Assembly (NCBI GenBank): GCA_003132165.1
Contig: PKWW01000050.1
Location: 11,612 to 75,611 of the forward strand
Reading direction: 5' to 3'
DNA from: Acidimicrobiaceae bacterium
GTDB taxonomy: Bacteria; Actinomycetota; Acidimicrobiia; Acidimicrobiales; RAAP-2
DNA length: 64,000 bases
Position numbers and translations under genes: made by a program. Below, one piece after another: positions 1-64,000 of this stretch. The notes beneath the pieces were generated by a model. The model ran no database searches. It worked only from the letters and a program-made list of their open reading frames with translations, and had not been told where the DNA came from. Position 1 is the first letter of the stretch, and the number at the start of each line of letters is the position of its first letter.

Positions 1-143
1 GTCGCTGGCTTGGCGATGCTCGCCGCATAGCCCACGAACGCCGCGGACGCGACGCCCGATCCCACGAGCACGGTCAGGGTCAGATTGCGTACACGCGCGA
101 ATCGGCGGTCGCGTTGTTGGGGGGTCCGGGTAGTGGGAGTCAT
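1..143 (-). CDS. Partial N-terminus of a membrane/secreted protein (MTPTTRTPQQRDRRFARVRNLTLTVLVGSGVASAAFVGYAASIAKPA...)
   Basis: Reverse-strand ATG at 143 opens a frame running off the window edge; basic N-terminus then hydrophobic segment. Confidence 0.6.
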   Translation of the reverse strand, partial: MTPTTRTPQQRDRRFARVRNLTLTVLVGSGVASAAFVGYAASIAKPA

Positions 144-202
144 CGATATTCGCTTTCAAAAGCATCTTGGCACGATGTTCTAAGGGGTCGGCAATGGGAC
201 CT

Positions 203-216
203 TAAGAAAATCTGAA
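203..216 (-). promoter_or_regulatory. Candidate response-regulator box TTCAGATTTTCTTA (minus strand) upstream of the partial gene
   Basis: TAAGAA-N2-TCTGAA shared with 2365-2378; about 60 nt upstream of the start at 143. Confidence 0.4.
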
Positions 217-245
217 ATGTTATGAGCAGCGCTGAAATTCAGGTG

Positions 246-1592
246 CTAAAGGTCGTCGGGCTCACTCGGCAGTGAGATGGTGAAGCGGGCGCCACCAAGT
301 TCGGGGTCGCGGTCGACCGTGACGGTGCCGTGGAGTTCGGCGACGACCTGCGCGACGATGGAGAGCCCCAAACCCGATCCGGGCAGCGACCTCGACGATG
401 CGGAACGCCAGAAACGGTCGAAGACAAATGGCAGGTCATTTTCGTTGATGCCCGGGCCGCTGTCACTCACGATGATCGTGGCGTCCCTGGACGCGACAAG
501 GATGCGCCCGCCCGTAGGCGTGAATTTGACTGCGTTGGTGAGCAGGTTGCTGACGGCGCGCACGAGCCGGTCACGACGCCCCTCGATCGTTGATGGCTCG
601 ATGGACGTGTCGATCGTGATGTCCTTGATGCGGGCGTAGGTACGCGCGGTGTCGATGCACTCGTCGACGCATTCGTCGAGACGCAACGTCACTATCGGAC
701 CTTCGCTTCGCTCACCGCGGGCCAGTTCACCTAGGTCGGTAACCAGTGATGCCAACTCGTCTACCTGAGCGACCATGTCGTTGGTGAGTTGGCGCAGGTC
801 CTCGGGGTTCAGCTCGCTCGCTCGCGAGAGCACCTGGGCGTTCGTGCGAAGCGACGTCAGGGGAGTGCGCAGCTCGTGGCTGGCGTCCACGACGAGTTGG
901 CGCTGCAGCGTCTGGCTGTTCTCCACTGAACTGAGGAGTCGGTTGAAGACGCGGCGCAGGCGTCCGAGTTCGTCAGCGCCGCCCTCTGCAATGCGGTAGC
1001 GCATGTCGTTGGTCTCGGTGACCGTCTCAATCTCATTGGTGACCTCTTCGAGAGGGTGAAGCGCCGCTCGTGCCAGTATCAGACCCAAGACGAGCGCGAG
1101 GAGCAGTCCTCCGGCGGCGACGAACAACAGCGTGCGCACGAGGTTGCGTAGCTCGGTCACCTGGCCGGTGACGTTGACGACGAAGAGCTGCGCGGAAGTT
1201 GTAGGGACATCGCAAAGTCCCGTCTTGCAGAGGACCAGCGAATTGGCGGGGAGTGCGACGATGAGCTCACGGAACGACTGGTTGTTGATCTCGACGGTGC
1301 GAAGGAGGTCGCCGGACTTGCCATTGGCGTAGGCGCGAATCGTCGCGTCAATGGTAACGCCCGATGAAGGGAACGTCTGGCCGTTGGCGAAAACGATCTC
1401 GGTGTAGGAGCCGGTGAAGCGACCGTCGTTGTCGCTGGGGTTGACGGGCAGGTGCGAGGCCTGCAGCAGCGATTCGTCGACCGAGTGAAGGAGCGCGTTG
1501 CGGGTCGTGAGGAACGAGGCGCAACATGCGAGGATGACCGCGAGCGCGGCCGCCGCCACGGTGGCGGCGATGACCCGACTCCGAAATGTCAC
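246..1592 (-). CDS. Two-component sensor histidine kinase (HAMP, HisKA, HATPase_c)
   Basis: 448 aa; two TM segments, H-box HELRTPLTSLRTNAQVL, N-box NLLTNAVKF, G-box SDSGPGI / GSGLGLSIV. Confidence 0.93.
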   Translation of the reverse strand: MTFRSRVIAATVAAAALAVILACCASFLTTRNALLHSVDESLLQASHLPVNPSDNDGRFTGSYTEIVFANGQTFPSSGVTIDATIRAYANGKSGDLLRTVEINNQSFRELIVALPANSLVLCKTGLCDVPTTSAQLFVVNVTGQVTELRNLVRTLLFVAAGGLLLALVLGLILARAALHPLEEVTNEIETVTETNDMRYRIAEGGADELGRLRRVFNRLLSSVENSQTLQRQLVVDASHELRTPLTSLRTNAQVLSRASELNPEDLRQLTNDMVAQVDELASLVTDLGELARGERSEGPIVTLRLDECVDECIDTARTYARIKDITIDTSIEPSTIEGRRDRLVRAVSNLLTNAVKFTPTGGRILVASRDATIIVSDSGPGINENDLPFVFDRFWRSASSRSLPGSGLGLSIVAQVVAELHGTVTVDRDPELGGARFTISLPSEPDDL

Positions 1593-2290
1593 GAGTTGCG
1601 AAGCGCGTAACCAACACCGCGAACGGTTTGGATGAGTCGGGCTTCGCTGTCCTCTTCGAGCTTGCGACGCAGGTAGCCAATGTAGACGGCCAGCGAATTA
1701 GTGCCCGAGTCGAAGTTGTAGCCCCACACGAGGTCGAGAATCTGGTCACGCGTGAGCACTTGACGGGGGTGCTGCAGGAAGAGCTCGAGCAGGTCGAATT
1801 CGATCTTCGTGAGTTCGATGCCGCGAGCGCCGCGGTGGACTTCACGGGTCTGGGGGTTGAGCGTGAGGTCCTCAAAGCGCAGCACCGATTCGTCGCCTTC
1901 GCCGACGCTTCGACGGCGAAGCAGGGCGCGAAGCCTCGCCAGCAGCTCGGCGAGGTCGAATGGCTTCACGAGGTAGTCGTCGGCGCCGACATCGAGGCCC
2001 TCGACACGGTCGTTCACGGCATCCCTCGCCGTGAGCATGAGGATGGGCGTCGCGTCACCCGAGCGGCGGATGCGACGGCAGATCTCGAGCCCGTCGATAT
2101 CGGGCAATTGGAGGTCCAGGACGATTGCGTCGGGCGCGCGGAGCTGGATCGACTTAAGGGCGCTCGCGCCGTCTTCAAAGAGCTCGACGTCGTAGTTCTC
2201 CATGCGCAGTGCCCTTCCGAGGGCGGTACGGATCGCCCCGTCGTCATCGACGATTGCGATGTAGGAATTCGGTGTGGACGATATGGTCAC
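1589..2290 (-). CDS. OmpR/PhoB-family response regulator
   Basis: 233 aa; receiver IVDDDGAIRTAL, VLDLQLPDIDG, KPFDL, plus winged-helix C-terminus; 4-nt overlap with the kinase gene. Confidence 0.94.
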   Translation of the reverse strand: MTISSTPNSYIAIVDDDGAIRTALGRALRMENYDVELFEDGASALKSIQLRAPDAIVLDLQLPDIDGLEICRRIRRSGDATPILMLTARDAVNDRVEGLDVGADDYLVKPFDLAELLARLRALLRRRSVGEGDESVLRFEDLTLNPQTREVHRGARGIELTKIEFDLLELFLQHPRQVLTRDQILDLVWGYNFDSGTNSLAVYIGYLRRKLEEDSEARLIQTVRGVGYALRNS

Positions 2291-2364
2291 GATGCAACTT
2301 TCTCCGGCAAAGGTGTTCAGGCTCTAGTGTTGCTTGTTGGCATTAACCTTCTCCAGTCATTCGC

Positions 2365-2378
2365 TAAGAATCTCTGAA
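2365..2378 (-). promoter_or_regulatory. Candidate response-regulator box TTCAGAGATTCTTA (minus strand) upstream of the response regulator
   Basis: Same 12 defined bases and spacing as 203-216; about 75 nt upstream of the start at 2290. Confidence 0.4.
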
Positions 2379-2398
2379 GATTGTTACGGTACATGTAG

Positions 2399-2474
2399 TG
2401 GCGGGTAGTTCAATTGGCAGAACGCCGGACTTTGAATCCGTAGGTTGGAGGTTCGAGCCCTCCCCCGCCAGCCA
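2399..2474 (+). tRNA. tRNA-Gln (anticodon TTG), CCA encoded
   Basis: Acceptor TGGCGGG/CCCGCCA with U1-A72, D-stem GTTC/GAAC, anticodon loop CTTTGAA, T-arm GGAGG-TTCGAGC-CCTCC, GCCA end. Confidence 0.93.
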
Positions 2475-2480
2475 GGACAT

Positions 2481-3368
2481 CTAGAGGCAAAACCGGTTGA
2501 GCAGGGCCGCCATCTCGAGCGGTGCGTCCCCCTGGATCGAATGGCCCGCGCCGACGACGTGCACGACGCTCGCGTGGGGGAGCCGGCGCAGTAACTCGGC
2601 CTCGTCGTCATCGTCGACGACCGATCCGGCCGCCATTCCGCGGAGCAGGGTCACGGGCATGCTCAGTTCGCTCAGTTGAGTCCACAGGTCGCCGAGGTCG
2701 GGGGCGGTGAGTTCGGACTGCGGGTGCTGCTGATGACGCCACACCCACGTGCCGTCGCTGCGTTCTAGGGCGTTGTGCAGGATTCCGCGCCGGAGCGACG
2801 AAATAGACCGAGTGGGGTTGTGGGCGACCGTGCGCTCGAGCAGAGCGTCGAAGTCGTCGAAGGATTTCGGACCATTCACGAAATCGGTGATGTGCCTCGC
2901 CTTGTCGGCGTTGACGCCGGGCGTGATGTCGACGAGTACCAGGGAACTGACGAGATCGGGCCGTTCGTGGGCGACGATCAACGAGACGATGCCCCCGAGG
3001 GACATACCGACGAGCGGTTGCGGTCCGTCGAGCAGTTGTTCGAGCGCGTGGATGACGTCGGTGGCGTGGCTCTTCGCCGCGGACCCGCCGTAGGGTGACG
3101 CGTCCGAGTGCCCGTGGTTGGGAAGGTCCAGTGCGATCAGCGGTCGCTGCAGGGCCAGAGCCAACGTGTCGAAGGTGTGCGCGTTCTGGGCCCCCCCGTG
3201 GATGAGCGTCAGTTCCGGTGGGCCGTCGCCCCACTGCAGTCCGCTTATCTGACGCAGTCCGTCGACGGCGACGAAGAAACGACGCACCGTCGGAATCGGT
3301 ACATCGAGGTCCCACTCGCTCAAGTTTTCGTGGAAGAGGGCGAACTCGTCGTAAGGGGAATTGGTCAC
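2481..3368 (-). CDS. Alpha/beta hydrolase
   Basis: 295 aa; LIHGGAQNAHTF, nucleophile elbow GMSLGG, terminal GAGHSIQGD. Confidence 0.88.
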   Translation of the reverse strand: MTNSPYDEFALFHENLSEWDLDVPIPTVRRFFVAVDGLRQISGLQWGDGPPELTLIHGGAQNAHTFDTLALALQRPLIALDLPNHGHSDASPYGGSAAKSHATDVIHALEQLLDGPQPLVGMSLGGIVSLIVAHERPDLVSSLVLVDITPGVNADKARHITDFVNGPKSFDDFDALLERTVAHNPTRSISSLRRGILHNALERSDGTWVWRHQQHPQSELTAPDLGDLWTQLSELSMPVTLLRGMAAGSVVDDDDEAELLRRLPHASVVHVVGAGHSIQGDAPLEMAALLNRFCL

Positions 3369-3385
3369 GTTTTGTATCGTAGAAG

Positions 3386-4498
3386 ATGACTGCTAAAGAT
3401 GTGAGGGTGACTCGTCCCACTTGTGTCGTCATCCTCGCCGCGGGCGAGGGAACCCGGATGCGCTCGGCGCGTCCGAAGCCTCTTCGCCACCTCTGCGGGC
3501 GGCCTATGGTCACCTACGTACTCGACGCGGCAATGCACGACGAAGTGCGCGCCACGGTCGTGGTCGTGGGCAGCGGCGCATCGTGGGTGGAGAACACATT
3601 GAAGGAGCGCGAGCGCGCCGACGCCCATTTGACCTTCGTTGAACAGATCGAGCAACTGGGTACCGGGCACGCGGTGTCGGTCGCGTTGCCGACCGTGATC
3701 GACGAGATCGGCGACACCGACGGCGACGTCCTGATCCTGCCCGGCGATACACCGCTGCTGCGCCACGCCACCGTTGGTGCGCTGCTGGCACGCCACCGCG
3801 AAAGTCAGGCAGCGCTGACCGTGCTGACGGCCTTCGTCGACAATCCCTTCGGATACGGGCGGATGATCTACGCGAAGGACGGTTCGGTCGCGCGAATAGT
3901 CGAGGAGCGCGACGCGAGCGATGACGAGAAGGAGATCGACGAGGTGAACACGTCGATCATGGTGGTGCGTGAGAGCCTGCTCGGGCCTGCACTGCGCCTA
4001 ATCGGCCGCCAGAACTCGCAGAACGAGTACTACCTGACCGATCTGGTCTCGCAGCTGCACGATGCCGGTCACCTCACGAGTTCAATGGTCCTGGAAGACT
4101 CGAGCGAGGCGACGGGGGTCAATGACCGCGCCCAACTCGCCGAGGCGGAGGCGGTCCTGCGCCAGCGGATCAACGAAAGTTGGATGAGGAGTGGGGTCAC
4201 GATGTGGGACCCTTCGCACACCTATATCGACGCCGACGTGCAGATCGAGCCTGACGTCTCGTTGTTACCCGGCACCGTGTTGAAGGGGCGCTGCGTGATC
4301 GAGCGAGGTGCCCAGATCGGGCCTAACGCGATGCTGACCGACTGCCACGTGGGCAAGAACGCCGTTCTGGGCACCGTCGAGGCGACCGAGGCGACCGTGG
4401 GTGACGACGCTCTCGTCAAGTCGTTTGTCGTAATCGGCAAGGGCTCGCACGTGGGTTCCGGCGACGTGATCGCGTCGTTTGATTTCCATACTCGATAA
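3386..4498 (+). CDS. glmU: GlmU-like UDP-N-acetylglucosamine pyrophosphorylase with shortened LbH region
   Basis: ILAAGEGTRMRSARPKPLRHLCGRPM, QLGTGHAV, GDTPLL, NEYYLTDLV; left-handed beta-helix repeats begin but the protein ends at 370 aa. Followed by prs, as is common. Confidence 0.85.
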   Translation: MTAKDVRVTRPTCVVILAAGEGTRMRSARPKPLRHLCGRPMVTYVLDAAMHDEVRATVVVVGSGASWVENTLKERERADAHLTFVEQIEQLGTGHAVSVALPTVIDEIGDTDGDVLILPGDTPLLRHATVGALLARHRESQAALTVLTAFVDNPFGYGRMIYAKDGSVARIVEERDASDDEKEIDEVNTSIMVVRESLLGPALRLIGRQNSQNEYYLTDLVSQLHDAGHLTSSMVLEDSSEATGVNDRAQLAEAEAVLRQRINESWMRSGVTMWDPSHTYIDADVQIEPDVSLLPGTVLKGRCVIERGAQIGPNAMLTDCHVGKNAVLGTVEATEATVGDDALVKSFVVIGKGSHVGSGDVIASFDFHTR

Positions 4499-4530
4499 TC
4501 GGTTCCCGCCACACCTTGTACGCTGGCCTT

Positions 4531-5505
4531 GTGGAGTCTCTCGCTAAGCGTCGCCTCGTCATCGTCACGGGCCGCTGTCACCCCGAACTCGCCCAGGACA
4601 TCGCCGAGCAGTTGGGTATCGAGCTCACTGAGGCCAATGTCCGCGAATTCGCGAACGGGGAGATTCATTGCCGTTTCGACGAATCAATCCGTGGCGCACA
4701 CGTCTTCATTGTCCAGACGCACTCGTCGCCCGTGAATGTCGCGGTCATGGAACAGCTCATCATGATCGATGCCGCCAAGCGTGCGTCCGCGAAGAGCATC
4801 ACGGCCGTCATCCCTAACTACGGTTACGCGCGCCAAGACCGCAAGTCCGCGGGCCGCGAACCCATCACCGCCAAGCTGATCGCCGACATGCTCCAGACCG
4901 CCGGAGCGAGCCGAGTGCTCTCGGTGGATTTCCACTCGGGACAGATTCAGGGCTTCTTCGACATCCCCGTCGACCACCTGGTCGCCGCTCCGGTGCTCGA
5001 GGACTACCTGAAGGCCAACGCCAACCCTCACGAACTCGTGGTCGTCGCGCCTGATGCCGGTCGGGTGAAAGTCGCCGAGCGTTACGCGCAGCACCTCGGC
5101 TGCGATCTCGCCCTCGTGCACAAGACCCGTCCCCACGGCACAGCCAACGTCGCCGAGGCCCGCCACATCGTCGGTGACGTCGCGGGGCGCCACTGCGTCC
5201 TGATCGACGACATGATTGACACCGCGGGCACGATTGTCGCGGCGTGTGACCTGTTGAAGGCCCACGGGGCTGAGGAGATCTGGGTGATGGCGACCCACGC
5301 CGTCTTCTCGCCACCAGCGGTCGACCGTCTCTTCAATGCCCCGGTCAGCCGGGTCATTGTGACCGACACCCTGCCACTCGGGCCCGAACGGCGTTTCGAG
5401 AAGTTGGAGATCCTGTCGATTGCTTCGATCGTGGCAAACGCGATTTCCGCAATTTTTGAGGATTCCTCGGTATCTGACATCTTTGGCGGCGAGAACCTCC
5501 TGTAG
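4531..5505 (+). CDS. prs: Ribose-phosphate pyrophosphokinase
   Basis: YGYARQDRKSAGREPITAKLIADML, DLHSGQ-like VDFHSGQIQGFF, VLIDDMIDTAGTI. GTG start preferred over upstream TTG at 4516. Confidence 0.95.
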   Translation: MESLAKRRLVIVTGRCHPELAQDIAEQLGIELTEANVREFANGEIHCRFDESIRGAHVFIVQTHSSPVNVAVMEQLIMIDAAKRASAKSITAVIPNYGYARQDRKSAGREPITAKLIADMLQTAGASRVLSVDFHSGQIQGFFDIPVDHLVAAPVLEDYLKANANPHELVVVAPDAGRVKVAERYAQHLGCDLALVHKTRPHGTANVAEARHIVGDVAGRHCVLIDDMIDTAGTIVAACDLLKAHGAEEIWVMATHAVFSPPAVDRLFNAPVSRVIVTDTLPLGPERRFEKLEILSIASIVANAISAIFEDSSVSDIFGGENLL

Positions 5506-5547
5506 CTCGAGGGAGCAGTTGGCCCGCGTACGGCTAGACTTAAAACC

Positions 5548-5574
5548 CTGCGCGTGGCCCAGTTTGGGGCGCAG
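5548..5574 (+). promoter_or_regulatory. Hairpin in the presumed rplY 5' leader
   Basis: CTGCGC-gtgg-CCCA-gtt-TGGG-GCGCAG, between a plausible -10 (TAGACT, 5535-5540) and the SD/ATG at 5596. Confidence 0.5.
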
Positions 5575-5595
5575 CCATTCGTTGGAGGAGTAGTT

Positions 5596-6192
5596 ATGTC
5601 ACAGGTCACGTTGCAAGCGTCGACAAGTCGATTGAAGGGTTCAAGTAACTCGCGTCGCCTGCGCTCATCGGGGTCGATCCCCGGTGTCGTCTACGGCCCC
5701 GGCGTCAGCCCGCTGCCCATCTCCGTCGACGCCAAGTCCTTTCGCACCGCGGTTTCGGGTGAGCAGGGCCTCAACTCGATGATCGAGCTCGAGGCCGATG
5801 GCAAGAAGTTCCTCGTCATGGCCCGTGAGATCCAGCGCCACCCCGTGCGAGGCACCGTCTCTCATATTGACTTCCAAGTCGTCGACCCCAACTCGACGGT
5901 CATTGCCGAGGTGCCGCTGCACCTCGTGGGCGACGCGGTCGAAGTTCGTCACGCCGACTGGGAGGTCGATCAGCAGATGTTCAGTATCGAACTGAAGACC
6001 CGACCCGACAAGATTCCTACGCACATCGACGTCGACATCTCGGCACTGAAGCCGGGTGACGCGATTCGCATCGCTGACGTCGTGCTGCCCGAGGGTGTCG
6101 AGCCGGCGGGCGACCACGCTCTGTCGGTCGTCACTACTCGCCAAGGTCGCATCGCCAAGCCGGCGGGCGGCCCCGAGTCCACCGCGGTTTAG
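5596..6192 (+). CDS. rplY: 50S ribosomal protein L25 / general stress protein Ctc
   Basis: RLRSSGSIPGVVYGPG, HPVRGTVSHIDFQVV, C-terminal TL5-like domain; SD GGAGGAG before ATG 5596. Confidence 0.92.
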   Translation: MSQVTLQASTSRLKGSSNSRRLRSSGSIPGVVYGPGVSPLPISVDAKSFRTAVSGEQGLNSMIELEADGKKFLVMAREIQRHPVRGTVSHIDFQVVDPNSTVIAEVPLHLVGDAVEVRHADWEVDQQMFSIELKTRPDKIPTHIDVDISALKPGDAIRIADVVLPEGVEPAGDHALSVVTTRQGRIAKPAGGPESTAV

Positions 6193-6198
6193 TTCGTT

Positions 6199-6822
6199 GT
6201 GGCGCTTCGGCGCTCACGTGACCAGAGCCGTCGGGGCGTCGCGAGTTCGCTCGTCATAGTCGGCCTCGCCAATCCCGGCGAACAGTATGAGGGAAGCCGT
6301 CACAACGTAGGCGGCGATGCCGTGCGTCTGCTGGCCGAGCGCCGGGGCGTACGCCTCACTCTGGAGAGCCGTCAGCGTGCGATGAGCGCGACCATTCAGA
6401 CCACGCGCGGTCCGGTGACAATCGCCGTGCCCATCACCTTCATGAACGAATCCGGCGCCGCGCTGGGGCCACTGCTGCGTCGTACGTCGTTGGATGATCT
6501 CTCGCGTCTGGTCATTGCCCACGACGAGCTCGATCTCGAGCCCGGTCGTCTCCAGCTCAAGCAGGGGGGCGGGCTCGCCGGCCACAACGGGCTTCGCTCG
6601 ATCGCCCAGACGTTAGGCACGCAGGATTTCGCGCGCCTACGCATTGGTATTGGCAAACCCCCGTCGAAGGAGCAGGGTGCGGACTACGTGCTGAAGCGTC
6701 CAACCGGAGCGCGAAAGCTCGCTCTCGCTCACAATGTCGCTGCCGCCGCGGACGCGCTCGAAAACCTGCTCGACTACGACTTCGACGACGCTCAGCGCCG
6801 CGTGAACGCTGCCCGTGACTGA
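6199..6822 (+). CDS. pth: Peptidyl-tRNA hydrolase
   Basis: VGLANPGEQYEGSRHNVG, PITFMNESGAALGPLL, DELDLEPGRLQLKQGGGLAGHNGLRSI. Exact start uncertain. Confidence 0.93.
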   Translation: MALRRSRDQSRRGVASSLVIVGLANPGEQYEGSRHNVGGDAVRLLAERRGVRLTLESRQRAMSATIQTTRGPVTIAVPITFMNESGAALGPLLRRTSLDDLSRLVIAHDELDLEPGRLQLKQGGGLAGHNGLRSIAQTLGTQDFARLRIGIGKPPSKEQGADYVLKRPTGARKLALAHNVAAAADALENLLDYDFDDAQRRVNAARD

Positions 6823-9800
6823 TTCACGGGGCCTTCGCCGAGTCCTCGAGCTCGTCAGCCCGTCGCTTCGGGCCGCCAACGCCTCGGGTTCGTTCACGCC
6901 CGGCAGTTACGCCACACCCCTCACGGTCGGCGCGTACGTGCTCGCGTCCCCGTTCACCCTGGTAGTGACCGCAACCTCAACCGAAGCCGAGCATTTGCGC
7001 GACGCCCTGGCGGCCCTGCTCGGTGACGACGACGAGGTGGCACTCTGGCCCGCGTGGGACACCCATCCCCTCGAGCGCGTGAGCCCCGACAGCTCAGTCA
7101 TGGCGTCACGCGCCCTGCTGCGTTGGCGTCTCGGGGGCCCCGACCGTCCCCGAACCGTCGTCGGGTCCGCGCGCGCCATCGCTCAATTACTTCCGCCCGA
7201 GCCCGCGCGAGCACCGCTGGTGGTCCAGCGCGGCGCCGAACTCGATCGGGATCAGTTCATCGAGAACCTGGCGGCGTTCGGCTACCGCCGCGAAAGCCTC
7301 GTCGAGCACCGGGCCGAGTTCGCCGTTCGCGGCGGCATCGTCGACGTGTGGCCCGCGCAGGGGAACGATCCCATTCGTCTCGACTTCTTCGGTGACGAGG
7401 TCGACCGTCTGACGTCATTCGATATCGCGAACCAGCGCTCCCTGTTGGACCTGGACGAAGCGAGCATCGCGCCCGCGCGCGAATGGCTCGCCAATGCGGC
7501 GACGCGCTCGCGCGCCGAAGGGCTCATCTCGAGCGAGCCGTGGGGAAGGTCGACATTCGACCGGATCGCCACGGGCCAACAGTTCGACGGCATGGAGGGC
7601 TGGATGCCGCTCTTCATCGACGCACCTAGGACGTTGCTCGATGAATTGAGTGACGTCTCGGTGCTCGTGGTCGAACCCGACCGCGTGCACGCTCGACTGG
7701 ACGACCTGCTCGACGAGGAGCGTGAACTCACGAACGCGGTCGCGGCGACCTGGCAGGCCACCAACGAGATCCCACTGCTGCACACGACGTGGAGAGAGTC
7801 CCTCGAGGGGCGTATCGACGTGGCTCTTGAGCCGACCGTCGGGGCGTTGAGTGGCGGATCGATGAATCTGAGCTCCCCGCCGGTCGTCCAGGGCGACGCC
7901 GCTCGCATTGCGGCGCACGTCCGGAATTGGTCGCAGCAGCGACGAGGGGTCGTGTTGACGTCGAACGCCTCCGCCGTCGAGCGAATGGCGGATCAACTCC
8001 GAGGTGAGGGACTCGAAGTTACGACCGATCCGGACAAGGTTCTCGACGTTCGCATCAGCGTCCTCGAGAGTTCATTGCCCGCCGGCTTCAGCCTTGACGA
8101 TCCGCAGGTCGTCGTCTGGAGTGAGAGCGACCTCACCGGACGACGCACCGTGCACCGCGTCGCTCGCACGCGAGCGCGCAACGTGGACGGATTCTTCGAC
8201 GATCTCGCGATCGGCAGCTACGTCGTGCACCGCATGCACGGTGTGGCGAAGTTCTCGGGCACCACGACGCGCGCGATCAACGGCACGACCCGCGACTACC
8301 TCATCCTGGAGTTCAAGGACGGCCGTAGTTACTGGCCCACCGAGCAGATCGACGCGCTCACGCCGTACTCGGGTGGCGACGCGCCGGCGCTCTCGAGAAT
8401 GGGTGGCGCGGAGTGGCAAAAGACCCGGGCCAAAGCCCGTGCCGCGGCGTTCCTCGTCGCCCAGGAACTCGTCGATCTCTACCGTCAACGCAACGTCGCA
8501 GTCGGTCACGCGTTCAGTCCCGACACCGCTTGGCAGCACGAGATGGAAGAACTCTTTCCGTACACTCTCACGGCCGATCAGGCAGTCGCCATCGACGACG
8601 TGAAGGCTGACATGGAGAAACCACGTCCGATGGACCGGTTGGTGTGCGCGGACGTCGGCTTCGGCAAGACCGAAATAGCCGTGCGCGCCGTGTTCAAAGC
8701 CGTACAGGACAATAAGCAGGCGGCGGTCCTGGTGCCGACGACGTTGCTCGCGAGCCAGCACTTCGCGACCATGACCGACCGTTTCGCGGGCTTTCCGGTG
8801 CGAGTCGCCCTGCTCAGCCGCTTCGTCGACGAAGCCGAGACCAAGCAGACACTGCAAGGGTTGAAGGAGGGGACCATTGACGTTGTCATCGGTACGCACC
8901 GTCTCTTGTCCGAGAACGTGACCTTCAAGGACCTCGGTCTTCTCGTCGTGGACGAAGAGCAGCGTTTCGGAGTAACCCACAAGGAGGCGATCAAGTCGCG
9001 CTCGGTCGGTGTCGACGTGCTCACGCTGAGCGCGAGCCCTATCCCGCGCACCCTGGAGATGGCCTTCGCGGGTATCCGCGACCTTTCGATGGTGACAACA
9101 CCGCCCGCGGACCGTCGACCGATCCTCACCCACGTCGGTGAGTACAGCGAACCCGCGGTCATCGAGGCGATCCGGCGCGAACTCTTGCGCGAGGGCCAGG
9201 TCTTTTTCGTGCACAACCGGGTCGCCGACATTGACGAGGTTGCCCGACGGCTCGGACAACTCGTACCCGACGCGCGCATCGCAGTTGCCCACGGTCAGAT
9301 GGACGAAGGTACGCTCGAACGCGCCATGATCGATTTCTGGGAGCGACGCTTCGATGTGCTCGTCTGTACGACCATCGTCGAGTCCGGTATCGACCTGCCC
9401 TCGGTGAACACGCTCATCGTCGACCGGGCCGACCGGTTGGGGCTGGGCCAGATGCACCAGTTGCGTGGTCGCGTGGGGCGAAGTGGACAGCGTGCGTACG
9501 CCTATCTCTTTCACCCCGCTGGACAGGTACTTTCGGAGACCGCGTTCGAGCGTCTGCGGACCATTGGCGACAATACCGCGCTGGGAAGTGGTTTCAAGAT
9601 CGCGATGCGCGATCTCGAGATTCGAGGTGCGGGAAACTTGCTCGGACACGACCAGTCGGGACCGGTCGCGGCGGTGGGCTACGACCTCTACGTCCAACTC
9701 GTCGCCGAGGCGGTCGCGGACGCGAAGGGCTTCGTCGTGCCCGAGGTCGTCACCATCAATATCGACGTACCGGGCGAGGCGCACCTACCCAAGGACTACG

Positions 9801-10210
9801 TCGAAGCCGACGACGCCCGTCTGGAGGCGTACCGTCGTCTGGCCGGCGTGTCGACGATGGAAGAGTTGTTCGACCTTCGAAGCGAATGGATCGACCGGTA
9901 CGGTGCGCTACCGAAGGCCGTCGAAGGGCTGCTCGACCTCGGTGAGCTTCGACTGCTCTGCATCGAACTCGGTGTCACCTCGCTCTCGGTACTCCCGGCG
10001 AAGATCGGTGTTCGCTCGAAGCCGGTCGTGCGACTTCTGCCCCTTGATCTGACGCTCAGCCAGCAAATGCGAATTCGTCGCAAGCACGGTTCTCGCGCCT
10101 TCGACGAGGACACCAAGGAGTTCCGTATCGAGGTCGGAGCCAGTGAAGTCTCACCCCGGGCGCTCCTCGAGCTCCTGCGCGCACTGGTAACTGACGCGGT
10201 AAGCCCGTAG
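6815..10210 (+). CDS. mfd: Transcription-repair coupling factor Mfd
   Basis: 1131 aa; CarD-like RID (YVVHRMHGVAKF), CADVGFGKTEIAVRA, DEEQRFGV, LIVDRADRLGLGQMHQLRGRVGRS. Confidence 0.97.
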   Translation: MTDSRGLRRVLELVSPSLRAANASGSFTPGSYATPLTVGAYVLASPFTLVVTATSTEAEHLRDALAALLGDDDEVALWPAWDTHPLERVSPDSSVMASRALLRWRLGGPDRPRTVVGSARAIAQLLPPEPARAPLVVQRGAELDRDQFIENLAAFGYRRESLVEHRAEFAVRGGIVDVWPAQGNDPIRLDFFGDEVDRLTSFDIANQRSLLDLDEASIAPAREWLANAATRSRAEGLISSEPWGRSTFDRIATGQQFDGMEGWMPLFIDAPRTLLDELSDVSVLVVEPDRVHARLDDLLDEERELTNAVAATWQATNEIPLLHTTWRESLEGRIDVALEPTVGALSGGSMNLSSPPVVQGDAARIAAHVRNWSQQRRGVVLTSNASAVERMADQLRGEGLEVTTDPDKVLDVRISVLESSLPAGFSLDDPQVVVWSESDLTGRRTVHRVARTRARNVDGFFDDLAIGSYVVHRMHGVAKFSGTTTRAINGTTRDYLILEFKDGRSYWPTEQIDALTPYSGGDAPALSRMGGAEWQKTRAKARAAAFLVAQELVDLYRQRNVAVGHAFSPDTAWQHEMEELFPYTLTADQAVAIDDVKADMEKPRPMDRLVCADVGFGKTEIAVRAVFKAVQDNKQAAVLVPTTLLASQHFATMTDRFAGFPVRVALLSRFVDEAETKQTLQGLKEGTIDVVIGTHRLLSENVTFKDLGLLVVDEEQRFGVTHKEAIKSRSVGVDVLTLSASPIPRTLEMAFAGIRDLSMVTTPPADRRPILTHVGEYSEPAVIEAIRRELLREGQVFFVHNRVADIDEVARRLGQLVPDARIAVAHGQMDEGTLERAMIDFWERRFDVLVCTTIVESGIDLPSVNTLIVDRADRLGLGQMHQLRGRVGRSGQRAYAYLFHPAGQVLSETAFERLRTIGDNTALGSGFKIAMRDLEIRGAGNLLGHDQSGPVAAVGYDLYVQLVAEAVADAKGFVVPEVVTINIDVPGEAHLPKDYVEADDARLEAYRRLAGVSTMEELFDLRSEWIDRYGALPKAVEGLLDLGELRLLCIELGVTSLSVLPAKIGVRSKPVVRLLPLDLTLSQQMRIRRKHGSRAFDEDTKEFRIEVGASEVSPRALLELLRALVTDAVSP

Positions 10211-10233
10211 TGGGCACTAGGTAGCATTGGATC

Positions 10234-11315
10234 ATGCGTCGTCTCATAGCCCTACTCGTCATTGCCCTCGTTGGAGCCGGGGCCTACGGCCTCTTCGCCG
10301 GTTCGTCCGCGGTGGGCGTGAACGGGACCAACGTCTCTAATTCCACCTTCCTCTCCGAGTTGTCGGCCATCTCGTCCTCGCAGAATCTGCAGTGCTATCT
10401 CCAGGTGATCGACAACGTCGGGTTCTCCAAGGGAGCCGGTGGTTCCTCGCTCGCCAATTCGGCCACCGCGGCGTGGGCCAATACGCGCGTCGAGGGCATC
10501 GCCATCGACCAGTATGCGACCAAGTACCTGGACTACCGCGCGACACCGAGCGTGCTGGCTGAGGCGAAGTCGTCGCTCGAAGGCGAGATGACCGCCGCCG
10601 CGAGTTCCGCCTCGAAGAAGTGCCCAGGGACGTCGGCGGCGGCGCTGGCGTCGATGCCGACCGAGATGCTGAATGCCACCGTGCAGGATCAAGCTGCGTC
10701 GACGTACCTCGTGAGCAAGTTGAACACCACTATTCCGATCACGCTGTCGTCGATCAAGACCTACTACGCCTCACACGTATCCCAGTACGACACGCTCTGC
10801 GTGAGCGTCGCGGTCGTGTCGCCCGCTCAGTTGGGTGCGTTCACCTCCGCTCAGAAGAGCGGTGCGAGCGTCGCCGAACTCGCGAGGAAGTTCTCAGTCG
10901 ACACGTCGGCGCCCAACGGCGGCGCCTACGGGTGCTACCCGCCTGGCGACAGCTCCTTCGCCAGCGTGCGCAGCGCTGTGGGTACCACGGCGATCGGCCA
11001 CTTCGCTTCGACGCCCCAGATGATCTCGTACAACAACGGTGAGTACTACCTCTTCGTGGCGCCCACCAGTCGCACGACGACGCCGTTCGCGAGCGCGGCG
11101 AGCGCGGTGCTGTCGGACATCCAGTCAATCAATTCGAGCTCGGCCAACACGGTCAAGCAGAACATCCTCTACACGGCCGCCGTGAGTATCGACCCCGCCT
11201 TCGGGAGTTGGGGTCTCAACTCATCGGGTCCCGATGTGTTCGCCACTTCGACACCATCATCAACGGACGTGAGCGCCGCGTCGGTGCTCGCGACGCCGAG
11301 TTCCTCGACGTATAA

Positions 11316-11319
<4 letters not shown>
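10234..11319 (+). CDS. Secreted PpiC/SurA-like peptidyl-prolyl isomerase family protein
   Basis: Signal peptide, SurA-N-like helical region, parvulin-like stretch VAELARKFSVDTSAPNGGAYGC. Confidence 0.65.
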
Positions 11320-14496
<3,177 letters not shown>

Positions 14497-14500
<4 letters not shown>

Positions 14501-14982
14501 GCACATTTCGCGACGCTTCCCCATCTGATCTGGTCGCTATCGAGGAATTACTGGGTCGGACGCTCTCGGGGCGTTGCGCCGTGGTCGTCCGTCGCGTCGA
14601 CGGTCGACCGGTCGTCATCGAAAACGAGCCTCATCTGCGCGACGGCACGCCGATGCCCACGCTCTACTGGCTGATCGACCGCGATCTACACGAAGCCGTC
14701 AGCCGGCTCGAGGGCAACGGGGGAGTCCACCGATTCGAAGAGATGGTCGACTCCGACGATTTGCAGAGGACCCACGACGAGTACGAGCAGCGGCGTAAGG
14801 AGGTCACGGTTCGTACCGACGGCGTCCAGGCGTCGGGCGGCGTCGGGGGCACGCGCATCGGCATCAAGTGCCTGCACGCCCACCTCGCGAATTTCCTCGT
14901 GGGAGCCGATGACCCCGTGGGTGCGCTGGTCGCCGACGTGGTGGGCCTGCCCGAACTGAGGATCGAGTCGGTTCGTGACTGA
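14497..14982 (+). CDS. DUF501 domain protein
   Basis: 161 aa; GRTLSGRCAVVVRR, PTLYWLIDRDL, GTRIGIKCLHAHLANFLVGADDPVG. Confidence 0.88.
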
Positions 14983-15898
14983 GAACGTCGCGGCGCTCGA
15001 CTGCGGTAGTAACTCCACCCGACTGCTCATTGCCGATGGAGAGAACCGCCCCCTGCGGCGCGAGATGCGCATCACGCGGCTCAGCCAGGGTGTTGACTCA
15101 TCGGGTTGCCTCGTGCCCGAGGCACTGCAGCGGTCGTACGATGTTCTCGCCGAGTACCGCAAGTACATGGACGAACTCGGCGTCGCGCGGGGACTGCTCG
15201 TCGCCACGTCAGCGGTACGCGACGCGTCCAACGGAGAGCAGTTCCTCGCGAGAGCCCACGAGATCACCGGCGTGCGTGCGCGGATTCTGAGCGGCGTCGA
15301 AGAGGCCACGCTTTCCTACGCTGGCGCGACGTCGGGTCTCGACGCCGATGAGCGCCCGACGATGATCGTCGACATCGGGGGCGGTTCGACCGAATTGGCG
15401 ATGGTCCTCGAGGGGACGATGTTCAGTTTCTCTATGCAGCTGGGTTGCGTGCGCGTGACCGAACGCGCGCTCGGCAGCGGGGTGGTGAACGAGCAGAGCG
15501 CGCGTGCCGCCCAGGCCATGATCGCCGCCGAACTCGACCGCGCCTGGGACGAAGTGCCCGAGTTCGCCAGCGTCGTGGGCAAGGTGCGCCTGGTGGGCTT
15601 GGCGGGGACCGTCGCGACGTTGGCCCAACTGGACCTCGGGCTCGCCACGTACGACCGCGACGCGGTGCACCACCGGCCGATCAGCCGCGCGACCGTGTTG
15701 AAATGGCGTGACAGGCTTGCTCGCGAGACGCCCGATGTCCGCTTGACGCATCCGGGCATGGTGGTGGGGCGAGAAGACGTACTGGCGGCCGGTCTCTTCG
15801 TCCTGGACGCGGTCATGGCTCGACTCGGCGTGAACGAGCTGCTGAGCTCGGAGAACGACATCCTCGACGGAATCACGCAATCGCTGCTGGCGTTCTGA
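14975..15898 (+). CDS. Ppx/GppA exopolyphosphatase family protein
   Basis: AALDCGSNSTRLLIAD, IVDIGGGSTELAMV, LAGTVATLAQLDLGL. Confidence 0.9.
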   Translation: MTENVAALDCGSNSTRLLIADGENRPLRREMRITRLSQGVDSSGCLVPEALQRSYDVLAEYRKYMDELGVARGLLVATSAVRDASNGEQFLARAHEITGVRARILSGVEEATLSYAGATSGLDADERPTMIVDIGGGSTELAMVLEGTMFSFSMQLGCVRVTERALGSGVVNEQSARAAQAMIAAELDRAWDEVPEFASVVGKVRLVGLAGTVATLAQLDLGLATYDRDAVHHRPISRATVLKWRDRLARETPDVRLTHPGMVVGREDVLAAGLFVLDAVMARLGVNELLSSENDILDGITQSLLAF

Positions 15899-15948
15899 TG
15901 TGCGCAGACCCCGCTGACCTGTAACGATGGTGGGGTGAGGGAACCTTC

Positions 15949-16578
15949 ATGGTGACGACGAGAAGTTCGATCTATTCTCCAATCTCGCTGCACGGGCGGC
16001 GGGTGGTGCTACGCACCATGACCGAGCAGGACTACGAGGGCTGGCTCGACGTGCGCCGGCGCTGTCACGACTGGCTGCTCAAGTGGGAGCCGCGCTCGGC
16101 GCACTCGTCGCACCTCCCCGAGGACCAGCGCAGTTTCGTCAGTCGATGCGCGATTCGCGAACGTGAGCGCCAGATGGGGACCGGTTTCGGTTTCGGGATC
16201 TTCTTCGAGGGACGATTCGTCGGCGAGATTACCCTCTCCTCGATCCAACGTGGACCTCTGCAGTCGGCCTTCATCGGCTACTGGATCGACGAGAAGGTGG
16301 CCGGTCAGGGATTGATGCCCGAGGCGGTGGTCACCATGCTGCACTACGCCTTCGAGTCACTACGTCTGCACCGGATCGAGATCAACATCATCCCGAGGAA
16401 CGCGCCGTCGCGGCGGGTCGTCGAAAAACTTGGGATTCGATGTGAAGGCGTCGCCGAACGGTACCTGGAGATTGACGGTGCGTGGGAGGACCACGCGCGC
16501 TACGCGATCACCGCAGAGGAATGGCATGACCGGGCCCCCGAGTTGGTGACCAACTGGCTGCTGCCGGGCGGGCACTAG
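15949..16578 (+). CDS. GNAT N-acetyltransferase (RimJ/RimL-like)
   Basis: 209 aa; IGYWIDEKVAGQGLMPEAV ... LHRIEINIIPRNAPSRRVVEKLGIRCEG. Confidence 0.9.
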   Translation: MVTTRSSIYSPISLHGRRVVLRTMTEQDYEGWLDVRRRCHDWLLKWEPRSAHSSHLPEDQRSFVSRCAIRERERQMGTGFGFGIFFEGRFVGEITLSSIQRGPLQSAFIGYWIDEKVAGQGLMPEAVVTMLHYAFESLRLHRIEINIIPRNAPSRRVVEKLGIRCEGVAERYLEIDGAWEDHARYAITAEEWHDRAPELVTNWLLPGGH

Positions 16579-17507
16579 ACGGCGTCGTAGGTTCGAGCGC
16601 GCAGCTCGGTGAGCCGCGCGGTGCGTAGGGTTCCCTTCAGGGCAGTTGCAATACCCAGTCCCGCGAGCGCGCCGTCGCGCGGCAGTACGAGCAGGGAGTT
16701 CTCGACGCCGCGCGCGATGACCAGTCCCTGCACGCGCGCTTGACGGGCCAGGTGGTCGATCTGGTGGGCGTCGACGTCGCTCGCCAGTTCCACCACGGGA
16801 TTCTCGTAGTTCGTATGCGAGAGACCGCGCAGATCGTGCAGCATCGTCATCATGACCCTGCTGACCTTCACCGACGAGCCGCTCACGTCATCCCACTCGA
16901 CGGGGATCGGGTGCACTGCGAGACCCAGTTGCTCGGCGAGAAAGAACATCTCGGCGTCGTAGGCGAATCCGTCAATCATCCCGAGCAGCGCCAGCAGGCG
17001 CGCTGGGCCGATCTGGAAGCCCTTGCATCCACATTGCGTGTCGCGAACAGTGGTGCCCGCGTAGTGGCGCACCAGTTGGTGGAACGCGCCTCCCGCCACC
17101 GTGCGCAACGCCGATTCGTAGTTGATCCTTCCTTCACTCGTCCTTGAGCCGGGCGCGAGTGGACTCTCGACCAGTGCGTCGAGGATCTCGGGGAAGTGCG
17201 TTGGATCGATCGCCATGTCGGCGTCGGCGGCGATCACGTACTCGCCGCGCGCGAGTGCGATGCCGAGTCGAACCGCCGCACCCTTGCCGAGGTTGTGCGG
17301 CTGCTGGACGAAGAGCGTCTCGGGCAGATGGCCGTACACCGAATGGGCGACTTTCAAGGTGCCGTCCGATGAGCCGTCGTCGATCACGATGATCTCGGTC
17401 ACGTCGGTGCCCAGCCGTTCGAGAACCGGCGCCAGACGCTGATAGCCGTTCATTAGACGCGCTGCTTCGTTGTAAGCGGGGATGACAATCGAGGTTTTGA
17501 TGCTCAC
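16575..17507 (-). CDS. Glycosyltransferase family 2 (polyprenyl-phosphate sugar synthase-like)
   Basis: SIVIPAYNEAARL, EIIVIDDGSSDGT, LGKGAAVRLGIALARGEYVIAADADMAID. Confidence 0.9.
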   Translation of the reverse strand: MSIKTSIVIPAYNEAARLMNGYQRLAPVLERLGTDVTEIIVIDDGSSDGTLKVAHSVYGHLPETLFVQQPHNLGKGAAVRLGIALARGEYVIAADADMAIDPTHFPEILDALVESPLAPGSRTSEGRINYESALRTVAGGAFHQLVRHYAGTTVRDTQCGCKGFQIGPARLLALLGMIDGFAYDAEMFFLAEQLGLAVHPIPVEWDDVSGSSVKVSRVMMTMLHDLRGLSHTNYENPVVELASDVDAHQIDHLARQARVQGLVIARGVENSLLVLPRDGALAGLGIATALKGTLRTARLTELRARTYDAV

Positions 17508-17517
17508 ATTTTTACAC

Positions 17518-18687
17518 TTACGGCCGTGCGGCTCCATAGAGGCCGAACGTGAAGATGGGCGCGAGGCTGACGTTGGTGCCGGTGTGCGCGGCCGCGATGA
17601 TGGTGTCGGTACCCCAGGGCCCGCTGCCCGCGTACATCACGACGTGGTCGATCTGGTGGTCGCCGTCGAGGTTGTAATAGAAGAGCAGATCGCCCGGTTG
17701 CAGCTGATTGAGCGAGATGTGGCGAAGGTCGGCCCACTGCGTCTCGGTGGTGCGCGGGATCGTGAAGCCCACCTTGGCCCAGGCCCACTGCACCAGACCC
17801 GAGCAGTCGAATCCCACCCCTGGGGTCTCGCCGCCCCACACGTAGGGGACCCCGATCTCCTTCTTGGCCCATGCGAGGGCGTCAAGACCCTGGGCCGAGC
17901 CGGCCGCGGTGCCGGTGATCACCGGCGGTGTCGCGGCTTGGATCGCGGCGATCACCAAGTTCGCCGCCGACTGACCGCCGACCGCCGAAGCGGCGGCGAC
18001 CGCCGACGCTTCGGCGTTGGTGTTGTGCGCCTTCGCCGCGGCGACACCCACCTTGATCTCGTAGGCGATGATCTCAGTCTTCAATTTGGCGGTCACGACG
18101 GCGAGCGTGGCCTGGGTGGCGTTCTCGTTGCGGACGTTCTGGGCGAGCATGGCCTGCATCTGCACGGTTTGGGCCTGGACCTTCGATCGCTGGTTCGCGA
18201 CGTCGGCGATCGTGACGTCGAGCGAATGCTTCTCGGCTTCGTAGGTGTTCTTCAACTGGTTGAGATTCCCGATCACCTGGTCCTCGTAGACCGTGCGGGC
18301 GTCGCTGCGAGTGATGTTCTGCTCGAACAGCGCGAGGATCTGGGCGTCAGCGGCGCCAAAGACGTAGGCCCGCACGATGGCCGTCACCATGGCGGCCGAG
18401 GTGACCTTGATGGCGGCACGCTTCGTCACCACCTTGGCTTGGAGATTGGTGAGGTTGACGTCGAGGGTCACCAGGTTGGACTTGGCGGCGTCGTAAGCGT
18501 TGGCCGTTATTTCAGAGGTCTTTTCCTGCTGCGCGAGCTCGGCCGAGAGGTTGGCGATTTCCTTCTGGGTGTCCTGGATGGACTGGGCGTGGGCGCTCGT
18601 GGGGGCCAGAAGCGTGACGAGCACTAGGCCAGCCATTAACAAAGGGGAAATTGATTGTGTCGTGCCCCAACGACGCACGCGAACCAT
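17518..18687 (-). CDS. Secreted NlpC/P60 peptidoglycan endopeptidase with N-terminal coiled coil
   Basis: Signal peptide, coiled coil, VPYVWGGETPGVGFDCSGLVQWAWAKVG, QLQPGDLLFYY, DHVVMYAGSG. Confidence 0.92.
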   Translation of the reverse strand: MVRVRRWGTTQSISPLLMAGLVLVTLLAPTSAHAQSIQDTQKEIANLSAELAQQEKTSEITANAYDAAKSNLVTLDVNLTNLQAKVVTKRAAIKVTSAAMVTAIVRAYVFGAADAQILALFEQNITRSDARTVYEDQVIGNLNQLKNTYEAEKHSLDVTIADVANQRSKVQAQTVQMQAMLAQNVRNENATQATLAVVTAKLKTEIIAYEIKVGVAAAKAHNTNAEASAVAAASAVGGQSAANLVIAAIQAATPPVITGTAAGSAQGLDALAWAKKEIGVPYVWGGETPGVGFDCSGLVQWAWAKVGFTIPRTTETQWADLRHISLNQLQPGDLLFYYNLDGDHQIDHVVMYAGSGPWGTDTIIAAAHTGTNVSLAPIFTFGLYGAARP

Positions 18688-18740
18688 AAGTCCAGCCTAG
18701 TTAGCGAACCTAAGAAATCGGGGAGAATCGGACGCTTTAG

Positions 18741-18764
18741 ATTGCGTTACGGTTACAACGCAAT
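18741..18764. promoter_or_regulatory. Perfect inverted repeat ATTGCGTT-N8-AACGCAAT just upstream of the tRNA
   Basis: 8-bp perfect arms, ends 10 nt before the tRNA 5' end. Confidence 0.45.
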
Positions 18765-18774
18765 AGTTCCGCGT

Positions 18775-18848
18775 GGGGGCGTAGCCCAATTGGCAGAGGC
18801 AAGGCGCTTAAACCGCCTCCAGTGAGGGTTCGAGTCCCTCCGCCCCTA
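18775..18848 (+). tRNA. tRNA-Leu-like (anticodon TAA) with short variable region, no encoded CCA
   Basis: GGGGGCG/CGCCCCT (G1-U72 wobble), 3-bp D-stem GCC/GGC with CAATTGGCAGA loop, AGGCG-CTTAAAC-CGCCT, 5-nt variable CCAGT, GAGGG-TTCGAGT-CCCTC. Confidence 0.85.
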
Positions 18849-18890
18849 CGCGGTGTCTGGCCGGTCCAATTCTTTAGTAGCGTTGCCCCC

Positions 18891-19700
18891 GTGGCTAAGA
18901 GCGCAACAGGTAAATGGGTCAGCAGAGTCGGGTCGTCGGGAGGCGGCAAGGCGTACAAGAAGACGCGTCCGGGGAACTACTACGGCATCCTCGTACTCAT
19001 CGTGGTGCTGGGCCTCCTCGCCACGGTGTGGGCTCGCTACGAGTACCAGCACCCTGGTTCGAAGGCCAAGGGAGCCCCGCCCGCGATTGGTACCACCTGG
19101 TACGCCGCGCTTTCCATCCAGGCCTGTGGCAAGACCCTTCCCTTCCTTTCGACTGACTCCACCGTTAAGGGTGGCCTCACCGTACAGCCCGCCGACGTCA
19201 TCAAGGTGAGCCCCGTCTCGGCAGCCGACTCGGGTGCGAACGCGACGTTGGCCCAGTTCGCCAACGAGTACCCGGGCCTCATCGTCAGCTCGTCCGAGCT
19301 CGCGGTGCCCGCGGCGGGCGGCAAGACCAATGCTGCCACGACGTTCCACAACGGCAATTCGTGCCCGGCGACGTCTAAGTACGCCGGACAGACGGGTAAG
19401 GTCGAGTTCGCCTACTGGACGTCCTTCGGTCAGAAGTCGGCGACGATCACGACAAACCCCGGTGCGATCAAATTCTCGGAGTACCTGCGCGTCACCATGG
19501 CCTTCGAGCCGACCGGCGTCACACCGACTGCCCCGGCGCAGACGACCGTCAACGACATGGTGAAGGCCGGTTCTGCAGGCACCAGCACCACCACGACGAC
19601 CGCCGTCACCACCACGGTGGTTCCAACGACTACGACTCCGTCAAGTTCTTCGTCAACGACCACCACCGCCAAGGCGACCACGACCACCGCCAAGGGCTGA
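18891..19700 (+). CDS. Membrane-anchored secreted protein with Thr/Ser-rich C-terminus
   Basis: GTG 18891; TM NYYGILVLIVVLGLLATVWARYEY; extracellular domain; TTTTTAVTTTVVPTTTTPSSSSSTTTTAK tail. DUF3105-like fold possible but not asserted. Confidence 0.7.
   Translation: MAKSATGKWVSRVGSSGGGKAYKKTRPGNYYGILVLIVVLGLLATVWARYEYQHPGSKAKGAPPAIGTTWYAALSIQACGKTLPFLSTDSTVKGGLTVQPADVIKVSPVSAADSGANATLAQFANEYPGLIVSSSELAVPAAGGKTNAATTFHNGNSCPATSKYAGQTGKVEFAYWTSFGQKSATITTNPGAIKFSEYLRVTMAFEPTGVTPTAPAQTTVNDMVKAGSAGTSTTTTTAVTTTVVPTTTTPSSSSSTTTTAKATTTTAKG
19580..19697 (+). repeat. Low-complexity Thr/Ser/Ala coding tract
   Basis: Repeated ACC/ACG/TCG codons encoding a T/S-rich tail. Confidence 0.8.
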
Positions 19701-19702
19701 GC

Positions 19703-20728
19703 TTGAAGTCGATCATTCTGGTCGGCGGGGAGGGGACACGTTTACGTCCTTTGACGTACCAGACCCCCAAGCAGATGTTGCCGCTCGTGGGCGTGCCGAT
19801 GATCGAGTGCGTCCTTGAGACCCTTGCCAAGCACGGCGTCACCGATGCGGTGTTGGCGCTCGGCTATTTGCCTGACCGGTTCATCGAGGCCTACCCGAGC
19901 GGGGTGATCTCGGGCGTGAACGTCACCTACGTGACCGAACCCGAACCCCTCGATACGTCGGGGGCGATTCGCTTCGCCGCGACTTTTGCCGACATCAAAG
20001 AGACGTTCCTCGTCATCAACGGTGACGTCCTCACCGCCCTGAACATCTCAAAGTTGATCGAGTTTCACCACAGTCATGGCGCCGAAGCAACGATTGCGCT
20101 GCACCCGGTGGAGGACCCGTCGCGCTTCGGCGTCGTGCCGACGGCGCCCGACGGACGCGTGATCGCCTTCGTCGAGAAGCCACCCCGCGACGAGGCACCG
20201 ACCAACCTCATTAACGCGGGCACCTACGTCTTCGAGCCGAGCGTGCTCGACAAAATCGCCTCGAGCGGACGCGTCAGCGTCGAGAGGGATACCTTCCCTG
20301 CTCTCGCGGCCGCGGGCTCGCTCTATGCGATGCCCGACGATGCCTACTGGATCGACACGGGCACGCCCCAGGCATTCCTGCAGGCCAGCGTCGACGTGCT
20401 CGAGGGCCGGTACGCCGTTCGCGCGGTCTCGGGCATCGCCGACGGAGCATGGATCCATCCCTCCGCTACGGTGGATCCGAGCGCAGTGGTCACTACTTCG
20501 GTGGTCGACCGAAACTGCGTAGTTGGCGCGAATGTCGTGCTCGACCACGCGGTGCTGTTGCCGGGTGCCGTCGTGCAGGTCGGTGCGAAAGTGCGTTCGT
20601 CAATAATCGGTCCGAGTGCCGTGATCGGGAGTTATTCGGTCTTGGGCGCCACCTGCGTGGTCGGGGCCAATGTCATCGTCGCCCCCGAATCGCAGTTGTC
20701 CGGTGACGTGCGTCTGGGCGGCGTGTAG
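19703..20728 (+). CDS. Sugar-1-phosphate nucleotidyltransferase, GDP-mannose pyrophosphorylase-like
   Basis: IILVGGEGTRLRPLTYQTPKQMLPL, GDVLTALNI, FVEKPPRDEAPTNLINAGTYVFEPS, C-terminal LbH repeats. Confidence 0.9.
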   Translation: MKSIILVGGEGTRLRPLTYQTPKQMLPLVGVPMIECVLETLAKHGVTDAVLALGYLPDRFIEAYPSGVISGVNVTYVTEPEPLDTSGAIRFAATFADIKETFLVINGDVLTALNISKLIEFHHSHGAEATIALHPVEDPSRFGVVPTAPDGRVIAFVEKPPRDEAPTNLINAGTYVFEPSVLDKIASSGRVSVERDTFPALAAAGSLYAMPDDAYWIDTGTPQAFLQASVDVLEGRYAVRAVSGIADGAWIHPSATVDPSAVVTTSVVDRNCVVGANVVLDHAVLLPGAVVQVGAKVRSSIIGPSAVIGSYSVLGATCVVGANVIVAPESQLSGDVRLGGV

Positions 20729-21439
20729 TCAGCGAAAGAGGTCGTCGTTGGCGGAGCGGATGATGTCATCACCCACTGAACCTTCGCCGAAATAGGTCTC
20801 ATCCAGCCCGCGCAGTAGCGCGAACGGCGTTCCCTTCGCCTTACCGAGCACCAGATTCGCCGCCCCGGCGATCTCGTCAACGATTGCGACCTCGGTCGCC
20901 TCGAGTAATCGCCCGTTCGTGTCGGTCGTTCCACGAAGGTCCAGGATCGGCCGAACGCCGGCTGATCCGAGGGCGACGTCGGTGACCCCTTGACGCCAGA
21001 CCCGACCGAAGGTGTCAGTGATGACGACCGCGACGTCGACGTGGCGACGACGACGGATCTCCGCGCGAAAACGCCGCGCTGAGCGGTCGGGCTCTTTGGG
21101 CAGCAGCACGGCCGTGCCGTCGAGGGTGTTCGAGAGGTCGATGCCGGCGTTGGCGCTGATGAAGCCGTGGTGGGTCTCGGTGATGCGAAGTGGGCCACGT
21201 CGTCGCAGGACCCTCTTCGCCTCGTGTTCGATGAGGGCGATCTTGTGGTCCTCGGTGCCGTCGAAGGCGACGACACGGCCTTCGGACTTCGAGACGACTT
21301 TGCTGGTGACGATAATCAGGTCGTTCGTCTCGAGGGCGAGACCCTGATGGTCGAGGGCGTGGAGCAGCATGGTCACGAGGTCGTCGCCCTCACCCACGAG
21401 ACCGACACCCTGGACCGCAATGACTCGCAATTCGTTCAT
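20729..21439 (-). CDS. cofE: Coenzyme F420-0:L-glutamate ligase, stand-alone CofE
   Basis: ATG at 21439; VTSKVVSKSEGRVV, GFISANAGIDLSNT, VVITDTFGRVWRQGVTDVALG; about 236 aa with no C-terminal flavin domain. Confidence 0.9.
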   Translation of the reverse strand: MNELRVIAVQGVGLVGEGDDLVTMLLHALDHQGLALETNDLIIVTSKVVSKSEGRVVAFDGTEDHKIALIEHEAKRVLRRRGPLRITETHHGFISANAGIDLSNTLDGTAVLLPKEPDRSARRFRAEIRRRRHVDVAVVITDTFGRVWRQGVTDVALGSAGVRPILDLRGTTDTNGRLLEATEVAIVDEIAGAANLVLGKAKGTPFALLRGLDETYFGEGSVGDDIIRSANDDLFR

Positions 21440-22362
21440 GCGAGCACCGCTCGGGCGAGTCGTCGGGCGTTTTCCCGCTCGGCCATGATCGTCGTCGTGA
21501 CGATGACCCGAATGCCGGTCGCCTCGATACTCGGGGCGTGCCGGGCGTCGGCCTCGTCGATGATCAGCGTGCCGATCAAGCCGTCGTAGAAGTTGGCGAC
21601 GCCGACGCAACTCGCCTCGTAGCCCAGTTCGCCGAGGAGCCGGTCGGCGGGGCCCTTCAACGCGACGCCGTTGATGATTGGTGAAACGGCGACCACGTCG
21701 TCGCGGCGCCGTGTGATGATGTCGCGCACGCCGGGCACCTGAAGGATCGGATCGATCGAGATGAGCGGATTGGACGGAGCGATGACGATTCGCTCGCTTC
21801 GTTCGAGCGCATCGATCACCTCGGGTGAGGGCGAACTCTGCTCGACGCCGCGCACCGTCACCGACCGCGCGACGACGCCGTGACGGTGCTTGACGAAATA
21901 CTCCTGGAAACTGAGTTCACCCACTTCGGTGTCAAAGACCGTGGCGATTGAATCGTCGGTGACGGGAAGCAGTCTGACCCTGAGCTTCAAATGTCGGCCG
22001 AGCTCCGCAGTGACCTGGGTCTTCGTGGCTCCTTCACTCAGTCGTTGAGAGCGGTAGAGGTGGGTCGCCAGGTCGCGATCGCCGAGACGGAACCAGGCCT
22101 CGCCGCCCAGCGCGTCGAGTTCGTCCATCACCCGCCACGTCTCGCCAGCGAGCCCCCAACCGAGGTCGTCGTTGTTCAGCCCGGCGAGGGTGTAGGCAAT
22201 GGTGTCGAGATCGGGGCAGATGGTGAGCCCGTGCAGGACCATATCGTCACCCACGTTGACGACCGCCGTCAGTTCGCTCGGGTCAGTCTCGTCGCTCAGG
22301 GCCTTCAGGAGTCGCGCGGCGCCTACGCCGCCGCTCAGAACTGTGATCACCCCCAAAACCAT
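21436..22362 (-). CDS. cofD: 2-phospho-L-lactate transferase (CofD/FbiA)
   Basis: ITVLSGGVGAARLLKAL, VVNVGDD, HGLTICPDLDTIAYTLAG, GWGLAGETW, APSNPLISIDPIL. Confidence 0.95.
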   Translation of the reverse strand: MVLGVITVLSGGVGAARLLKALSDETDPSELTAVVNVGDDMVLHGLTICPDLDTIAYTLAGLNNDDLGWGLAGETWRVMDELDALGGEAWFRLGDRDLATHLYRSQRLSEGATKTQVTAELGRHLKLRVRLLPVTDDSIATVFDTEVGELSFQEYFVKHRHGVVARSVTVRGVEQSSPSPEVIDALERSERIVIAPSNPLISIDPILQVPGVRDIITRRRDDVVAVSPIINGVALKGPADRLLGELGYEASCVGVANFYDGLIGTLIIDEADARHAPSIEATGIRVIVTTTIMAERENARRLARAVLA

Positions 22363-22389
22363 AGATGGGCTTGGGTAACATCGTTTGCT

Positions 22390-23202
22390 GTGAGCACTAA
22401 TTCCTTAAGTGCCGGTTGGCCCGGCAGCCCCTCGTTCGTCGTCTTTCGCTTGGATGGGGGAATCGTGCAGCGCGTCGTCCAGGAAGGCGACCTCGACGAC
22501 GTCCGGCCGTGGGCGTCGGTGTCCAAGATGGCGGTCGCCATGGCGTTTGGCGTCGAGGTCGACTGGGGACTGCACAAACTCACCGAGTCGATCGGACCGC
22601 GTGGTGCCACCTTGTCCAATCTCCTGTCGCACAGCAGCGGTCTGGGTCTCGAGGAGGACGACCCGGTGGTCGACGTCGGCACCAAGCGCGTGTACTCGAA
22701 CTACGCAATCGATTGCGCGGTGCAGGCGGTCGTGGGCGACAACGATCCCGCGCAGTGGCTCGAGTACCGGCTCTTCGGTGGTTTTGGCATGAGCACGACT
22801 CGCCTCGAGGGTCGGCCGTCGTCGGGGGTCGTAGGTTCGACCGAGGACCTCCTACGTCTCGGTGTCGCGTGGTTGCGACCCGACGGCATCGCGAAAGAGA
22901 CGCGTGACCGGTTCATCACGCCGTTCATCCCTACGCTCGACGGCATCGTGCCCGGCTTTGGAAGGTTCTCGCCATGTCCGTGGGGTCTCGGTCCCGAAGT
23001 ACGCGGGGACAAGCAGCACTGGATGGGCGACTGGCCTGCGGAGAGCTTCGGTCACTTTGGCCAGAGCGGAGCACTGATGCTCTTGAACGTCCAGGAGAAC
23101 GTCGGGGTTGTCGCGACGAGCACCGAGAACTTCGGTCCCTGGGCGGTCAAGTTGTGGCCCGAGTGGACGAGTGCGATGCGTAAGTTGGCACTCGCTTCGT
23201 GA
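22390..23202 (+). CDS. Beta-lactamase-fold serine hydrolase
   Basis: GTG 22390; SVSK motif (WASVSKMAVAMAF), YSN, C-terminal GHFGQSG. Confidence 0.82.
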   Translation: MSTNSLSAGWPGSPSFVVFRLDGGIVQRVVQEGDLDDVRPWASVSKMAVAMAFGVEVDWGLHKLTESIGPRGATLSNLLSHSSGLGLEEDDPVVDVGTKRVYSNYAIDCAVQAVVGDNDPAQWLEYRLFGGFGMSTTRLEGRPSSGVVGSTEDLLRLGVAWLRPDGIAKETRDRFITPFIPTLDGIVPGFGRFSPCPWGLGPEVRGDKQHWMGDWPAESFGHFGQSGALMLLNVQENVGVVATSTENFGPWAVKLWPEWTSAMRKLALAS

Positions 23203-24212
23203 GCGACTCCACGACGCTGCGAGTCGGGCTTGACCTGGACGGGTCGCTCGAGTCGCTCGACAACACGATGACAGATCTCGCCGACGCCCTGAGCGCGACG
23301 GGCGAGTGTCAACTAGTGCGTTTTCGCACCGTCAGCGCACCGCGGTCCGACCAGGAGCGGACGTTGTCCTTTCACCAACTCTGGATGCCCTTTTGGCGTC
23401 GCAGTCTGGGCCCGTCCATCGATACCAAGCTGCCGCCCGTCGACGTCATCCACGTCGCCGGGCTCGTAACGCCGCCCACCAAGCACGTGCCGCTCATTAT
23501 TTCGGTCGACGACCTTCGTCCACTTCGTGGTGAGTCGAGTGAGCATCAGCGCATCAAGCAACTCCAGCGTGCCGTCGGGCGCGGTGCGGTACTGGTCGCG
23601 TCGAGCCGCGCCGCCAGCCACGAAGTGCAGGACGTCCTCGGGCTGCAACGCAGCGAGATCGTGGTGGTGCCGCCCGCGGTACCCACCGTCGCGGCCACCG
23701 AGCATGGACGGGACCTGGTCGTGAACATCACGGGTCTCGACGATCGATTTCTCGCCTTGGCACCGGCGCTCGTGCAGTTCGTGCAACGAGAGCAGGCTCA
23801 TCTGGTGGCGGTGACGAGCACTGCGGTCGGCCAGCGCATCCGCGCGACCGGACTCCCGGTGACGCTGCTCGGTCGCAAGGAGGCTCGCGCCGCGCTCGCG
23901 CGTGCGCGCGTGGCACTCCATCTCTCTGACGGGGCCCGATTCCCATCGTTCGCGATCGCGGCATTGAGTGCCGGCGTGCCCACCATCGCGCTCGCCACCG
24001 ACATCAACCGTGAACTCCTCGGCGGCGCGGCGGCGCTGGCGTTCGACGACGACGAGGTGATGACGATGCTGCCCATCGTCTGGTCGAGCGAGGCCCGTCG
24101 CTCGATCATGGTGAGCGCGGGGCGTTCGAGGTCCATTGATTTCGAGCCCGCGAGCGCGGCGGATGCCTACGTGACCCTGTATCGAAATGTCGTGCGAGGC
24201 TGGCACCAATGA
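23199..24212 (+). CDS. Glycosyltransferase family 4-like protein
   Basis: 337 aa; VDVIHVAGLVTPP, ARVALHLSDGARFPSFAIAALSAGVPTIA. Confidence 0.75.
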   Translation: MSDSTTLRVGLDLDGSLESLDNTMTDLADALSATGECQLVRFRTVSAPRSDQERTLSFHQLWMPFWRRSLGPSIDTKLPPVDVIHVAGLVTPPTKHVPLIISVDDLRPLRGESSEHQRIKQLQRAVGRGAVLVASSRAASHEVQDVLGLQRSEIVVVPPAVPTVAATEHGRDLVVNITGLDDRFLALAPALVQFVQREQAHLVAVTSTAVGQRIRATGLPVTLLGRKEARAALARARVALHLSDGARFPSFAIAALSAGVPTIALATDINRELLGGAAALAFDDDEVMTMLPIVWSSEARRSIMVSAGRSRSIDFEPASAADAYVTLYRNVVRGWHQ

Positions 24213-25288
24213 AACGGATTATCACGCTGAGCGTCGACCAGTTGTACCGGCGTCAACCCGGCGGGATCGCCACGTACGTGCGTGGACTCGTGTACGGCCT
24301 GGCCGCCCTCGACGAGCCGATCGACCTGGTGGGCCTCGCGCCTCGCGACGCGACACCTCCCGAGGCGCTCGACCTCCCGCTGCGACTGCGCGCGGCGGCG
24401 CTTCCGCTCAACCTCCTGACCAGGCTCTGGCCCCTGATGCCACTCGGCGTACCGAAGGAGTCCCAGGTCGTGCACGCCACCTCCATGGCCGGTCCCTTCG
24501 GGGGAGGAGTGGCTACAGCCGTCCATTCGGTGGCGATGCACGATCTGTTGTGGCGTGACGAGCCCGGGGCTACGACCAGGGCGGGGATCAAGTTCCACGA
24601 GGAGCGTCTGTCGCTCATCAAACGGCGAGGTGATCTACGCGTCTTCACCACGTCGCCGGGACTGGCCGAGCGTCTGGTGGACCTCGGGGTCGCCGAGTCG
24701 CGCATTCGCGCGGTTCGTCTCGGGGTCGACGACGCCACCGCGCAGGCGGCCGACGCGGCGACCGTGCGCGAACGGCTCGCGGCCAACGGCGTCACTGGTC
24801 CGTACACGCTCTACGCGGGAACGAGGGAGCCGCGAAAGAACCTGGAACGCCTCATCGAAGCTCACCGCATCGCGCGTTCCCGATCCGAGGGCCTCGGTCC
24901 ACTCGTACTGGTGGGACCGCCGGGGTGGGGCGGGGTTGCGACTTCTGACGCGACGGTGATCGGAATGGTGGACCGGTCCGTGTTGCTCGGCCTCTATCGC
25001 GACGCCGCGGTGTTCGCCTACGTCCCTCGGGCCGAGGGCTGGGGACTGCCGCCGGTCGAAGCGCTCAACGCGGGCGCCAGGGTCGTTGCGAGCACGACGA
25101 CGCCGAGCGTACAGAGCAATCCCAGCGTCGTCTTGGTGGATCCGCTCGACGTCGCCTCAATCGCCAAGGGACTCAGCGAGGCCCTCGAGCAGGGAGTCGA
25201 CGCGCAGAGCGTGTTCACACGCCGGGCCTCGGTCGCAGAGTTGACGTGGCGCAACGCTGCGCTTGATCACCTGGCGGGTTGGCAGTGA
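24209..25288 (+). CDS. Glycosyltransferase family 4
   Basis: RRQPGGIATYVRGL, YAGTREPRKNLERLIEA, FAYVPRAEGWGLPPVEALNAGARVVAS. Confidence 0.92.
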   Translation: MKRIITLSVDQLYRRQPGGIATYVRGLVYGLAALDEPIDLVGLAPRDATPPEALDLPLRLRAAALPLNLLTRLWPLMPLGVPKESQVVHATSMAGPFGGGVATAVHSVAMHDLLWRDEPGATTRAGIKFHEERLSLIKRRGDLRVFTTSPGLAERLVDLGVAESRIRAVRLGVDDATAQAADAATVRERLAANGVTGPYTLYAGTREPRKNLERLIEAHRIARSRSEGLGPLVLVGPPGWGGVATSDATVIGMVDRSVLLGLYRDAAVFAYVPRAEGWGLPPVEALNAGARVVASTTTPSVQSNPSVVLVDPLDVASIAKGLSEALEQGVDAQSVFTRRASVAELTWRNAALDHLAGWQ

Positions 25289-26406
25289 AGGTCGGCCTCG
25301 ACGTCTCAGCGGTGCCCGCGCACCTCGCCGGCGCGGGGCGATACATCGTCGAACTTGCGCGACGGCTTCCCTCCTACGACGTCGATACGACCCTCGTGAC
25401 GCGAAGTGACGATGCATTGCGATGGGCGCAGTGGTCACCGTCGTCGACGATCTCGTCGATCGTGCCGTCCTCGCGAGTTCCGAGAATCGTCTATGAGGCA
25501 TATCAACTCGGCGCATCACGCACGGCTCGCGCGGTCGACGTTTGGCATGCGCCGCACTACACGATGCCGCGCCGGGGCGCTACACCCACCGTCGTCACCA
25601 TCCACGACCTGACGTTCTTCACGAATCCCGATTGGCACGAACGTTCGAAGGTGGCGTTCTTTCGACGAGCGATTGCGTACTCGTCACGTCACGCCAAGGT
25701 GCTCGTCAGCGTGAGCGACTTCACCGCGCGCCAGATTGACGAATTCCTTCCGGGCCACGCCCCCGTCGTCGTCGCGCCGCACGGCGTGGACCTCGAACGA
25801 TTCACGACCATCGAAGCCGACGATGGGCGGTTGTTCATCGATCACGGGCTACCGATCGGCGTGCCCTACATCTTCTTCCTGGGGACCGTAGAACCGCGAA
25901 AGGGTCTCGACGTCCTCCTGGCGGCCTTCGCCGAAGTGGCCAGCACCGACACCAGCGTCGAGTTGTGGATTGCGGGGCAGGCGGGCTGGGGACTTGAGGA
26001 GTTCGACGCCGAATTACTTCGCCACTCCGCCAGCGCGCGTATCCGACGACTCGGCTTCGTAGCCGAGGAGGTGCTGCCGGCACTGCTGCGCCAGTCAAAG
26101 GTGGTGGCCTACCCCTCGAGGGGCGAGGGCTTCGGACTGCCGGTACTCGAAGCGCTCGCCTGCGGGGCGGTCGTCGTCACCTCGCGAGGTACGGTCATGG
26201 AAGAGGTGGCGGGCACGACCGCTCGCTTCGTTGATGTTGGCGACCACGAGGGTTTGGCCTCCGAGTTGTTGGAAAGTATGAACCTGAACACTGAACAACG
26301 TGCACAGATCTCATTGGCCGCGCGCGAGCGTGCTGAGGGATTCACCTGGGGAGCGTCGCTCCGTCAGCACCTGGTGGCTTACAATCTCGCGCAAAGCGGA
26401 GTGTAG
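25285..26406 (+). CDS. Glycosyltransferase family 4
   Basis: GAGRYIVELARRL, FLGTVEPRKGLDVLLAAFA, YPSRGEGFGLPVLEALACGAVVV; GTGA overlap with the previous gene. Confidence 0.93.
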   Translation: MKVGLDVSAVPAHLAGAGRYIVELARRLPSYDVDTTLVTRSDDALRWAQWSPSSTISSIVPSSRVPRIVYEAYQLGASRTARAVDVWHAPHYTMPRRGATPTVVTIHDLTFFTNPDWHERSKVAFFRRAIAYSSRHAKVLVSVSDFTARQIDEFLPGHAPVVVAPHGVDLERFTTIEADDGRLFIDHGLPIGVPYIFFLGTVEPRKGLDVLLAAFAEVASTDTSVELWIAGQAGWGLEEFDAELLRHSASARIRRLGFVAEEVLPALLRQSKVVAYPSRGEGFGLPVLEALACGAVVVTSRGTVMEEVAGTTARFVDVGDHEGLASELLESMNLNTEQRAQISLAARERAEGFTWGASLRQHLVAYNLAQSGV

Positions 26407-26409
26407 AGA

Positions 26410-27312
26410 ATGCGGGCATTTATCACTGGTGGTGGTGGCTTCGTGGGACGCCATTTGCGAGAGCACCTTGAGTCGCTGGGTGATGACGTCGCGTCGGTCG
26501 ACGTGGAATGCGACGTCACGAACTTGGAGAGCGTCAGCGCGTTCCTCGCCGCGAACGAGCCCGAGGTGATTTACCATCTCGCAGCTCTTACGCACGTGGG
26601 CGATTCGTGGGCCAACCCGAAGGAGTACACGCGCGTGAACGTCCTCGGCACCAAGAACCTGCTGGATGCGGCGCGCTCGGTCGTACCCGACGCCGCCGTC
26701 GTGTTCGTGAGCTCAGCTGACGTCTACGGGATAGTTCAAGAAGTGGACCTGCCGCTCGTCGAGTCGTTTCGCACGGCGCCGGCGAATCCTTATTCATCGA
26801 GCAAGCTTGAGGCCGAACACTTCGCGCGCGACGCTGCGCGCGAGTCGGGCCAACGCGTCATCATCGCGAGGCCCTTCAACCACGTAGGTCCTGGTCAGTC
26901 GCTCCAGTTCGTCGTACCTGCGCTCGTCAGCCGACTCCTCGAGGCGAGCGACGAGCGCCGCGGCGAGATTGCGGTGGGCGACCTGTCGACCAGGCGCGAC
27001 TTCAGCGACGTACGTGATGTCGTGAGGGCGTACCGACTGCTCGCTCGACTCGGTAAGTCCGGCGAGGTGTACAACGTCGCCTCAGGGCACGACACGGCGC
27101 TGATCGACATCGCCAACACGCTGCGTAAGCAGATCGCTCCGGACGTGCAACTGGTTGTGGACCCGTCGCTCCTGAGGCCCGTGGAGATTCCGGTGATGCG
27201 CGGAAGTTTCGAGAAGCTCCACGAGGCGACCGGTTGGGAACCGGTCATCACGCTCGAGAAATCACTACGCGACGTCATTGCCGATATTCGATCGCAACGG
27301 GAGAAAGTCTGA
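26410..27312 (+). CDS. NAD(P)-dependent epimerase/dehydratase, GDP-4-keto-6-deoxymannose reductase-like
   Basis: ITGGGGFVGRHL, YHLAALTHVGDSW, YSSSKLEAE, RPFNHVGPGQSLQFVVPAL. Confidence 0.88.
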   Translation: MRAFITGGGGFVGRHLREHLESLGDDVASVDVECDVTNLESVSAFLAANEPEVIYHLAALTHVGDSWANPKEYTRVNVLGTKNLLDAARSVVPDAAVVFVSSADVYGIVQEVDLPLVESFRTAPANPYSSSKLEAEHFARDAARESGQRVIIARPFNHVGPGQSLQFVVPALVSRLLEASDERRGEIAVGDLSTRRDFSDVRDVVRAYRLLARLGKSGEVYNVASGHDTALIDIANTLRKQIAPDVQLVVDPSLLRPVEIPVMRGSFEKLHEATGWEPVITLEKSLRDVIADIRSQREKV

Positions 27313-27390
27313 AAATACCTGCAAAAGCCCTGATTTGGATGCTCGCCCGCCCGGAGAGGGCCCCTTTCGGGAACTAGCCTTAAAGGACTG

Positions 27391-30300
27391 ATGGAATCTC
27401 GTGCTCCGGCCGTTGTTGCCGTCGTCGTTACCACCGGTCCAGGCCCCGGCCTCGAAGCGACCTTGGCTTCGCTGGTGGCTCAGGACTATGAGGAACTAAG
27501 CCTGCTCGTCGTCGCGAACGGGGAGACCGAGCACGTCCCGGCACGGGTCGCCGCAGTGGCACCGAGTGCCTTCGTGCGGACTCTGGACGAGAACAAGGGC
27601 TTCGCCGCCGCGTGCAATGAGGCGTCGTTGATGGTGGAGGGTTCGGCGTTCTTCCTCTTCTGCCACGACGACGTCCGCCTCGAGCCCGACGCCGTGCACC
27701 TCATGGTCGAGGCGGCTTTTCGCACGAACGCCGGGATCGTGTCGCCCAAGGTCGTTGCGTACGAGGACCCGATGATTCTCCTGCACGTCGGCCAGACGTG
27801 TGACCGCTTCGGTGTGGCGCACGAGCGCGTCGAACCCGGCGAAATCGACCACGGTCAGCAGGACCTCGAACGCGACGTGTTCGTGGCCCCCGGCGGGGTG
27901 ATGCTCGTTCGTTCGGACTTGTTCGCGACCTTGCGCGGCTTTGACCCGTTGATCCCCGTGCTCGGCGAGGACCTGGACCTCTGCTGGCGCGCGCAAGTGG
28001 CGGGCGCACGCGTCGTGGTGGCGCCCCAGGCGAAGATCGCGCACCGCGAGACCATCGCGACCGGCGAGCGACTGGTGACGGCCGTGGGAACGCGTCGAGC
28101 GAGCCGCCAGGACCTGCAGCGCCGCCACCAGTTGCTCGTGGTGGCGACGGGGTGGAGTTTGCGCGCGACGCTCTCGACGCTGTTCCTGCTCTTCACCATG
28201 GACCTGATGGAGTTCTCGCTCGCGCTACTCGGACGTGATGCCGATCGGGTCGGAGCGATTCTTGGTTCCTGGAGGTGGTTGTTGCATAACCGCAAGCGCA
28301 TCCGAGAGCGCCGCCGCCAACTCCGTGCCACGCGAGTGCTCTCGGACGAGGAACTTCGTCGTCTTCAAGTAGGTGGCGCGAGTCGACTGAAGCGATTCTT
28401 CTTGACGCTGCTTCGCGACGGTCTCGACCGCGCGAGGGGCATCTTGCCCGAGCACGAGATACCTGAGGAGATCGACGAAGGCGAGAGTTCGGGCGTCGGT
28501 TTCGCCGCGGCCTTCGCCGAAGACGAGGAGTTCGACGAGATCCCCGAGAGTGGCGCTCTGGAACTGCGGAATCGACCCTCGAGATTCCTCACGTCGTTCC
28601 GCTCGCAGGCGATCATCGTCATCACGGTGCTGGTTCTCTGGTTCATTGGCTCGCGCAACTTGGTGGCCACGCACCTGCCGCTGATCGGACGCCTCGCACC
28701 GCTCGATTCGTGGTGGTCGACGTGGCGGCACTTCTTCGCGTCATGGTCACCCGCGGGGCTCGGCTCGGGAACACCTGGTTCGCCCGGTTACGGCGTGCTC
28801 GGGTTCGCGGGCACGTTCGTCCTCGGCCGGATGGGAATACTTCCCCGACTTGCGTTGATCGGCGCGGTGCCCTTCGGGGCGGCCGGCGTCGGTCGCCTGC
28901 TTCGCGGTCGAGTCTCCAACCGGGCCCGCGTGATCGCGTCGGTGTCCTACATGGCGTTCCCGCTCGGCCTCAACATGATTGGTGAGGGCCACGTCGACGT
29001 GCTCCTCGTGATCGCGGGTCTTCCGTTGATCGTACGGCGAATATTCGAATTGATGTACGTGCCGGGTTTTCGCATGACGATGTATCCCGAGCCGGTGCCG
29101 TTCGGACATCGCGGATGGCGCTCCACTGAAGCCGGTCAACGCATGGGCACGATCATGCTGATCGCGCTTCTGAGCGCCATGGCACCCGCGACGCTCGTGC
29201 TGGTCGTCCTCGTGGTCGCCGGCGTCGTGATCGCGCGGATCTTCGAGCCCGACGAGAATCGTGGGCTGGTGCGTTCGTGGCGTCTACTCGGCTCGTTGCT
29301 GTTGAACGCGGCGATCTTCCTGCTGCCGCTCAGCGTTGACGTAGCCATCGCTGGCCGTCGAGCGCTCGGGGTCTTCGGCCTGCCCCGTGGACCGTGGTCG
29401 GCACCTTCGTTCACCGATCTTCTGCGCGGTGTGGACGGCACCTTCGGGGCGAATGCGCTGGGCTGGCTGCTTCCGGCGGCGGCCGTGCTCGGAATGCTTC
29501 TGTGTCGCAACGAACGCAGGGCTGTCGCTTCGAAGGTCGCCACGATCGCCACGCTCACCCTGGTCGTTGCGACGCTCGACGTGCACCACTGGATGGGTTC
29601 GTTCGCGCCCGACCTCGACGTGCTGCTCGCGCTCTATATGGTGATGGTCGCGACGCTGATTGGACTGGGTTTCAGCGCAATCGAGCTCGACCTTCGACAG
29701 TCCGGTTTCGGCTGGCGTCAGGTCTTCGCCGCCGCGACCGTCGTTTCGTTGGTGGTGGCGGCAGTGCCGTTCCTCGCCAGTTTCGCGAGCGGACGCTTCG
29801 ATCTTCCTACGACGAGCGTCGCCGAGTCGCTGAGCACGTTGGCGCCTTCCAATTCGGGGGGATATCGCGTGCTGTGGCTGGGCGATCCCTCAGTGCTCCC
29901 CGTGCCGGGTTGGTCAATCGCCCCCGGACTCGAAGCCGCGACGTCCATGAACGGACTACCGGGCGGATCGTCGCTGTTCGCGCCGCCCGACTCGGGCACC
30001 ACCGACGTACTGCTCTCGGCGCTACAGATGGCCCTCGAAGGTCGAACCGTGCGGCTCGGTCAGTTGCTCGCGCCCGCGGGAATCTCGACCATCGTGGTCA
30101 TGGACGCCGGCGCACCCGAGCTGTCGGGTGTCCAGTCCGTGCCGCTGCACCCGGTGCCGGTGGGCCTGACGACCGCACTAAGCCTCCAGACCGACCTCTC
30201 CCTCGAGCTGCAGACGAACTCGGTCGAGGTCTTCTCCAATTCGATGTTTCACGGTCTGGTGTCGGCTTCGCCGATGACCTCGGGTACCGCAGGGCCCGCC

Positions 30301-30648
30301 AAGGCTATCTTCACCCCCACGTCCAATAGTGGTGCCGTCGCGGCGGACACGACGGTCATAGCGGGGCTCGCGCCGGCGAGTGCCTTTGCTCTGGACGTGA
30401 ACGGTCGGCCAATACCGCGCACGACTTCTTTTGGATGGGCGCCGACCTATGAGGTCGGGTCCGTTTCCTCGAGCGCAACCGGACAACTGGTGCTGCACCA
30501 GTTCCCACTGAACGGGATCCTGGCGGGCTTCACCTTGAGCCTGTGGGCCATCGTCTGGCTGGGCTTCGGTCTCGTCCAACGCCTCGAATGGCTCTTCACC
30601 GGCCGACGACGCTCCGTCGTGGCGCGTCACGCGAGGACCGAGAAATGA
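27391..30648 (+). CDS. Large GT2 glycosyltransferase with C-terminal multi-TM domain
   Basis: 1085 aa; N-term GT2 (VVVTTGPGPGLEATLASL, FCHDDVRLEPDA, GEDLDLCWRAQVAGARV), then many TM segments. Confidence 0.9.
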   Translation: MESRAPAVVAVVVTTGPGPGLEATLASLVAQDYEELSLLVVANGETEHVPARVAAVAPSAFVRTLDENKGFAAACNEASLMVEGSAFFLFCHDDVRLEPDAVHLMVEAAFRTNAGIVSPKVVAYEDPMILLHVGQTCDRFGVAHERVEPGEIDHGQQDLERDVFVAPGGVMLVRSDLFATLRGFDPLIPVLGEDLDLCWRAQVAGARVVVAPQAKIAHRETIATGERLVTAVGTRRASRQDLQRRHQLLVVATGWSLRATLSTLFLLFTMDLMEFSLALLGRDADRVGAILGSWRWLLHNRKRIRERRRQLRATRVLSDEELRRLQVGGASRLKRFFLTLLRDGLDRARGILPEHEIPEEIDEGESSGVGFAAAFAEDEEFDEIPESGALELRNRPSRFLTSFRSQAIIVITVLVLWFIGSRNLVATHLPLIGRLAPLDSWWSTWRHFFASWSPAGLGSGTPGSPGYGVLGFAGTFVLGRMGILPRLALIGAVPFGAAGVGRLLRGRVSNRARVIASVSYMAFPLGLNMIGEGHVDVLLVIAGLPLIVRRIFELMYVPGFRMTMYPEPVPFGHRGWRSTEAGQRMGTIMLIALLSAMAPATLVLVVLVVAGVVIARIFEPDENRGLVRSWRLLGSLLLNAAIFLLPLSVDVAIAGRRALGVFGLPRGPWSAPSFTDLLRGVDGTFGANALGWLLPAAAVLGMLLCRNERRAVASKVATIATLTLVVATLDVHHWMGSFAPDLDVLLALYMVMVATLIGLGFSAIELDLRQSGFGWRQVFAAATVVSLVVAAVPFLASFASGRFDLPTTSVAESLSTLAPSNSGGYRVLWLGDPSVLPVPGWSIAPGLEAATSMNGLPGGSSLFAPPDSGTTDVLLSALQMALEGRTVRLGQLLAPAGISTIVVMDAGAPELSGVQSVPLHPVPVGLTTALSLQTDLSLELQTNSVEVFSNSMFHGLVSASPMTSGTAGPAKAIFTPTSNSGAVAADTTVIAGLAPASAFALDVNGRPIPRTTSFGWAPTYEVGSVSSSATGQLVLHQFPLNGILAGFTLSLWAIVWLGFGLVQRLEWLFTGRRRSVVARHARTEK

Positions 30649-31994
30649 CCAGGTTGCGCATCCCCCTGTTGTTCGTGCTAGTCCTGGCACTCGCCGCGGT
30701 AGGTACCGCGGCGACCCTCGAGAAGTCGACGAACGTCCCGGTCGGACCCGGATCGCTCACGCAGAACGCGGAGTCGACCGCTCTCTACTGCAGCGGTCTC
30801 TCGGGAACTACGGGAACCGCGGTTGGCCACGTGACCTACTTGAACACGACCGGTTCGACGCGCACGGTCAACCTCGAGGTTGCTTCGGACACTGCATCGT
30901 CCGAGTTGTCCTCGCTCACGCTCGCGCCCCACTCGTCGAAATCAGTGAGCCCCCAGGCCACCGTCAAGGGTATTTCCTACGCCGTGGCCGCCCAGGTCAA
31001 TGGCGGAGGCGTCGTGGGCGAGGAAGTGGCCCAGGGCGCCACGGCGGAGTCGCCGTGCACCTCGGCGGGCGTCACCGACTGGTACGCGACCGGATTCGAC
31101 ACGACCGTCGGATCGACGGCCGTTCTCAGCATTTACAACCCGACCGCGACGGCGGCCGTCTTCAACATCACCGTGTTCACCGCGAATGGCTTCGCCGCCC
31201 CGGCGTTGTTTCAGGGAATGTCGATTGGCGCACACGCGCAGATCGAGGTCAATCTCGGCGCCCAGATCGTCAACGCGTCCAACGTCGGCGTGCACGTGCG
31301 CGTGCTACGCGGTTCGATCGTCATCGTGGGCGTGCAGCACTCGGGATCACTGACCTCGTTCAACTCCGGTCAGAGTTCACTCGCGACGAGCGCCTGGTTC
31401 CCTCGAGTCACGACGGTGACGGGAGCCGATGCGCAGATTCGCGTGACCAATCCCGGTTCCGAGCCGGCGAACGTCGTCGTTGACGTCGCGCTCTCGTCCT
31501 TCAAGGTCGCGCCCCAGACCATCACGGTCGCGGGCGACTCCAGCGGCGACATCGTAATCACGCCCAATTCGGCGATTCCCGCCCATGGCTACGCGACCGT
31601 GCAACTGAAGTCGGACCGTCTCATCGCCACCTCACTGTTGACCGGCTCCAGTGCGGGCTTGGCCCTGTCCGCGCCGGTGATCCCGTCCAACGAGTTCCTG
31701 GTCGCGGACTTCTCGGGCAGGGGTTTTGACGCCGCCACGGTCACGAACACCTCGCCCAAGCCGGTCACGGTCACCTTTGCAACCATGGCGACCGGGACTC
31801 GCACGAGCGTGAAGGCTTCGACGCAGTTGGCGGGTGGCGCGACGGAGAGCATCCTCGGCCTCTTCAGCGGGTTGACGACCTTGAAGGGCAACACGTTGTT
31901 CGTGACGAGTTCCAAACCATCCCTGGTAGTGGCCACGACACTGCCCACCACACCGGTCGGCGTGATAGTAGTGGCCCCGTTAGACGGCCGGTAA
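30645..31994 (+). CDS. DUF5719-like secreted protein
   Basis: 449 aa; signal peptide, Ala/Thr/Val-rich beta repeats; downstream of the GT2-TM gene in typical actinobacterial order. Confidence 0.7.
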   Translation: MTRLRIPLLFVLVLALAAVGTAATLEKSTNVPVGPGSLTQNAESTALYCSGLSGTTGTAVGHVTYLNTTGSTRTVNLEVASDTASSELSSLTLAPHSSKSVSPQATVKGISYAVAAQVNGGGVVGEEVAQGATAESPCTSAGVTDWYATGFDTTVGSTAVLSIYNPTATAAVFNITVFTANGFAAPALFQGMSIGAHAQIEVNLGAQIVNASNVGVHVRVLRGSIVIVGVQHSGSLTSFNSGQSSLATSAWFPRVTTVTGADAQIRVTNPGSEPANVVVDVALSSFKVAPQTITVAGDSSGDIVITPNSAIPAHGYATVQLKSDRLIATSLLTGSSAGLALSAPVIPSNEFLVADFSGRGFDAATVTNTSPKPVTVTFATMATGTRTSVKASTQLAGGATESILGLFSGLTTLKGNTLFVTSSKPSLVVATTLPTTPVGVIVVAPLDGR

Positions 31995-33989
31995 TGTCGG
32001 TGGCTGCCAGTTCGGCGCAGCCGCAACGGGCGCCGCTGGAGCGTTGGTCGTGGTCTCCTCGCCCGACTTCTTGCTGCTCACGCCCCTGAGCGTGCTGACG
32101 GTCTTGGTGCCGTGTGCGTGGACCGGCTCGCCGTGGGCTTCGTCGATCAATTGCGCGGCGGTCTCGCCGTCGATGGTCTCGTGCTCGAGCAGCGCGCGGG
32201 TGAGCGCCTCAAGACCGCGACGGTGCAGTGTCAGGACCTCGATGGCCCGGGCTTCCTGCTCGCGAAGGATCCGCTCGACCTCGTCGTCGATGATCTGGGA
32301 GGTGTGGTCCGAGTAATCACGTGTGTGCATGAGGCCCTCGCCGAGGAAGACCTCGCTGTTCGAGGCCCACGCCATCGGTCCGATTTCCTTGGACATGCCC
32401 CATTCACGGACCATGCGTCGCGCGAGCTCAGTGTTGCGCTGCAGGTCGTCCGCCGCGCCGGTCGAGAGGTCGCCGTAGACGAGTAGTTCGGCGACGCGTC
32501 CGCCCATGCGCATGCAAAGCGAGTCTTCGAGGTGCTCGCGCGCCATGATGTGGCGATCCTCTTCGGGCAGGGTCATGGTGACACCCAGGGCCATGCCGCG
32601 AGGAATAATAGTCAACTTGTGCAGTGGGTCAGTCTTGTCGAGCACGTAGGCGAGCAACGCGTGTCCGCTCTCGTGATAGGCGATGCGCTCGCGCTCGTCG
32701 TCCATCAGCACCATCGTGTCGCGCTGCTGGCCCATCATGACCCGGTCGCGGGCTGATTCGAAGTCCTCCATGCCAATCGTCGTGGAATGACGACGCACGG
32801 CGTGCAGAGCGGATTCGTTTACGAGGTTCGCCAAGTCGGCGCCGCTCATGCCCGGGGTGCCACGTGCGACCATTGCGAGGCTCACCGATGCGTCCAGGGG
32901 TTTGCCCTTGGCGTGCACTTCGAGGATCGGGAGGCGTTCGTCGAGGTCGGGGAGTGGCACCACGATCTGGCGGTCGAAACGACCCGGACGAAGGAGCGCG
33001 GGGTCGAGCACGTCGGGACGGTTGGTCGCCGCGATGACGACGACGCCTTCGGAGGGGTCGAAACCATCCATCTCGCTCAGCATCTGGTTGAGGGTCTGCT
33101 CACGTTCGTCGTGACCGCCGCCTACACCGGCACCGCGCTTGCGACCGATGGAGTCGATCTCATCGATGAACACGATGGCCGGCGACTGCTTCCGGGCCGT
33201 GGCGAAGAGGTCACGCACCCGGCTGGCACCGACGCCGACGAACATCTCCATGAAGTCCGAACCCGAGACCGAGAAGAAGGGTACGCCCGCCTCGCCGGCG
33301 ACGGCGCGCGCGAGCATGGTCTTACCGGTGCCCGGAGGGCCGACGAGAAGGATGCCTTTGGGGATCATCGCGCCGATCTCCTTGTAGCGAGCGGGCGTCT
33401 TCAGGAACTCGACGACCTCGCTGATCTCCTGTTTCACGCCGAAGTACCCGGCGACATCGGCGAACGTGGTCTTTGGGCGGTCCTGATTAAATTGCTTGGC
33501 CTTGGAGCGGCCGACGGACATCATTCCGTTCATCTGCCCGCGTGCTTGACGGCTGGCGTAGAACATGAAGCCGGCGAAGATAAGAATCCAGATCAGGTAG
33601 GGAAGGAACGTCGAGGCGAAACTCGAGGGATTGGCGAACGTGACGCTGACGTTGTTGTTGCGCAGAAGGTTGACTTCGTCAGAGATCGCCGGCACCGGGC
33701 CGTTGACGCTGTAGTTGACCCCGCTGGTCAACTGGCCGGTGATGATGCCCGACGAGTTGTTGATGCTGGCCGAAATGACCCCCTGATGGCGGGCGTCGTG
33801 CAGGAGTGTCGAGTACGAGAGGGTCTTGACGGTCTTACTGGAGAAGAGGGGGTGGATGATGAGGAAACCGAGGACAAAGGCCACGATTGCGAACGTGATG
33901 AAGCGGCGGCGCGACTCGGGCGCCATGGGCTTGTTGCCACCGGGTAGTAACTTCTTGAAGCCGGATTTCTCGTCTGGGGGTGTACTCAC
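31980..33989 (-). CDS. ftsH: ATP-dependent zinc metalloprotease FtsH
   Basis: [49 protein letters not shown] region, [14 protein letters not shown] start at 33989 preferred. Confidence 0.96.
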
Positions 33990-34040
33990 GCTCTCCAATC
34001 TAGGGGCGAACTGCGACACGCTGTCCCGGGCCCTGTGTAT

Positions 34041-34052
34041 AACTCTTGAGTT
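34041..34052. promoter_or_regulatory. 12-bp palindrome AACTCTTGAGTT between divergent ftsH and CPBP genes
   Basis: Perfect 5-bp arms with TT centre in the intergenic region. Confidence 0.3.
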
Positions 34053-34068
34053 GTTAGCGTAAGGGCTT

Positions 34069-34818
34069 GTGAGTTCGACAACGGCGGTGGATCCTAAGAA
34101 TCAGCCAAGAAGTGTGGCTATCTTCGTGGGCTGTCTGGTGGGCTTCCTGTTGGGCGAAATCGTCGCCACTCTCTTGATCCAGATATCGGCCCAATTGAGC
34201 CATTTTCCCGGAGGACTTCAGGCGCTGGCGCGCCTGTCGACGCCGCCGTGGTGGTCGAACGTGTGCGGACTGGTCGGGCTCTGGGTGGGCTTTGGAGCTT
34301 CGATTTACTACGCGCGCGAACACGCTGGGCTGAAGAGTCTCGATCACCAGTGGCGCATCAAGTCGTCGGATGTCTACTTCGTCCTGCTCGGCGTTGGCTG
34401 CCAGATCTTCGTCGACCTGATGTACGCGCCCTTCCATTTCAAGAGCCTCAACAAGCCGGTGAACCATCTCTTCGGAGCCGAACACGGCTTCACATTCGTG
34501 CTCGTCGGCGTGCTGACGACCGTCGGAGCGCCGATCGTCGAGGAGTGGTTCTTTCGCGGCACCCTCTTTCGTGCGCTGGACGCGGGCATGAGCCGCAGGT
34601 TCAACCGCGTGGGAACCGCCGGCGCCGTGCTCGTGAGCGCGTGTCTGTTCGGACTCGCCCACGGTGAGCCCCTGCAGTTCGCCGGGCTTGCGTTCCTCGG
34701 CGTAGTGCTGGCGATTGTCCTCAAGCAGACTCAGCGGCTGACGCCAAGCATCATCACTCACGTCTCGTTCAATGCCGTCGCGTTCATCTCGCTGATCGCC
34801 CAGCGCGCGGGGCACTGA
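34069..34818 (+). CDS. CPBP-family intramembrane metalloprotease
   Basis: PIVEEWFFRGTLFRAL and FGLAHGEPLQFAGLAFLGVVLAIV in a multi-TM protein. Confidence 0.92.
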   Translation: MSSTTAVDPKNQPRSVAIFVGCLVGFLLGEIVATLLIQISAQLSHFPGGLQALARLSTPPWWSNVCGLVGLWVGFGASIYYAREHAGLKSLDHQWRIKSSDVYFVLLGVGCQIFVDLMYAPFHFKSLNKPVNHLFGAEHGFTFVLVGVLTTVGAPIVEEWFFRGTLFRALDAGMSRRFNRVGTAGAVLVSACLFGLAHGEPLQFAGLAFLGVVLAIVLKQTQRLTPSIITHVSFNAVAFISLIAQRAGH

Positions 34819-37265
34819 TGTTGGAGCGCCTGAAGAGGTTCTGGACGCCCATCCGACTGCTCGACGCGGCGATCGTCGTGGTGATCATCTACGTGATCCT
34901 GTGGTCGTTGCATCCATCGCTTGTCTTCTCGACGAGCTTGATCACCGGCGGGGACACCGGCGCGCATCTGGCGCTGCCCGCCTACTTGAAGACCCAGGGG
35001 AATCTCTTCAATCTGACGCCGTGGTACCCGGGATGGTTCGCTGGTATGCCGGCGTACACCTATTACTTCGTGCTGCCCGACATCCTCGCGGTGCTCGCCA
35101 GTTACGTGATCGGCTTCGCGGTTGCGTTCAAGCTCGCGACGATTCTCGGATCGGTACTCATGCCGATCACCGCGTACGCCATGGGTCGGTTGTTCCGGGC
35201 GCCGCGTCCGGTGCCGATCGCCCTGGCACTCGCGACGCTGCCGTTCCTGTTTGATGCGTCATTCACGATCGATGGGGGCAATCTCTTCTCGACGATGGCG
35301 GGGGAGTACGCCTTTTCTCTCGCACTCGCGCTCAGCCTGTTGACGATCGGACTCTTCGCGCGCGGTGTGAGGACCGGCCGCGGGTACTGGTTGGCGGCGA
35401 TATCGCTCAGCGCGACGCTCGCCTCGCACCTCCTGCCGTGGATCTTCACGCTGGTTGCGGTGGGCGTGCTGGTGGTCTTCGAGTTGCTGGCGCGACGCGG
35501 TATCGGCGATCCTCGTGATCTCGACGTGGCCCGCGGCGACTACGCGAGGCCGGTCCGCTTCGCGGTCGGTGCGGGCATCATCTCGTTCGCACTGAGCGCC
35601 TGGTGGCTCGTCTCATTTGCCACTACCCAGAACCTCACGAACTCAATGGGCTACACCAATGACGATGTCAGCTCGCTGCACGCGATCTTCACGACGCTCG
35701 GCTGGTTCACGCTCAATACGTCGACGAACGTGTCGGGCGCGGGCGGGGACCGTTGGGTGATCATCCTCGCGGGCATCGCGGTGGTCGCGGCGTTCATCGT
35801 GCGCGACCGACTGGGCATGGTCCTCGCGTCACTGACCGTGCTCTCGTTCCTGGCGTTCGTCTACGACCCGCAAAGCGCGATTTGGAACGAGCGCCTCATA
35901 CCGTTCTGGTTCATCTCGATCCACCTCATCGCGGGTTGGCTCTTCGGCTATATCCTGGCGCGCTGGATAGCTCGAAAGAGACGGATGGACGTTCGACTGA
36001 TCGAACCAACGCCGGCGTATGCCGCGTCAGTCGGCGGCGACGGCCTGGGCGGCGACGACACGACCGCGAAGAAGCCGGACGAAGTGGTCTACGACTTCGA
36101 GATCGACGACATCGAAGGCCTGGACGATGAAACGCGGACCAGGCGGCGCACCGTTCGTGCCACCGTGTGCGTTGCGCTGATCGGGCTTCTCTCGACCGTG
36201 CCGGGACTTATGCCATCGGTCGCCACCGACCTGCATCTGAACACGTCGGGCAACCAGGTGGGCAGTTGGGCCGAGTACAACTACTCGGGTTACCAGGGCA
36301 AGACCGCCTGGCCCGAGTACCACAATCTCGTCGACACGATGGCGAAAGTCGCTCGGCACTACGGTTGCGGTCGCGCGATGTGGGAGTACAACTTCAACGT
36401 CGAGAACCAGTTCGGCACCACCATGGCGCTCATGCTGCTGCCCTACTGGACGGACAACTGCGTGGACTCGATGGAGGGCCTCTTCTTCGAGTCATCGCCG
36501 ACCGCCCCGTACCACTTCTTGGATCAAGCCGAGCTGAGTGCGTCGCCCAGCAACCCGCAGGTCGGGCTCGACTACGGTCCGTTGAACGTCGCGCTCGGCG
36601 TCGAGCACCTGCAGATGCTCGGCGTCAAGTACTACATGGCGTTCTCGCCCACGGTCATCGCCCAGGCGAACGCGGATCCCCAGTTGCAACTGGTCGCGAC
36701 GACGAGGACCTGGACCGCGCCCGAGCCGGCGGCGACGTGGCGTATCTACCTGATCAAGAACAGTCCGATGGTCCAGGCCCTCACGTCGTCGCCCACCGTC
36801 GTCGCCGGTCTGGACAGCCGGGTCGCCTGGCTCGATGCGAACCAGAAGTGGTGGCTCTCGCCTGACTCCTGGAAGGTGCCGATCGCGAGCAGCGGGCCGA
36901 GTTCGTGGCCTCACGTCGCTACGGTGAGAGACGTCCGCGCGACCAAGCCCCTGCCCGCGGTGAAGGTCAGGGTCACCTCGAACCCCGCCGCAGCGCAGTC
37001 GATCTCGTTTCACGTCAGTCGGGTGGGGGTGCCCGTGCTCGTAAAGATCTCGTACTTCCCCCGCTGGCACGTGACCGGGGCGACCGGTCCCTACCGGGTG
37101 AGCCCGAACCTGATGGTCGTCGTGCCCACGTCCCAGAACGTGACGCTCACCTACGCCAGCACGTCCGCGCTGCTGTGGGGGAACATCATCAGTGATATCG
37201 CCACCGTGAGCGGTTTCGGCGTGCTCTGGTTCGTTATCAAGAGACGTAGAAATTTACGCAAGTAG
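34818..37265 (+). CDS. Large polytopic membrane protein (GT-C / PTPS-related type)
   Basis: 815 aa; GGDTGAHLALPAYLKT, GMPAYTYYFVLPD, C-terminal beta region SYFPRWHVTGATGPY. Confidence 0.8.
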   Translation: MLERLKRFWTPIRLLDAAIVVVIIYVILWSLHPSLVFSTSLITGGDTGAHLALPAYLKTQGNLFNLTPWYPGWFAGMPAYTYYFVLPDILAVLASYVIGFAVAFKLATILGSVLMPITAYAMGRLFRAPRPVPIALALATLPFLFDASFTIDGGNLFSTMAGEYAFSLALALSLLTIGLFARGVRTGRGYWLAAISLSATLASHLLPWIFTLVAVGVLVVFELLARRGIGDPRDLDVARGDYARPVRFAVGAGIISFALSAWWLVSFATTQNLTNSMGYTNDDVSSLHAIFTTLGWFTLNTSTNVSGAGGDRWVIILAGIAVVAAFIVRDRLGMVLASLTVLSFLAFVYDPQSAIWNERLIPFWFISIHLIAGWLFGYILARWIARKRRMDVRLIEPTPAYAASVGGDGLGGDDTTAKKPDEVVYDFEIDDIEGLDDETRTRRRTVRATVCVALIGLLSTVPGLMPSVATDLHLNTSGNQVGSWAEYNYSGYQGKTAWPEYHNLVDTMAKVARHYGCGRAMWEYNFNVENQFGTTMALMLLPYWTDNCVDSMEGLFFESSPTAPYHFLDQAELSASPSNPQVGLDYGPLNVALGVEHLQMLGVKYYMAFSPTVIAQANADPQLQLVATTRTWTAPEPAATWRIYLIKNSPMVQALTSSPTVVAGLDSRVAWLDANQKWWLSPDSWKVPIASSGPSSWPHVATVRDVRATKPLPAVKVRVTSNPAAAQSISFHVSRVGVPVLVKISYFPRWHVTGATGPYRVSPNLMVVVPTSQNVTLTYASTSALLWGNIISDIATVSGFGVLWFVIKRRRNLRK

Positions 37266-37276
37266 AGTGGGACTTC

Positions 37277-38623
37277 GTGGACACCACTGCAATTTTCAAG
37301 GCCTATGACGTTCGTGGCACCTACCCGGACCAGATCGATGAGCGCGTCGCGCGCGCCGTGGGTTCGGCCTTCGCCTCCTTCGCCAAGGTGTCGCGGATAG
37401 TAATCGCGCGCGATATGCGCCCTTCGGGCGTGAACCTCTGTGAGGCCTTCGCCGACGGTGCACGTGCGGTCGGCACCCAGGTTGTCGACCTCGGTCTCGC
37501 CTCCACGGACTTCCTCTACTTCGCCTCGGGCCACCTGGATGCCCCCGGCGCGATGTTCACCGCGTCGCACAATCCGGCCAAGTACAACGGAATCAAAATG
37601 TGCCTCGCCGGCGCCAAGCCCATTGGCGTCGAATCGGGACTGGTGGCGATCGAGGAGATGACCAAGGCCTTCTACGAGAGCCCGGCCGAGGGGCCGCTCG
37701 CGAGCCTGACGAGCGTCGATCTGATGGATGCGTGGGTCAAGCACGTGCACTCTTTTGTCGACCTGGCTTCGCTTCGACCCCTGAAGATCGTGTGTGACAC
37801 GGCCAACGGGATGGGCGGCTTCGTCGCGCCCAAGGTCTTCGCGGATCTCCCCTTCGAAGTCGAGATCCTGTTCGAGGAGCTCGACGGGACGTTCCCCAAC
37901 CACCCGGCCGACCCGCTCAATCCCGACAACATTCGCGACCTTCAGCGCCGCGTGCTCGAGACCGGCGCGGACATTGGTCTGGCTTTTGACGGCGACGCCG
38001 ACCGGGTCTTTCTGGTGGACGAGAAGGCGCAGCCGGTCAGTGGTTCGACAACCACGGCGATGGTGGCGGTTGCGATGCTCAAGCGCAATCCCGGCGCGAC
38101 GATCCTCTACAACCTGATCTGCTCGAAGGCCGTGCCTGAGGTCATCAAAGAAGCCGGCGGGGTGCCGGTGCGCACGCGTGTCGGCCACAGTTACATCAAG
38201 CAGGTGATGGCCGAGACCAACGCCGTCTTCGGGGGCGAACACTCGGGCCACTACTACTACCGCGACAACTTTCGCGCGGACTCGGGGATCATCACCGCAC
38301 TCATCGTGCTCGAGCTCATGGGACAGACAGGAGCCAAGCTCTCGGAGCTCAGCGAACCGCTCGAGCGTTACGCGGACTCTGGAGAGATCAACACCCACGT
38401 CGCCAACCCCGCCGCGACGGTCGCCGCAGTCGCCGCGGCGCTGAAGGAAAAGGGCGTGAGCGTCGACGAACTCGACGGTATCACCGCCGACTACGGCACG
38501 TGGTGGTTCAACCTGCGTCCGTCCAATACCGAACCGCTACTGCGACTGAACGTCGAGGCGGCGGATTCACAAGCGTGTCAACAACGGGTGCAAGAAGTAC
38601 TCGCAATGATCAAAGGGGCGTAA
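37277..38623 (+). CDS. manB: Phosphomannomutase/phosphoglucomutase
   Basis: FKAYDVRGTYPDQI, TASHNPAKYNGIKM, FDGDADRVFLVDE, GEHSGHYYYRDNF, RPSNTEPLLRL. Confidence 0.96.
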   Translation: MDTTAIFKAYDVRGTYPDQIDERVARAVGSAFASFAKVSRIVIARDMRPSGVNLCEAFADGARAVGTQVVDLGLASTDFLYFASGHLDAPGAMFTASHNPAKYNGIKMCLAGAKPIGVESGLVAIEEMTKAFYESPAEGPLASLTSVDLMDAWVKHVHSFVDLASLRPLKIVCDTANGMGGFVAPKVFADLPFEVEILFEELDGTFPNHPADPLNPDNIRDLQRRVLETGADIGLAFDGDADRVFLVDEKAQPVSGSTTTAMVAVAMLKRNPGATILYNLICSKAVPEVIKEAGGVPVRTRVGHSYIKQVMAETNAVFGGEHSGHYYYRDNFRADSGIITALIVLELMGQTGAKLSELSEPLERYADSGEINTHVANPAATVAAVAAALKEKGVSVDELDGITADYGTWWFNLRPSNTEPLLRLNVEAADSQACQQRVQEVLAMIKGA

Positions 38624-38628
38624 GCGCG

Positions 38629-38856
38629 ATGGCTCTCGAAAGTTTCCTGCTGGATCTCCTAGAAGATCCCAAAGACCACGGCGTGCTGCTCTACATCGCC
38701 GATGAGAACGTCCTCTACAACCCGCGACTACGTATCGTCTACGAGGTTCGTGATTCGATTCCGGTGCTGCTGCCCGACGAGGCGAAGCCCGTGAGCGACG
38801 CGCAGCACGACGCGTACGTGCAGAATCCGAAGGCCCGCGCGACGGGCAAGTCCTAG
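38629..38856 (+). CDS. Trm112/UPF0434-like small protein without cysteines
   Basis: 75 aa; LLDLLEDPKDHGVLLY...VYEVRDSIPVLLPDEA; usual location after phosphomannomutase. Confidence 0.75.
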   Translation: MALESFLLDLLEDPKDHGVLLYIADENVLYNPRLRIVYEVRDSIPVLLPDEAKPVSDAQHDAYVQNPKARATGKS

Positions 38857-38882
38857 CAGCCACGCTCGCGCGCAGCTGCTAG
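38853..38882. terminator. Inverted repeat between convergent genes
   Basis: CTAGCAGC-N14-GCTGCTAG, perfect 8-bp arms; no T-tract. Confidence 0.5.
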
Positions 38883-38888
38883 TCCCGC

Positions 38889-40097
38889 TTAGTTCAGACG
38901 CTCGACGATCATGGCCATTCCCTGGCCGCCGCCGATGCACATCGACTCCATGCCGTAACGCTTGCCCGAGTCCTCGAGCGAGTTCAACAGCGTGGTCATG
39001 ATGCGTGCACCGGTCATGCCGAAGGGGTGGCCGAGTGCGATTCCGCCGCCGCGGATGTTCAACTTGTCGAGCGAGATGCCGAGGTGCTTGGCGCTCGGTA
39101 GCACCTGAGCAGCGAAGGCTTCGTTGATCTCCACGAGGTCGATGTCGTCAATGGTGAGACCAGCGCGCTTCAGGGCCTGGCGGCACGCCTCAATCGGGCC
39201 GAGGCCCATGATCTCGGGGTTGATCCCGCTGACGCCGCTCGAAATGATGCGCGCGAGGGGCTTGATGCCTAGTTCCTTCGCTCGGGTGTCGCTCATCACG
39301 ACAACCGCAGCCGCGCCGTCGTTCAACGGGCAGGCGTTGCCGGCCGTGACGCTGCCGCCTTCGCGGAACACCGGCAGCAACGACGACAACTTCTCGAGGG
39401 TGGTGCCGGCGCGCGGCCCATCGTCCTTGTTGACCACAGTGCCGTCGGGCAGGGTAACCGGAATGATCTCGCGCTCGAAGAAGCCGTTCAACTGGTGGGC
39501 AACGGCGAGTTCCTGGCTACGAACAGCGAACTCGTCCATCTCGAGGCGCGAGACGTTCTCTTGTTCGGCGACGTTCTCCGCGGTCTGGCCCATGGCGATG
39601 TAGATGTCGGGCAGTCCGGGCTGGGGGGTCCAGGGTTCGGTGAACTTCGCCGAGCGACTCTCGGTTCGGCGCAGCGCGTCGGCGAAGAGGGGGTTCATGG
39701 CTTTGCCGCTGTCCGACGCGCCCGAGGCGAATCGCGACACCGTCTCGACGCCGGCGGCGACGAAGACGTCGCCCTCTCCGGCGCGGATGGCGTGGGCGGC
39801 CATCCGGATGGTCTGCAGCGATGACGAACAGTACCGGTTGACGGTCACGCCGGGCACGTTATCGAGACCCGCCAGGATCGCGGCGACGCGCGCGACGTTG
39901 AATCCGGCTTCGCCCGCGGGCTGACCGCAGCCGAGCATGAGGTCCTCAACGGTGTGTGGGTCGAGCTGAGGCACTTTCTTGAGTACTTCGCGCACGGCGA
40001 GTGCGGCGAGGTCATCGGGACGCATGTCGACGAGTGATCCTTTGAAGGCGCGCCCGATCGGGGTGCGACCGGTGGCGACGATTACGGCTTCGGGCAT
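38889..40097 (-). CDS. Acetyl-CoA C-acyltransferase (thiolase)
   Basis: 402 aa; VNRYCSSSLQTIRMAAHAI, GGGIALGHPFGMTGARI, CIGGGQGMAMIVERLN. Confidence 0.96.
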   Translation of the reverse strand: MPEAVIVATGRTPIGRAFKGSLVDMRPDDLAALAVREVLKKVPQLDPHTVEDLMLGCGQPAGEAGFNVARVAAILAGLDNVPGVTVNRYCSSSLQTIRMAAHAIRAGEGDVFVAAGVETVSRFASGASDSGKAMNPLFADALRRTESRSAKFTEPWTPQPGLPDIYIAMGQTAENVAEQENVSRLEMDEFAVRSQELAVAHQLNGFFEREIIPVTLPDGTVVNKDDGPRAGTTLEKLSSLLPVFREGGSVTAGNACPLNDGAAAVVVMSDTRAKELGIKPLARIISSGVSGINPEIMGLGPIEACRQALKRAGLTIDDIDLVEINEAFAAQVLPSAKHLGISLDKLNIRGGGIALGHPFGMTGARIMTTLLNSLEDSGKRYGMESMCIGGGQGMAMIVERLN

Positions 40098-40111
40098 TAG
40101 TTCCTCCTAGT

Positions 40112-40129
40112 AGTTACTGCAAGGTAACT
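40112..40129. promoter_or_regulatory. Inverted repeat AGTTAC-N6-GTAACT upstream of thiolase
   Basis: Perfect 6-bp arms immediately upstream of the SD CTAGGAGGAA. Confidence 0.4.
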
Positions 40130-40154
40130 CTGGCGAGCATAGTGAAGACACGGG

Positions 40155-40183
40155 CCGCTCGGAGAATGCGCTCAACCGAGCGG
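40155..40183 (-). terminator. Hairpin at the 3' end of the riboflavin synthase gene
   Basis: CCGCTCGG-N13-CCGAGCGG perfect 8-bp arms overlapping the stop codon; no U-tract. Confidence 0.5.
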
Positions 40184-40687
40184 TAGGGGACCGGCATCGT
40201 CGAAGCCCTGTCGTACGCCCTGACCCGCGCGTCGGCTGAGTTGCTCGGGCTCGAACAGCATCCAGTAGGCGTTGCGGGCGTGCTTTCGCGAGCGGTTCTC
40301 GAACACCGAGGCGAGCACCTGGGGGTCGTCGGCCTCGTCCTCGTGCACGAAGACCTCGAGTATCGGCGTCGAGGTGAGCAATTGCGCCTGCATGATCCCC
40401 TGGGCGGCTTCGTGGGCGCACTGCTTGTCAATCGGTGCCGAGCCCGGCATGCCGAGCGCGACCACGATCGAGCAGCCATCCTTCTCGATGAGGTTCTTCG
40501 CGGCGACCGCGAGGTCCTTGAAGCCGGGGACGGTCTTCGCCACGACCTCGAATGTCTCGCCGTAACCGGGGCACTGTGCGAGTTCGGCGCGTGCGGCTCC
40601 CCCCATGTCGTAGCGGGCGAACATCGTGTCGACGACGCCGATGCGGACCTTCTTGTCCGACTTTGGTGTTTTATTCTTCTTGGTCAT
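40172..40687 (-). CDS. ribC: Archaeal-type riboflavin synthase (lumazine-synthase-related RibC)
   Basis: 171 aa; RIGVVDTMFARYDM, TVPGFKDLAVAAKNLIEKDGCSIVVALGMPG, DKQCAHEAAQGIMQAQL, EVFVHEDEADD, GQGVRQGFDDAGP. Confidence 0.87.
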   Translation of the reverse strand: MTKKNKTPKSDKKVRIGVVDTMFARYDMGGAARAELAQCPGYGETFEVVAKTVPGFKDLAVAAKNLIEKDGCSIVVALGMPGSAPIDKQCAHEAAQGIMQAQLLTSTPILEVFVHEDEADDPQVLASVFENRSRKHARNAYWMLFEPEQLSRRAGQGVRQGFDDAGPLPLG

Positions 40688-40714
40688 GGTGCTCCGATCC
40701 GTGATGAGACCAGT

Positions 40715-40739
40715 GTAGGGAGTACGAGTAAATCCCTAC
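40715..40739. terminator. Inverted repeat GTAGGGA-N11-TCCCTAC between the LLM gene and ribC
   Basis: Perfect 7-bp arms in the 65-nt intergenic gap. Confidence 0.4.
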
Positions 40740-40752
40740 GAGGTGCGATGCT

Positions 40753-41706
40753 TTAGCGCGGCGCCAGCCCCTCGACGGCGTCCTTCAGTTCGACACCGAA
40801 GGGAATGACCGCGAGCGTCGGGATCTGGACGCCCGCCTCCACGTACTGCGTAACGTGGTCGCGGCACTTCTCGTAGGAACCGTGGATGATCAATTCGTCA
40901 CACACCGAGTCCGGGATGACCGAATTGGCGAGTTTGCGGTCCCCGGCGGCCCACGCGTCCCACATGGGCTGCAGCAGCTCGCCGCGTCCGAGCCAGCGGT
41001 GGAACTCGGCGTAGGTCGGGACCGTCAGGTACGACGAGATCATCCGGCGAGCGATGAAGCGTGCCGCATCGGCGTCTTCGGTGGGGATCACGAACAAACG
41101 AGCTGCGATGGTCTTTCCCTCGCCGACTTCGCCGATGCACTGGGCGACGTCAGTCGCGGCGAGCCAGTTCAGGATCGCTCCGTCGGCTTCCTTGCCCGCG
41201 AGGTGCAGCATCCCTGGTCGCAGTGCGCCGAGCAGGATCGGCGGACGTTCGAGTACCGGTCGTGAGAGCTTGAAGCCGTGAACCTCGAAGGTCTCGAAGA
41301 CCTCGTCGATCTTCTCGCCGGCGAGGGCCTTCTTCACGAAGCGCAGCATGTCACGCGTATGGGCGTAGGGCTTCTCGAACGCAATGCCGTTCCAGCGCTC
41401 GACGACGGGTTGGCTTGACGAGCCCAGCCCCATGATGAAGCGACCGCCGGCCACTTCGGCGAGCGCGGCGATGCTCATAGCCATCAGGCCCGGGCCTCTC
41501 GTGTACGCCGGCGTCACCGCGACACCGATGTTGAGCCGTGACTCCCACGCGGCGGCGAGCGTGAGCGGCGTGAAGCCGTCGGCGCCGTCGACTTCTGCGG
41601 ACCAGACGTCGGTGTAGCCGAGGTCGGCGAGCCGGTGGAACCAGTCCTTGTGCTCGGGGAGCGAGACGCCGTCGAAGGGGATGGTGATGCCGTAGCGGAA
41701 GGTCAT
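40753..41706 (-). CDS. LLM-class (luciferase-like, probably F420-dependent) oxidoreductase
   Basis: 317 aa; RLADLGYTDVWSAEVDGADGFTPL, GGRFIMGLGSSSQPVVERWNG. Confidence 0.9.
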   Translation of the reverse strand: MTFRYGITIPFDGVSLPEHKDWFHRLADLGYTDVWSAEVDGADGFTPLTLAAAWESRLNIGVAVTPAYTRGPGLMAMSIAALAEVAGGRFIMGLGSSSQPVVERWNGIAFEKPYAHTRDMLRFVKKALAGEKIDEVFETFEVHGFKLSRPVLERPPILLGALRPGMLHLAGKEADGAILNWLAATDVAQCIGEVGEGKTIAARLFVIPTEDADAARFIARRMISSYLTVPTYAEFHRWLGRGELLQPMWDAWAAGDRKLANSVIPDSVCDELIIHGSYEKCRDHVTQYVEAGVQIPTLAVIPFGVELKDAVEGLAPR

Positions 41707-41743
41707 CTGTTCAGTGTTCCAGAAATGAGGCGCTCCGTGCGAC

Positions 41744-42535
41744 TCAGTCGAGGTAGTCGCCGCTGGTCGCCTCGGGAACGGTGTAGCCGCGGCGTCCGAG
41801 ATCGTGCACCCAACGCTCGATCAACGTCTCGAGTACGGCGACGCGGGCGAAGTGCTTGTTCTCGGCGGCGATGAGGTCCCAGTGGGCGTGCCCGTGGTCG
41901 GTGGTGTCGATCATGCTGTTGATGCAGCGCACGTACGCGGACCGCTTCTCGCGGTTTCGCCAGTCGTCGGGCGTCAACTTCCACTGCTTCAAGGGATCAC
42001 CCTGGCGGTTGTTGAACCGGACGAGCTGCTCGTCGTCGGAGATCTGGAGCCAGAACTTGACGATGGTGACACCGTCGTTCACGAGCATCTTCTCGAAGGC
42101 CACGATCTCGTCCGCTGACAATTTGGCGGCGTCGTCGTCAATATTTCCCTCGACCCGCTCGACGAGCAATCGTCCGTACCAGGACCGGTCGTAGACAGTC
42201 ATCTCGCCACGACCGGGCATCGATTCCTGGAAGCGCCAGAGGAAGTGGTGGCGTAGTTCCTCTTCGGTGGGCGGGCCAATGGGTACGACCCGGACGTGGC
42301 GGGGGTCGAGTCCGCTGGTGAGACGGCGAATCGCGCCACCCTTGCCGGCGGCGTCGATTCCTTCGAAGAGCACGAGCAAACCGGGCCCGACGACCTTGGG
42401 CTCGAGCAGTCCCGCCGTGAAGAGACGTAACTGGCTGAGGCGGAGCTGGGCTGCCGCGACGCGAGTCTCGGACTGCTCGTGGCTCAGCGTCTGGTGCAGA
42501 TCGAGATCATCGAGTCGGGAGGACATTGTTTTCAC
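41744..42535 (-). CDS. ppk2: Polyphosphate kinase 2 family protein
   Basis: FEGIDAAGKGGAIRRLT (Walker A), YDRSWYGRLLVERVEG (Walker B), W-R-NREKR lid. Confidence 0.93.
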   Translation of the reverse strand: MKTMSSRLDDLDLHQTLSHEQSETRVAAAQLRLSQLRLFTAGLLEPKVVGPGLLVLFEGIDAAGKGGAIRRLTSGLDPRHVRVVPIGPPTEEELRHHFLWRFQESMPGRGEMTVYDRSWYGRLLVERVEGNIDDDAAKLSADEIVAFEKMLVNDGVTIVKFWLQISDDEQLVRFNNRQGDPLKQWKLTPDDWRNREKRSAYVRCINSMIDTTDHGHAHWDLIAAENKHFARVAVLETLIERWVHDLGRRGYTVPEATSGDYLD

Positions 42536-42580
42536 CGTAGCGGACCGCGCCCACGTCGTGACTCACCCGCCGGTTGCTCG

Positions 42581-42790
42581 CTACTTGCTGGTTCGCCACC
42601 GCTCAAGGGCGATCAGGGTCCACACCGCCTCGACGGCACCGAAGGGCCAGGCGCCGCTCGCGAACCCGTACACGCTCGACAACACACAGCCCAGGGCGAA
42701 ACCTGCGACGAAGTGCCGGCCCCGCGACTCCAGGGCGTACATCAGCATCATGAAACTCACGGCGATCACGCCGAAGAGCGTGACGCTCAC
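42581..42790 (-). CDS. Small two-TM membrane protein
   Basis: 69 aa; MSVTLFGVIAVSFMMLMYALESRGRHFVAGFALGCVLSSVYGFASG. Confidence 0.6.
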   Translation of the reverse strand: MSVTLFGVIAVSFMMLMYALESRGRHFVAGFALGCVLSSVYGFASGAWPFGAVEAVWTLIALERWRTSK

Positions 42791-42810
42791 GATTGGCCGC
42801 GCGACACGGC

Positions 42811-45066
42811 TCAGCGCTTGTGGCGCGGGCGCTGGGACGGGCGGCGTTCACGAATCCACGAGTAGACGAGGAAGAGACCGCCGAGCAGTCCCGCGAGCAT
42901 CGCGAGCTCTTCGTGGGGCGGCAGGAACTTGAAGGTCACGGTGGACGTACCCGCAGGCACTGAAACGCTCTGATACGCGTGGTCGGACTCGTTGATGGTA
43001 ACAGTCTTACCGTTCACCGACGCGTGCCACCCGGCCATGAAGAGTTCGCTGCGTATGAGAGTCGAGCCACCCGAGGGGCAGTTGACCGTGGCGCTGTTGT
43101 CGCCGGTGCTCGTCACCGTGCACGACGGGGACTTCGCGGAGAAGAACGGCCGTGTGGTGGGCATCTGGTAGATGACCACGATCGAGTCCTCGTACACCTG
43201 CTTCACGCCGACTTTGGCCAGTTCCGGTAGTAGCGCGAGCGAGTTCGGCGCGACCAGGTACTTGACCGACGCGTCTTCGTAGGCGCTGAGGTGGGTGACG
43301 ACCTCCTGCTCCTGCGCGTAGATTCCCGTCACGCCGCCGTGGATCACAAACTGGTTGAGCGGCGTTTTTCCAGGGAAGAGTTGCGTGTTGATCAGGTTGC
43401 CGAAGGTCTTCGGGAAGGGGAGATCGACCGCGGCGAGTGAGTTTATGTCAAACTCGGAGCCCCAGTTCGCGCTCAGGATCCCGAGGTCGAGGAAACGTTC
43501 TTCGCCCAAGTGGGCCTGCAGGAACTGAATTGGGGTCATGTCGACATTGATCTGCTTCGCGGCGCCGCCAGTCGGGACTTGGAACATCACCAGGGATTCA
43601 CCGCAGATGAGGATCGTGATGAGCAGCGGCGTGACCTTCTTCATCGAGAAGCGTCCGAGGACCAGCAGCGCCGCCACGGCGATGAACGGAATGGTGTCGA
43701 GGACGTCGAAGACGAGCTGGGTTTTGTGGGAGTGGGTGACGCCGACGTTCCACGAATGGGCCTCGAGTGCGGCCCAGATCAAGAGAACGAGCGACACCAG
43801 GGTCGCGGTGGTGAAGAGTCGCTTCGCGCGCCGCTCGCTCGCAAAGTCCATGATGCCGAACATCGCGAGGATGATCAGCGCCAGTTCGCAGCTCGGCATG
43901 ATGTAGCGCGAGAGCACGGCGCTCTCGGCGAGCGGCAAGATGTTCCACGCCTGGCGAATGTGTTCGATGTTGAAGATGCTGAGTGTGCCAATCAGCGCAT
44001 AGGCGCCGAGGAAGATGCGAAGCGGGCGATGACGCGATCCGAACAGGCCGAGAAGGGCCAGCGCGACGACGCTGACGGTGAAGTAGCCGCCGATACCGCC
44101 CCAGACATTCCCGGCGTTGGCGTTGGCGAAGATGGTCCCGAAGACGTAGGGATCGACGAACATCGACGCGCCGTGCAGGTTGAGTTGCGATGCACTGTAA
44201 CCACCGGCGGCGTGCGTGCCGATGTCCGCGACCTTCATGAAGTCGTAGAAGGGGACCAGTATCGGCAGCGAAAGCACTCCGCCGACGACGCCGGCGAGGC
44301 CCAAACGACGAGCGGCGATGAGGCGGATCGACTTGTCCAGGGAGAAGAACCGAACGATAGCCCAGCCGGCGCAGAACAAACCGTCGAAGTAGGCGGTCTC
44401 AGGGAATCCTGCATAGAGCGACAGCGCGAGCGCGATTGCCGCGACGTACCAGCCCTTCTTCGAACTGGTGAGCTTCGCATTGTCGAAGATGATCTCGATC
44501 CCCAGGATGAGCATCGGCATGAACGCAACGGGGTTCAAGACCGCATTACCGAGCCACGAGAACGTCCCATTCAGGGCGAAGAGCACACCGGCGCCGGTCG
44601 CAAAGATGAGGGGAATCGAAAGGCGGCGGGCGAGGAAGTAGGTGGACACGCCGGCAATGATCTCGAGCGACATGTGGAACCAGAGCAAGCCGCTCGGTAG
44701 CGCAAAGAACAGCGTCAGGGGAAAGAGCGCCGCCGATTGCATCTCGCCGGCCAGTGGCTGGCCGATTCCCTCGAAGTAGTTCCACCAGGGGAGGTGTCCG
44801 TGGAGGAGGTCCATCGCCGAGAGGTGTCCGAGCGATTGGGTGATGTAGCCGACGTTGGGGTCGATGGCTGGGCGACCGCACGTGACGTTGCAGAGGATTC
44901 GCGAAATCTGCGCCGTCCACGAGATTGGATCGATGTTCGCCATGCCGACCAGGAACAGGATGTTCCCGAGGAGCACGGACAGCACCACCACCAGCACCGG
45001 TGTGGTCGACGGGGGAAGGTTCCGGTAGCGGGTGCTTATCCTCGCCCAAGCGCTCTTCACCGTCAC
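42811..45066 (-). CDS. YfhO-family membrane protein
   Basis: 751 aa, about 12 TM; C-terminal LFMAGWHASVNGKTVTINESDHAYQSVSVPAGTSTVTFKFLPP typical of the family. Confidence 0.85.
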   Translation of the reverse strand: MTVKSAWARISTRYRNLPPSTTPVLVVVLSVLLGNILFLVGMANIDPISWTAQISRILCNVTCGRPAIDPNVGYITQSLGHLSAMDLLHGHLPWWNYFEGIGQPLAGEMQSAALFPLTLFFALPSGLLWFHMSLEIIAGVSTYFLARRLSIPLIFATGAGVLFALNGTFSWLGNAVLNPVAFMPMLILGIEIIFDNAKLTSSKKGWYVAAIALALSLYAGFPETAYFDGLFCAGWAIVRFFSLDKSIRLIAARRLGLAGVVGGVLSLPILVPFYDFMKVADIGTHAAGGYSASQLNLHGASMFVDPYVFGTIFANANAGNVWGGIGGYFTVSVVALALLGLFGSRHRPLRIFLGAYALIGTLSIFNIEHIRQAWNILPLAESAVLSRYIMPSCELALIILAMFGIMDFASERRAKRLFTTATLVSLVLLIWAALEAHSWNVGVTHSHKTQLVFDVLDTIPFIAVAALLVLGRFSMKKVTPLLITILICGESLVMFQVPTGGAAKQINVDMTPIQFLQAHLGEERFLDLGILSANWGSEFDINSLAAVDLPFPKTFGNLINTQLFPGKTPLNQFVIHGGVTGIYAQEQEVVTHLSAYEDASVKYLVAPNSLALLPELAKVGVKQVYEDSIVVIYQMPTTRPFFSAKSPSCTVTSTGDNSATVNCPSGGSTLIRSELFMAGWHASVNGKTVTINESDHAYQSVSVPAGTSTVTFKFLPPHEELAMLAGLLGGLFLVYSWIRERRPSQRPRHKR

Positions 45067-45103
45067 AGGCTACAAGAGGCTGCGACGCCTCCTCGTCCTT
45101 TAC

Positions 45104-46810
45104 CTAGTCCCATAGGTTGCGGTAGCACATGGTTTCTCCAAGCAGTATGAGCGATTCGGGGAAGTACGGGTCCTTGAACGTCCCAAAGATGTCCCAGCGC
45201 TGAATGAAACGGTTCCGGTCGTCCAATGGGTCGAGCGTTCCCCTGGAGGAACTGACGTGGTGGACGAGTTGGACGCCGGGGACATAGACCACGTGGCGAC
45301 CGTCGGTCTGGCTGCGTAGGCAAATGTCGACGTCGTTCATGGTCACTTTCAGATGTTCGTCCATGCCACCGAGTGACTGCCACAATTCGCGACGGACCAT
45401 CTGCACGGCACCGGTCACCGCGGCGACGTCGCGCGTGGCGACGCTGAACTCGTCGGCGTGGGGGTAATTGGAGTCGGTGCGCAGGTGCTGGGGATACGGG
45501 GAGATGACGATGCTCTCGTGCTCGCCGTGGCCGAACTGGTCCTTGAGGCAAGCCCCGACGATGCTCACGTCGTCAAGCGACGCAATCGACACCATCTGTT
45601 CCAGCCAGTCCGGTGTCTGAAGGACGGTATCGTTGTTCAAGGTCACGATGTACTCGGCGTTCGAGTGGTTCACGCCGCGGTTCACGATGTGGGCGTAATT
45701 GAACGGGCCCGGACAGGGGACGACGCGATATCTGGTGGTCGCGAAGAAGTCGAGTGTCGCCGGGTCCTTGGAGTCATTATCCAGAATGACGATGTCGTAG
45801 TTCGAATACGTGGTCCGGGTCTCGATGGCGTCGATACATTGACGCATCAGGTCGACGCGGTCGCGGGTGGGGATGATGATGTCGATGCTCGGCGCGGGCG
45901 TCGGAGTGTCGATCCTCCATTGCACTGAAGGGCCGAAATCGCCCGGCGACACGGTGCCGTGCCACCCGCGACGCGCGAACGCCCGCTCGACCGCACGTTG
46001 GGCCCCCGCACTCGTGTGCGATTGCTCGAACGCGACGTCGGGTCGACCGCAGGGCAGCACCGCGGGCACGTGGTGGAAGCGTCCCCCGCTCTCCTTGAGA
46101 CGAAGGTACGCGTCGTGTTCGAAGGCCCATCCGGCCTCGGCATCGAATCCGCCGAGGGCGCGCAGAACGGCGACGCTCAAGAGTGCGGGGCGTCCGACGC
46201 AGTTGTAGCTCAACAGTGTGTGCGGTCCCACGGCGGCACTCTTCAAGATCGGCCGCGCGGGGTCCGGTCCGGCCTCGTCGGCGAACACCACGTCATCGTC
46301 GGCGCCCGCAGCCCGAAGCAGTGCGTGCGCGGTGGTGCGCCGTTCGATTTCGGTTGTCGAGTGATCCACCAGCAGCAGCCAGATCGCGTCGGAGCGATTG
46401 ATGGTGGCGTTCAGAGTTTCAATCATTGTTACCGAAGAGTCAACGGTCTCGTCGAGCGCGAACACGACGACGGTCTCGGGCGTCGATGACGAGACGTCCG
46501 AGACGTCCACCAACTCAACGAGACCGGGACGGTAGTTGAACGGGAAGTAATCGGGCCGCACTTTCGGTCTTTCGTCCTTGACTCGTCGGGTACCTCGAAA
46601 CGACCGGACGATCTGGAGGAGGGGCCGACCGAGCACGCGTGCGACCTTGTAGCGAACCGTGTCCTCGCCGAGCATCCGCCCGAGGACACGTTGGAGCACG
46701 TTGCCCGACGCGGTGTGGATGCTGGCGTGAAATTTCGCCCATCGTCGCCTGATGTCGCGAAGAGTCAGCTCGGGTGTATCGTCGGAGTCAAAACGTGGAA
46801 AACCTGACAC
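45104..46810 (-). CDS. Glycosyltransferase family 2 (two-domain)
   Basis: 568 aa; SIDIIIPTRDRVDLMRQCIDAIETRT, YIVTLNNDTVLQTPDWLEQMVS, MNDVDICLRS. Confidence 0.9.
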   Translation of the reverse strand: MSGFPRFDSDDTPELTLRDIRRRWAKFHASIHTASGNVLQRVLGRMLGEDTVRYKVARVLGRPLLQIVRSFRGTRRVKDERPKVRPDYFPFNYRPGLVELVDVSDVSSSTPETVVVFALDETVDSSVTMIETLNATINRSDAIWLLLVDHSTTEIERRTTAHALLRAAGADDDVVFADEAGPDPARPILKSAAVGPHTLLSYNCVGRPALLSVAVLRALGGFDAEAGWAFEHDAYLRLKESGGRFHHVPAVLPCGRPDVAFEQSHTSAGAQRAVERAFARRGWHGTVSPGDFGPSVQWRIDTPTPAPSIDIIIPTRDRVDLMRQCIDAIETRTTYSNYDIVILDNDSKDPATLDFFATTRYRVVPCPGPFNYAHIVNRGVNHSNAEYIVTLNNDTVLQTPDWLEQMVSIASLDDVSIVGACLKDQFGHGEHESIVISPYPQHLRTDSNYPHADEFSVATRDVAAVTGAVQMVRRELWQSLGGMDEHLKVTMNDVDICLRSQTDGRHVVYVPGVQLVHHVSSSRGTLDPLDDRNRFIQRWDIFGTFKDPYFPESLILLGETMCYRNLWD

Positions 46811-47034
46811 GTGAGTTCTTTCATTTGTCTGGTCCCAATATCTACAACCACCAGAGTCCCCGCAAATTTAGTTGAGCGATTGTCGTGGCCCCGATGGCAG
46901 GCCGGGACGCCTGAAGTTTCAAGGGAATTCCGAGAATTTGTCGCCCGTAAGGATTCTTCGCCCACTGATTACGGCGACGTGACGTTCGACCCGCCGGATT
47001 CGTTTGCGGTTCTCGCGAGTGCAACTATGGAGCC

Positions 47035-48012
47035 ATGGGAACATTTCGGTCGTTTCGATGGGTTGGTGTGGTTGCATTGTTCGCCTCAGTATTCGTCGGC
47101 GGTGCCGGTGTCACGACGCAAGTCGCGAACGCGGCGACGGTGCCGGTGTGTACTACGCAGCATTTCGTGGGTTCGAGCACGTTGAGTACGCGCCCGGGCG
47201 GCACGACCGTCCGGCTCGTTCTCACGAGCAAGTATTTTCCGACGTGCTCGTGGTCGAACCTGACCGCATTCCAATTTCTTACCGCGGGCGGGTTGGGCAT
47301 AGGCACGCCGATTTCGTACGTCGCACCGACGCCGACAGTGACCCTCCCGCCGACACCGTGGACGGTTGGTGACACCTTTCAAATCATCCAGAACCTCACG
47401 ACTGAGGAGGGGGTGCAGTGCACGCAGAAGGTCGCCGCCTACGTCGCGGTCGCCGGTCCCTCGGGCGGTACGCTGCGCATCAAGCTCCCCCAAACGGTCG
47501 GGGTGTGCGTGAGCGGTTCGACGCGATGGACCAGCCTCCAGTCGCTGTCATTCCCCAGGTCGTCGCGCTGTGTCGCGTCCGCCTTGAAGATCTCGCTCGG
47601 CCAATCCAACGGTACCGCGGGGACCATCTACTACCCACTGGTGTTCGCCAACATAAGTTCGAAGGCATGCACCATCTCGGGCGTGCCGAGCGTGCAGCCG
47701 ACGACCGGCGCGTTACCGGGCGTGGCGCACATCTTGATCGGGCCCAGGTCGGCGGCGACCAACTACAGCGCCGCCGGTTACGGCGATGCGATTCGTCTCG
47801 CACCCGGGGCCAGTGCAAGCGCCGCGCTCGGCGTTACCGACACCGGAAACTTCACACCATCGGCCTGCGTGGCGAAGAAGTTCGAGAGTCTGAGTGTAGG
47901 ACTGGCGGGTATTGGCGAGTACTGGCTTGGGCTGTCGTCGACGACCTGCACGAAGCGGGTTAGTACCAATGTGAGGGGAGTGGTCCCCACCGCAAACGGG
48001 CTTGCGCCGTAA
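47035..48012 (+). CDS. Secreted DUF4232-like protein
   Basis: Signal peptide VGVVALFASVFVGGAGVTTQVANAA; C-terminal region with paired Cys (CTISGVPSVQPTTG). Confidence 0.65.
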   Translation: MGTFRSFRWVGVVALFASVFVGGAGVTTQVANAATVPVCTTQHFVGSSTLSTRPGGTTVRLVLTSKYFPTCSWSNLTAFQFLTAGGLGIGTPISYVAPTPTVTLPPTPWTVGDTFQIIQNLTTEEGVQCTQKVAAYVAVAGPSGGTLRIKLPQTVGVCVSGSTRWTSLQSLSFPRSSRCVASALKISLGQSNGTAGTIYYPLVFANISSKACTISGVPSVQPTTGALPGVAHILIGPRSAATNYSAAGYGDAIRLAPGASASAALGVTDTGNFTPSACVAKKFESLSVGLAGIGEYWLGLSSTTCTKRVSTNVRGVVPTANGLAP

Positions 48013-48033
48013 CGAAGCGAACGAAAAGTCAGT

Positions 48034-48050
48034 CGATCCCGAGGGGATCG
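48034..48050. terminator. Hairpin CGATCCC-GAG-GGGATCG
   Basis: Perfect 7-bp stem, 3-nt loop, 21 nt after the preceding stop codon; no T-tract. Confidence 0.45.
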
Positions 48051-48141
48051 TGCAGTGACCGAGCGGTGCTGCGCCACCATGTTACATTTCGACTCTCGTT
48101 ATTTATTTGTTGAAGGTGATACCCACAAGAAAGAGGTAGTC

Positions 48142-49602
48142 GTGTCTGACGCCCTAAAGACCCCCGATGCCGGCGCGCCGGACAACTCACTTCGTTCGGG
48201 GGTCCTCGGTCTCTTCGACTCGATGATCATGGGTGTGGCGGGATCCGCACCCGCGTACTCCATAGGCGCGACGACGACTGCGCTCTTTGGCGCCGTGCTC
48301 TTCGGCGGCCCCGCCGCTCTCCTCTACTGCGGCTTCTTCATGTTCGGTATCGTCTTCGCCTTCAAGTACCTCAGTCGGGATGACTCGCACGCGGGTGCCG
48401 CCTATTCGTGGGTGCGTCGCGCCCTGCATCCGGTGCTCGGTTACCTTTCGGGCTGGGCACTCGTCGTCTCGGCGCTGATCTTCATGGTCATCGCGACCTT
48501 CCCCGCCGGGTCGAACCTTTTGAGCCTCTTCTCGACGTCGGCGGCGTCGAACAAAACCCTTATCACCATCTTCGGTACGGTGTTCTTCCTCTTGATGGTC
48601 AGCGCCGTCGCCGCGGGCGTGACCGTGACCGTGAAGGTACAGATCGTCATGTCGTGTATCGAGGTGTTCCTCCTGATGCTCTTCGCGGCCCTCGCCATCT
48701 TCCACGCGCACCACGTCAAGGCCTTCTCGTGGCACTGGTTCTCGCCATCTGTCTTTCACGCGCACGGATCGGCCGGCTTCGTTGCCGGGGCCCTGCTCGC
48801 GGCTTTCTACTACTGGGGTTGGGACGTCACCGCGAATCTGAACGAAGAGACCAAGAACGCCAGAAAGACATCGGGCACGGGTGGACTGCTCGGCACCATT
48901 TGCGTGTTCCTGCTCTTCGAGGTCTTCACCGTCGCCACCAATCTGGTGCTCACGCCAGCGCAACTGACGAACACCAAGAATGCGGCGGACATCCTGGCAA
49001 TTCTCGGTCAGGCCGTCTGGCACGGAACCGGGGGCAAGCTGATCGTGCTCGCAGTGCTCTTGTCCACTGTTGCGACCCTGGAGACAACGCTGATCCAAGT
49101 GACGCGAACGTTGTTCACCATGGGACGCGACAACACACTGCCCAAAGCACTGGGCAAGGTGCACCAGATCCGAAAGACACCCCTGGTGGCGACGGGCGTC
49201 GTGACCGTCGTGTCGGTGCTGTTGTTCGTGGGCAGCCAGTACGTCGGGTCGATCTCGACCATCCTCAATGACGGTTTCGCCGCAATCGGCCTGCAGATCT
49301 GCATCTACTACGGGCTTGCCGGCCTTGCCGTAGTGGTCCTCTACCGTCGTCATCTCTTCAAGTCGGTGGGCAATTTCATCTTCATGGGACTATGGCCACT
49401 GCTCGGTGCGATCTTCATGGGCTACGTCTTCGTTGAGGTGATCCCCACCTTGAACAGCACGACACTGACGGTTGGTCTCGGCGCCATGGCGCTCGGGCTC
49501 ATCCCCATGACGTACTACTGGATCAAGGGCAATCCCTACTTCGACACGCCCACGAAAGAGGACCGCCACGCGGTCATCGTGGAGTTGGAGCAGAACCTGT
49601 AG
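48142..49602 (+). CDS. APC-family amino acid permease
   Basis: GTG 48142; 12+ TM; GLFDSMIMGVAGSAPAYSIGAT, ETTLIQVTRTLFTMGRDNTLP. Confidence 0.9.
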   Translation: MSDALKTPDAGAPDNSLRSGVLGLFDSMIMGVAGSAPAYSIGATTTALFGAVLFGGPAALLYCGFFMFGIVFAFKYLSRDDSHAGAAYSWVRRALHPVLGYLSGWALVVSALIFMVIATFPAGSNLLSLFSTSAASNKTLITIFGTVFFLLMVSAVAAGVTVTVKVQIVMSCIEVFLLMLFAALAIFHAHHVKAFSWHWFSPSVFHAHGSAGFVAGALLAAFYYWGWDVTANLNEETKNARKTSGTGGLLGTICVFLLFEVFTVATNLVLTPAQLTNTKNAADILAILGQAVWHGTGGKLIVLAVLLSTVATLETTLIQVTRTLFTMGRDNTLPKALGKVHQIRKTPLVATGVVTVVSVLLFVGSQYVGSISTILNDGFAAIGLQICIYYGLAGLAVVVLYRRHLFKSVGNFIFMGLWPLLGAIFMGYVFVEVIPTLNSTTLTVGLGAMALGLIPMTYYWIKGNPYFDTPTKEDRHAVIVELEQNL

Positions 49603-49712
49603 GACGCCCGGTTTCGCTTGACCCCATTGTCCATTTGGGGCCTGGTACCTCTGTTCGCCGCCCGGGCGACGGGTGGAACTAGGTTCGAAGTATCCACCAA
49701 GAGGAGACTCGA

Positions 49713-50594
49713 ATGGAACAAGACATCGTGGTCGAGGGCCAAGCGCCGGACGAGGTGTCGCCTGAAGTCACGCCGAGCGGCGCGAAGAGGTTCATCGTCC
49801 TCGCGGGCGTGCTCGCTCTCGTCGTGGGTGCGCTCGCCGTGGGCCTGTCCTCGTCGAGTTCCTTGGCGAACGCCGCATCCATCGTGCGCGCAGCGCTGGT
49901 GTCGAGCATCGGTGACAAGACGGTCGCCTTCACTTTGGACGAGCAGATCAGCGGCGCCGTGAGCGTCGACGTGACCGGCAACGGCGCCTGCGACTTCTCG
50001 TCGGGGGATTGCAACATGACGATGAACTACGGTGGTCAATTCGCCTCGATCGGTCAAGCGACGGCGATCTTCGCCAACGGGACCGCGTACATCTCCTTCT
50101 CCGGCGCGCTCGCCGCGCAGATGCCGACCCAGTGGGTCTCGCTTCCCCTGAACGTGAAATCAATCAATCAGTCGAGTGCACTCGGATCCTCGGAGAATCC
50201 GCTCGCGGGCCTGGCGGAGTTGGCCCAGAAGGGTGATCAGGTCACCGATGACGGCCTGGTGAACGGGGGCGGGACATCGCTGCACGAGTACACCGTCGCC
50301 GTGAGTGCGTCAGCGGCGCAGAGCCAAGCGTCCACCGCATTGAAGAATCTGCCTTCGTGGTTGTCCCGGACCGCATCGACGAGCTCGCTCGGCGGTGCCA
50401 CTATGCAGGTCTACATTGACAACGCGGGACAACTCGCCCGGATTGTCGCTCACGTGTCGGCCAGCGCGGCCGGAAAGAGCCTTGGTGTCGTCGAGACCGA
50501 GGTCATGACCGGCTACGGCGCACCCGTGTCGGTGACGGTTCCCTCATCCGATCAGGTGACGCCGGTAGCGAATTTGCTGAACGGCCTCACCTAG
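49713..50594 (+). CDS. Membrane-anchored LppX/LprAFG-like secreted protein
   Basis: N-terminal TM KRFIVLAGVLALVVGALAVGLS; beta-rich region with GDQVTDDGLVNGGGTSLHEYTV; no lipobox seen. Confidence 0.55.
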   Translation: MEQDIVVEGQAPDEVSPEVTPSGAKRFIVLAGVLALVVGALAVGLSSSSSLANAASIVRAALVSSIGDKTVAFTLDEQISGAVSVDVTGNGACDFSSGDCNMTMNYGGQFASIGQATAIFANGTAYISFSGALAAQMPTQWVSLPLNVKSINQSSALGSSENPLAGLAELAQKGDQVTDDGLVNGGGTSLHEYTVAVSASAAQSQASTALKNLPSWLSRTASTSSLGGATMQVYIDNAGQLARIVAHVSASAAGKSLGVVETEVMTGYGAPVSVTVPSSDQVTPVANLLNGLT

Positions 50595-50618
50595 AAGTCA
50601 CCCTGGGCTCTGATCGAT

Positions 50619-51416
50619 CTAGTCCTGATCCTTGGGCAACCACCGGAAGGTGAACCTGCAGAGCAGTGCACCGATGACCGTCCAGACGCCCAGTATCAGG
50701 GCGGCCTTGGGTAATTCAAAACTGTGCGCCACCTCGACGCGTGCGAACGAACGAGGCAGGAAGACGCCGCGCATCGCTTGCGCCATCCACTTCAGCGGGA
50801 AGATCGTGGCGACGTCCTGCATCCACCGCGGAAGGTTGGCGTAGACGAAGTACACGCCCGAGGTGAACTGGAAGAACAGGACGAGCGGTGCAGCGAGCGC
50901 GGAAGCGGACTGCCCGTCCTTCGCGAACGTGGAGAAGGCGATCCCGAGTAGCGAGCTCACGATGAGGCCGAGCACGCTGATCCAGGCGAAGTCCAGCCAG
51001 AGTTCGGGCGACGTGGGCAACGTGATCCCGTAGCTGAAATGGCCTATCCCCAGGAGCGCCACGACCTGGAAGAAGTAGATGAAGCTCGAGGCGGCGAACT
51101 TGCCGGCGAAGTAGACGCTGCGCGGCATCGGAGAGCCGACGATGCGCTTCAGGGTACCGTTGCTGCGTTCCTCGGGAATCGCGATCGCGAGTTGCTGGAA
51201 CGAGCTGTAAAGCAGTCCCGACGCGAGAAGTCCCGCCACGAAGTACTGCGCGAAGGTGACGCCGCCGCCGAGTTCGCGGTTGTTGAAAACCGAACCGAAG
51301 ATCACGAGCAGGAAGATCGGCAGGAGCATCGAGAACATGACGGCCCGCTTGTTGCGCAGGAGCAGGCGGATCTCCCACTTCGCGCGACTGAGGTAGAGCG
51401 AGAACAGGCGCGTCAC
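50619..51416 (-). CDS. ABC-2 type transporter permease
   Basis: 265 aa, 6 TM; LLLRNKRAVMFSMLLPIFLLVIFG, FFQFTSGVYFVYANLP. Confidence 0.92.
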   Translation of the reverse strand: MTRLFSLYLSRAKWEIRLLLRNKRAVMFSMLLPIFLLVIFGSVFNNRELGGGVTFAQYFVAGLLASGLLYSSFQQLAIAIPEERSNGTLKRIVGSPMPRSVYFAGKFAASSFIYFFQVVALLGIGHFSYGITLPTSPELWLDFAWISVLGLIVSSLLGIAFSTFAKDGQSASALAAPLVLFFQFTSGVYFVYANLPRWMQDVATIFPLKWMAQAMRGVFLPRSFARVEVAHSFELPKAALILGVWTVIGALLCRFTFRWLPKDQD

Positions 51417-52255
51417 GAGTCACCCTCTTCGAGGAGTTCGAGGTAGGCCTCTTCGAGAGTCGTGCGCACGATTTCCAGCCCGGGAATCTCCCCGTCGAAC
51501 CGCGCCGTCAGTTCCTTGACGACCTCGGTGGGAGTTGAGGTACGACGTTCCTGTACCTGCTCGTCGTCGTGCCAACGCACGACGACCGTGTCCTGAGAAC
51601 GGCTCCCCAGCTCGGCCGGCGTCGTGTCGGCCACTTTCTGGCCTCGGGCGATGACGATGACCCGGTCAGCGAGGGCGTCGGCTTCTTCTAGATAGTGGGT
51701 CGTGAGCACGATCGTCACGCCCTCGGACTTCAGTCGCTCGATGAGCCCCCAGAAGATGTGGCGGGCTTCGGGATCGAAACCCGTCGTTGGTTCGTCGAGG
51801 AAGAGCAGCTCGGGTCGACCCACCACGCCGAGGGCGACGTCGAGCCGGCGACGTTGGCCCCCCGAAAGATTGCCCGCCCGCTCGTCAGCCTTCTCACTCA
51901 GTCCGACGAGCGCAATGGCCTCGCCAATCGGTCGGGGATTCTCGTAGTAGCGCGAAAACTGCGTGACCGCCTCTCGCACGGTGACGTCGTCGAGGTCGTT
52001 GGCGTCTTGGAGCACGATGCCGATCCGCTGTCGCCAGGACCTCGTAGGGGTCGCCGGGTCGATGCCGAGCACCGAGACCTCGCCGGCGTCGCGGTGGCGG
52101 TAACCCTCGAGAATTTCGACGACGGTGGTCTTACCGGCGCCGTTGGGACCGAGTATGCCCACGCATTCACCGGTTTGGACCCGCAGGTTGAATCGATCGA
52201 CGGCGACGAAGTCGCCGTAGCGGCGGGTGAGGTCGGTGATCTCGATCGCACTCAT
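51413..52255 (-). CDS. ABC transporter ATP-binding protein
   Basis: GPNGAGKTTVVEIL, LSGGQRRRLDVALGVVGRPELLFLDEPTTGFDPEARH. Confidence 0.96.
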   Translation of the reverse strand: MSAIEITDLTRRYGDFVAVDRFNLRVQTGECVGILGPNGAGKTTVVEILEGYRHRDAGEVSVLGIDPATPTRSWRQRIGIVLQDANDLDDVTVREAVTQFSRYYENPRPIGEAIALVGLSEKADERAGNLSGGQRRRLDVALGVVGRPELLFLDEPTTGFDPEARHIFWGLIERLKSEGVTIVLTTHYLEEADALADRVIVIARGQKVADTTPAELGSRSQDTVVVRWHDDEQVQERRTSTPTEVVKELTARFDGEIPGLEIVRTTLEEAYLELLEEGDS

Positions 52256-52326
52256 GAAGGCACCCTAATAAGAATGCACCGGACTCGTTGCGGAACACCT
52301 GTTGGATTCTGGGCCGCTCTCGATGC

Positions 52327-52341
52327 AGGCCCGGCGGGCCT
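52327..52341. promoter_or_regulatory. 15-bp near-perfect palindrome AGGCCCG-G-CGGGCCT
   Basis: 7-bp perfect arms, 15 nt upstream of the SDR start codon. Confidence 0.4.
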
Positions 52342-52356
52342 TCCTAGGATGAGGTC

Positions 52357-53124
52357 ATGGATCTGGAACTAAAGAATCGGGCGTACCTCATCACCGGCGG
52401 CACCGACGGGCTGGGCTTGGCCTTGGCCCAACGTCTCGTGTCCGAAGGCGCCCACGTGGCGGTATGCGGACGCGACGCCGAGCGGCTGGCTCGCGCCCAG
52501 GATCTGCTCGGTGGTGACGCCTTGTGTTTCGAGGCCGACGTCACCAAAGAGCCCGACATCGACGCCTTCATCGACGCGACGCTCGCGCGTTTCGGTCGAC
52601 TCGACGGCGCCGTGAACAACGCGGGACGATCGGCGGGCACTGGCGTTGCGACGTCCAGTGACCAGATGTGGCGAGACGACTACGAACTGAAGGTCATTGC
52701 GGCGCTGCACGTGGCGCGGCGTGTACTTCCAGCTCTCGAAGAGACGAGGGGTGCAATCGTGAACGTGCTCGCGGTCATGGCTCGCACGCCGCACGCGAAT
52801 TCGACGCCCACGACCGCTTCCAGGGCCGCGGGCCTCGCGTTCACCAAGGCGCTGGCGAACGAGGTGGGACGCAGGGGTATCCGGGTGAACGCGGTTCTCA
52901 TTGGACTCATCGAGTCCGGACAGTGGGAACGCGTGGCGGGCGGACTCGACACGGACATGCACGAGTTCTACGCGACGATGGCCGAGGGCTCGAACATCCC
53001 GCTCGGGAGGATTGGGCGTGCCGACGAGTTCGCCGACGTGGCGACGTACCTGTTGTCGGCGCGCGCCAGCTACATCACCGGCGTCGGCATCAGCATCGAT
53101 GGGGGCATGTCGCCCGTCATCTAG
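52357..53124 (+). CDS. SDR-family oxidoreductase
   Basis: LITGGTDGLGLALAQRL, NNAGRSAG, C-terminal YITGVGISIDGGMSPVI. Confidence 0.93.
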   Translation: MDLELKNRAYLITGGTDGLGLALAQRLVSEGAHVAVCGRDAERLARAQDLLGGDALCFEADVTKEPDIDAFIDATLARFGRLDGAVNNAGRSAGTGVATSSDQMWRDDYELKVIAALHVARRVLPALEETRGAIVNVLAVMARTPHANSTPTTASRAAGLAFTKALANEVGRRGIRVNAVLIGLIESGQWERVAGGLDTDMHEFYATMAEGSNIPLGRIGRADEFADVATYLLSARASYITGVGISIDGGMSPVI

Positions 53125-53129
53125 GGCGA

Positions 53130-53552
53130 TCAGCCCTTCATCTTCTCGAGAACCTCGCCCATCTGTCGATGCACGAGGTTCACGGCCTGCAGGGGGCGGA
53201 TCATCACTCGGAACTCGCTGATGAGACCCTTCTCGTTGCACGTGATGATGTCCACCCCGTTGACGTACTTGCCTTCGATAGACGTCTCGAATTCCAGCAC
53301 CGCGTGTGATCCACTGATGACTTCTTTCGTGTAGTGGAACTTCGATTCGCTCGCAGTGGGAGCGGACGATGCTTCGCCCGGAAGTGCGACGCTCGCCGCG
53401 GAGAGGTACTGGGCGGTGATCGCCTTGCCCCGCTGGGGTGTGTAGACAATGGGGGAATAGAACACCACGTCGTTGTCGAGCAGGGTGTCCAGACCGCCCT
53501 CGAGCTCACCGCGCAGATGCTGGTGCCACCGTGCAATGACGTCTTCGATCAT
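53130..53552 (-). CDS. NTF2/SnoaL-like protein
   Basis: 140 aa; HQHLRGELEGGLDTLLDNDVVFYSPIVYTPQRGK. Confidence 0.8.
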   Translation of the reverse strand: MIEDVIARWHQHLRGELEGGLDTLLDNDVVFYSPIVYTPQRGKAITAQYLSAASVALPGEASSAPTASESKFHYTKEVISGSHAVLEFETSIEGKYVNGVDIITCNEKGLISEFRVMIRPLQAVNLVHRQMGEVLEKMKG

Positions 53553-53583
53553 GTCGCTCCCCGTTTTGACGATGAGGTTAGTT

Positions 53584-53605
53584 CTTGGCCAAGCCCGACG
53601 CGTCG
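53584..53605. promoter_or_regulatory. Two tandem 10-bp palindromes CTTGGCCAAG and CGACGCGTCG
   Basis: Separated by 2 bp in the divergent intergenic region. Confidence 0.3.
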
Positions 53606-53697
53606 TCGGCTCCGTCGTTTTGCCACCTCGCCATCACTGCGAGTGGACCGCCGCCTCGATTTTGCGAGCCCTCGGCGATTGGCAGTAAGTTCCGCCT

Positions 53698-55038
53698 ATG
53701 GATGATGAGCTCGTCAACAACGTGTGGCTTGACGAGATCGACTTCATTCCCGACCCCGCGGCGAAACAGCGAGCGCTCGAGGAGTTCGCCCTCTATCTGA
53801 ATCCCCAGAAGGTTCGCGTCATGCGCAGCGCCGGTCTCGACATCATCGAGGCTCAACGAAGTGGCCCTTGGGTCTGGGACCTCGATGGTCGACGGTTCCT
53901 CGACTGTTTCACGTCGGCCGGTTCGTTCAACGTCGGGAGGCGCAATCCGCGGATCGTCGCGGCCGCCCACCAAGCGATCGATCACCTGGACCACGGCAAC
54001 TTCCTCCTTTGCTCCGAGCAGAAGGCGGAGTTGGCCCGTCGTCTGGCCGAACTCGCGCCCGGTAATCTCTCGTGCACGATGTTCGGCACCGGTGGCGGCG
54101 AGGCGATCGACTTCGCCATCAAACTGGCCCGCGGCGCCACCCGGCGACCGAAGATAATCTCCACGCTCAACGGCTATCACGGCCACACCGGCTTCGCCCT
54201 CTCGGCGGCGGGCCGCGCGGCCTTCCGCGAGCCGTTCGAGCCGTTGATGACACAGTTCGAGCGGGTTCCCTTCGGCGACATCGACGCACTTGTTCGAGAA
54301 ATTGACGACAGCACCGCCGCGGTCCTGCTCGAGCCAATCCAGGGTGAGGGCGGGATCATCGTCGCCCCCGACGGCTACCTCGCCGCCGTGCGCGCAGAGT
54401 GTGACCGCGTCGGCGCGCTGCTCATCCTCGATGAGATCCAAACCGGTCTCGGCCGTACCGGCAAGTGGTGGGCGAGCGAGCACTACGGCGTCGTGCCCGA
54501 CATCATGACCGTCGCCAAGTCGTTGGGCGGTTCACTGTTCTCGATCTCGGCGACGATCTTCACCGAGGAACTGCGTGAATTTCTCATCCCGAATCCATTC
54601 ATCCACCTTTCGACATTCGGCGGTTCGGACGTCGCGTGCGCGGTCGCGCTCGAAGTGCTGAACGTGATCGAGGACACCGGACTCGTCGAGCACGCCGCCG
54701 CAATGGGGGAGCTGCTCTTCGCCAGGTTGCGCGCCATCGCCGAGGAGAACCCGTCGTACATTCGAGAGGTCCGCGGACTCGGTCTCATGGTGGGGGTCGA
54801 GTACGTCGAGGACTCGCTCGGACCGAGGATGTCGTACCACCTCGCCCAGCACGGCGTACTCGCGATCTACAGCGGCAATCAGCCATCGGTGATGCGGCTC
54901 ATGCCGTCGCTGGTCATCGAAGAGCCCCAGGTCGAGTACCTCATCGATGCGTTCCGCTCCGCCCTGGCGGATTTGAAAGAGGGCCAGGGTCCGAGTGAGT
55001 CACCGACACGGGCCAAACGTCGACCGGTTCGATCGTAA
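53698..55038 (+). CDS. Class III PLP-dependent aminotransferase
   Basis: GTGGGEAIDFAIKLARGATRRPKIIST, ILDEIQTGLGRTGKWWASEHYGVVPDIMTVAKSLGG. Confidence 0.93.
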   Translation: MDDELVNNVWLDEIDFIPDPAAKQRALEEFALYLNPQKVRVMRSAGLDIIEAQRSGPWVWDLDGRRFLDCFTSAGSFNVGRRNPRIVAAAHQAIDHLDHGNFLLCSEQKAELARRLAELAPGNLSCTMFGTGGGEAIDFAIKLARGATRRPKIISTLNGYHGHTGFALSAAGRAAFREPFEPLMTQFERVPFGDIDALVREIDDSTAAVLLEPIQGEGGIIVAPDGYLAAVRAECDRVGALLILDEIQTGLGRTGKWWASEHYGVVPDIMTVAKSLGGSLFSISATIFTEELREFLIPNPFIHLSTFGGSDVACAVALEVLNVIEDTGLVEHAAAMGELLFARLRAIAEENPSYIREVRGLGLMVGVEYVEDSLGPRMSYHLAQHGVLAIYSGNQPSVMRLMPSLVIEEPQVEYLIDAFRSALADLKEGQGPSESPTRAKRRPVRS

Positions 55039-55060
55039 TCGTGAGTGGAAAGTAGCGGCT

Positions 55061-55420
55061 ATGGCGGGTTGGCAGGAGTTGAGCGAGGCGCTTGACGATT
55101 ACACGGTCAGTTGCAACAGCAATGAGCGGCTTCGAAAGATGCAGCGCGACTGGACGCGCGTGCTCCACTTCATCTGTTCTGACACCGGGCAACCCTTCAC
55201 GATGGACGTCGACCACGGCGAAATCGTCGCGACGGTCGAAGGGCACGTGGGGGTGCCCGACATCGTGGTGACGACGACATCCGAGACTTTCTGTGACATG
55301 TTCTGGGGCGACCTCAATCCGGTACAGCGCTATCTGCGAGGCGAGATCGTCGTGAAGGGCTCGCAGGAGGATGTGATGCGCCTCGACGCCATCAGCTACG
55401 TGATCTGGCCCGAATCTTGA
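55061..55420 (+). CDS. SCP2-like sterol-binding domain protein
   Basis: about 119 aa; ITATVEGHVGVPDIVVTTTSETFCDMFWGDLNPVQRYLRGEIVVKGSQEDVMRLDAI-type pattern. ATG 55061 preferred. Confidence 0.75.
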   Translation: MAGWQELSEALDDYTVSCNSNERLRKMQRDWTRVLHFICSDTGQPFTMDVDHGEIVATVEGHVGVPDIVVTTTSETFCDMFWGDLNPVQRYLRGEIVVKGSQEDVMRLDAISYVIWPES

Positions 55421-56817
55421 GCGATGCAGACGCCCAGCGCGAAGCAATAACGCTTCGCCGCTCCGTGGGCACCGCCACCGCCACGGCCACTTCGGCGGGG
55501 CTGGCCTTCGCCGCGATCGACTACCTGGGCGTCGTGTCGATACTCGCCTACGCGCCCGGTGCGACCGCCGCGCTCGCGATCTTCATCGGGGGGATCTTCG
55601 TCGTATTGATCGCTGCGATCTTCTCCGAGCTCAACGGGCTCTTTCCGACCGCGGCGGGTATCCGTCTCTATCTCGGCCGCGCCATTGGCAACCGAACGGC
55701 GTTGGCGGTCACGTTCACCTACATGACGACGGTCATCCTGGTCATTGCGGCGGACGCCTTTCTGATCGGCGCGGCCGTTCGCCACGTGCTGAACGAACCC
55801 GCCGCACTGGCCTACGTGTGGATCGTCGTCCTGCTGGCGTTGGCGCTCGGCGCCAACCTGCGCGGCGTGCGCATCGCTGGATGGGTGCAGACCGTGGTGA
55901 CCTACACCGTGCTGATGGGTACGTCGATCCTCTCAGTGCTCGCGCTGTTTCACGTCGGGGGATCCTTCCGGCGTCCCTTGGATCTCTTCGGCGGCGGCAC
56001 GTTCTCCGGCATTCAGGCGATCGCGTTCGCGCTGTTCTTGTACGCCGCCTTCGAGTGGGTGACGACCACCGCCGAGGAAGCACGGACACCGAAGGTCATC
56101 ACCCGGGCTCTGTTCATCGCCCCCGTACTGATCTGGATCGTGTCGACAGTGTTCGCGTTGGCGCTCTCGCATCTAGTTCGCTATTCGACGCTTCACTCGA
56201 GCGCCTATCCCCAACTCCTGCTCGGGAGGGCGGCGCTCGGCACGGTGGGTGAACTTTGGATGCTGGCGCTCACGGTGCTCACCGCGCTCAACACGTTCAA
56301 CGGCGGATTTCTCGTCGCCTCGCGTTTCATCTACGCGGCGGCCCGCGAGAACAACTTGCCCCGCCAGTTCGCACGTCTGAACATGAACGCAGTGCCGTGG
56401 CTGGCCGTGACCACCTTGGCGGGGGTGTCGGCGATCGTGGCCGCGATCGTGTTCGCCACCGGCCAGTGGTTGCTGCTCGTGTCGGTGGGTGCGGCGATCG
56501 AGTGCGGCATCTACGCGATTGGATCGCTCTGCCTGTTGCGGCTGCGGTCGCGGGTGGATCGCAAACGTCCCTTCAAGCTCTTCGCGGGCGTACCGCTGGC
56601 CGGTATCGGCGCCGTTCTCTTCAGTGTCCTCTTCGTGGCGACGGCGTTCGCTGACCCCAAGGATTCGCGACGATTCTCCGTGGCGCCGTTCGCAGTGATC
56701 GCGGTGCTCGGTGCTGTCTCGACGCTGTACGTGCTGTTGATCGTTCCGCGACTGCAGCGCGCGGCCGAGCAGCGGGCCAGCGCGGCTCGCCCCCGTCGTC
56801 GCCCCGCCCGTTCGTAG
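55417..56817 (+). CDS. APC-family amino acid permease
   Basis: 466 aa, about 12 TM; FPTAAGIRLYLGRAIGN, AFEWVTTTAEEARTPKVI, SRFIYAAARENNLPRQFARLN. Confidence 0.9.
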   Translation: MSDADAQREAITLRRSVGTATATATSAGLAFAAIDYLGVVSILAYAPGATAALAIFIGGIFVVLIAAIFSELNGLFPTAAGIRLYLGRAIGNRTALAVTFTYMTTVILVIAADAFLIGAAVRHVLNEPAALAYVWIVVLLALALGANLRGVRIAGWVQTVVTYTVLMGTSILSVLALFHVGGSFRRPLDLFGGGTFSGIQAIAFALFLYAAFEWVTTTAEEARTPKVITRALFIAPVLIWIVSTVFALALSHLVRYSTLHSSAYPQLLLGRAALGTVGELWMLALTVLTALNTFNGGFLVASRFIYAAARENNLPRQFARLNMNAVPWLAVTTLAGVSAIVAAIVFATGQWLLLVSVGAAIECGIYAIGSLCLLRLRSRVDRKRPFKLFAGVPLAGIGAVLFSVLFVATAFADPKDSRRFSVAPFAVIAVLGAVSTLYVLLIVPRLQRAAEQRASAARPRRRPARS

Positions 56818-56898
56818 CGTCGACGACGCCGAGGATCGAGACGTGGCCCGTCGATGCCGCTCGTTTCGTAACACCTCGAGAAGTTGAAAACGTACGTT

Positions 56899-57708
56899 CT
56901 AATTCGGCCGGTGGGCGAGCATCGTGAAGGTGAGCGGAATCCGGGGCCGGCCAGCGGGAATCACACGACGACCGCCCGTCCCCTCGATCAGCCACGGAAA
57001 CTGTTGGAAGACCGTCCAATCGTGTTCTAGCAGCGAGTCGAGCACGAGACCATTGCTGAGCAGGGAGCTGACTATCTCGCCCAATGAGTGGTTCCACTCG
57101 TAGGTCGTCGTGGACGAGAGTTTCGCGCCGTCGGTGTACGTGGTGTCCTGGTCGAAGACCATGGGTCGATCGGTCTCTTCGAAGTAACTGAACTCGACTT
57201 GGTCGCCGCCGTCATCGAACGCGGCGGCGAAGGGGTGGACGTCATGAATGTAGAGACGCCCTCCGGGTCCGAGGAGCCGCGCCACGACCGAGCCCCACGA
57301 CGCGACGTCCGGGAGCCAGCAGAGCGCGCCGAGACTCACGTAGACGATATCGAAATGCTGGCCCGCGACTGCGTTGGGGGCGTCATAGACATCCGAACAG
57401 ATGAACGTGGAGCGCTCGGCGAGTCCGGCTCGCTCGGCGAGTTCGACCGCGGCCTTGACGGCCGCGGGTGAGAAGTCGACGCCGGTCACGTTGGCGCCCG
57501 CGCGGGCCCAGTTCAGGGTGTCCATGCCGAAGTGGCACTGGAGATGGATGATGTCGAGGCCGGTCACGTCACCGAGGGCCTCGATCTCCTCGGGCGAAGG
57601 CCCCGGAGAAGAATCAAGCCAGCCGTTCACGTCGTAGAAGCGCGACCGGGTGTGGATCGCGACGCGATCGTCCCAGTTCGATCGATTGGCCTCCAGGCGT
57701 GGGTCCAT
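56899..57708 (-). CDS. Class I SAM-dependent methyltransferase
   Basis: 269 aa; LDIIHLQCHFGMDTLNWARAGANVTGVDFSPAAVKAA. Confidence 0.9.
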   Translation of the reverse strand: MDPRLEANRSNWDDRVAIHTRSRFYDVNGWLDSSPGPSPEEIEALGDVTGLDIIHLQCHFGMDTLNWARAGANVTGVDFSPAAVKAAVELAERAGLAERSTFICSDVYDAPNAVAGQHFDIVYVSLGALCWLPDVASWGSVVARLLGPGGRLYIHDVHPFAAAFDDGGDQVEFSYFEETDRPMVFDQDTTYTDGAKLSSTTTYEWNHSLGEIVSSLLSNGLVLDSLLEHDWTVFQQFPWLIEGTGGRRVIPAGRPRIPLTFTMLAHRPN

Positions 57709-57819
57709 TGGCGAAGGCTACTTGGCCGTGACTTCGGAACGGCTGGGTTCGGACCCCAGCGTGGTGTGGGACCTCACGCTTTCCTATGAGGATTTTGGTT
57801 CTGAGCGGTTGGTGGTCCT

Positions 57820-57839
57820 GTCGCGACCGAAGTCGCGAC
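57820..57839. promoter_or_regulatory. Doubled palindrome GTCGCGAC-CGAA-GTCGCGAC upstream of GH3
   Basis: Two identical self-palindromic octamers separated by 4 nt. Confidence 0.5.
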
Positions 57840-57899
57840 GTAGCATTCACAGCGAACACCGAAGCTGGTCCACAGAGTTTCCAGAATTGGAGAGTCATC

Positions 57900-60329
57900 G
57901 TGTTGAATCTCAACGAAGAATCAAGGATTGAGTCGCTGCTCGACGCGATGACACTCGAGGAGAAGGCGTCGCTCACGGGCGGTGGCGACGTGTGGCACCT
58001 GCCGGCAATCGAACGACTCGGCATCGGCAGTCTCAAGATGTCCGACGGGCCGTCGGGTGTGCGAGGTCAGCACTTCGGCCTGCGACGATCACTTTCGTTC
58101 CCTTGCGGCATGGCGGTAGGTGCGACGTGGAACGTAGAACTCACCTCGCGCTATGGCCGAGTCCTTTCCGAAGAGGCGGTCGCCAAGGGTGTGCATGTGC
58201 TGCTCGGACCCACCGTTGGCATACCGCGCACTCCGCTCGGAGGCCGCGTCTTCGAATCCTTCGCCGAGGATCCGAAACTCGCGGCCACCCTTGCGGTCGC
58301 TTACATTCGCGGCGTACAGGACGGTGGGGTCGCCTGCTGTGTGAAGCACTTCGCCTGCAATGACCAGGAGTTCGAGCGAATGACGATCAGTGCTGAAGTT
58401 GACGAGCGCACGCTCCGAGAGATCCACTTACCGGCGTTCGAGGCGGCCGTTCGCGACGGCGGGGTGCTGTCGGTGATGAGCGCGTACAACCGTGTTGGCG
58501 GCGTCTACTGCGGTGAACATGGCGAACTCTTGGGTTCGATCCTCAAGGGAGAATGGGACTTTGACGGCGCGGTGATCTCCGATTGGCTCGGCACCCACAG
58601 CACCGTGGCGGCGGCGGTGGCGGGACTCGACGTGGAAATGCCCGGACCTCCGCGCTTCTTCGGTCAGCGTCTAGCCGAGGCGGTTGATGCGGGTGAACTG
58701 GACGTCACGATGCTCGACGAGAAAGTCCGTCGCATCCTTCGCATCGCTAGTCACACCGGCATCCTCGGTGCGAGTACGCGCAGTGACGAGCCCCAGGACC
58801 CCGACATCCCGAGCCGCCGGGCGCTGGCCCGTGAGCTTTGTGTCGAGGCGACGGTGCTGCTTGCCAACGACGGGTTGTTGCCACTGGATCCGACGATCCG
58901 CAGCATCGCGGTGATCGGGCCGAGCGCCGACCATCTTGTCACCGGTGGTGGCGGCAGTTCCGAGGTGCTCGCGCACCGGACGGGATCGCTGTTGAAGGAG
59001 CTCGGTGCCCGTTTCCCCGAAGCGACAATCGTGCACGAACCCGGATGCGCTCTCGGCGACGAAATTGATCCGATCGATCCCACGCTGCTCGGTGAAGGGA
59101 TGCTCCTCGAGTACTACAACGGTGAGTTCAACGCCGACGTCGCGCACCGCGACACGTTGCTACTCGGGCGCTTCATCACGTTGGGCGATCCCGCACCAGG
59201 TGTCAGCTTCAAGGACTTCTCACTTCGCGCTACCGGAGTGCTCTCTCCGGACACGTCCGGTCCGTGGCAACTCGCGATGAGTGCGACCGGCCCGACGCGC
59301 GTACTGCTGAACGGCAATGCGTTGCTCGACAACGCCGCCGCGGGCCCCGGCGAGTCCTTCTACGGGCTTGGCACCGCCGCGCAGAACGTCACCGTCGATC
59401 TCGAAGTCGGCCACTCGTACGAGCTGGTCGTGGAACTGCGCTCCACGGGACTCCCCATCGCGGGTTTCGAGTTGGGTGCTCGACCCCCGCGCCGGGCCGA
59501 CCTGCTGGAGCGCGCCGTTCGCGCCGCCGCGAACGCCGACGTGGCGATTGTCGTGGTGGGCTCATCGCGCACCTCCGAAACCGAAGGGGCCGACCGGACG
59601 GACCTACGCCTCATCGGCGCCCAGGACGAACTGGTGGGTCGTATCGTCGACGCGAATCCTCGAACCGTGGTGGTGTTGAACGTCGGTGCGCCGGTACAGA
59701 CACCGTGGGCCTCGCGAGCGGCGGCGATCCTCAACTGCTGGTACCCGGGCGAAGAAGGCGCCGGAGCTCTCGCCCAGATACTGAGTGGCGAAGAGGACCC
59801 CGGTGGGCGCCTTCCCATAACCTTCCCCAAGGCCATCGAGGACACTCCGACCTTCGGGGAGTGGTACCCGGGAACGAACGGCAAGGTCACCTACGGCGAA
59901 GGGGTCTTCGTCGGATACCGGCACTACGATTCGCGCGGTGTCGAGCCGCAGTTCGCGTTCGGCCACGGTCTTTCCTACTCATCGTTCGAGTACAGCGTGC
60001 CAATCATCGAGATCGTCAGCGGCGTCGTACGGGCCCGGGTGGCAATCACCAACGCTGGTGATCGACGAGCGCGTGAGGTCGTGCAGGTCTACGTTCGCGC
60101 GCTCGACCCCGTGATCGAATGCCCCGACAAGGAGTTGAGGGCATTCGAGAAGGTTCACCTCGAGGCCGGAGCGACGATCGACGTGTCGTTCGAACTCAGC
60201 GCCCGCGATTTCTGCTACTGGGACGAGGCCGCTCACGACTGGAAGGTGGCGGGCCACGACTTCGAGTTGCTGTTCGCCTCGTCGTCGCGTGACGTGCGCC
60301 AGAGCGCCACCGTCACGCTGCACCGCTGA
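57900..60329 (+). CDS. Glycoside hydrolase family 3 (beta-glucosidase-like) with PA14-like insert
   Basis: GTG 57900; DGPSGVRG, VKHFACNDQE, nucleophile region VISDWLGTHS, PA14-like MLLEYYNGEF, FnIII-like C-terminus. Confidence 0.9.
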   Translation: MLNLNEESRIESLLDAMTLEEKASLTGGGDVWHLPAIERLGIGSLKMSDGPSGVRGQHFGLRRSLSFPCGMAVGATWNVELTSRYGRVLSEEAVAKGVHVLLGPTVGIPRTPLGGRVFESFAEDPKLAATLAVAYIRGVQDGGVACCVKHFACNDQEFERMTISAEVDERTLREIHLPAFEAAVRDGGVLSVMSAYNRVGGVYCGEHGELLGSILKGEWDFDGAVISDWLGTHSTVAAAVAGLDVEMPGPPRFFGQRLAEAVDAGELDVTMLDEKVRRILRIASHTGILGASTRSDEPQDPDIPSRRALARELCVEATVLLANDGLLPLDPTIRSIAVIGPSADHLVTGGGGSSEVLAHRTGSLLKELGARFPEATIVHEPGCALGDEIDPIDPTLLGEGMLLEYYNGEFNADVAHRDTLLLGRFITLGDPAPGVSFKDFSLRATGVLSPDTSGPWQLAMSATGPTRVLLNGNALLDNAAAGPGESFYGLGTAAQNVTVDLEVGHSYELVVELRSTGLPIAGFELGARPPRRADLLERAVRAAANADVAIVVVGSSRTSETEGADRTDLRLIGAQDELVGRIVDANPRTVVVLNVGAPVQTPWASRAAAILNCWYPGEEGAGALAQILSGEEDPGGRLPITFPKAIEDTPTFGEWYPGTNGKVTYGEGVFVGYRHYDSRGVEPQFAFGHGLSYSSFEYSVPIIEIVSGVVRARVAITNAGDRRAREVVQVYVRALDPVIECPDKELRAFEKVHLEAGATIDVSFELSARDFCYWDEAAHDWKVAGHDFELLFASSSRDVRQSATVTLHR

Positions 60330-60356
60330 CGGGGTTGGTGACAGCCTCGACGAAGT

Positions 60357-60389
60357 GGGTGAGGAGGTGGCGGCCGGTGTCCTTCACCC
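60357..60389. terminator. Hairpin between convergent GH3 and serine hydrolase genes
   Basis: GGGTGA-GGA...TCC-t-TCACCC. Confidence 0.4.
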
Positions 60390-60402
60390 GTTCGTTGACG
60401 CC

Positions 60403-61533
60403 CTACAGCGACGCGTAGACGGCGCTGATCAGTGCCCGGTTACACGTGCTCTGCCATCGGGGGATGACACGGTTCATCACGTAGCCGACGGCGAGCCCTC
60501 GGCCCGGGTCGGCGAATCCCACTGCGCCACCAGTACCGAAGTGGCCGAAACTCGTGAGATCCGGGCCGAAGGGTCGTTTCGAGGTGGAGGGCTGGAAACC
60601 GAGACCGAACGAGACGTCTTGGGCCAGGACGGGACACGGACCAGATGATTGGACGGACGTGCTCTCCCTGATCATTGATTCGCTCAGGAGTTTTCCAGGT
60701 TCGAGGAGAGCCGCGTAGAACCCGGCCAATCCTCGCGCCGACCCGTGGCCGTTGGTTGAGGGAACCTGCGCCCTTCGCCATTCTTCGGTGTTCACGACGC
60801 CCATCGAGGAATAGCCCGGGGGATTGAAGTAGCCCCGAAGGATCATCGATCCCTCGCCTCCGTCGTCCGGTGGCAGAGCCACGGGCGACTGTGCGGAGTC
60901 CCAGGCGATCGCCGCGCAGCGTTCGAGGTCAGAGGACGCCACACCGAAGTGCAGGTCGAGACCGAGGTCGCTCGAGAGATTGGCGAGCAGTTCATGGGGC
61001 GTCAATCCACTGAGGCGCCGCGCCATCTCACCAACGAGGTGGCCGTAGGTGTTGGTGTGGTAAACGTGGCGGCTCCCGGGTTCGAACCACGGACGGGTTT
61101 CGGCGAGTGCCGTTGTCATCGTGTCCCAGCTCCAAAGGTTGTCATTGGTCAGCTCCGTACGGATGGCCGGAACGCCAGCGCGGTGACAGAGTGCTTGGCG
61201 AATCGTCGCACGTTCCTTACCGGCTTGCGCGAACTGCGGCCACACCGTCGCGATAGGCGCGTCCAAATCAATCGAGTGCTTCTCGAGCTCACGCAGTAAC
61301 AATGTCGCGATGAGTGGCTTGCCCGCGGAATAGAAGTCGGCAATGGTGTCTTCGCGCCAGGGTTCGCCCGTTGAGGAATCCTTGCAGCCGCCCCAGAGAT
61401 CCACCACGGTCTCGCCATGAAGCATCACTGCGACCGCCGCACCGATCTCGCCGCGCTGTTCGAGGTTGTCGATGAACGCGCCGCGAACGGATTCGAACTC
61501 GCGCGAACACGTCCCGTCGATGAGTACCTTCAC
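60403..61533 (-). CDS. Beta-lactamase-fold serine hydrolase/esterase (EstB-like)
   Basis: FYSAGKPLIATLLL (SxxK-type), YHTNTYGHLVGE, C-terminal FGHFGTGGAVGFADPGRGLAVGYVMN. GTG 61533 preferred over TTG 61548. Confidence 0.88.
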   Translation of the reverse strand: MKVLIDGTCSREFESVRGAFIDNLEQRGEIGAAVAVMLHGETVVDLWGGCKDSSTGEPWREDTIADFYSAGKPLIATLLLRELEKHSIDLDAPIATVWPQFAQAGKERATIRQALCHRAGVPAIRTELTNDNLWSWDTMTTALAETRPWFEPGSRHVYHTNTYGHLVGEMARRLSGLTPHELLANLSSDLGLDLHFGVASSDLERCAAIAWDSAQSPVALPPDDGGEGSMILRGYFNPPGYSSMGVVNTEEWRRAQVPSTNGHGSARGLAGFYAALLEPGKLLSESMIRESTSVQSSGPCPVLAQDVSFGLGFQPSTSKRPFGPDLTSFGHFGTGGAVGFADPGRGLAVGYVMNRVIPRWQSTCNRALISAVYASL

Positions 61534-61542
61534 GTGACTATT

Positions 61543-61580
61543 CAACAACCTCGCGGGCCCGATGACTCGCGAGGTTGTTG
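61543..61580. repeat. 13-bp perfect inverted repeat, 12-nt loop
   Basis: CAACAACCTCGCG-GGCCCGATGACT-CGCGAGGTTGTTG. Confidence 0.85.
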
Positions 61581-61665
61581 GGCAACACTCAATTGCCGAC
61601 GGCTCACCCGAGACGAAGGCTCTGAGCGCCAGGCGATCAGCGGATTCCCACGGCTCTTGAGCCCG

Positions 61666-62529
61666 TCATTGACCAACAACCGGCCTGATCCGTTCGTCGA
61701 GAAAGGTGATCACCGCGTGGGAGAAGGCGTCATTCTGGTCACCCGCGATCATGTGAGCGGCGCCTGGCACCTCCACCACGACCAGTCCGGGGATACGCGA
61801 GGCGAGGTCGTTGACGCCTTCATCGCTCACCACGTCACTGAGAAGCCCACGCACGAGCATCGTCGGCACCGCTATGTTGTTAATCGCCGCTTCGAGCAGT
61901 TCCCTGTAACGCGCGGCGACCACTTCGGTCCTGCTCGAGTCGAGGACCCGCGGATCCCAGTGCCAGTACCAGCGCCCGTCTCGTTCGCGTAAGACCTTCT
62001 TCAAGCCCTCCGGGTTGAACCTCCGAGTCCGTTGGGGTGTGTACGCCGCGATCGCCGCCGCCGCCTCTTCGAGGGTGTCGAATCCCTCGATCCCGGACTG
62101 CATGAAATCCCTGATTCGCTGAATCCCCTCCGGGTTCGATTTTGGCGCGATATCCACGAGGACCAGTCCGGACGACACCGTTCGATCACTCGTTCCTTCG
62201 GCGAGCATCGCGGCCATCCCGCCCAGCGAGGCACCCACCAATACCGGGGGCCGGCCGAGTTGATCCGCGACCGAAATCACGTCGGCGCCGTACGCAGTAA
62301 AGGAATAATCGCCGTTGGCAGCCCACTCGCTGTCGCCGTGGCCACGGAGGTCGATGGTGACAGCTCGCCAGCCCCGGGTCGCCACAGCGTCGGCGGTGGC
62401 GCCCCACGCGTGCCTGGTCTGACCGCCGCCGTGAAGGAACAGAACGGGCCAGCCCTCGGGGTCCCCTCTGGAGTCCCCGGCGAGTCGAAGCCCTTCGAAA
62501 CCAGCGAATTGGATCTGTTCAACGTCCAT
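61666..62529 (-). CDS. Alpha/beta hydrolase
   Basis: LFLHGGGQTRHAWG, DLRGHGDSEW, GASLGGMAAML, GAAHMIAGDQNDAF. ATG 62529 preferred. Confidence 0.92.
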   Translation of the reverse strand: MDVEQIQFAGFEGLRLAGDSRGDPEGWPVLFLHGGGQTRHAWGATADAVATRGWRAVTIDLRGHGDSEWAANGDYSFTAYGADVISVADQLGRPPVLVGASLGGMAAMLAEGTSDRTVSSGLVLVDIAPKSNPEGIQRIRDFMQSGIEGFDTLEEAAAAIAAYTPQRTRRFNPEGLKKVLRERDGRWYWHWDPRVLDSSRTEVVAARYRELLEAAINNIAVPTMLVRGLLSDVVSDEGVNDLASRIPGLVVVEVPGAAHMIAGDQNDAFSHAVITFLDERIRPVVGQ

Positions 62530-62662
62530 GTTGATCAACGTTACCCACGCGCAAGGTGACCGACATTTTCCAGAGCGCGTCGTTGGTCACGGCGCGAAGT
62601 CGAATTTCGAGACGACGTTCGAAGACTTCGTCAATCGGCGCGATGCTGCGCCGGGGGAGAGG

Positions 62663-62935
62663 CTAGATAATCTGGGTAATCGTTATATGGGGCGCGCCGA
62701 TGACGCCGCTGGCGCGCATGGCCTCTGCGAGAGCGGGGTCCGAGACGAACGTCGTCGCCGCTTCCACCGTGTCGAAGTAGTGCAATACGAGGACAAACGT
62801 CATGTCCTCGGGCGAGCAGTAGACCTCGTCACGGTTGACGCCGCTTTCGCGGCGAAATCCCGCGTGCGCGTCGTAGGCCGTACGCCAGTGATCGTAACTT
62901 GTGACATTTGCTTTGACGAGCACAACAACAGGCAT
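62663..62935 (-). CDS. Small ABM-like (dimeric alpha-beta barrel) protein
   Basis: 90 aa; MPVVVLVKANVTSYDHWRTAYDAHAGFRRESGVNRDEVYCS. Confidence 0.65.
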   Translation of the reverse strand: MPVVVLVKANVTSYDHWRTAYDAHAGFRRESGVNRDEVYCSPEDMTFVLVLHYFDTVEAATTFVSDPALAEAMRASGVIGAPHITITQII

Positions 62936-63030
62936 GGTCTCTCCAGTAATCGGTATCGGACTTCAGGCGAAGCGTAACACCGAGCACTCGTTATCGGCTT
63001 CGTTCGGATCTGTACAAGACTGGAGTCGCT

Positions 63031-64000
63031 ATGGAACTTGGCATTCTTTCATTGAGTGACATCCAGAGGAACCTCGAGACGGGGGAACCGGTATTGGCGG
63101 GCGTGCGGATCGACCAGGCGATTGCCTACGCGACGCTGGCCGACCGACTCGGTCTGGACGTCTTTGCGCTCGGCGAGCACCACACGCCCGAGTACGCCGT
63201 GTCCTCGCCCGCCGTGGTCTTGGCGGCAATCGCCACGCGAACGAGTCGTATCCGACTCACGAGTGCGGTCACCGTGTTGCCAATACTCGATCCCGTGCGC
63301 GTGTACCAGGACTTCGCGACGGTGGACCTCGTAAGCCATGGTCGCGTTGACATCACCGTCGGGCGCAGCGCGTTTCCCGAGCCCTTCGCGATCTTCGGTG
63401 AGCGAATCGAGGACTACGACGCCCTGTTCGAGGAGAAACTCGATCTCCTTTTGCAGTTGCGCGAGCGTGATGTCGTGACGTGGACGGGCCGGTTCCGCCC
63501 GCCACTACGCGACGCGCCGATTATCCCTCGTTCGTTTCAGAATCCGCTGCCAGTCTGGGTCGGCGTCGGTGGTTCACCAGAGAGCGCCGAGCGCGCCGGG
63601 CGCCTCGGACTTCCCGTGACGCTGGGCTACATCGGCGGTTCCCTGGGTCACCTTCGCCGGACTGTCGACATCTACCGTGCCGCCGGCGAGAGGGCCGGCC
63701 ACCCGGAGAAACTTCGCGTCGGGCTCTCGACGCACTTCTACGCGGGCGCATCATCGGGGAGCGCACGCGAGGTCTATCCCTACTACCACGAGTACTTGCG
63801 GCCGAAGACGCCCGGTGGTCGCGGATGGATCGTCACCGAGGACCAGTTCGCAGTCGGCACCCAGCGACAGGGAGCGATCATGGTGGGCTCGAGTTATGAG
63901 CTCATTGAGAAGATCCTGGACGCTTATCAAGCGCTCGGCATCGATCGTTTCTTCGGTCAGGTCGACTGGGGCGGGATTCCCGAGGGGCTGGTCGCGGCGT
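63031..64000 (+). CDS. LLM-class flavin-dependent oxidoreductase, truncated at window end
   Basis: MELGILSLSDIQRN..., GLDVFALGEHHTPEYAVSSPAVVLAAIATRTSRIRLTSAVTVLP; open frame to 64000. Confidence 0.92.
   Translation, partial: MELGILSLSDIQRNLETGEPVLAGVRIDQAIAYATLADRLGLDVFALGEHHTPEYAVSSPAVVLAAIATRTSRIRLTSAVTVLPILDPVRVYQDFATVDLVSHGRVDITVGRSAFPEPFAIFGERIEDYDALFEEKLDLLLQLRERDVVTWTGRFRPPLRDAPIIPRSFQNPLPVWVGVGGSPESAERAGRLGLPVTLGYIGGSLGHLRRTVDIYRAAGERAGHPEKLRVGLSTHFYAGASSGSAREVYPYYHEYLRPKTPGGRGWIVTEDQFAVGTQRQGAIMVGSSYELIEKILDAYQALGIDRFFGQVDWGGIPEGLVAA

Follow-up and report, generated by a model that had tools for sequence, protein, structure and literature searches.

For the last, essential reaction of riboflavin synthesis, bacteria have one enzyme and archaea another, unrelated one; riboflavin synthase is the textbook case of this situation. 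The trimeric bacterial enzyme, RibE (PF00677), and the archaeal enzyme, RibC, catalyse the same reaction with unrelated folds. The 64,000-nt stretch of DNA analysed here (the window) encodes an archaeal-type RibC in a bacterium, which raises the question of whether it has taken the place of RibE or works beside it. The sequence-only reading of the window left that choice open. We consider it very probable (about 0.92) that this bacterium has no riboflavin synthase other than RibC, the archaeal-type enzyme having replaced RibE and not supplementing it. Family identity, predicted fold, the absence of RibE, a short operon gap, the complementary distribution of the two enzymes, synteny and purifying selection are the directly supported parts of this explanation.

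Identity of the gene product

The coordinates of ribC and its neighbours are given in Table 1. The ends and the length of the open reading frame had been read exactly in the sequence-only reading, and the coding strand is the minus strand. Translated from the plus strand, the same interval has an internal stop and gives unrelated sequence. The start codon is ATG. The first residues form a low-confidence tail, and the conserved core begins at approximately residue 14.

Table 1. Features of the window at and around ribC.
Feature	Coordinates	Strand	Remarks
phosphomannomutase/phosphoglucomutase-like (PMM-like) ORF, 448 aa	37277..38623	+	context; conserved neighbour, named from sequence
acetyl-CoA acyltransferase (thiolase), 402 aa	38889..40097	-	context; 74 bp downstream of ribC, most conserved neighbour
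ribC, archaeal-type (lumazine-synthase-fold) riboflavin synthase, 171 aa	40172..40687	-	ORF, profile, structure and alignment evidence
LLM-class oxidoreductase, F420_Rv3093c subfamily, 317 aa	40753..41706	-	context; 65 bp upstream of ribC, adjacency not generally conserved
PPK2-family polyphosphate kinase, 263 aa	41744..42535	-	context; belongs to conserved neighbourhood

Against TIGR01506 (ribC_arch, an NCBIfam equivalog with a cut-off of 100.55) the protein scored 178.8 bits over model positions 2-151 of 151. It is 55% identical to RibC of Methanocaldococcus jannaschii, and all six motifs named from the sequence were found in it. The claim of an archaeal-type RibC is thus borne out, as is its placement in an actinobacterial chromosome, here of the order Acidimicrobiales; the profile search that had been proposed as a check was passed. 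When solved structures were searched by sequence, the only matches were M. jannaschii RibC and constructs derived from it (2b98, 4y7k, 4y7j, 5im5), with E about 1e-50. The two lumazine-binding domains that characterise RibE (PF00677) have no match in the protein. Among 44 homologues the invariant columns include D20, T21, F23, CAHEA (90-94), EVFV (111-114), R159, Q160, G161, G166 and P167, and the invariant residues are also present in M. jannaschii RibC.

An AlphaFold model of the monomer, built with the 44 homologues, had a mean pLDDT of 91.2 and a pTM of 0.85. Its best structural match was the archaeal riboflavin synthase 2b98_C (rmsd 1.3 Å, TM 0.95 over the target). The protein presumably assembles as a homopentamer, and it is predicted to dismutate 6,7-dimethyl-8-ribityllumazine to riboflavin. 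The gene is kept in about a hundred related loci and its median pN/pS against 79 homologues is 0.16, indicating purifying selection, so that the observation of an archaeal-type riboflavin synthase at this position is confirmed and far beyond chance.

The riboflavin pathway of the host and its relatives

The host genome is a draft of 2.3 Mb in 71 contigs and is 94.7% complete. No match to PF00677 was found in it, and the same search was positive in 10 of 10 bacterial control genomes. A true RibH is encoded by a separate gene on another contig (TIGR00114, 142.3 bits). The genome-wide check for bacterial ribE and ribH thus gave ribH as present and RibE as not found. The operon order is priA-like, def, fmt, rpe, ribD, ribBA, ribH, where the last three were confirmed by NCBIfam and the first four were named from sequence. 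Relatives bearing RibE typically have the order ribD-ribE-ribBA-ribH. The ribD and ribBA matches of the host are 2 nt apart, and in RibC-bearing genomes where both were seen they are separated by 2-183 nt, too short a distance to leave room for ribE. No FMN riboswitch was found at the gathering threshold near ribC or in the host rib operon. One does occur in a relative (G110), just upstream of ribD in an operon of the RibE type (L117 7210-7341, minus strand).

A census of 299 Acidimicrobiales genomes, scored for RibC, RibE and RibBA (DHBP synthase domain), found them in 47, 192 and 239 genomes, respectively. Among the 239 genomes with RibBA, 46 had RibC only, 187 RibE only, one had both and five had neither (Fisher p 2.4e-42, a value which overstates independence because of common ancestry). 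The complementary pattern is repeated in many Acidimicrobiales families, and it lends indirect support to the predicted dismutation activity. Together with the missing PF00677 match and the operon gap, it places the protein on the replacement side of the choice. Neither synthase was found in 61 of the 299 genomes; 56 of these are also without RibBA and seem to have lost the pathway. Four high-quality genomes of the order (G002, G019, G051 and G075) have none of the three and are apparent riboflavin auxotrophs. Two points count against replacement. The host genome is a draft, although its relatives show the same pattern, and one genome of the same genus (G235; L191, L200), 96% complete, has ribD-ribBA-ribH intact with neither RibC nor RibE detected. 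The RpoB of that genome lies on a very long branch.

Wider samples were searched for the same proteins. In a class sample of 247 genomes, 18 were over the RibC cut-off and none of these had PF00677 over its cut-off; one of the carriers (G106) had a weak single PF00677 match (E 1.8e-4). Across the phylum, 398 sampled genomes included 10 carriers, all of them Acidimicrobiales. When 85,488 species genomes were scanned, 411 loci that encode a relative were obtained. The best 80 of the 411 are 77-92% identical and come mostly from MAGs titled Acidimicrobiaceae, Acidimicrobiales or Actinomycetes. Six records carrying ribC are titled Acidobacteria or Saccharibacteria (L033, L049, L055, L080, L081 and L088); since most have the gene order of Acidimicrobiales MAGs, wrong titles or mixed bins are the probable cause. 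Viral contigs gave no relative with the window RibC as query, nor did phages when M. jannaschii RibC was the query, and carriage on a plasmid was seen in one Streptomyces record only.

The most serious competing explanation is that RibC is an extra, special-purpose enzyme, related to a flavin analogue or to F420, and that a normal RibE was missed in the draft genome. There is a precedent for it: roseoflavin-producing Streptomyces carry in their rosB cluster an archaeal-like RibE2, a further riboflavin synthase credited to horizontal transfer (PMC11039241). The enzyme of S. davaonensis and S. berlinensis, like the copy of S. camelliae (WP_270086807.1), is likewise an archaeal-type synthase in an actinobacterium. 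The S. camelliae protein is over the TIGR01506 cut-off and 65% identical to the window RibC, and its gene lies near ribA, ribX and rosB on a 273-kb linear plasmid (NZ_CP115301.1, L133, 107630-108106). One genome of the order (G805, family f123) also has both kinds of enzyme. However, RibE2 is an extra enzyme in the rosB cluster beside a normal RibE1, whereas the window RibC is the only synthase found, lies outside any flavin-analogue cluster, and is of a type present in many families of its order. Its neighbours (thiolase, LLM, PPK2 and others) include no ros genes, all 47 RibC-bearing genomes of the census have RibBA while 46 of them are without RibE, and the operon gap speaks against an overlooked ribE at its usual position. 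We therefore regard an extra enzyme as improbable. In G805, a RibH2-like lumazine synthase gene is immediately followed by a divergent archaeal-type ribC (L260 3995-4962) whose product scores 120 bits and is 44% identical to the window RibC. That genome retains RibE and RibBA, and its ribC represents a second type of archaeal-type synthase within Acidimicrobiales, one that looks supplementary.

RibH (PF00885/TIGR00114) is of the same superfamily and fold as RibC, and the protein could in principle be a divergent lumazine synthase, ie a paralogue of RibH. PF00885 indeed matches it with 56.1 bits, which is accounted for by the fold and ancestry common to RibC and RibH. Against this, the TIGR00114 score was 28.9 bits, below the cut-off of 84.6, and the best lumazine synthase structures matched the model with a TM of only about 0.74-0.76 and an rmsd of >3 Å. 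The C-terminal motif RAGxGxRQGxxDAGP, which in the alignment is common to RibC and M. jannaschii and in large part to Streptomyces, is missing from the genome's own RibH, which stops short of it. A full RibH is, moreover, already present in the rib operon. A paralogue of RibH is accordingly very improbable, and the earlier claim that the protein is not RibH has held, given the low TIGR00114 score and the separate RibH gene. Archaeal contamination of the assembly, which a protein family typically archaeal among the control genomes might suggest, is refuted by the same gene order in dozens of independent assemblies, including a 1.2 Mb contig (L038), and the GC content around ribC is uniform at 60-67%.

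Acquisition and gene neighbourhood

Lateral acquisition of ribC is very likely. Its origin is naturally read as transfer from archaea, since the named control genomes over the TIGR01506 cut-off were all archaeal (M. jannaschii, S. acidocaldarius and M. acetivorans). The RibC tree sets 42 Acidimicrobiales rows apart from its remaining members (M. jannaschii, S. camelliae and G805) with weak support (66/0), and its deep branches are weakly supported. On the RpoB tree, a single sub-clade (31 rows, support 91/92) holds 26 of 26 sampled RibC carriers together with five RibE-bearing rows, one from family f3 and four from f13. A single clade for the carriers alone was rejected (p-AU 0.003), so that several exchanges, or a gain plus a reversal, are needed. 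Either RibC entered once, with RibE returning or temporarily coexisting in some lines, or it passed repeatedly between neighbouring lines. Of the four f13 genomes with RibE that were examined, three have ribE at the standard operon position, and the RibBA tree did not discriminate for or against re-acquisition of the whole rib operon by these members. A history in which this lineage of Acidimicrobiales swapped RibE for the archaeal-type enzyme more than once, and switched in both directions (for instance within f13), has in our estimate slightly less than an even chance.

Close relatives keep the PMM-like, thiolase, LLM, PPK2 and membrane-protein genes around ribC, and it is because of these conserved neighbours that the gene is considered an old resident there. 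The thiolase is directly adjacent to ribC in 57 of 70 loci with room to tell. For the LLM-class oxidoreductase the figure is 23 of 73, and in families f5, f13 and f23 the regions flanking RibC gave no LLM match. The sequence-only reading had hinted at a link of ribC to this neighbour and to F420. Both Fo and riboflavin synthesis use 5-amino-6-ribitylaminouracil, and the genome does appear to be capable of producing F420, in line with what had been claimed: it has an FbiC-like 756-aa frame, in which a CofH domain scores 475.5 bits, over its cut-off, and a further match is weaker, and the LLM belongs to the Rv3093c F420 subfamily. The adjacency is nevertheless too inconsistent across loci to serve as evidence of a functional link, and the case for such a link is weak.

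If RibC has replaced RibE, its substrate 6,7-dimethyl-8-ribityllumazine would come from the RibBA, RibD and RibH encoded in the same genome, all of the bacterial type. RibC would then dismutate two molecules to riboflavin and 5-amino-6-ribitylaminouracil, and the latter could be released back to RibH or into Fo/F420 synthesis. The simplest reading of the gene arrangement is that ribC arrived elsewhere in the chromosome and that ribE was then deleted from between ribD and ribBA of an otherwise intact operon.

Relation to known systems and significance

The closest characterised counterpart is M. jannaschii RibC (PDB 2b98/2b99; TIGR01506), which the window RibC resembles in fold, motif series and the C-terminal RQGxxDAGP. 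In contrast to that enzyme, it is bacterial and would act downstream of RibD, RibBA and RibH of the bacterial type, not of archaeal enzymes. In some bacteria, RibE has at its C terminus a signal that directs its encapsulation within cages of lumazine synthase (PMC13376624). Since RibC is unrelated to RibE, channelling of that type, by encapsulation in a RibH cage, is not expected here. The extra RibE2 of Streptomyces, encoded within an antibiotic cluster, is an established bacterial example of an archaeal-type riboflavin synthase. A search of the literature, with subscription journals mostly outside it, found no report of such an enzyme as the sole riboflavin synthase of a bacterium.

The host and many of its Acidimicrobiales relatives thus appear to have a riboflavin pathway which is part bacterial and part archaeal in type. 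Bacterial families with the archaeal-type enzyme in a housekeeping role, and with ribE gone from the operon, make a well-sampled case of non-orthologous replacement. Annotation that seeks only the bacterial RibE would misjudge these organisms as riboflavin auxotrophs. If repeated exchange in both directions is true, this lineage would offer a natural experiment in how an essential metabolic enzyme is replaced by a non-homologous one, together with the loss of a partner that is enclosed by lumazine synthase cages in some bacteria.
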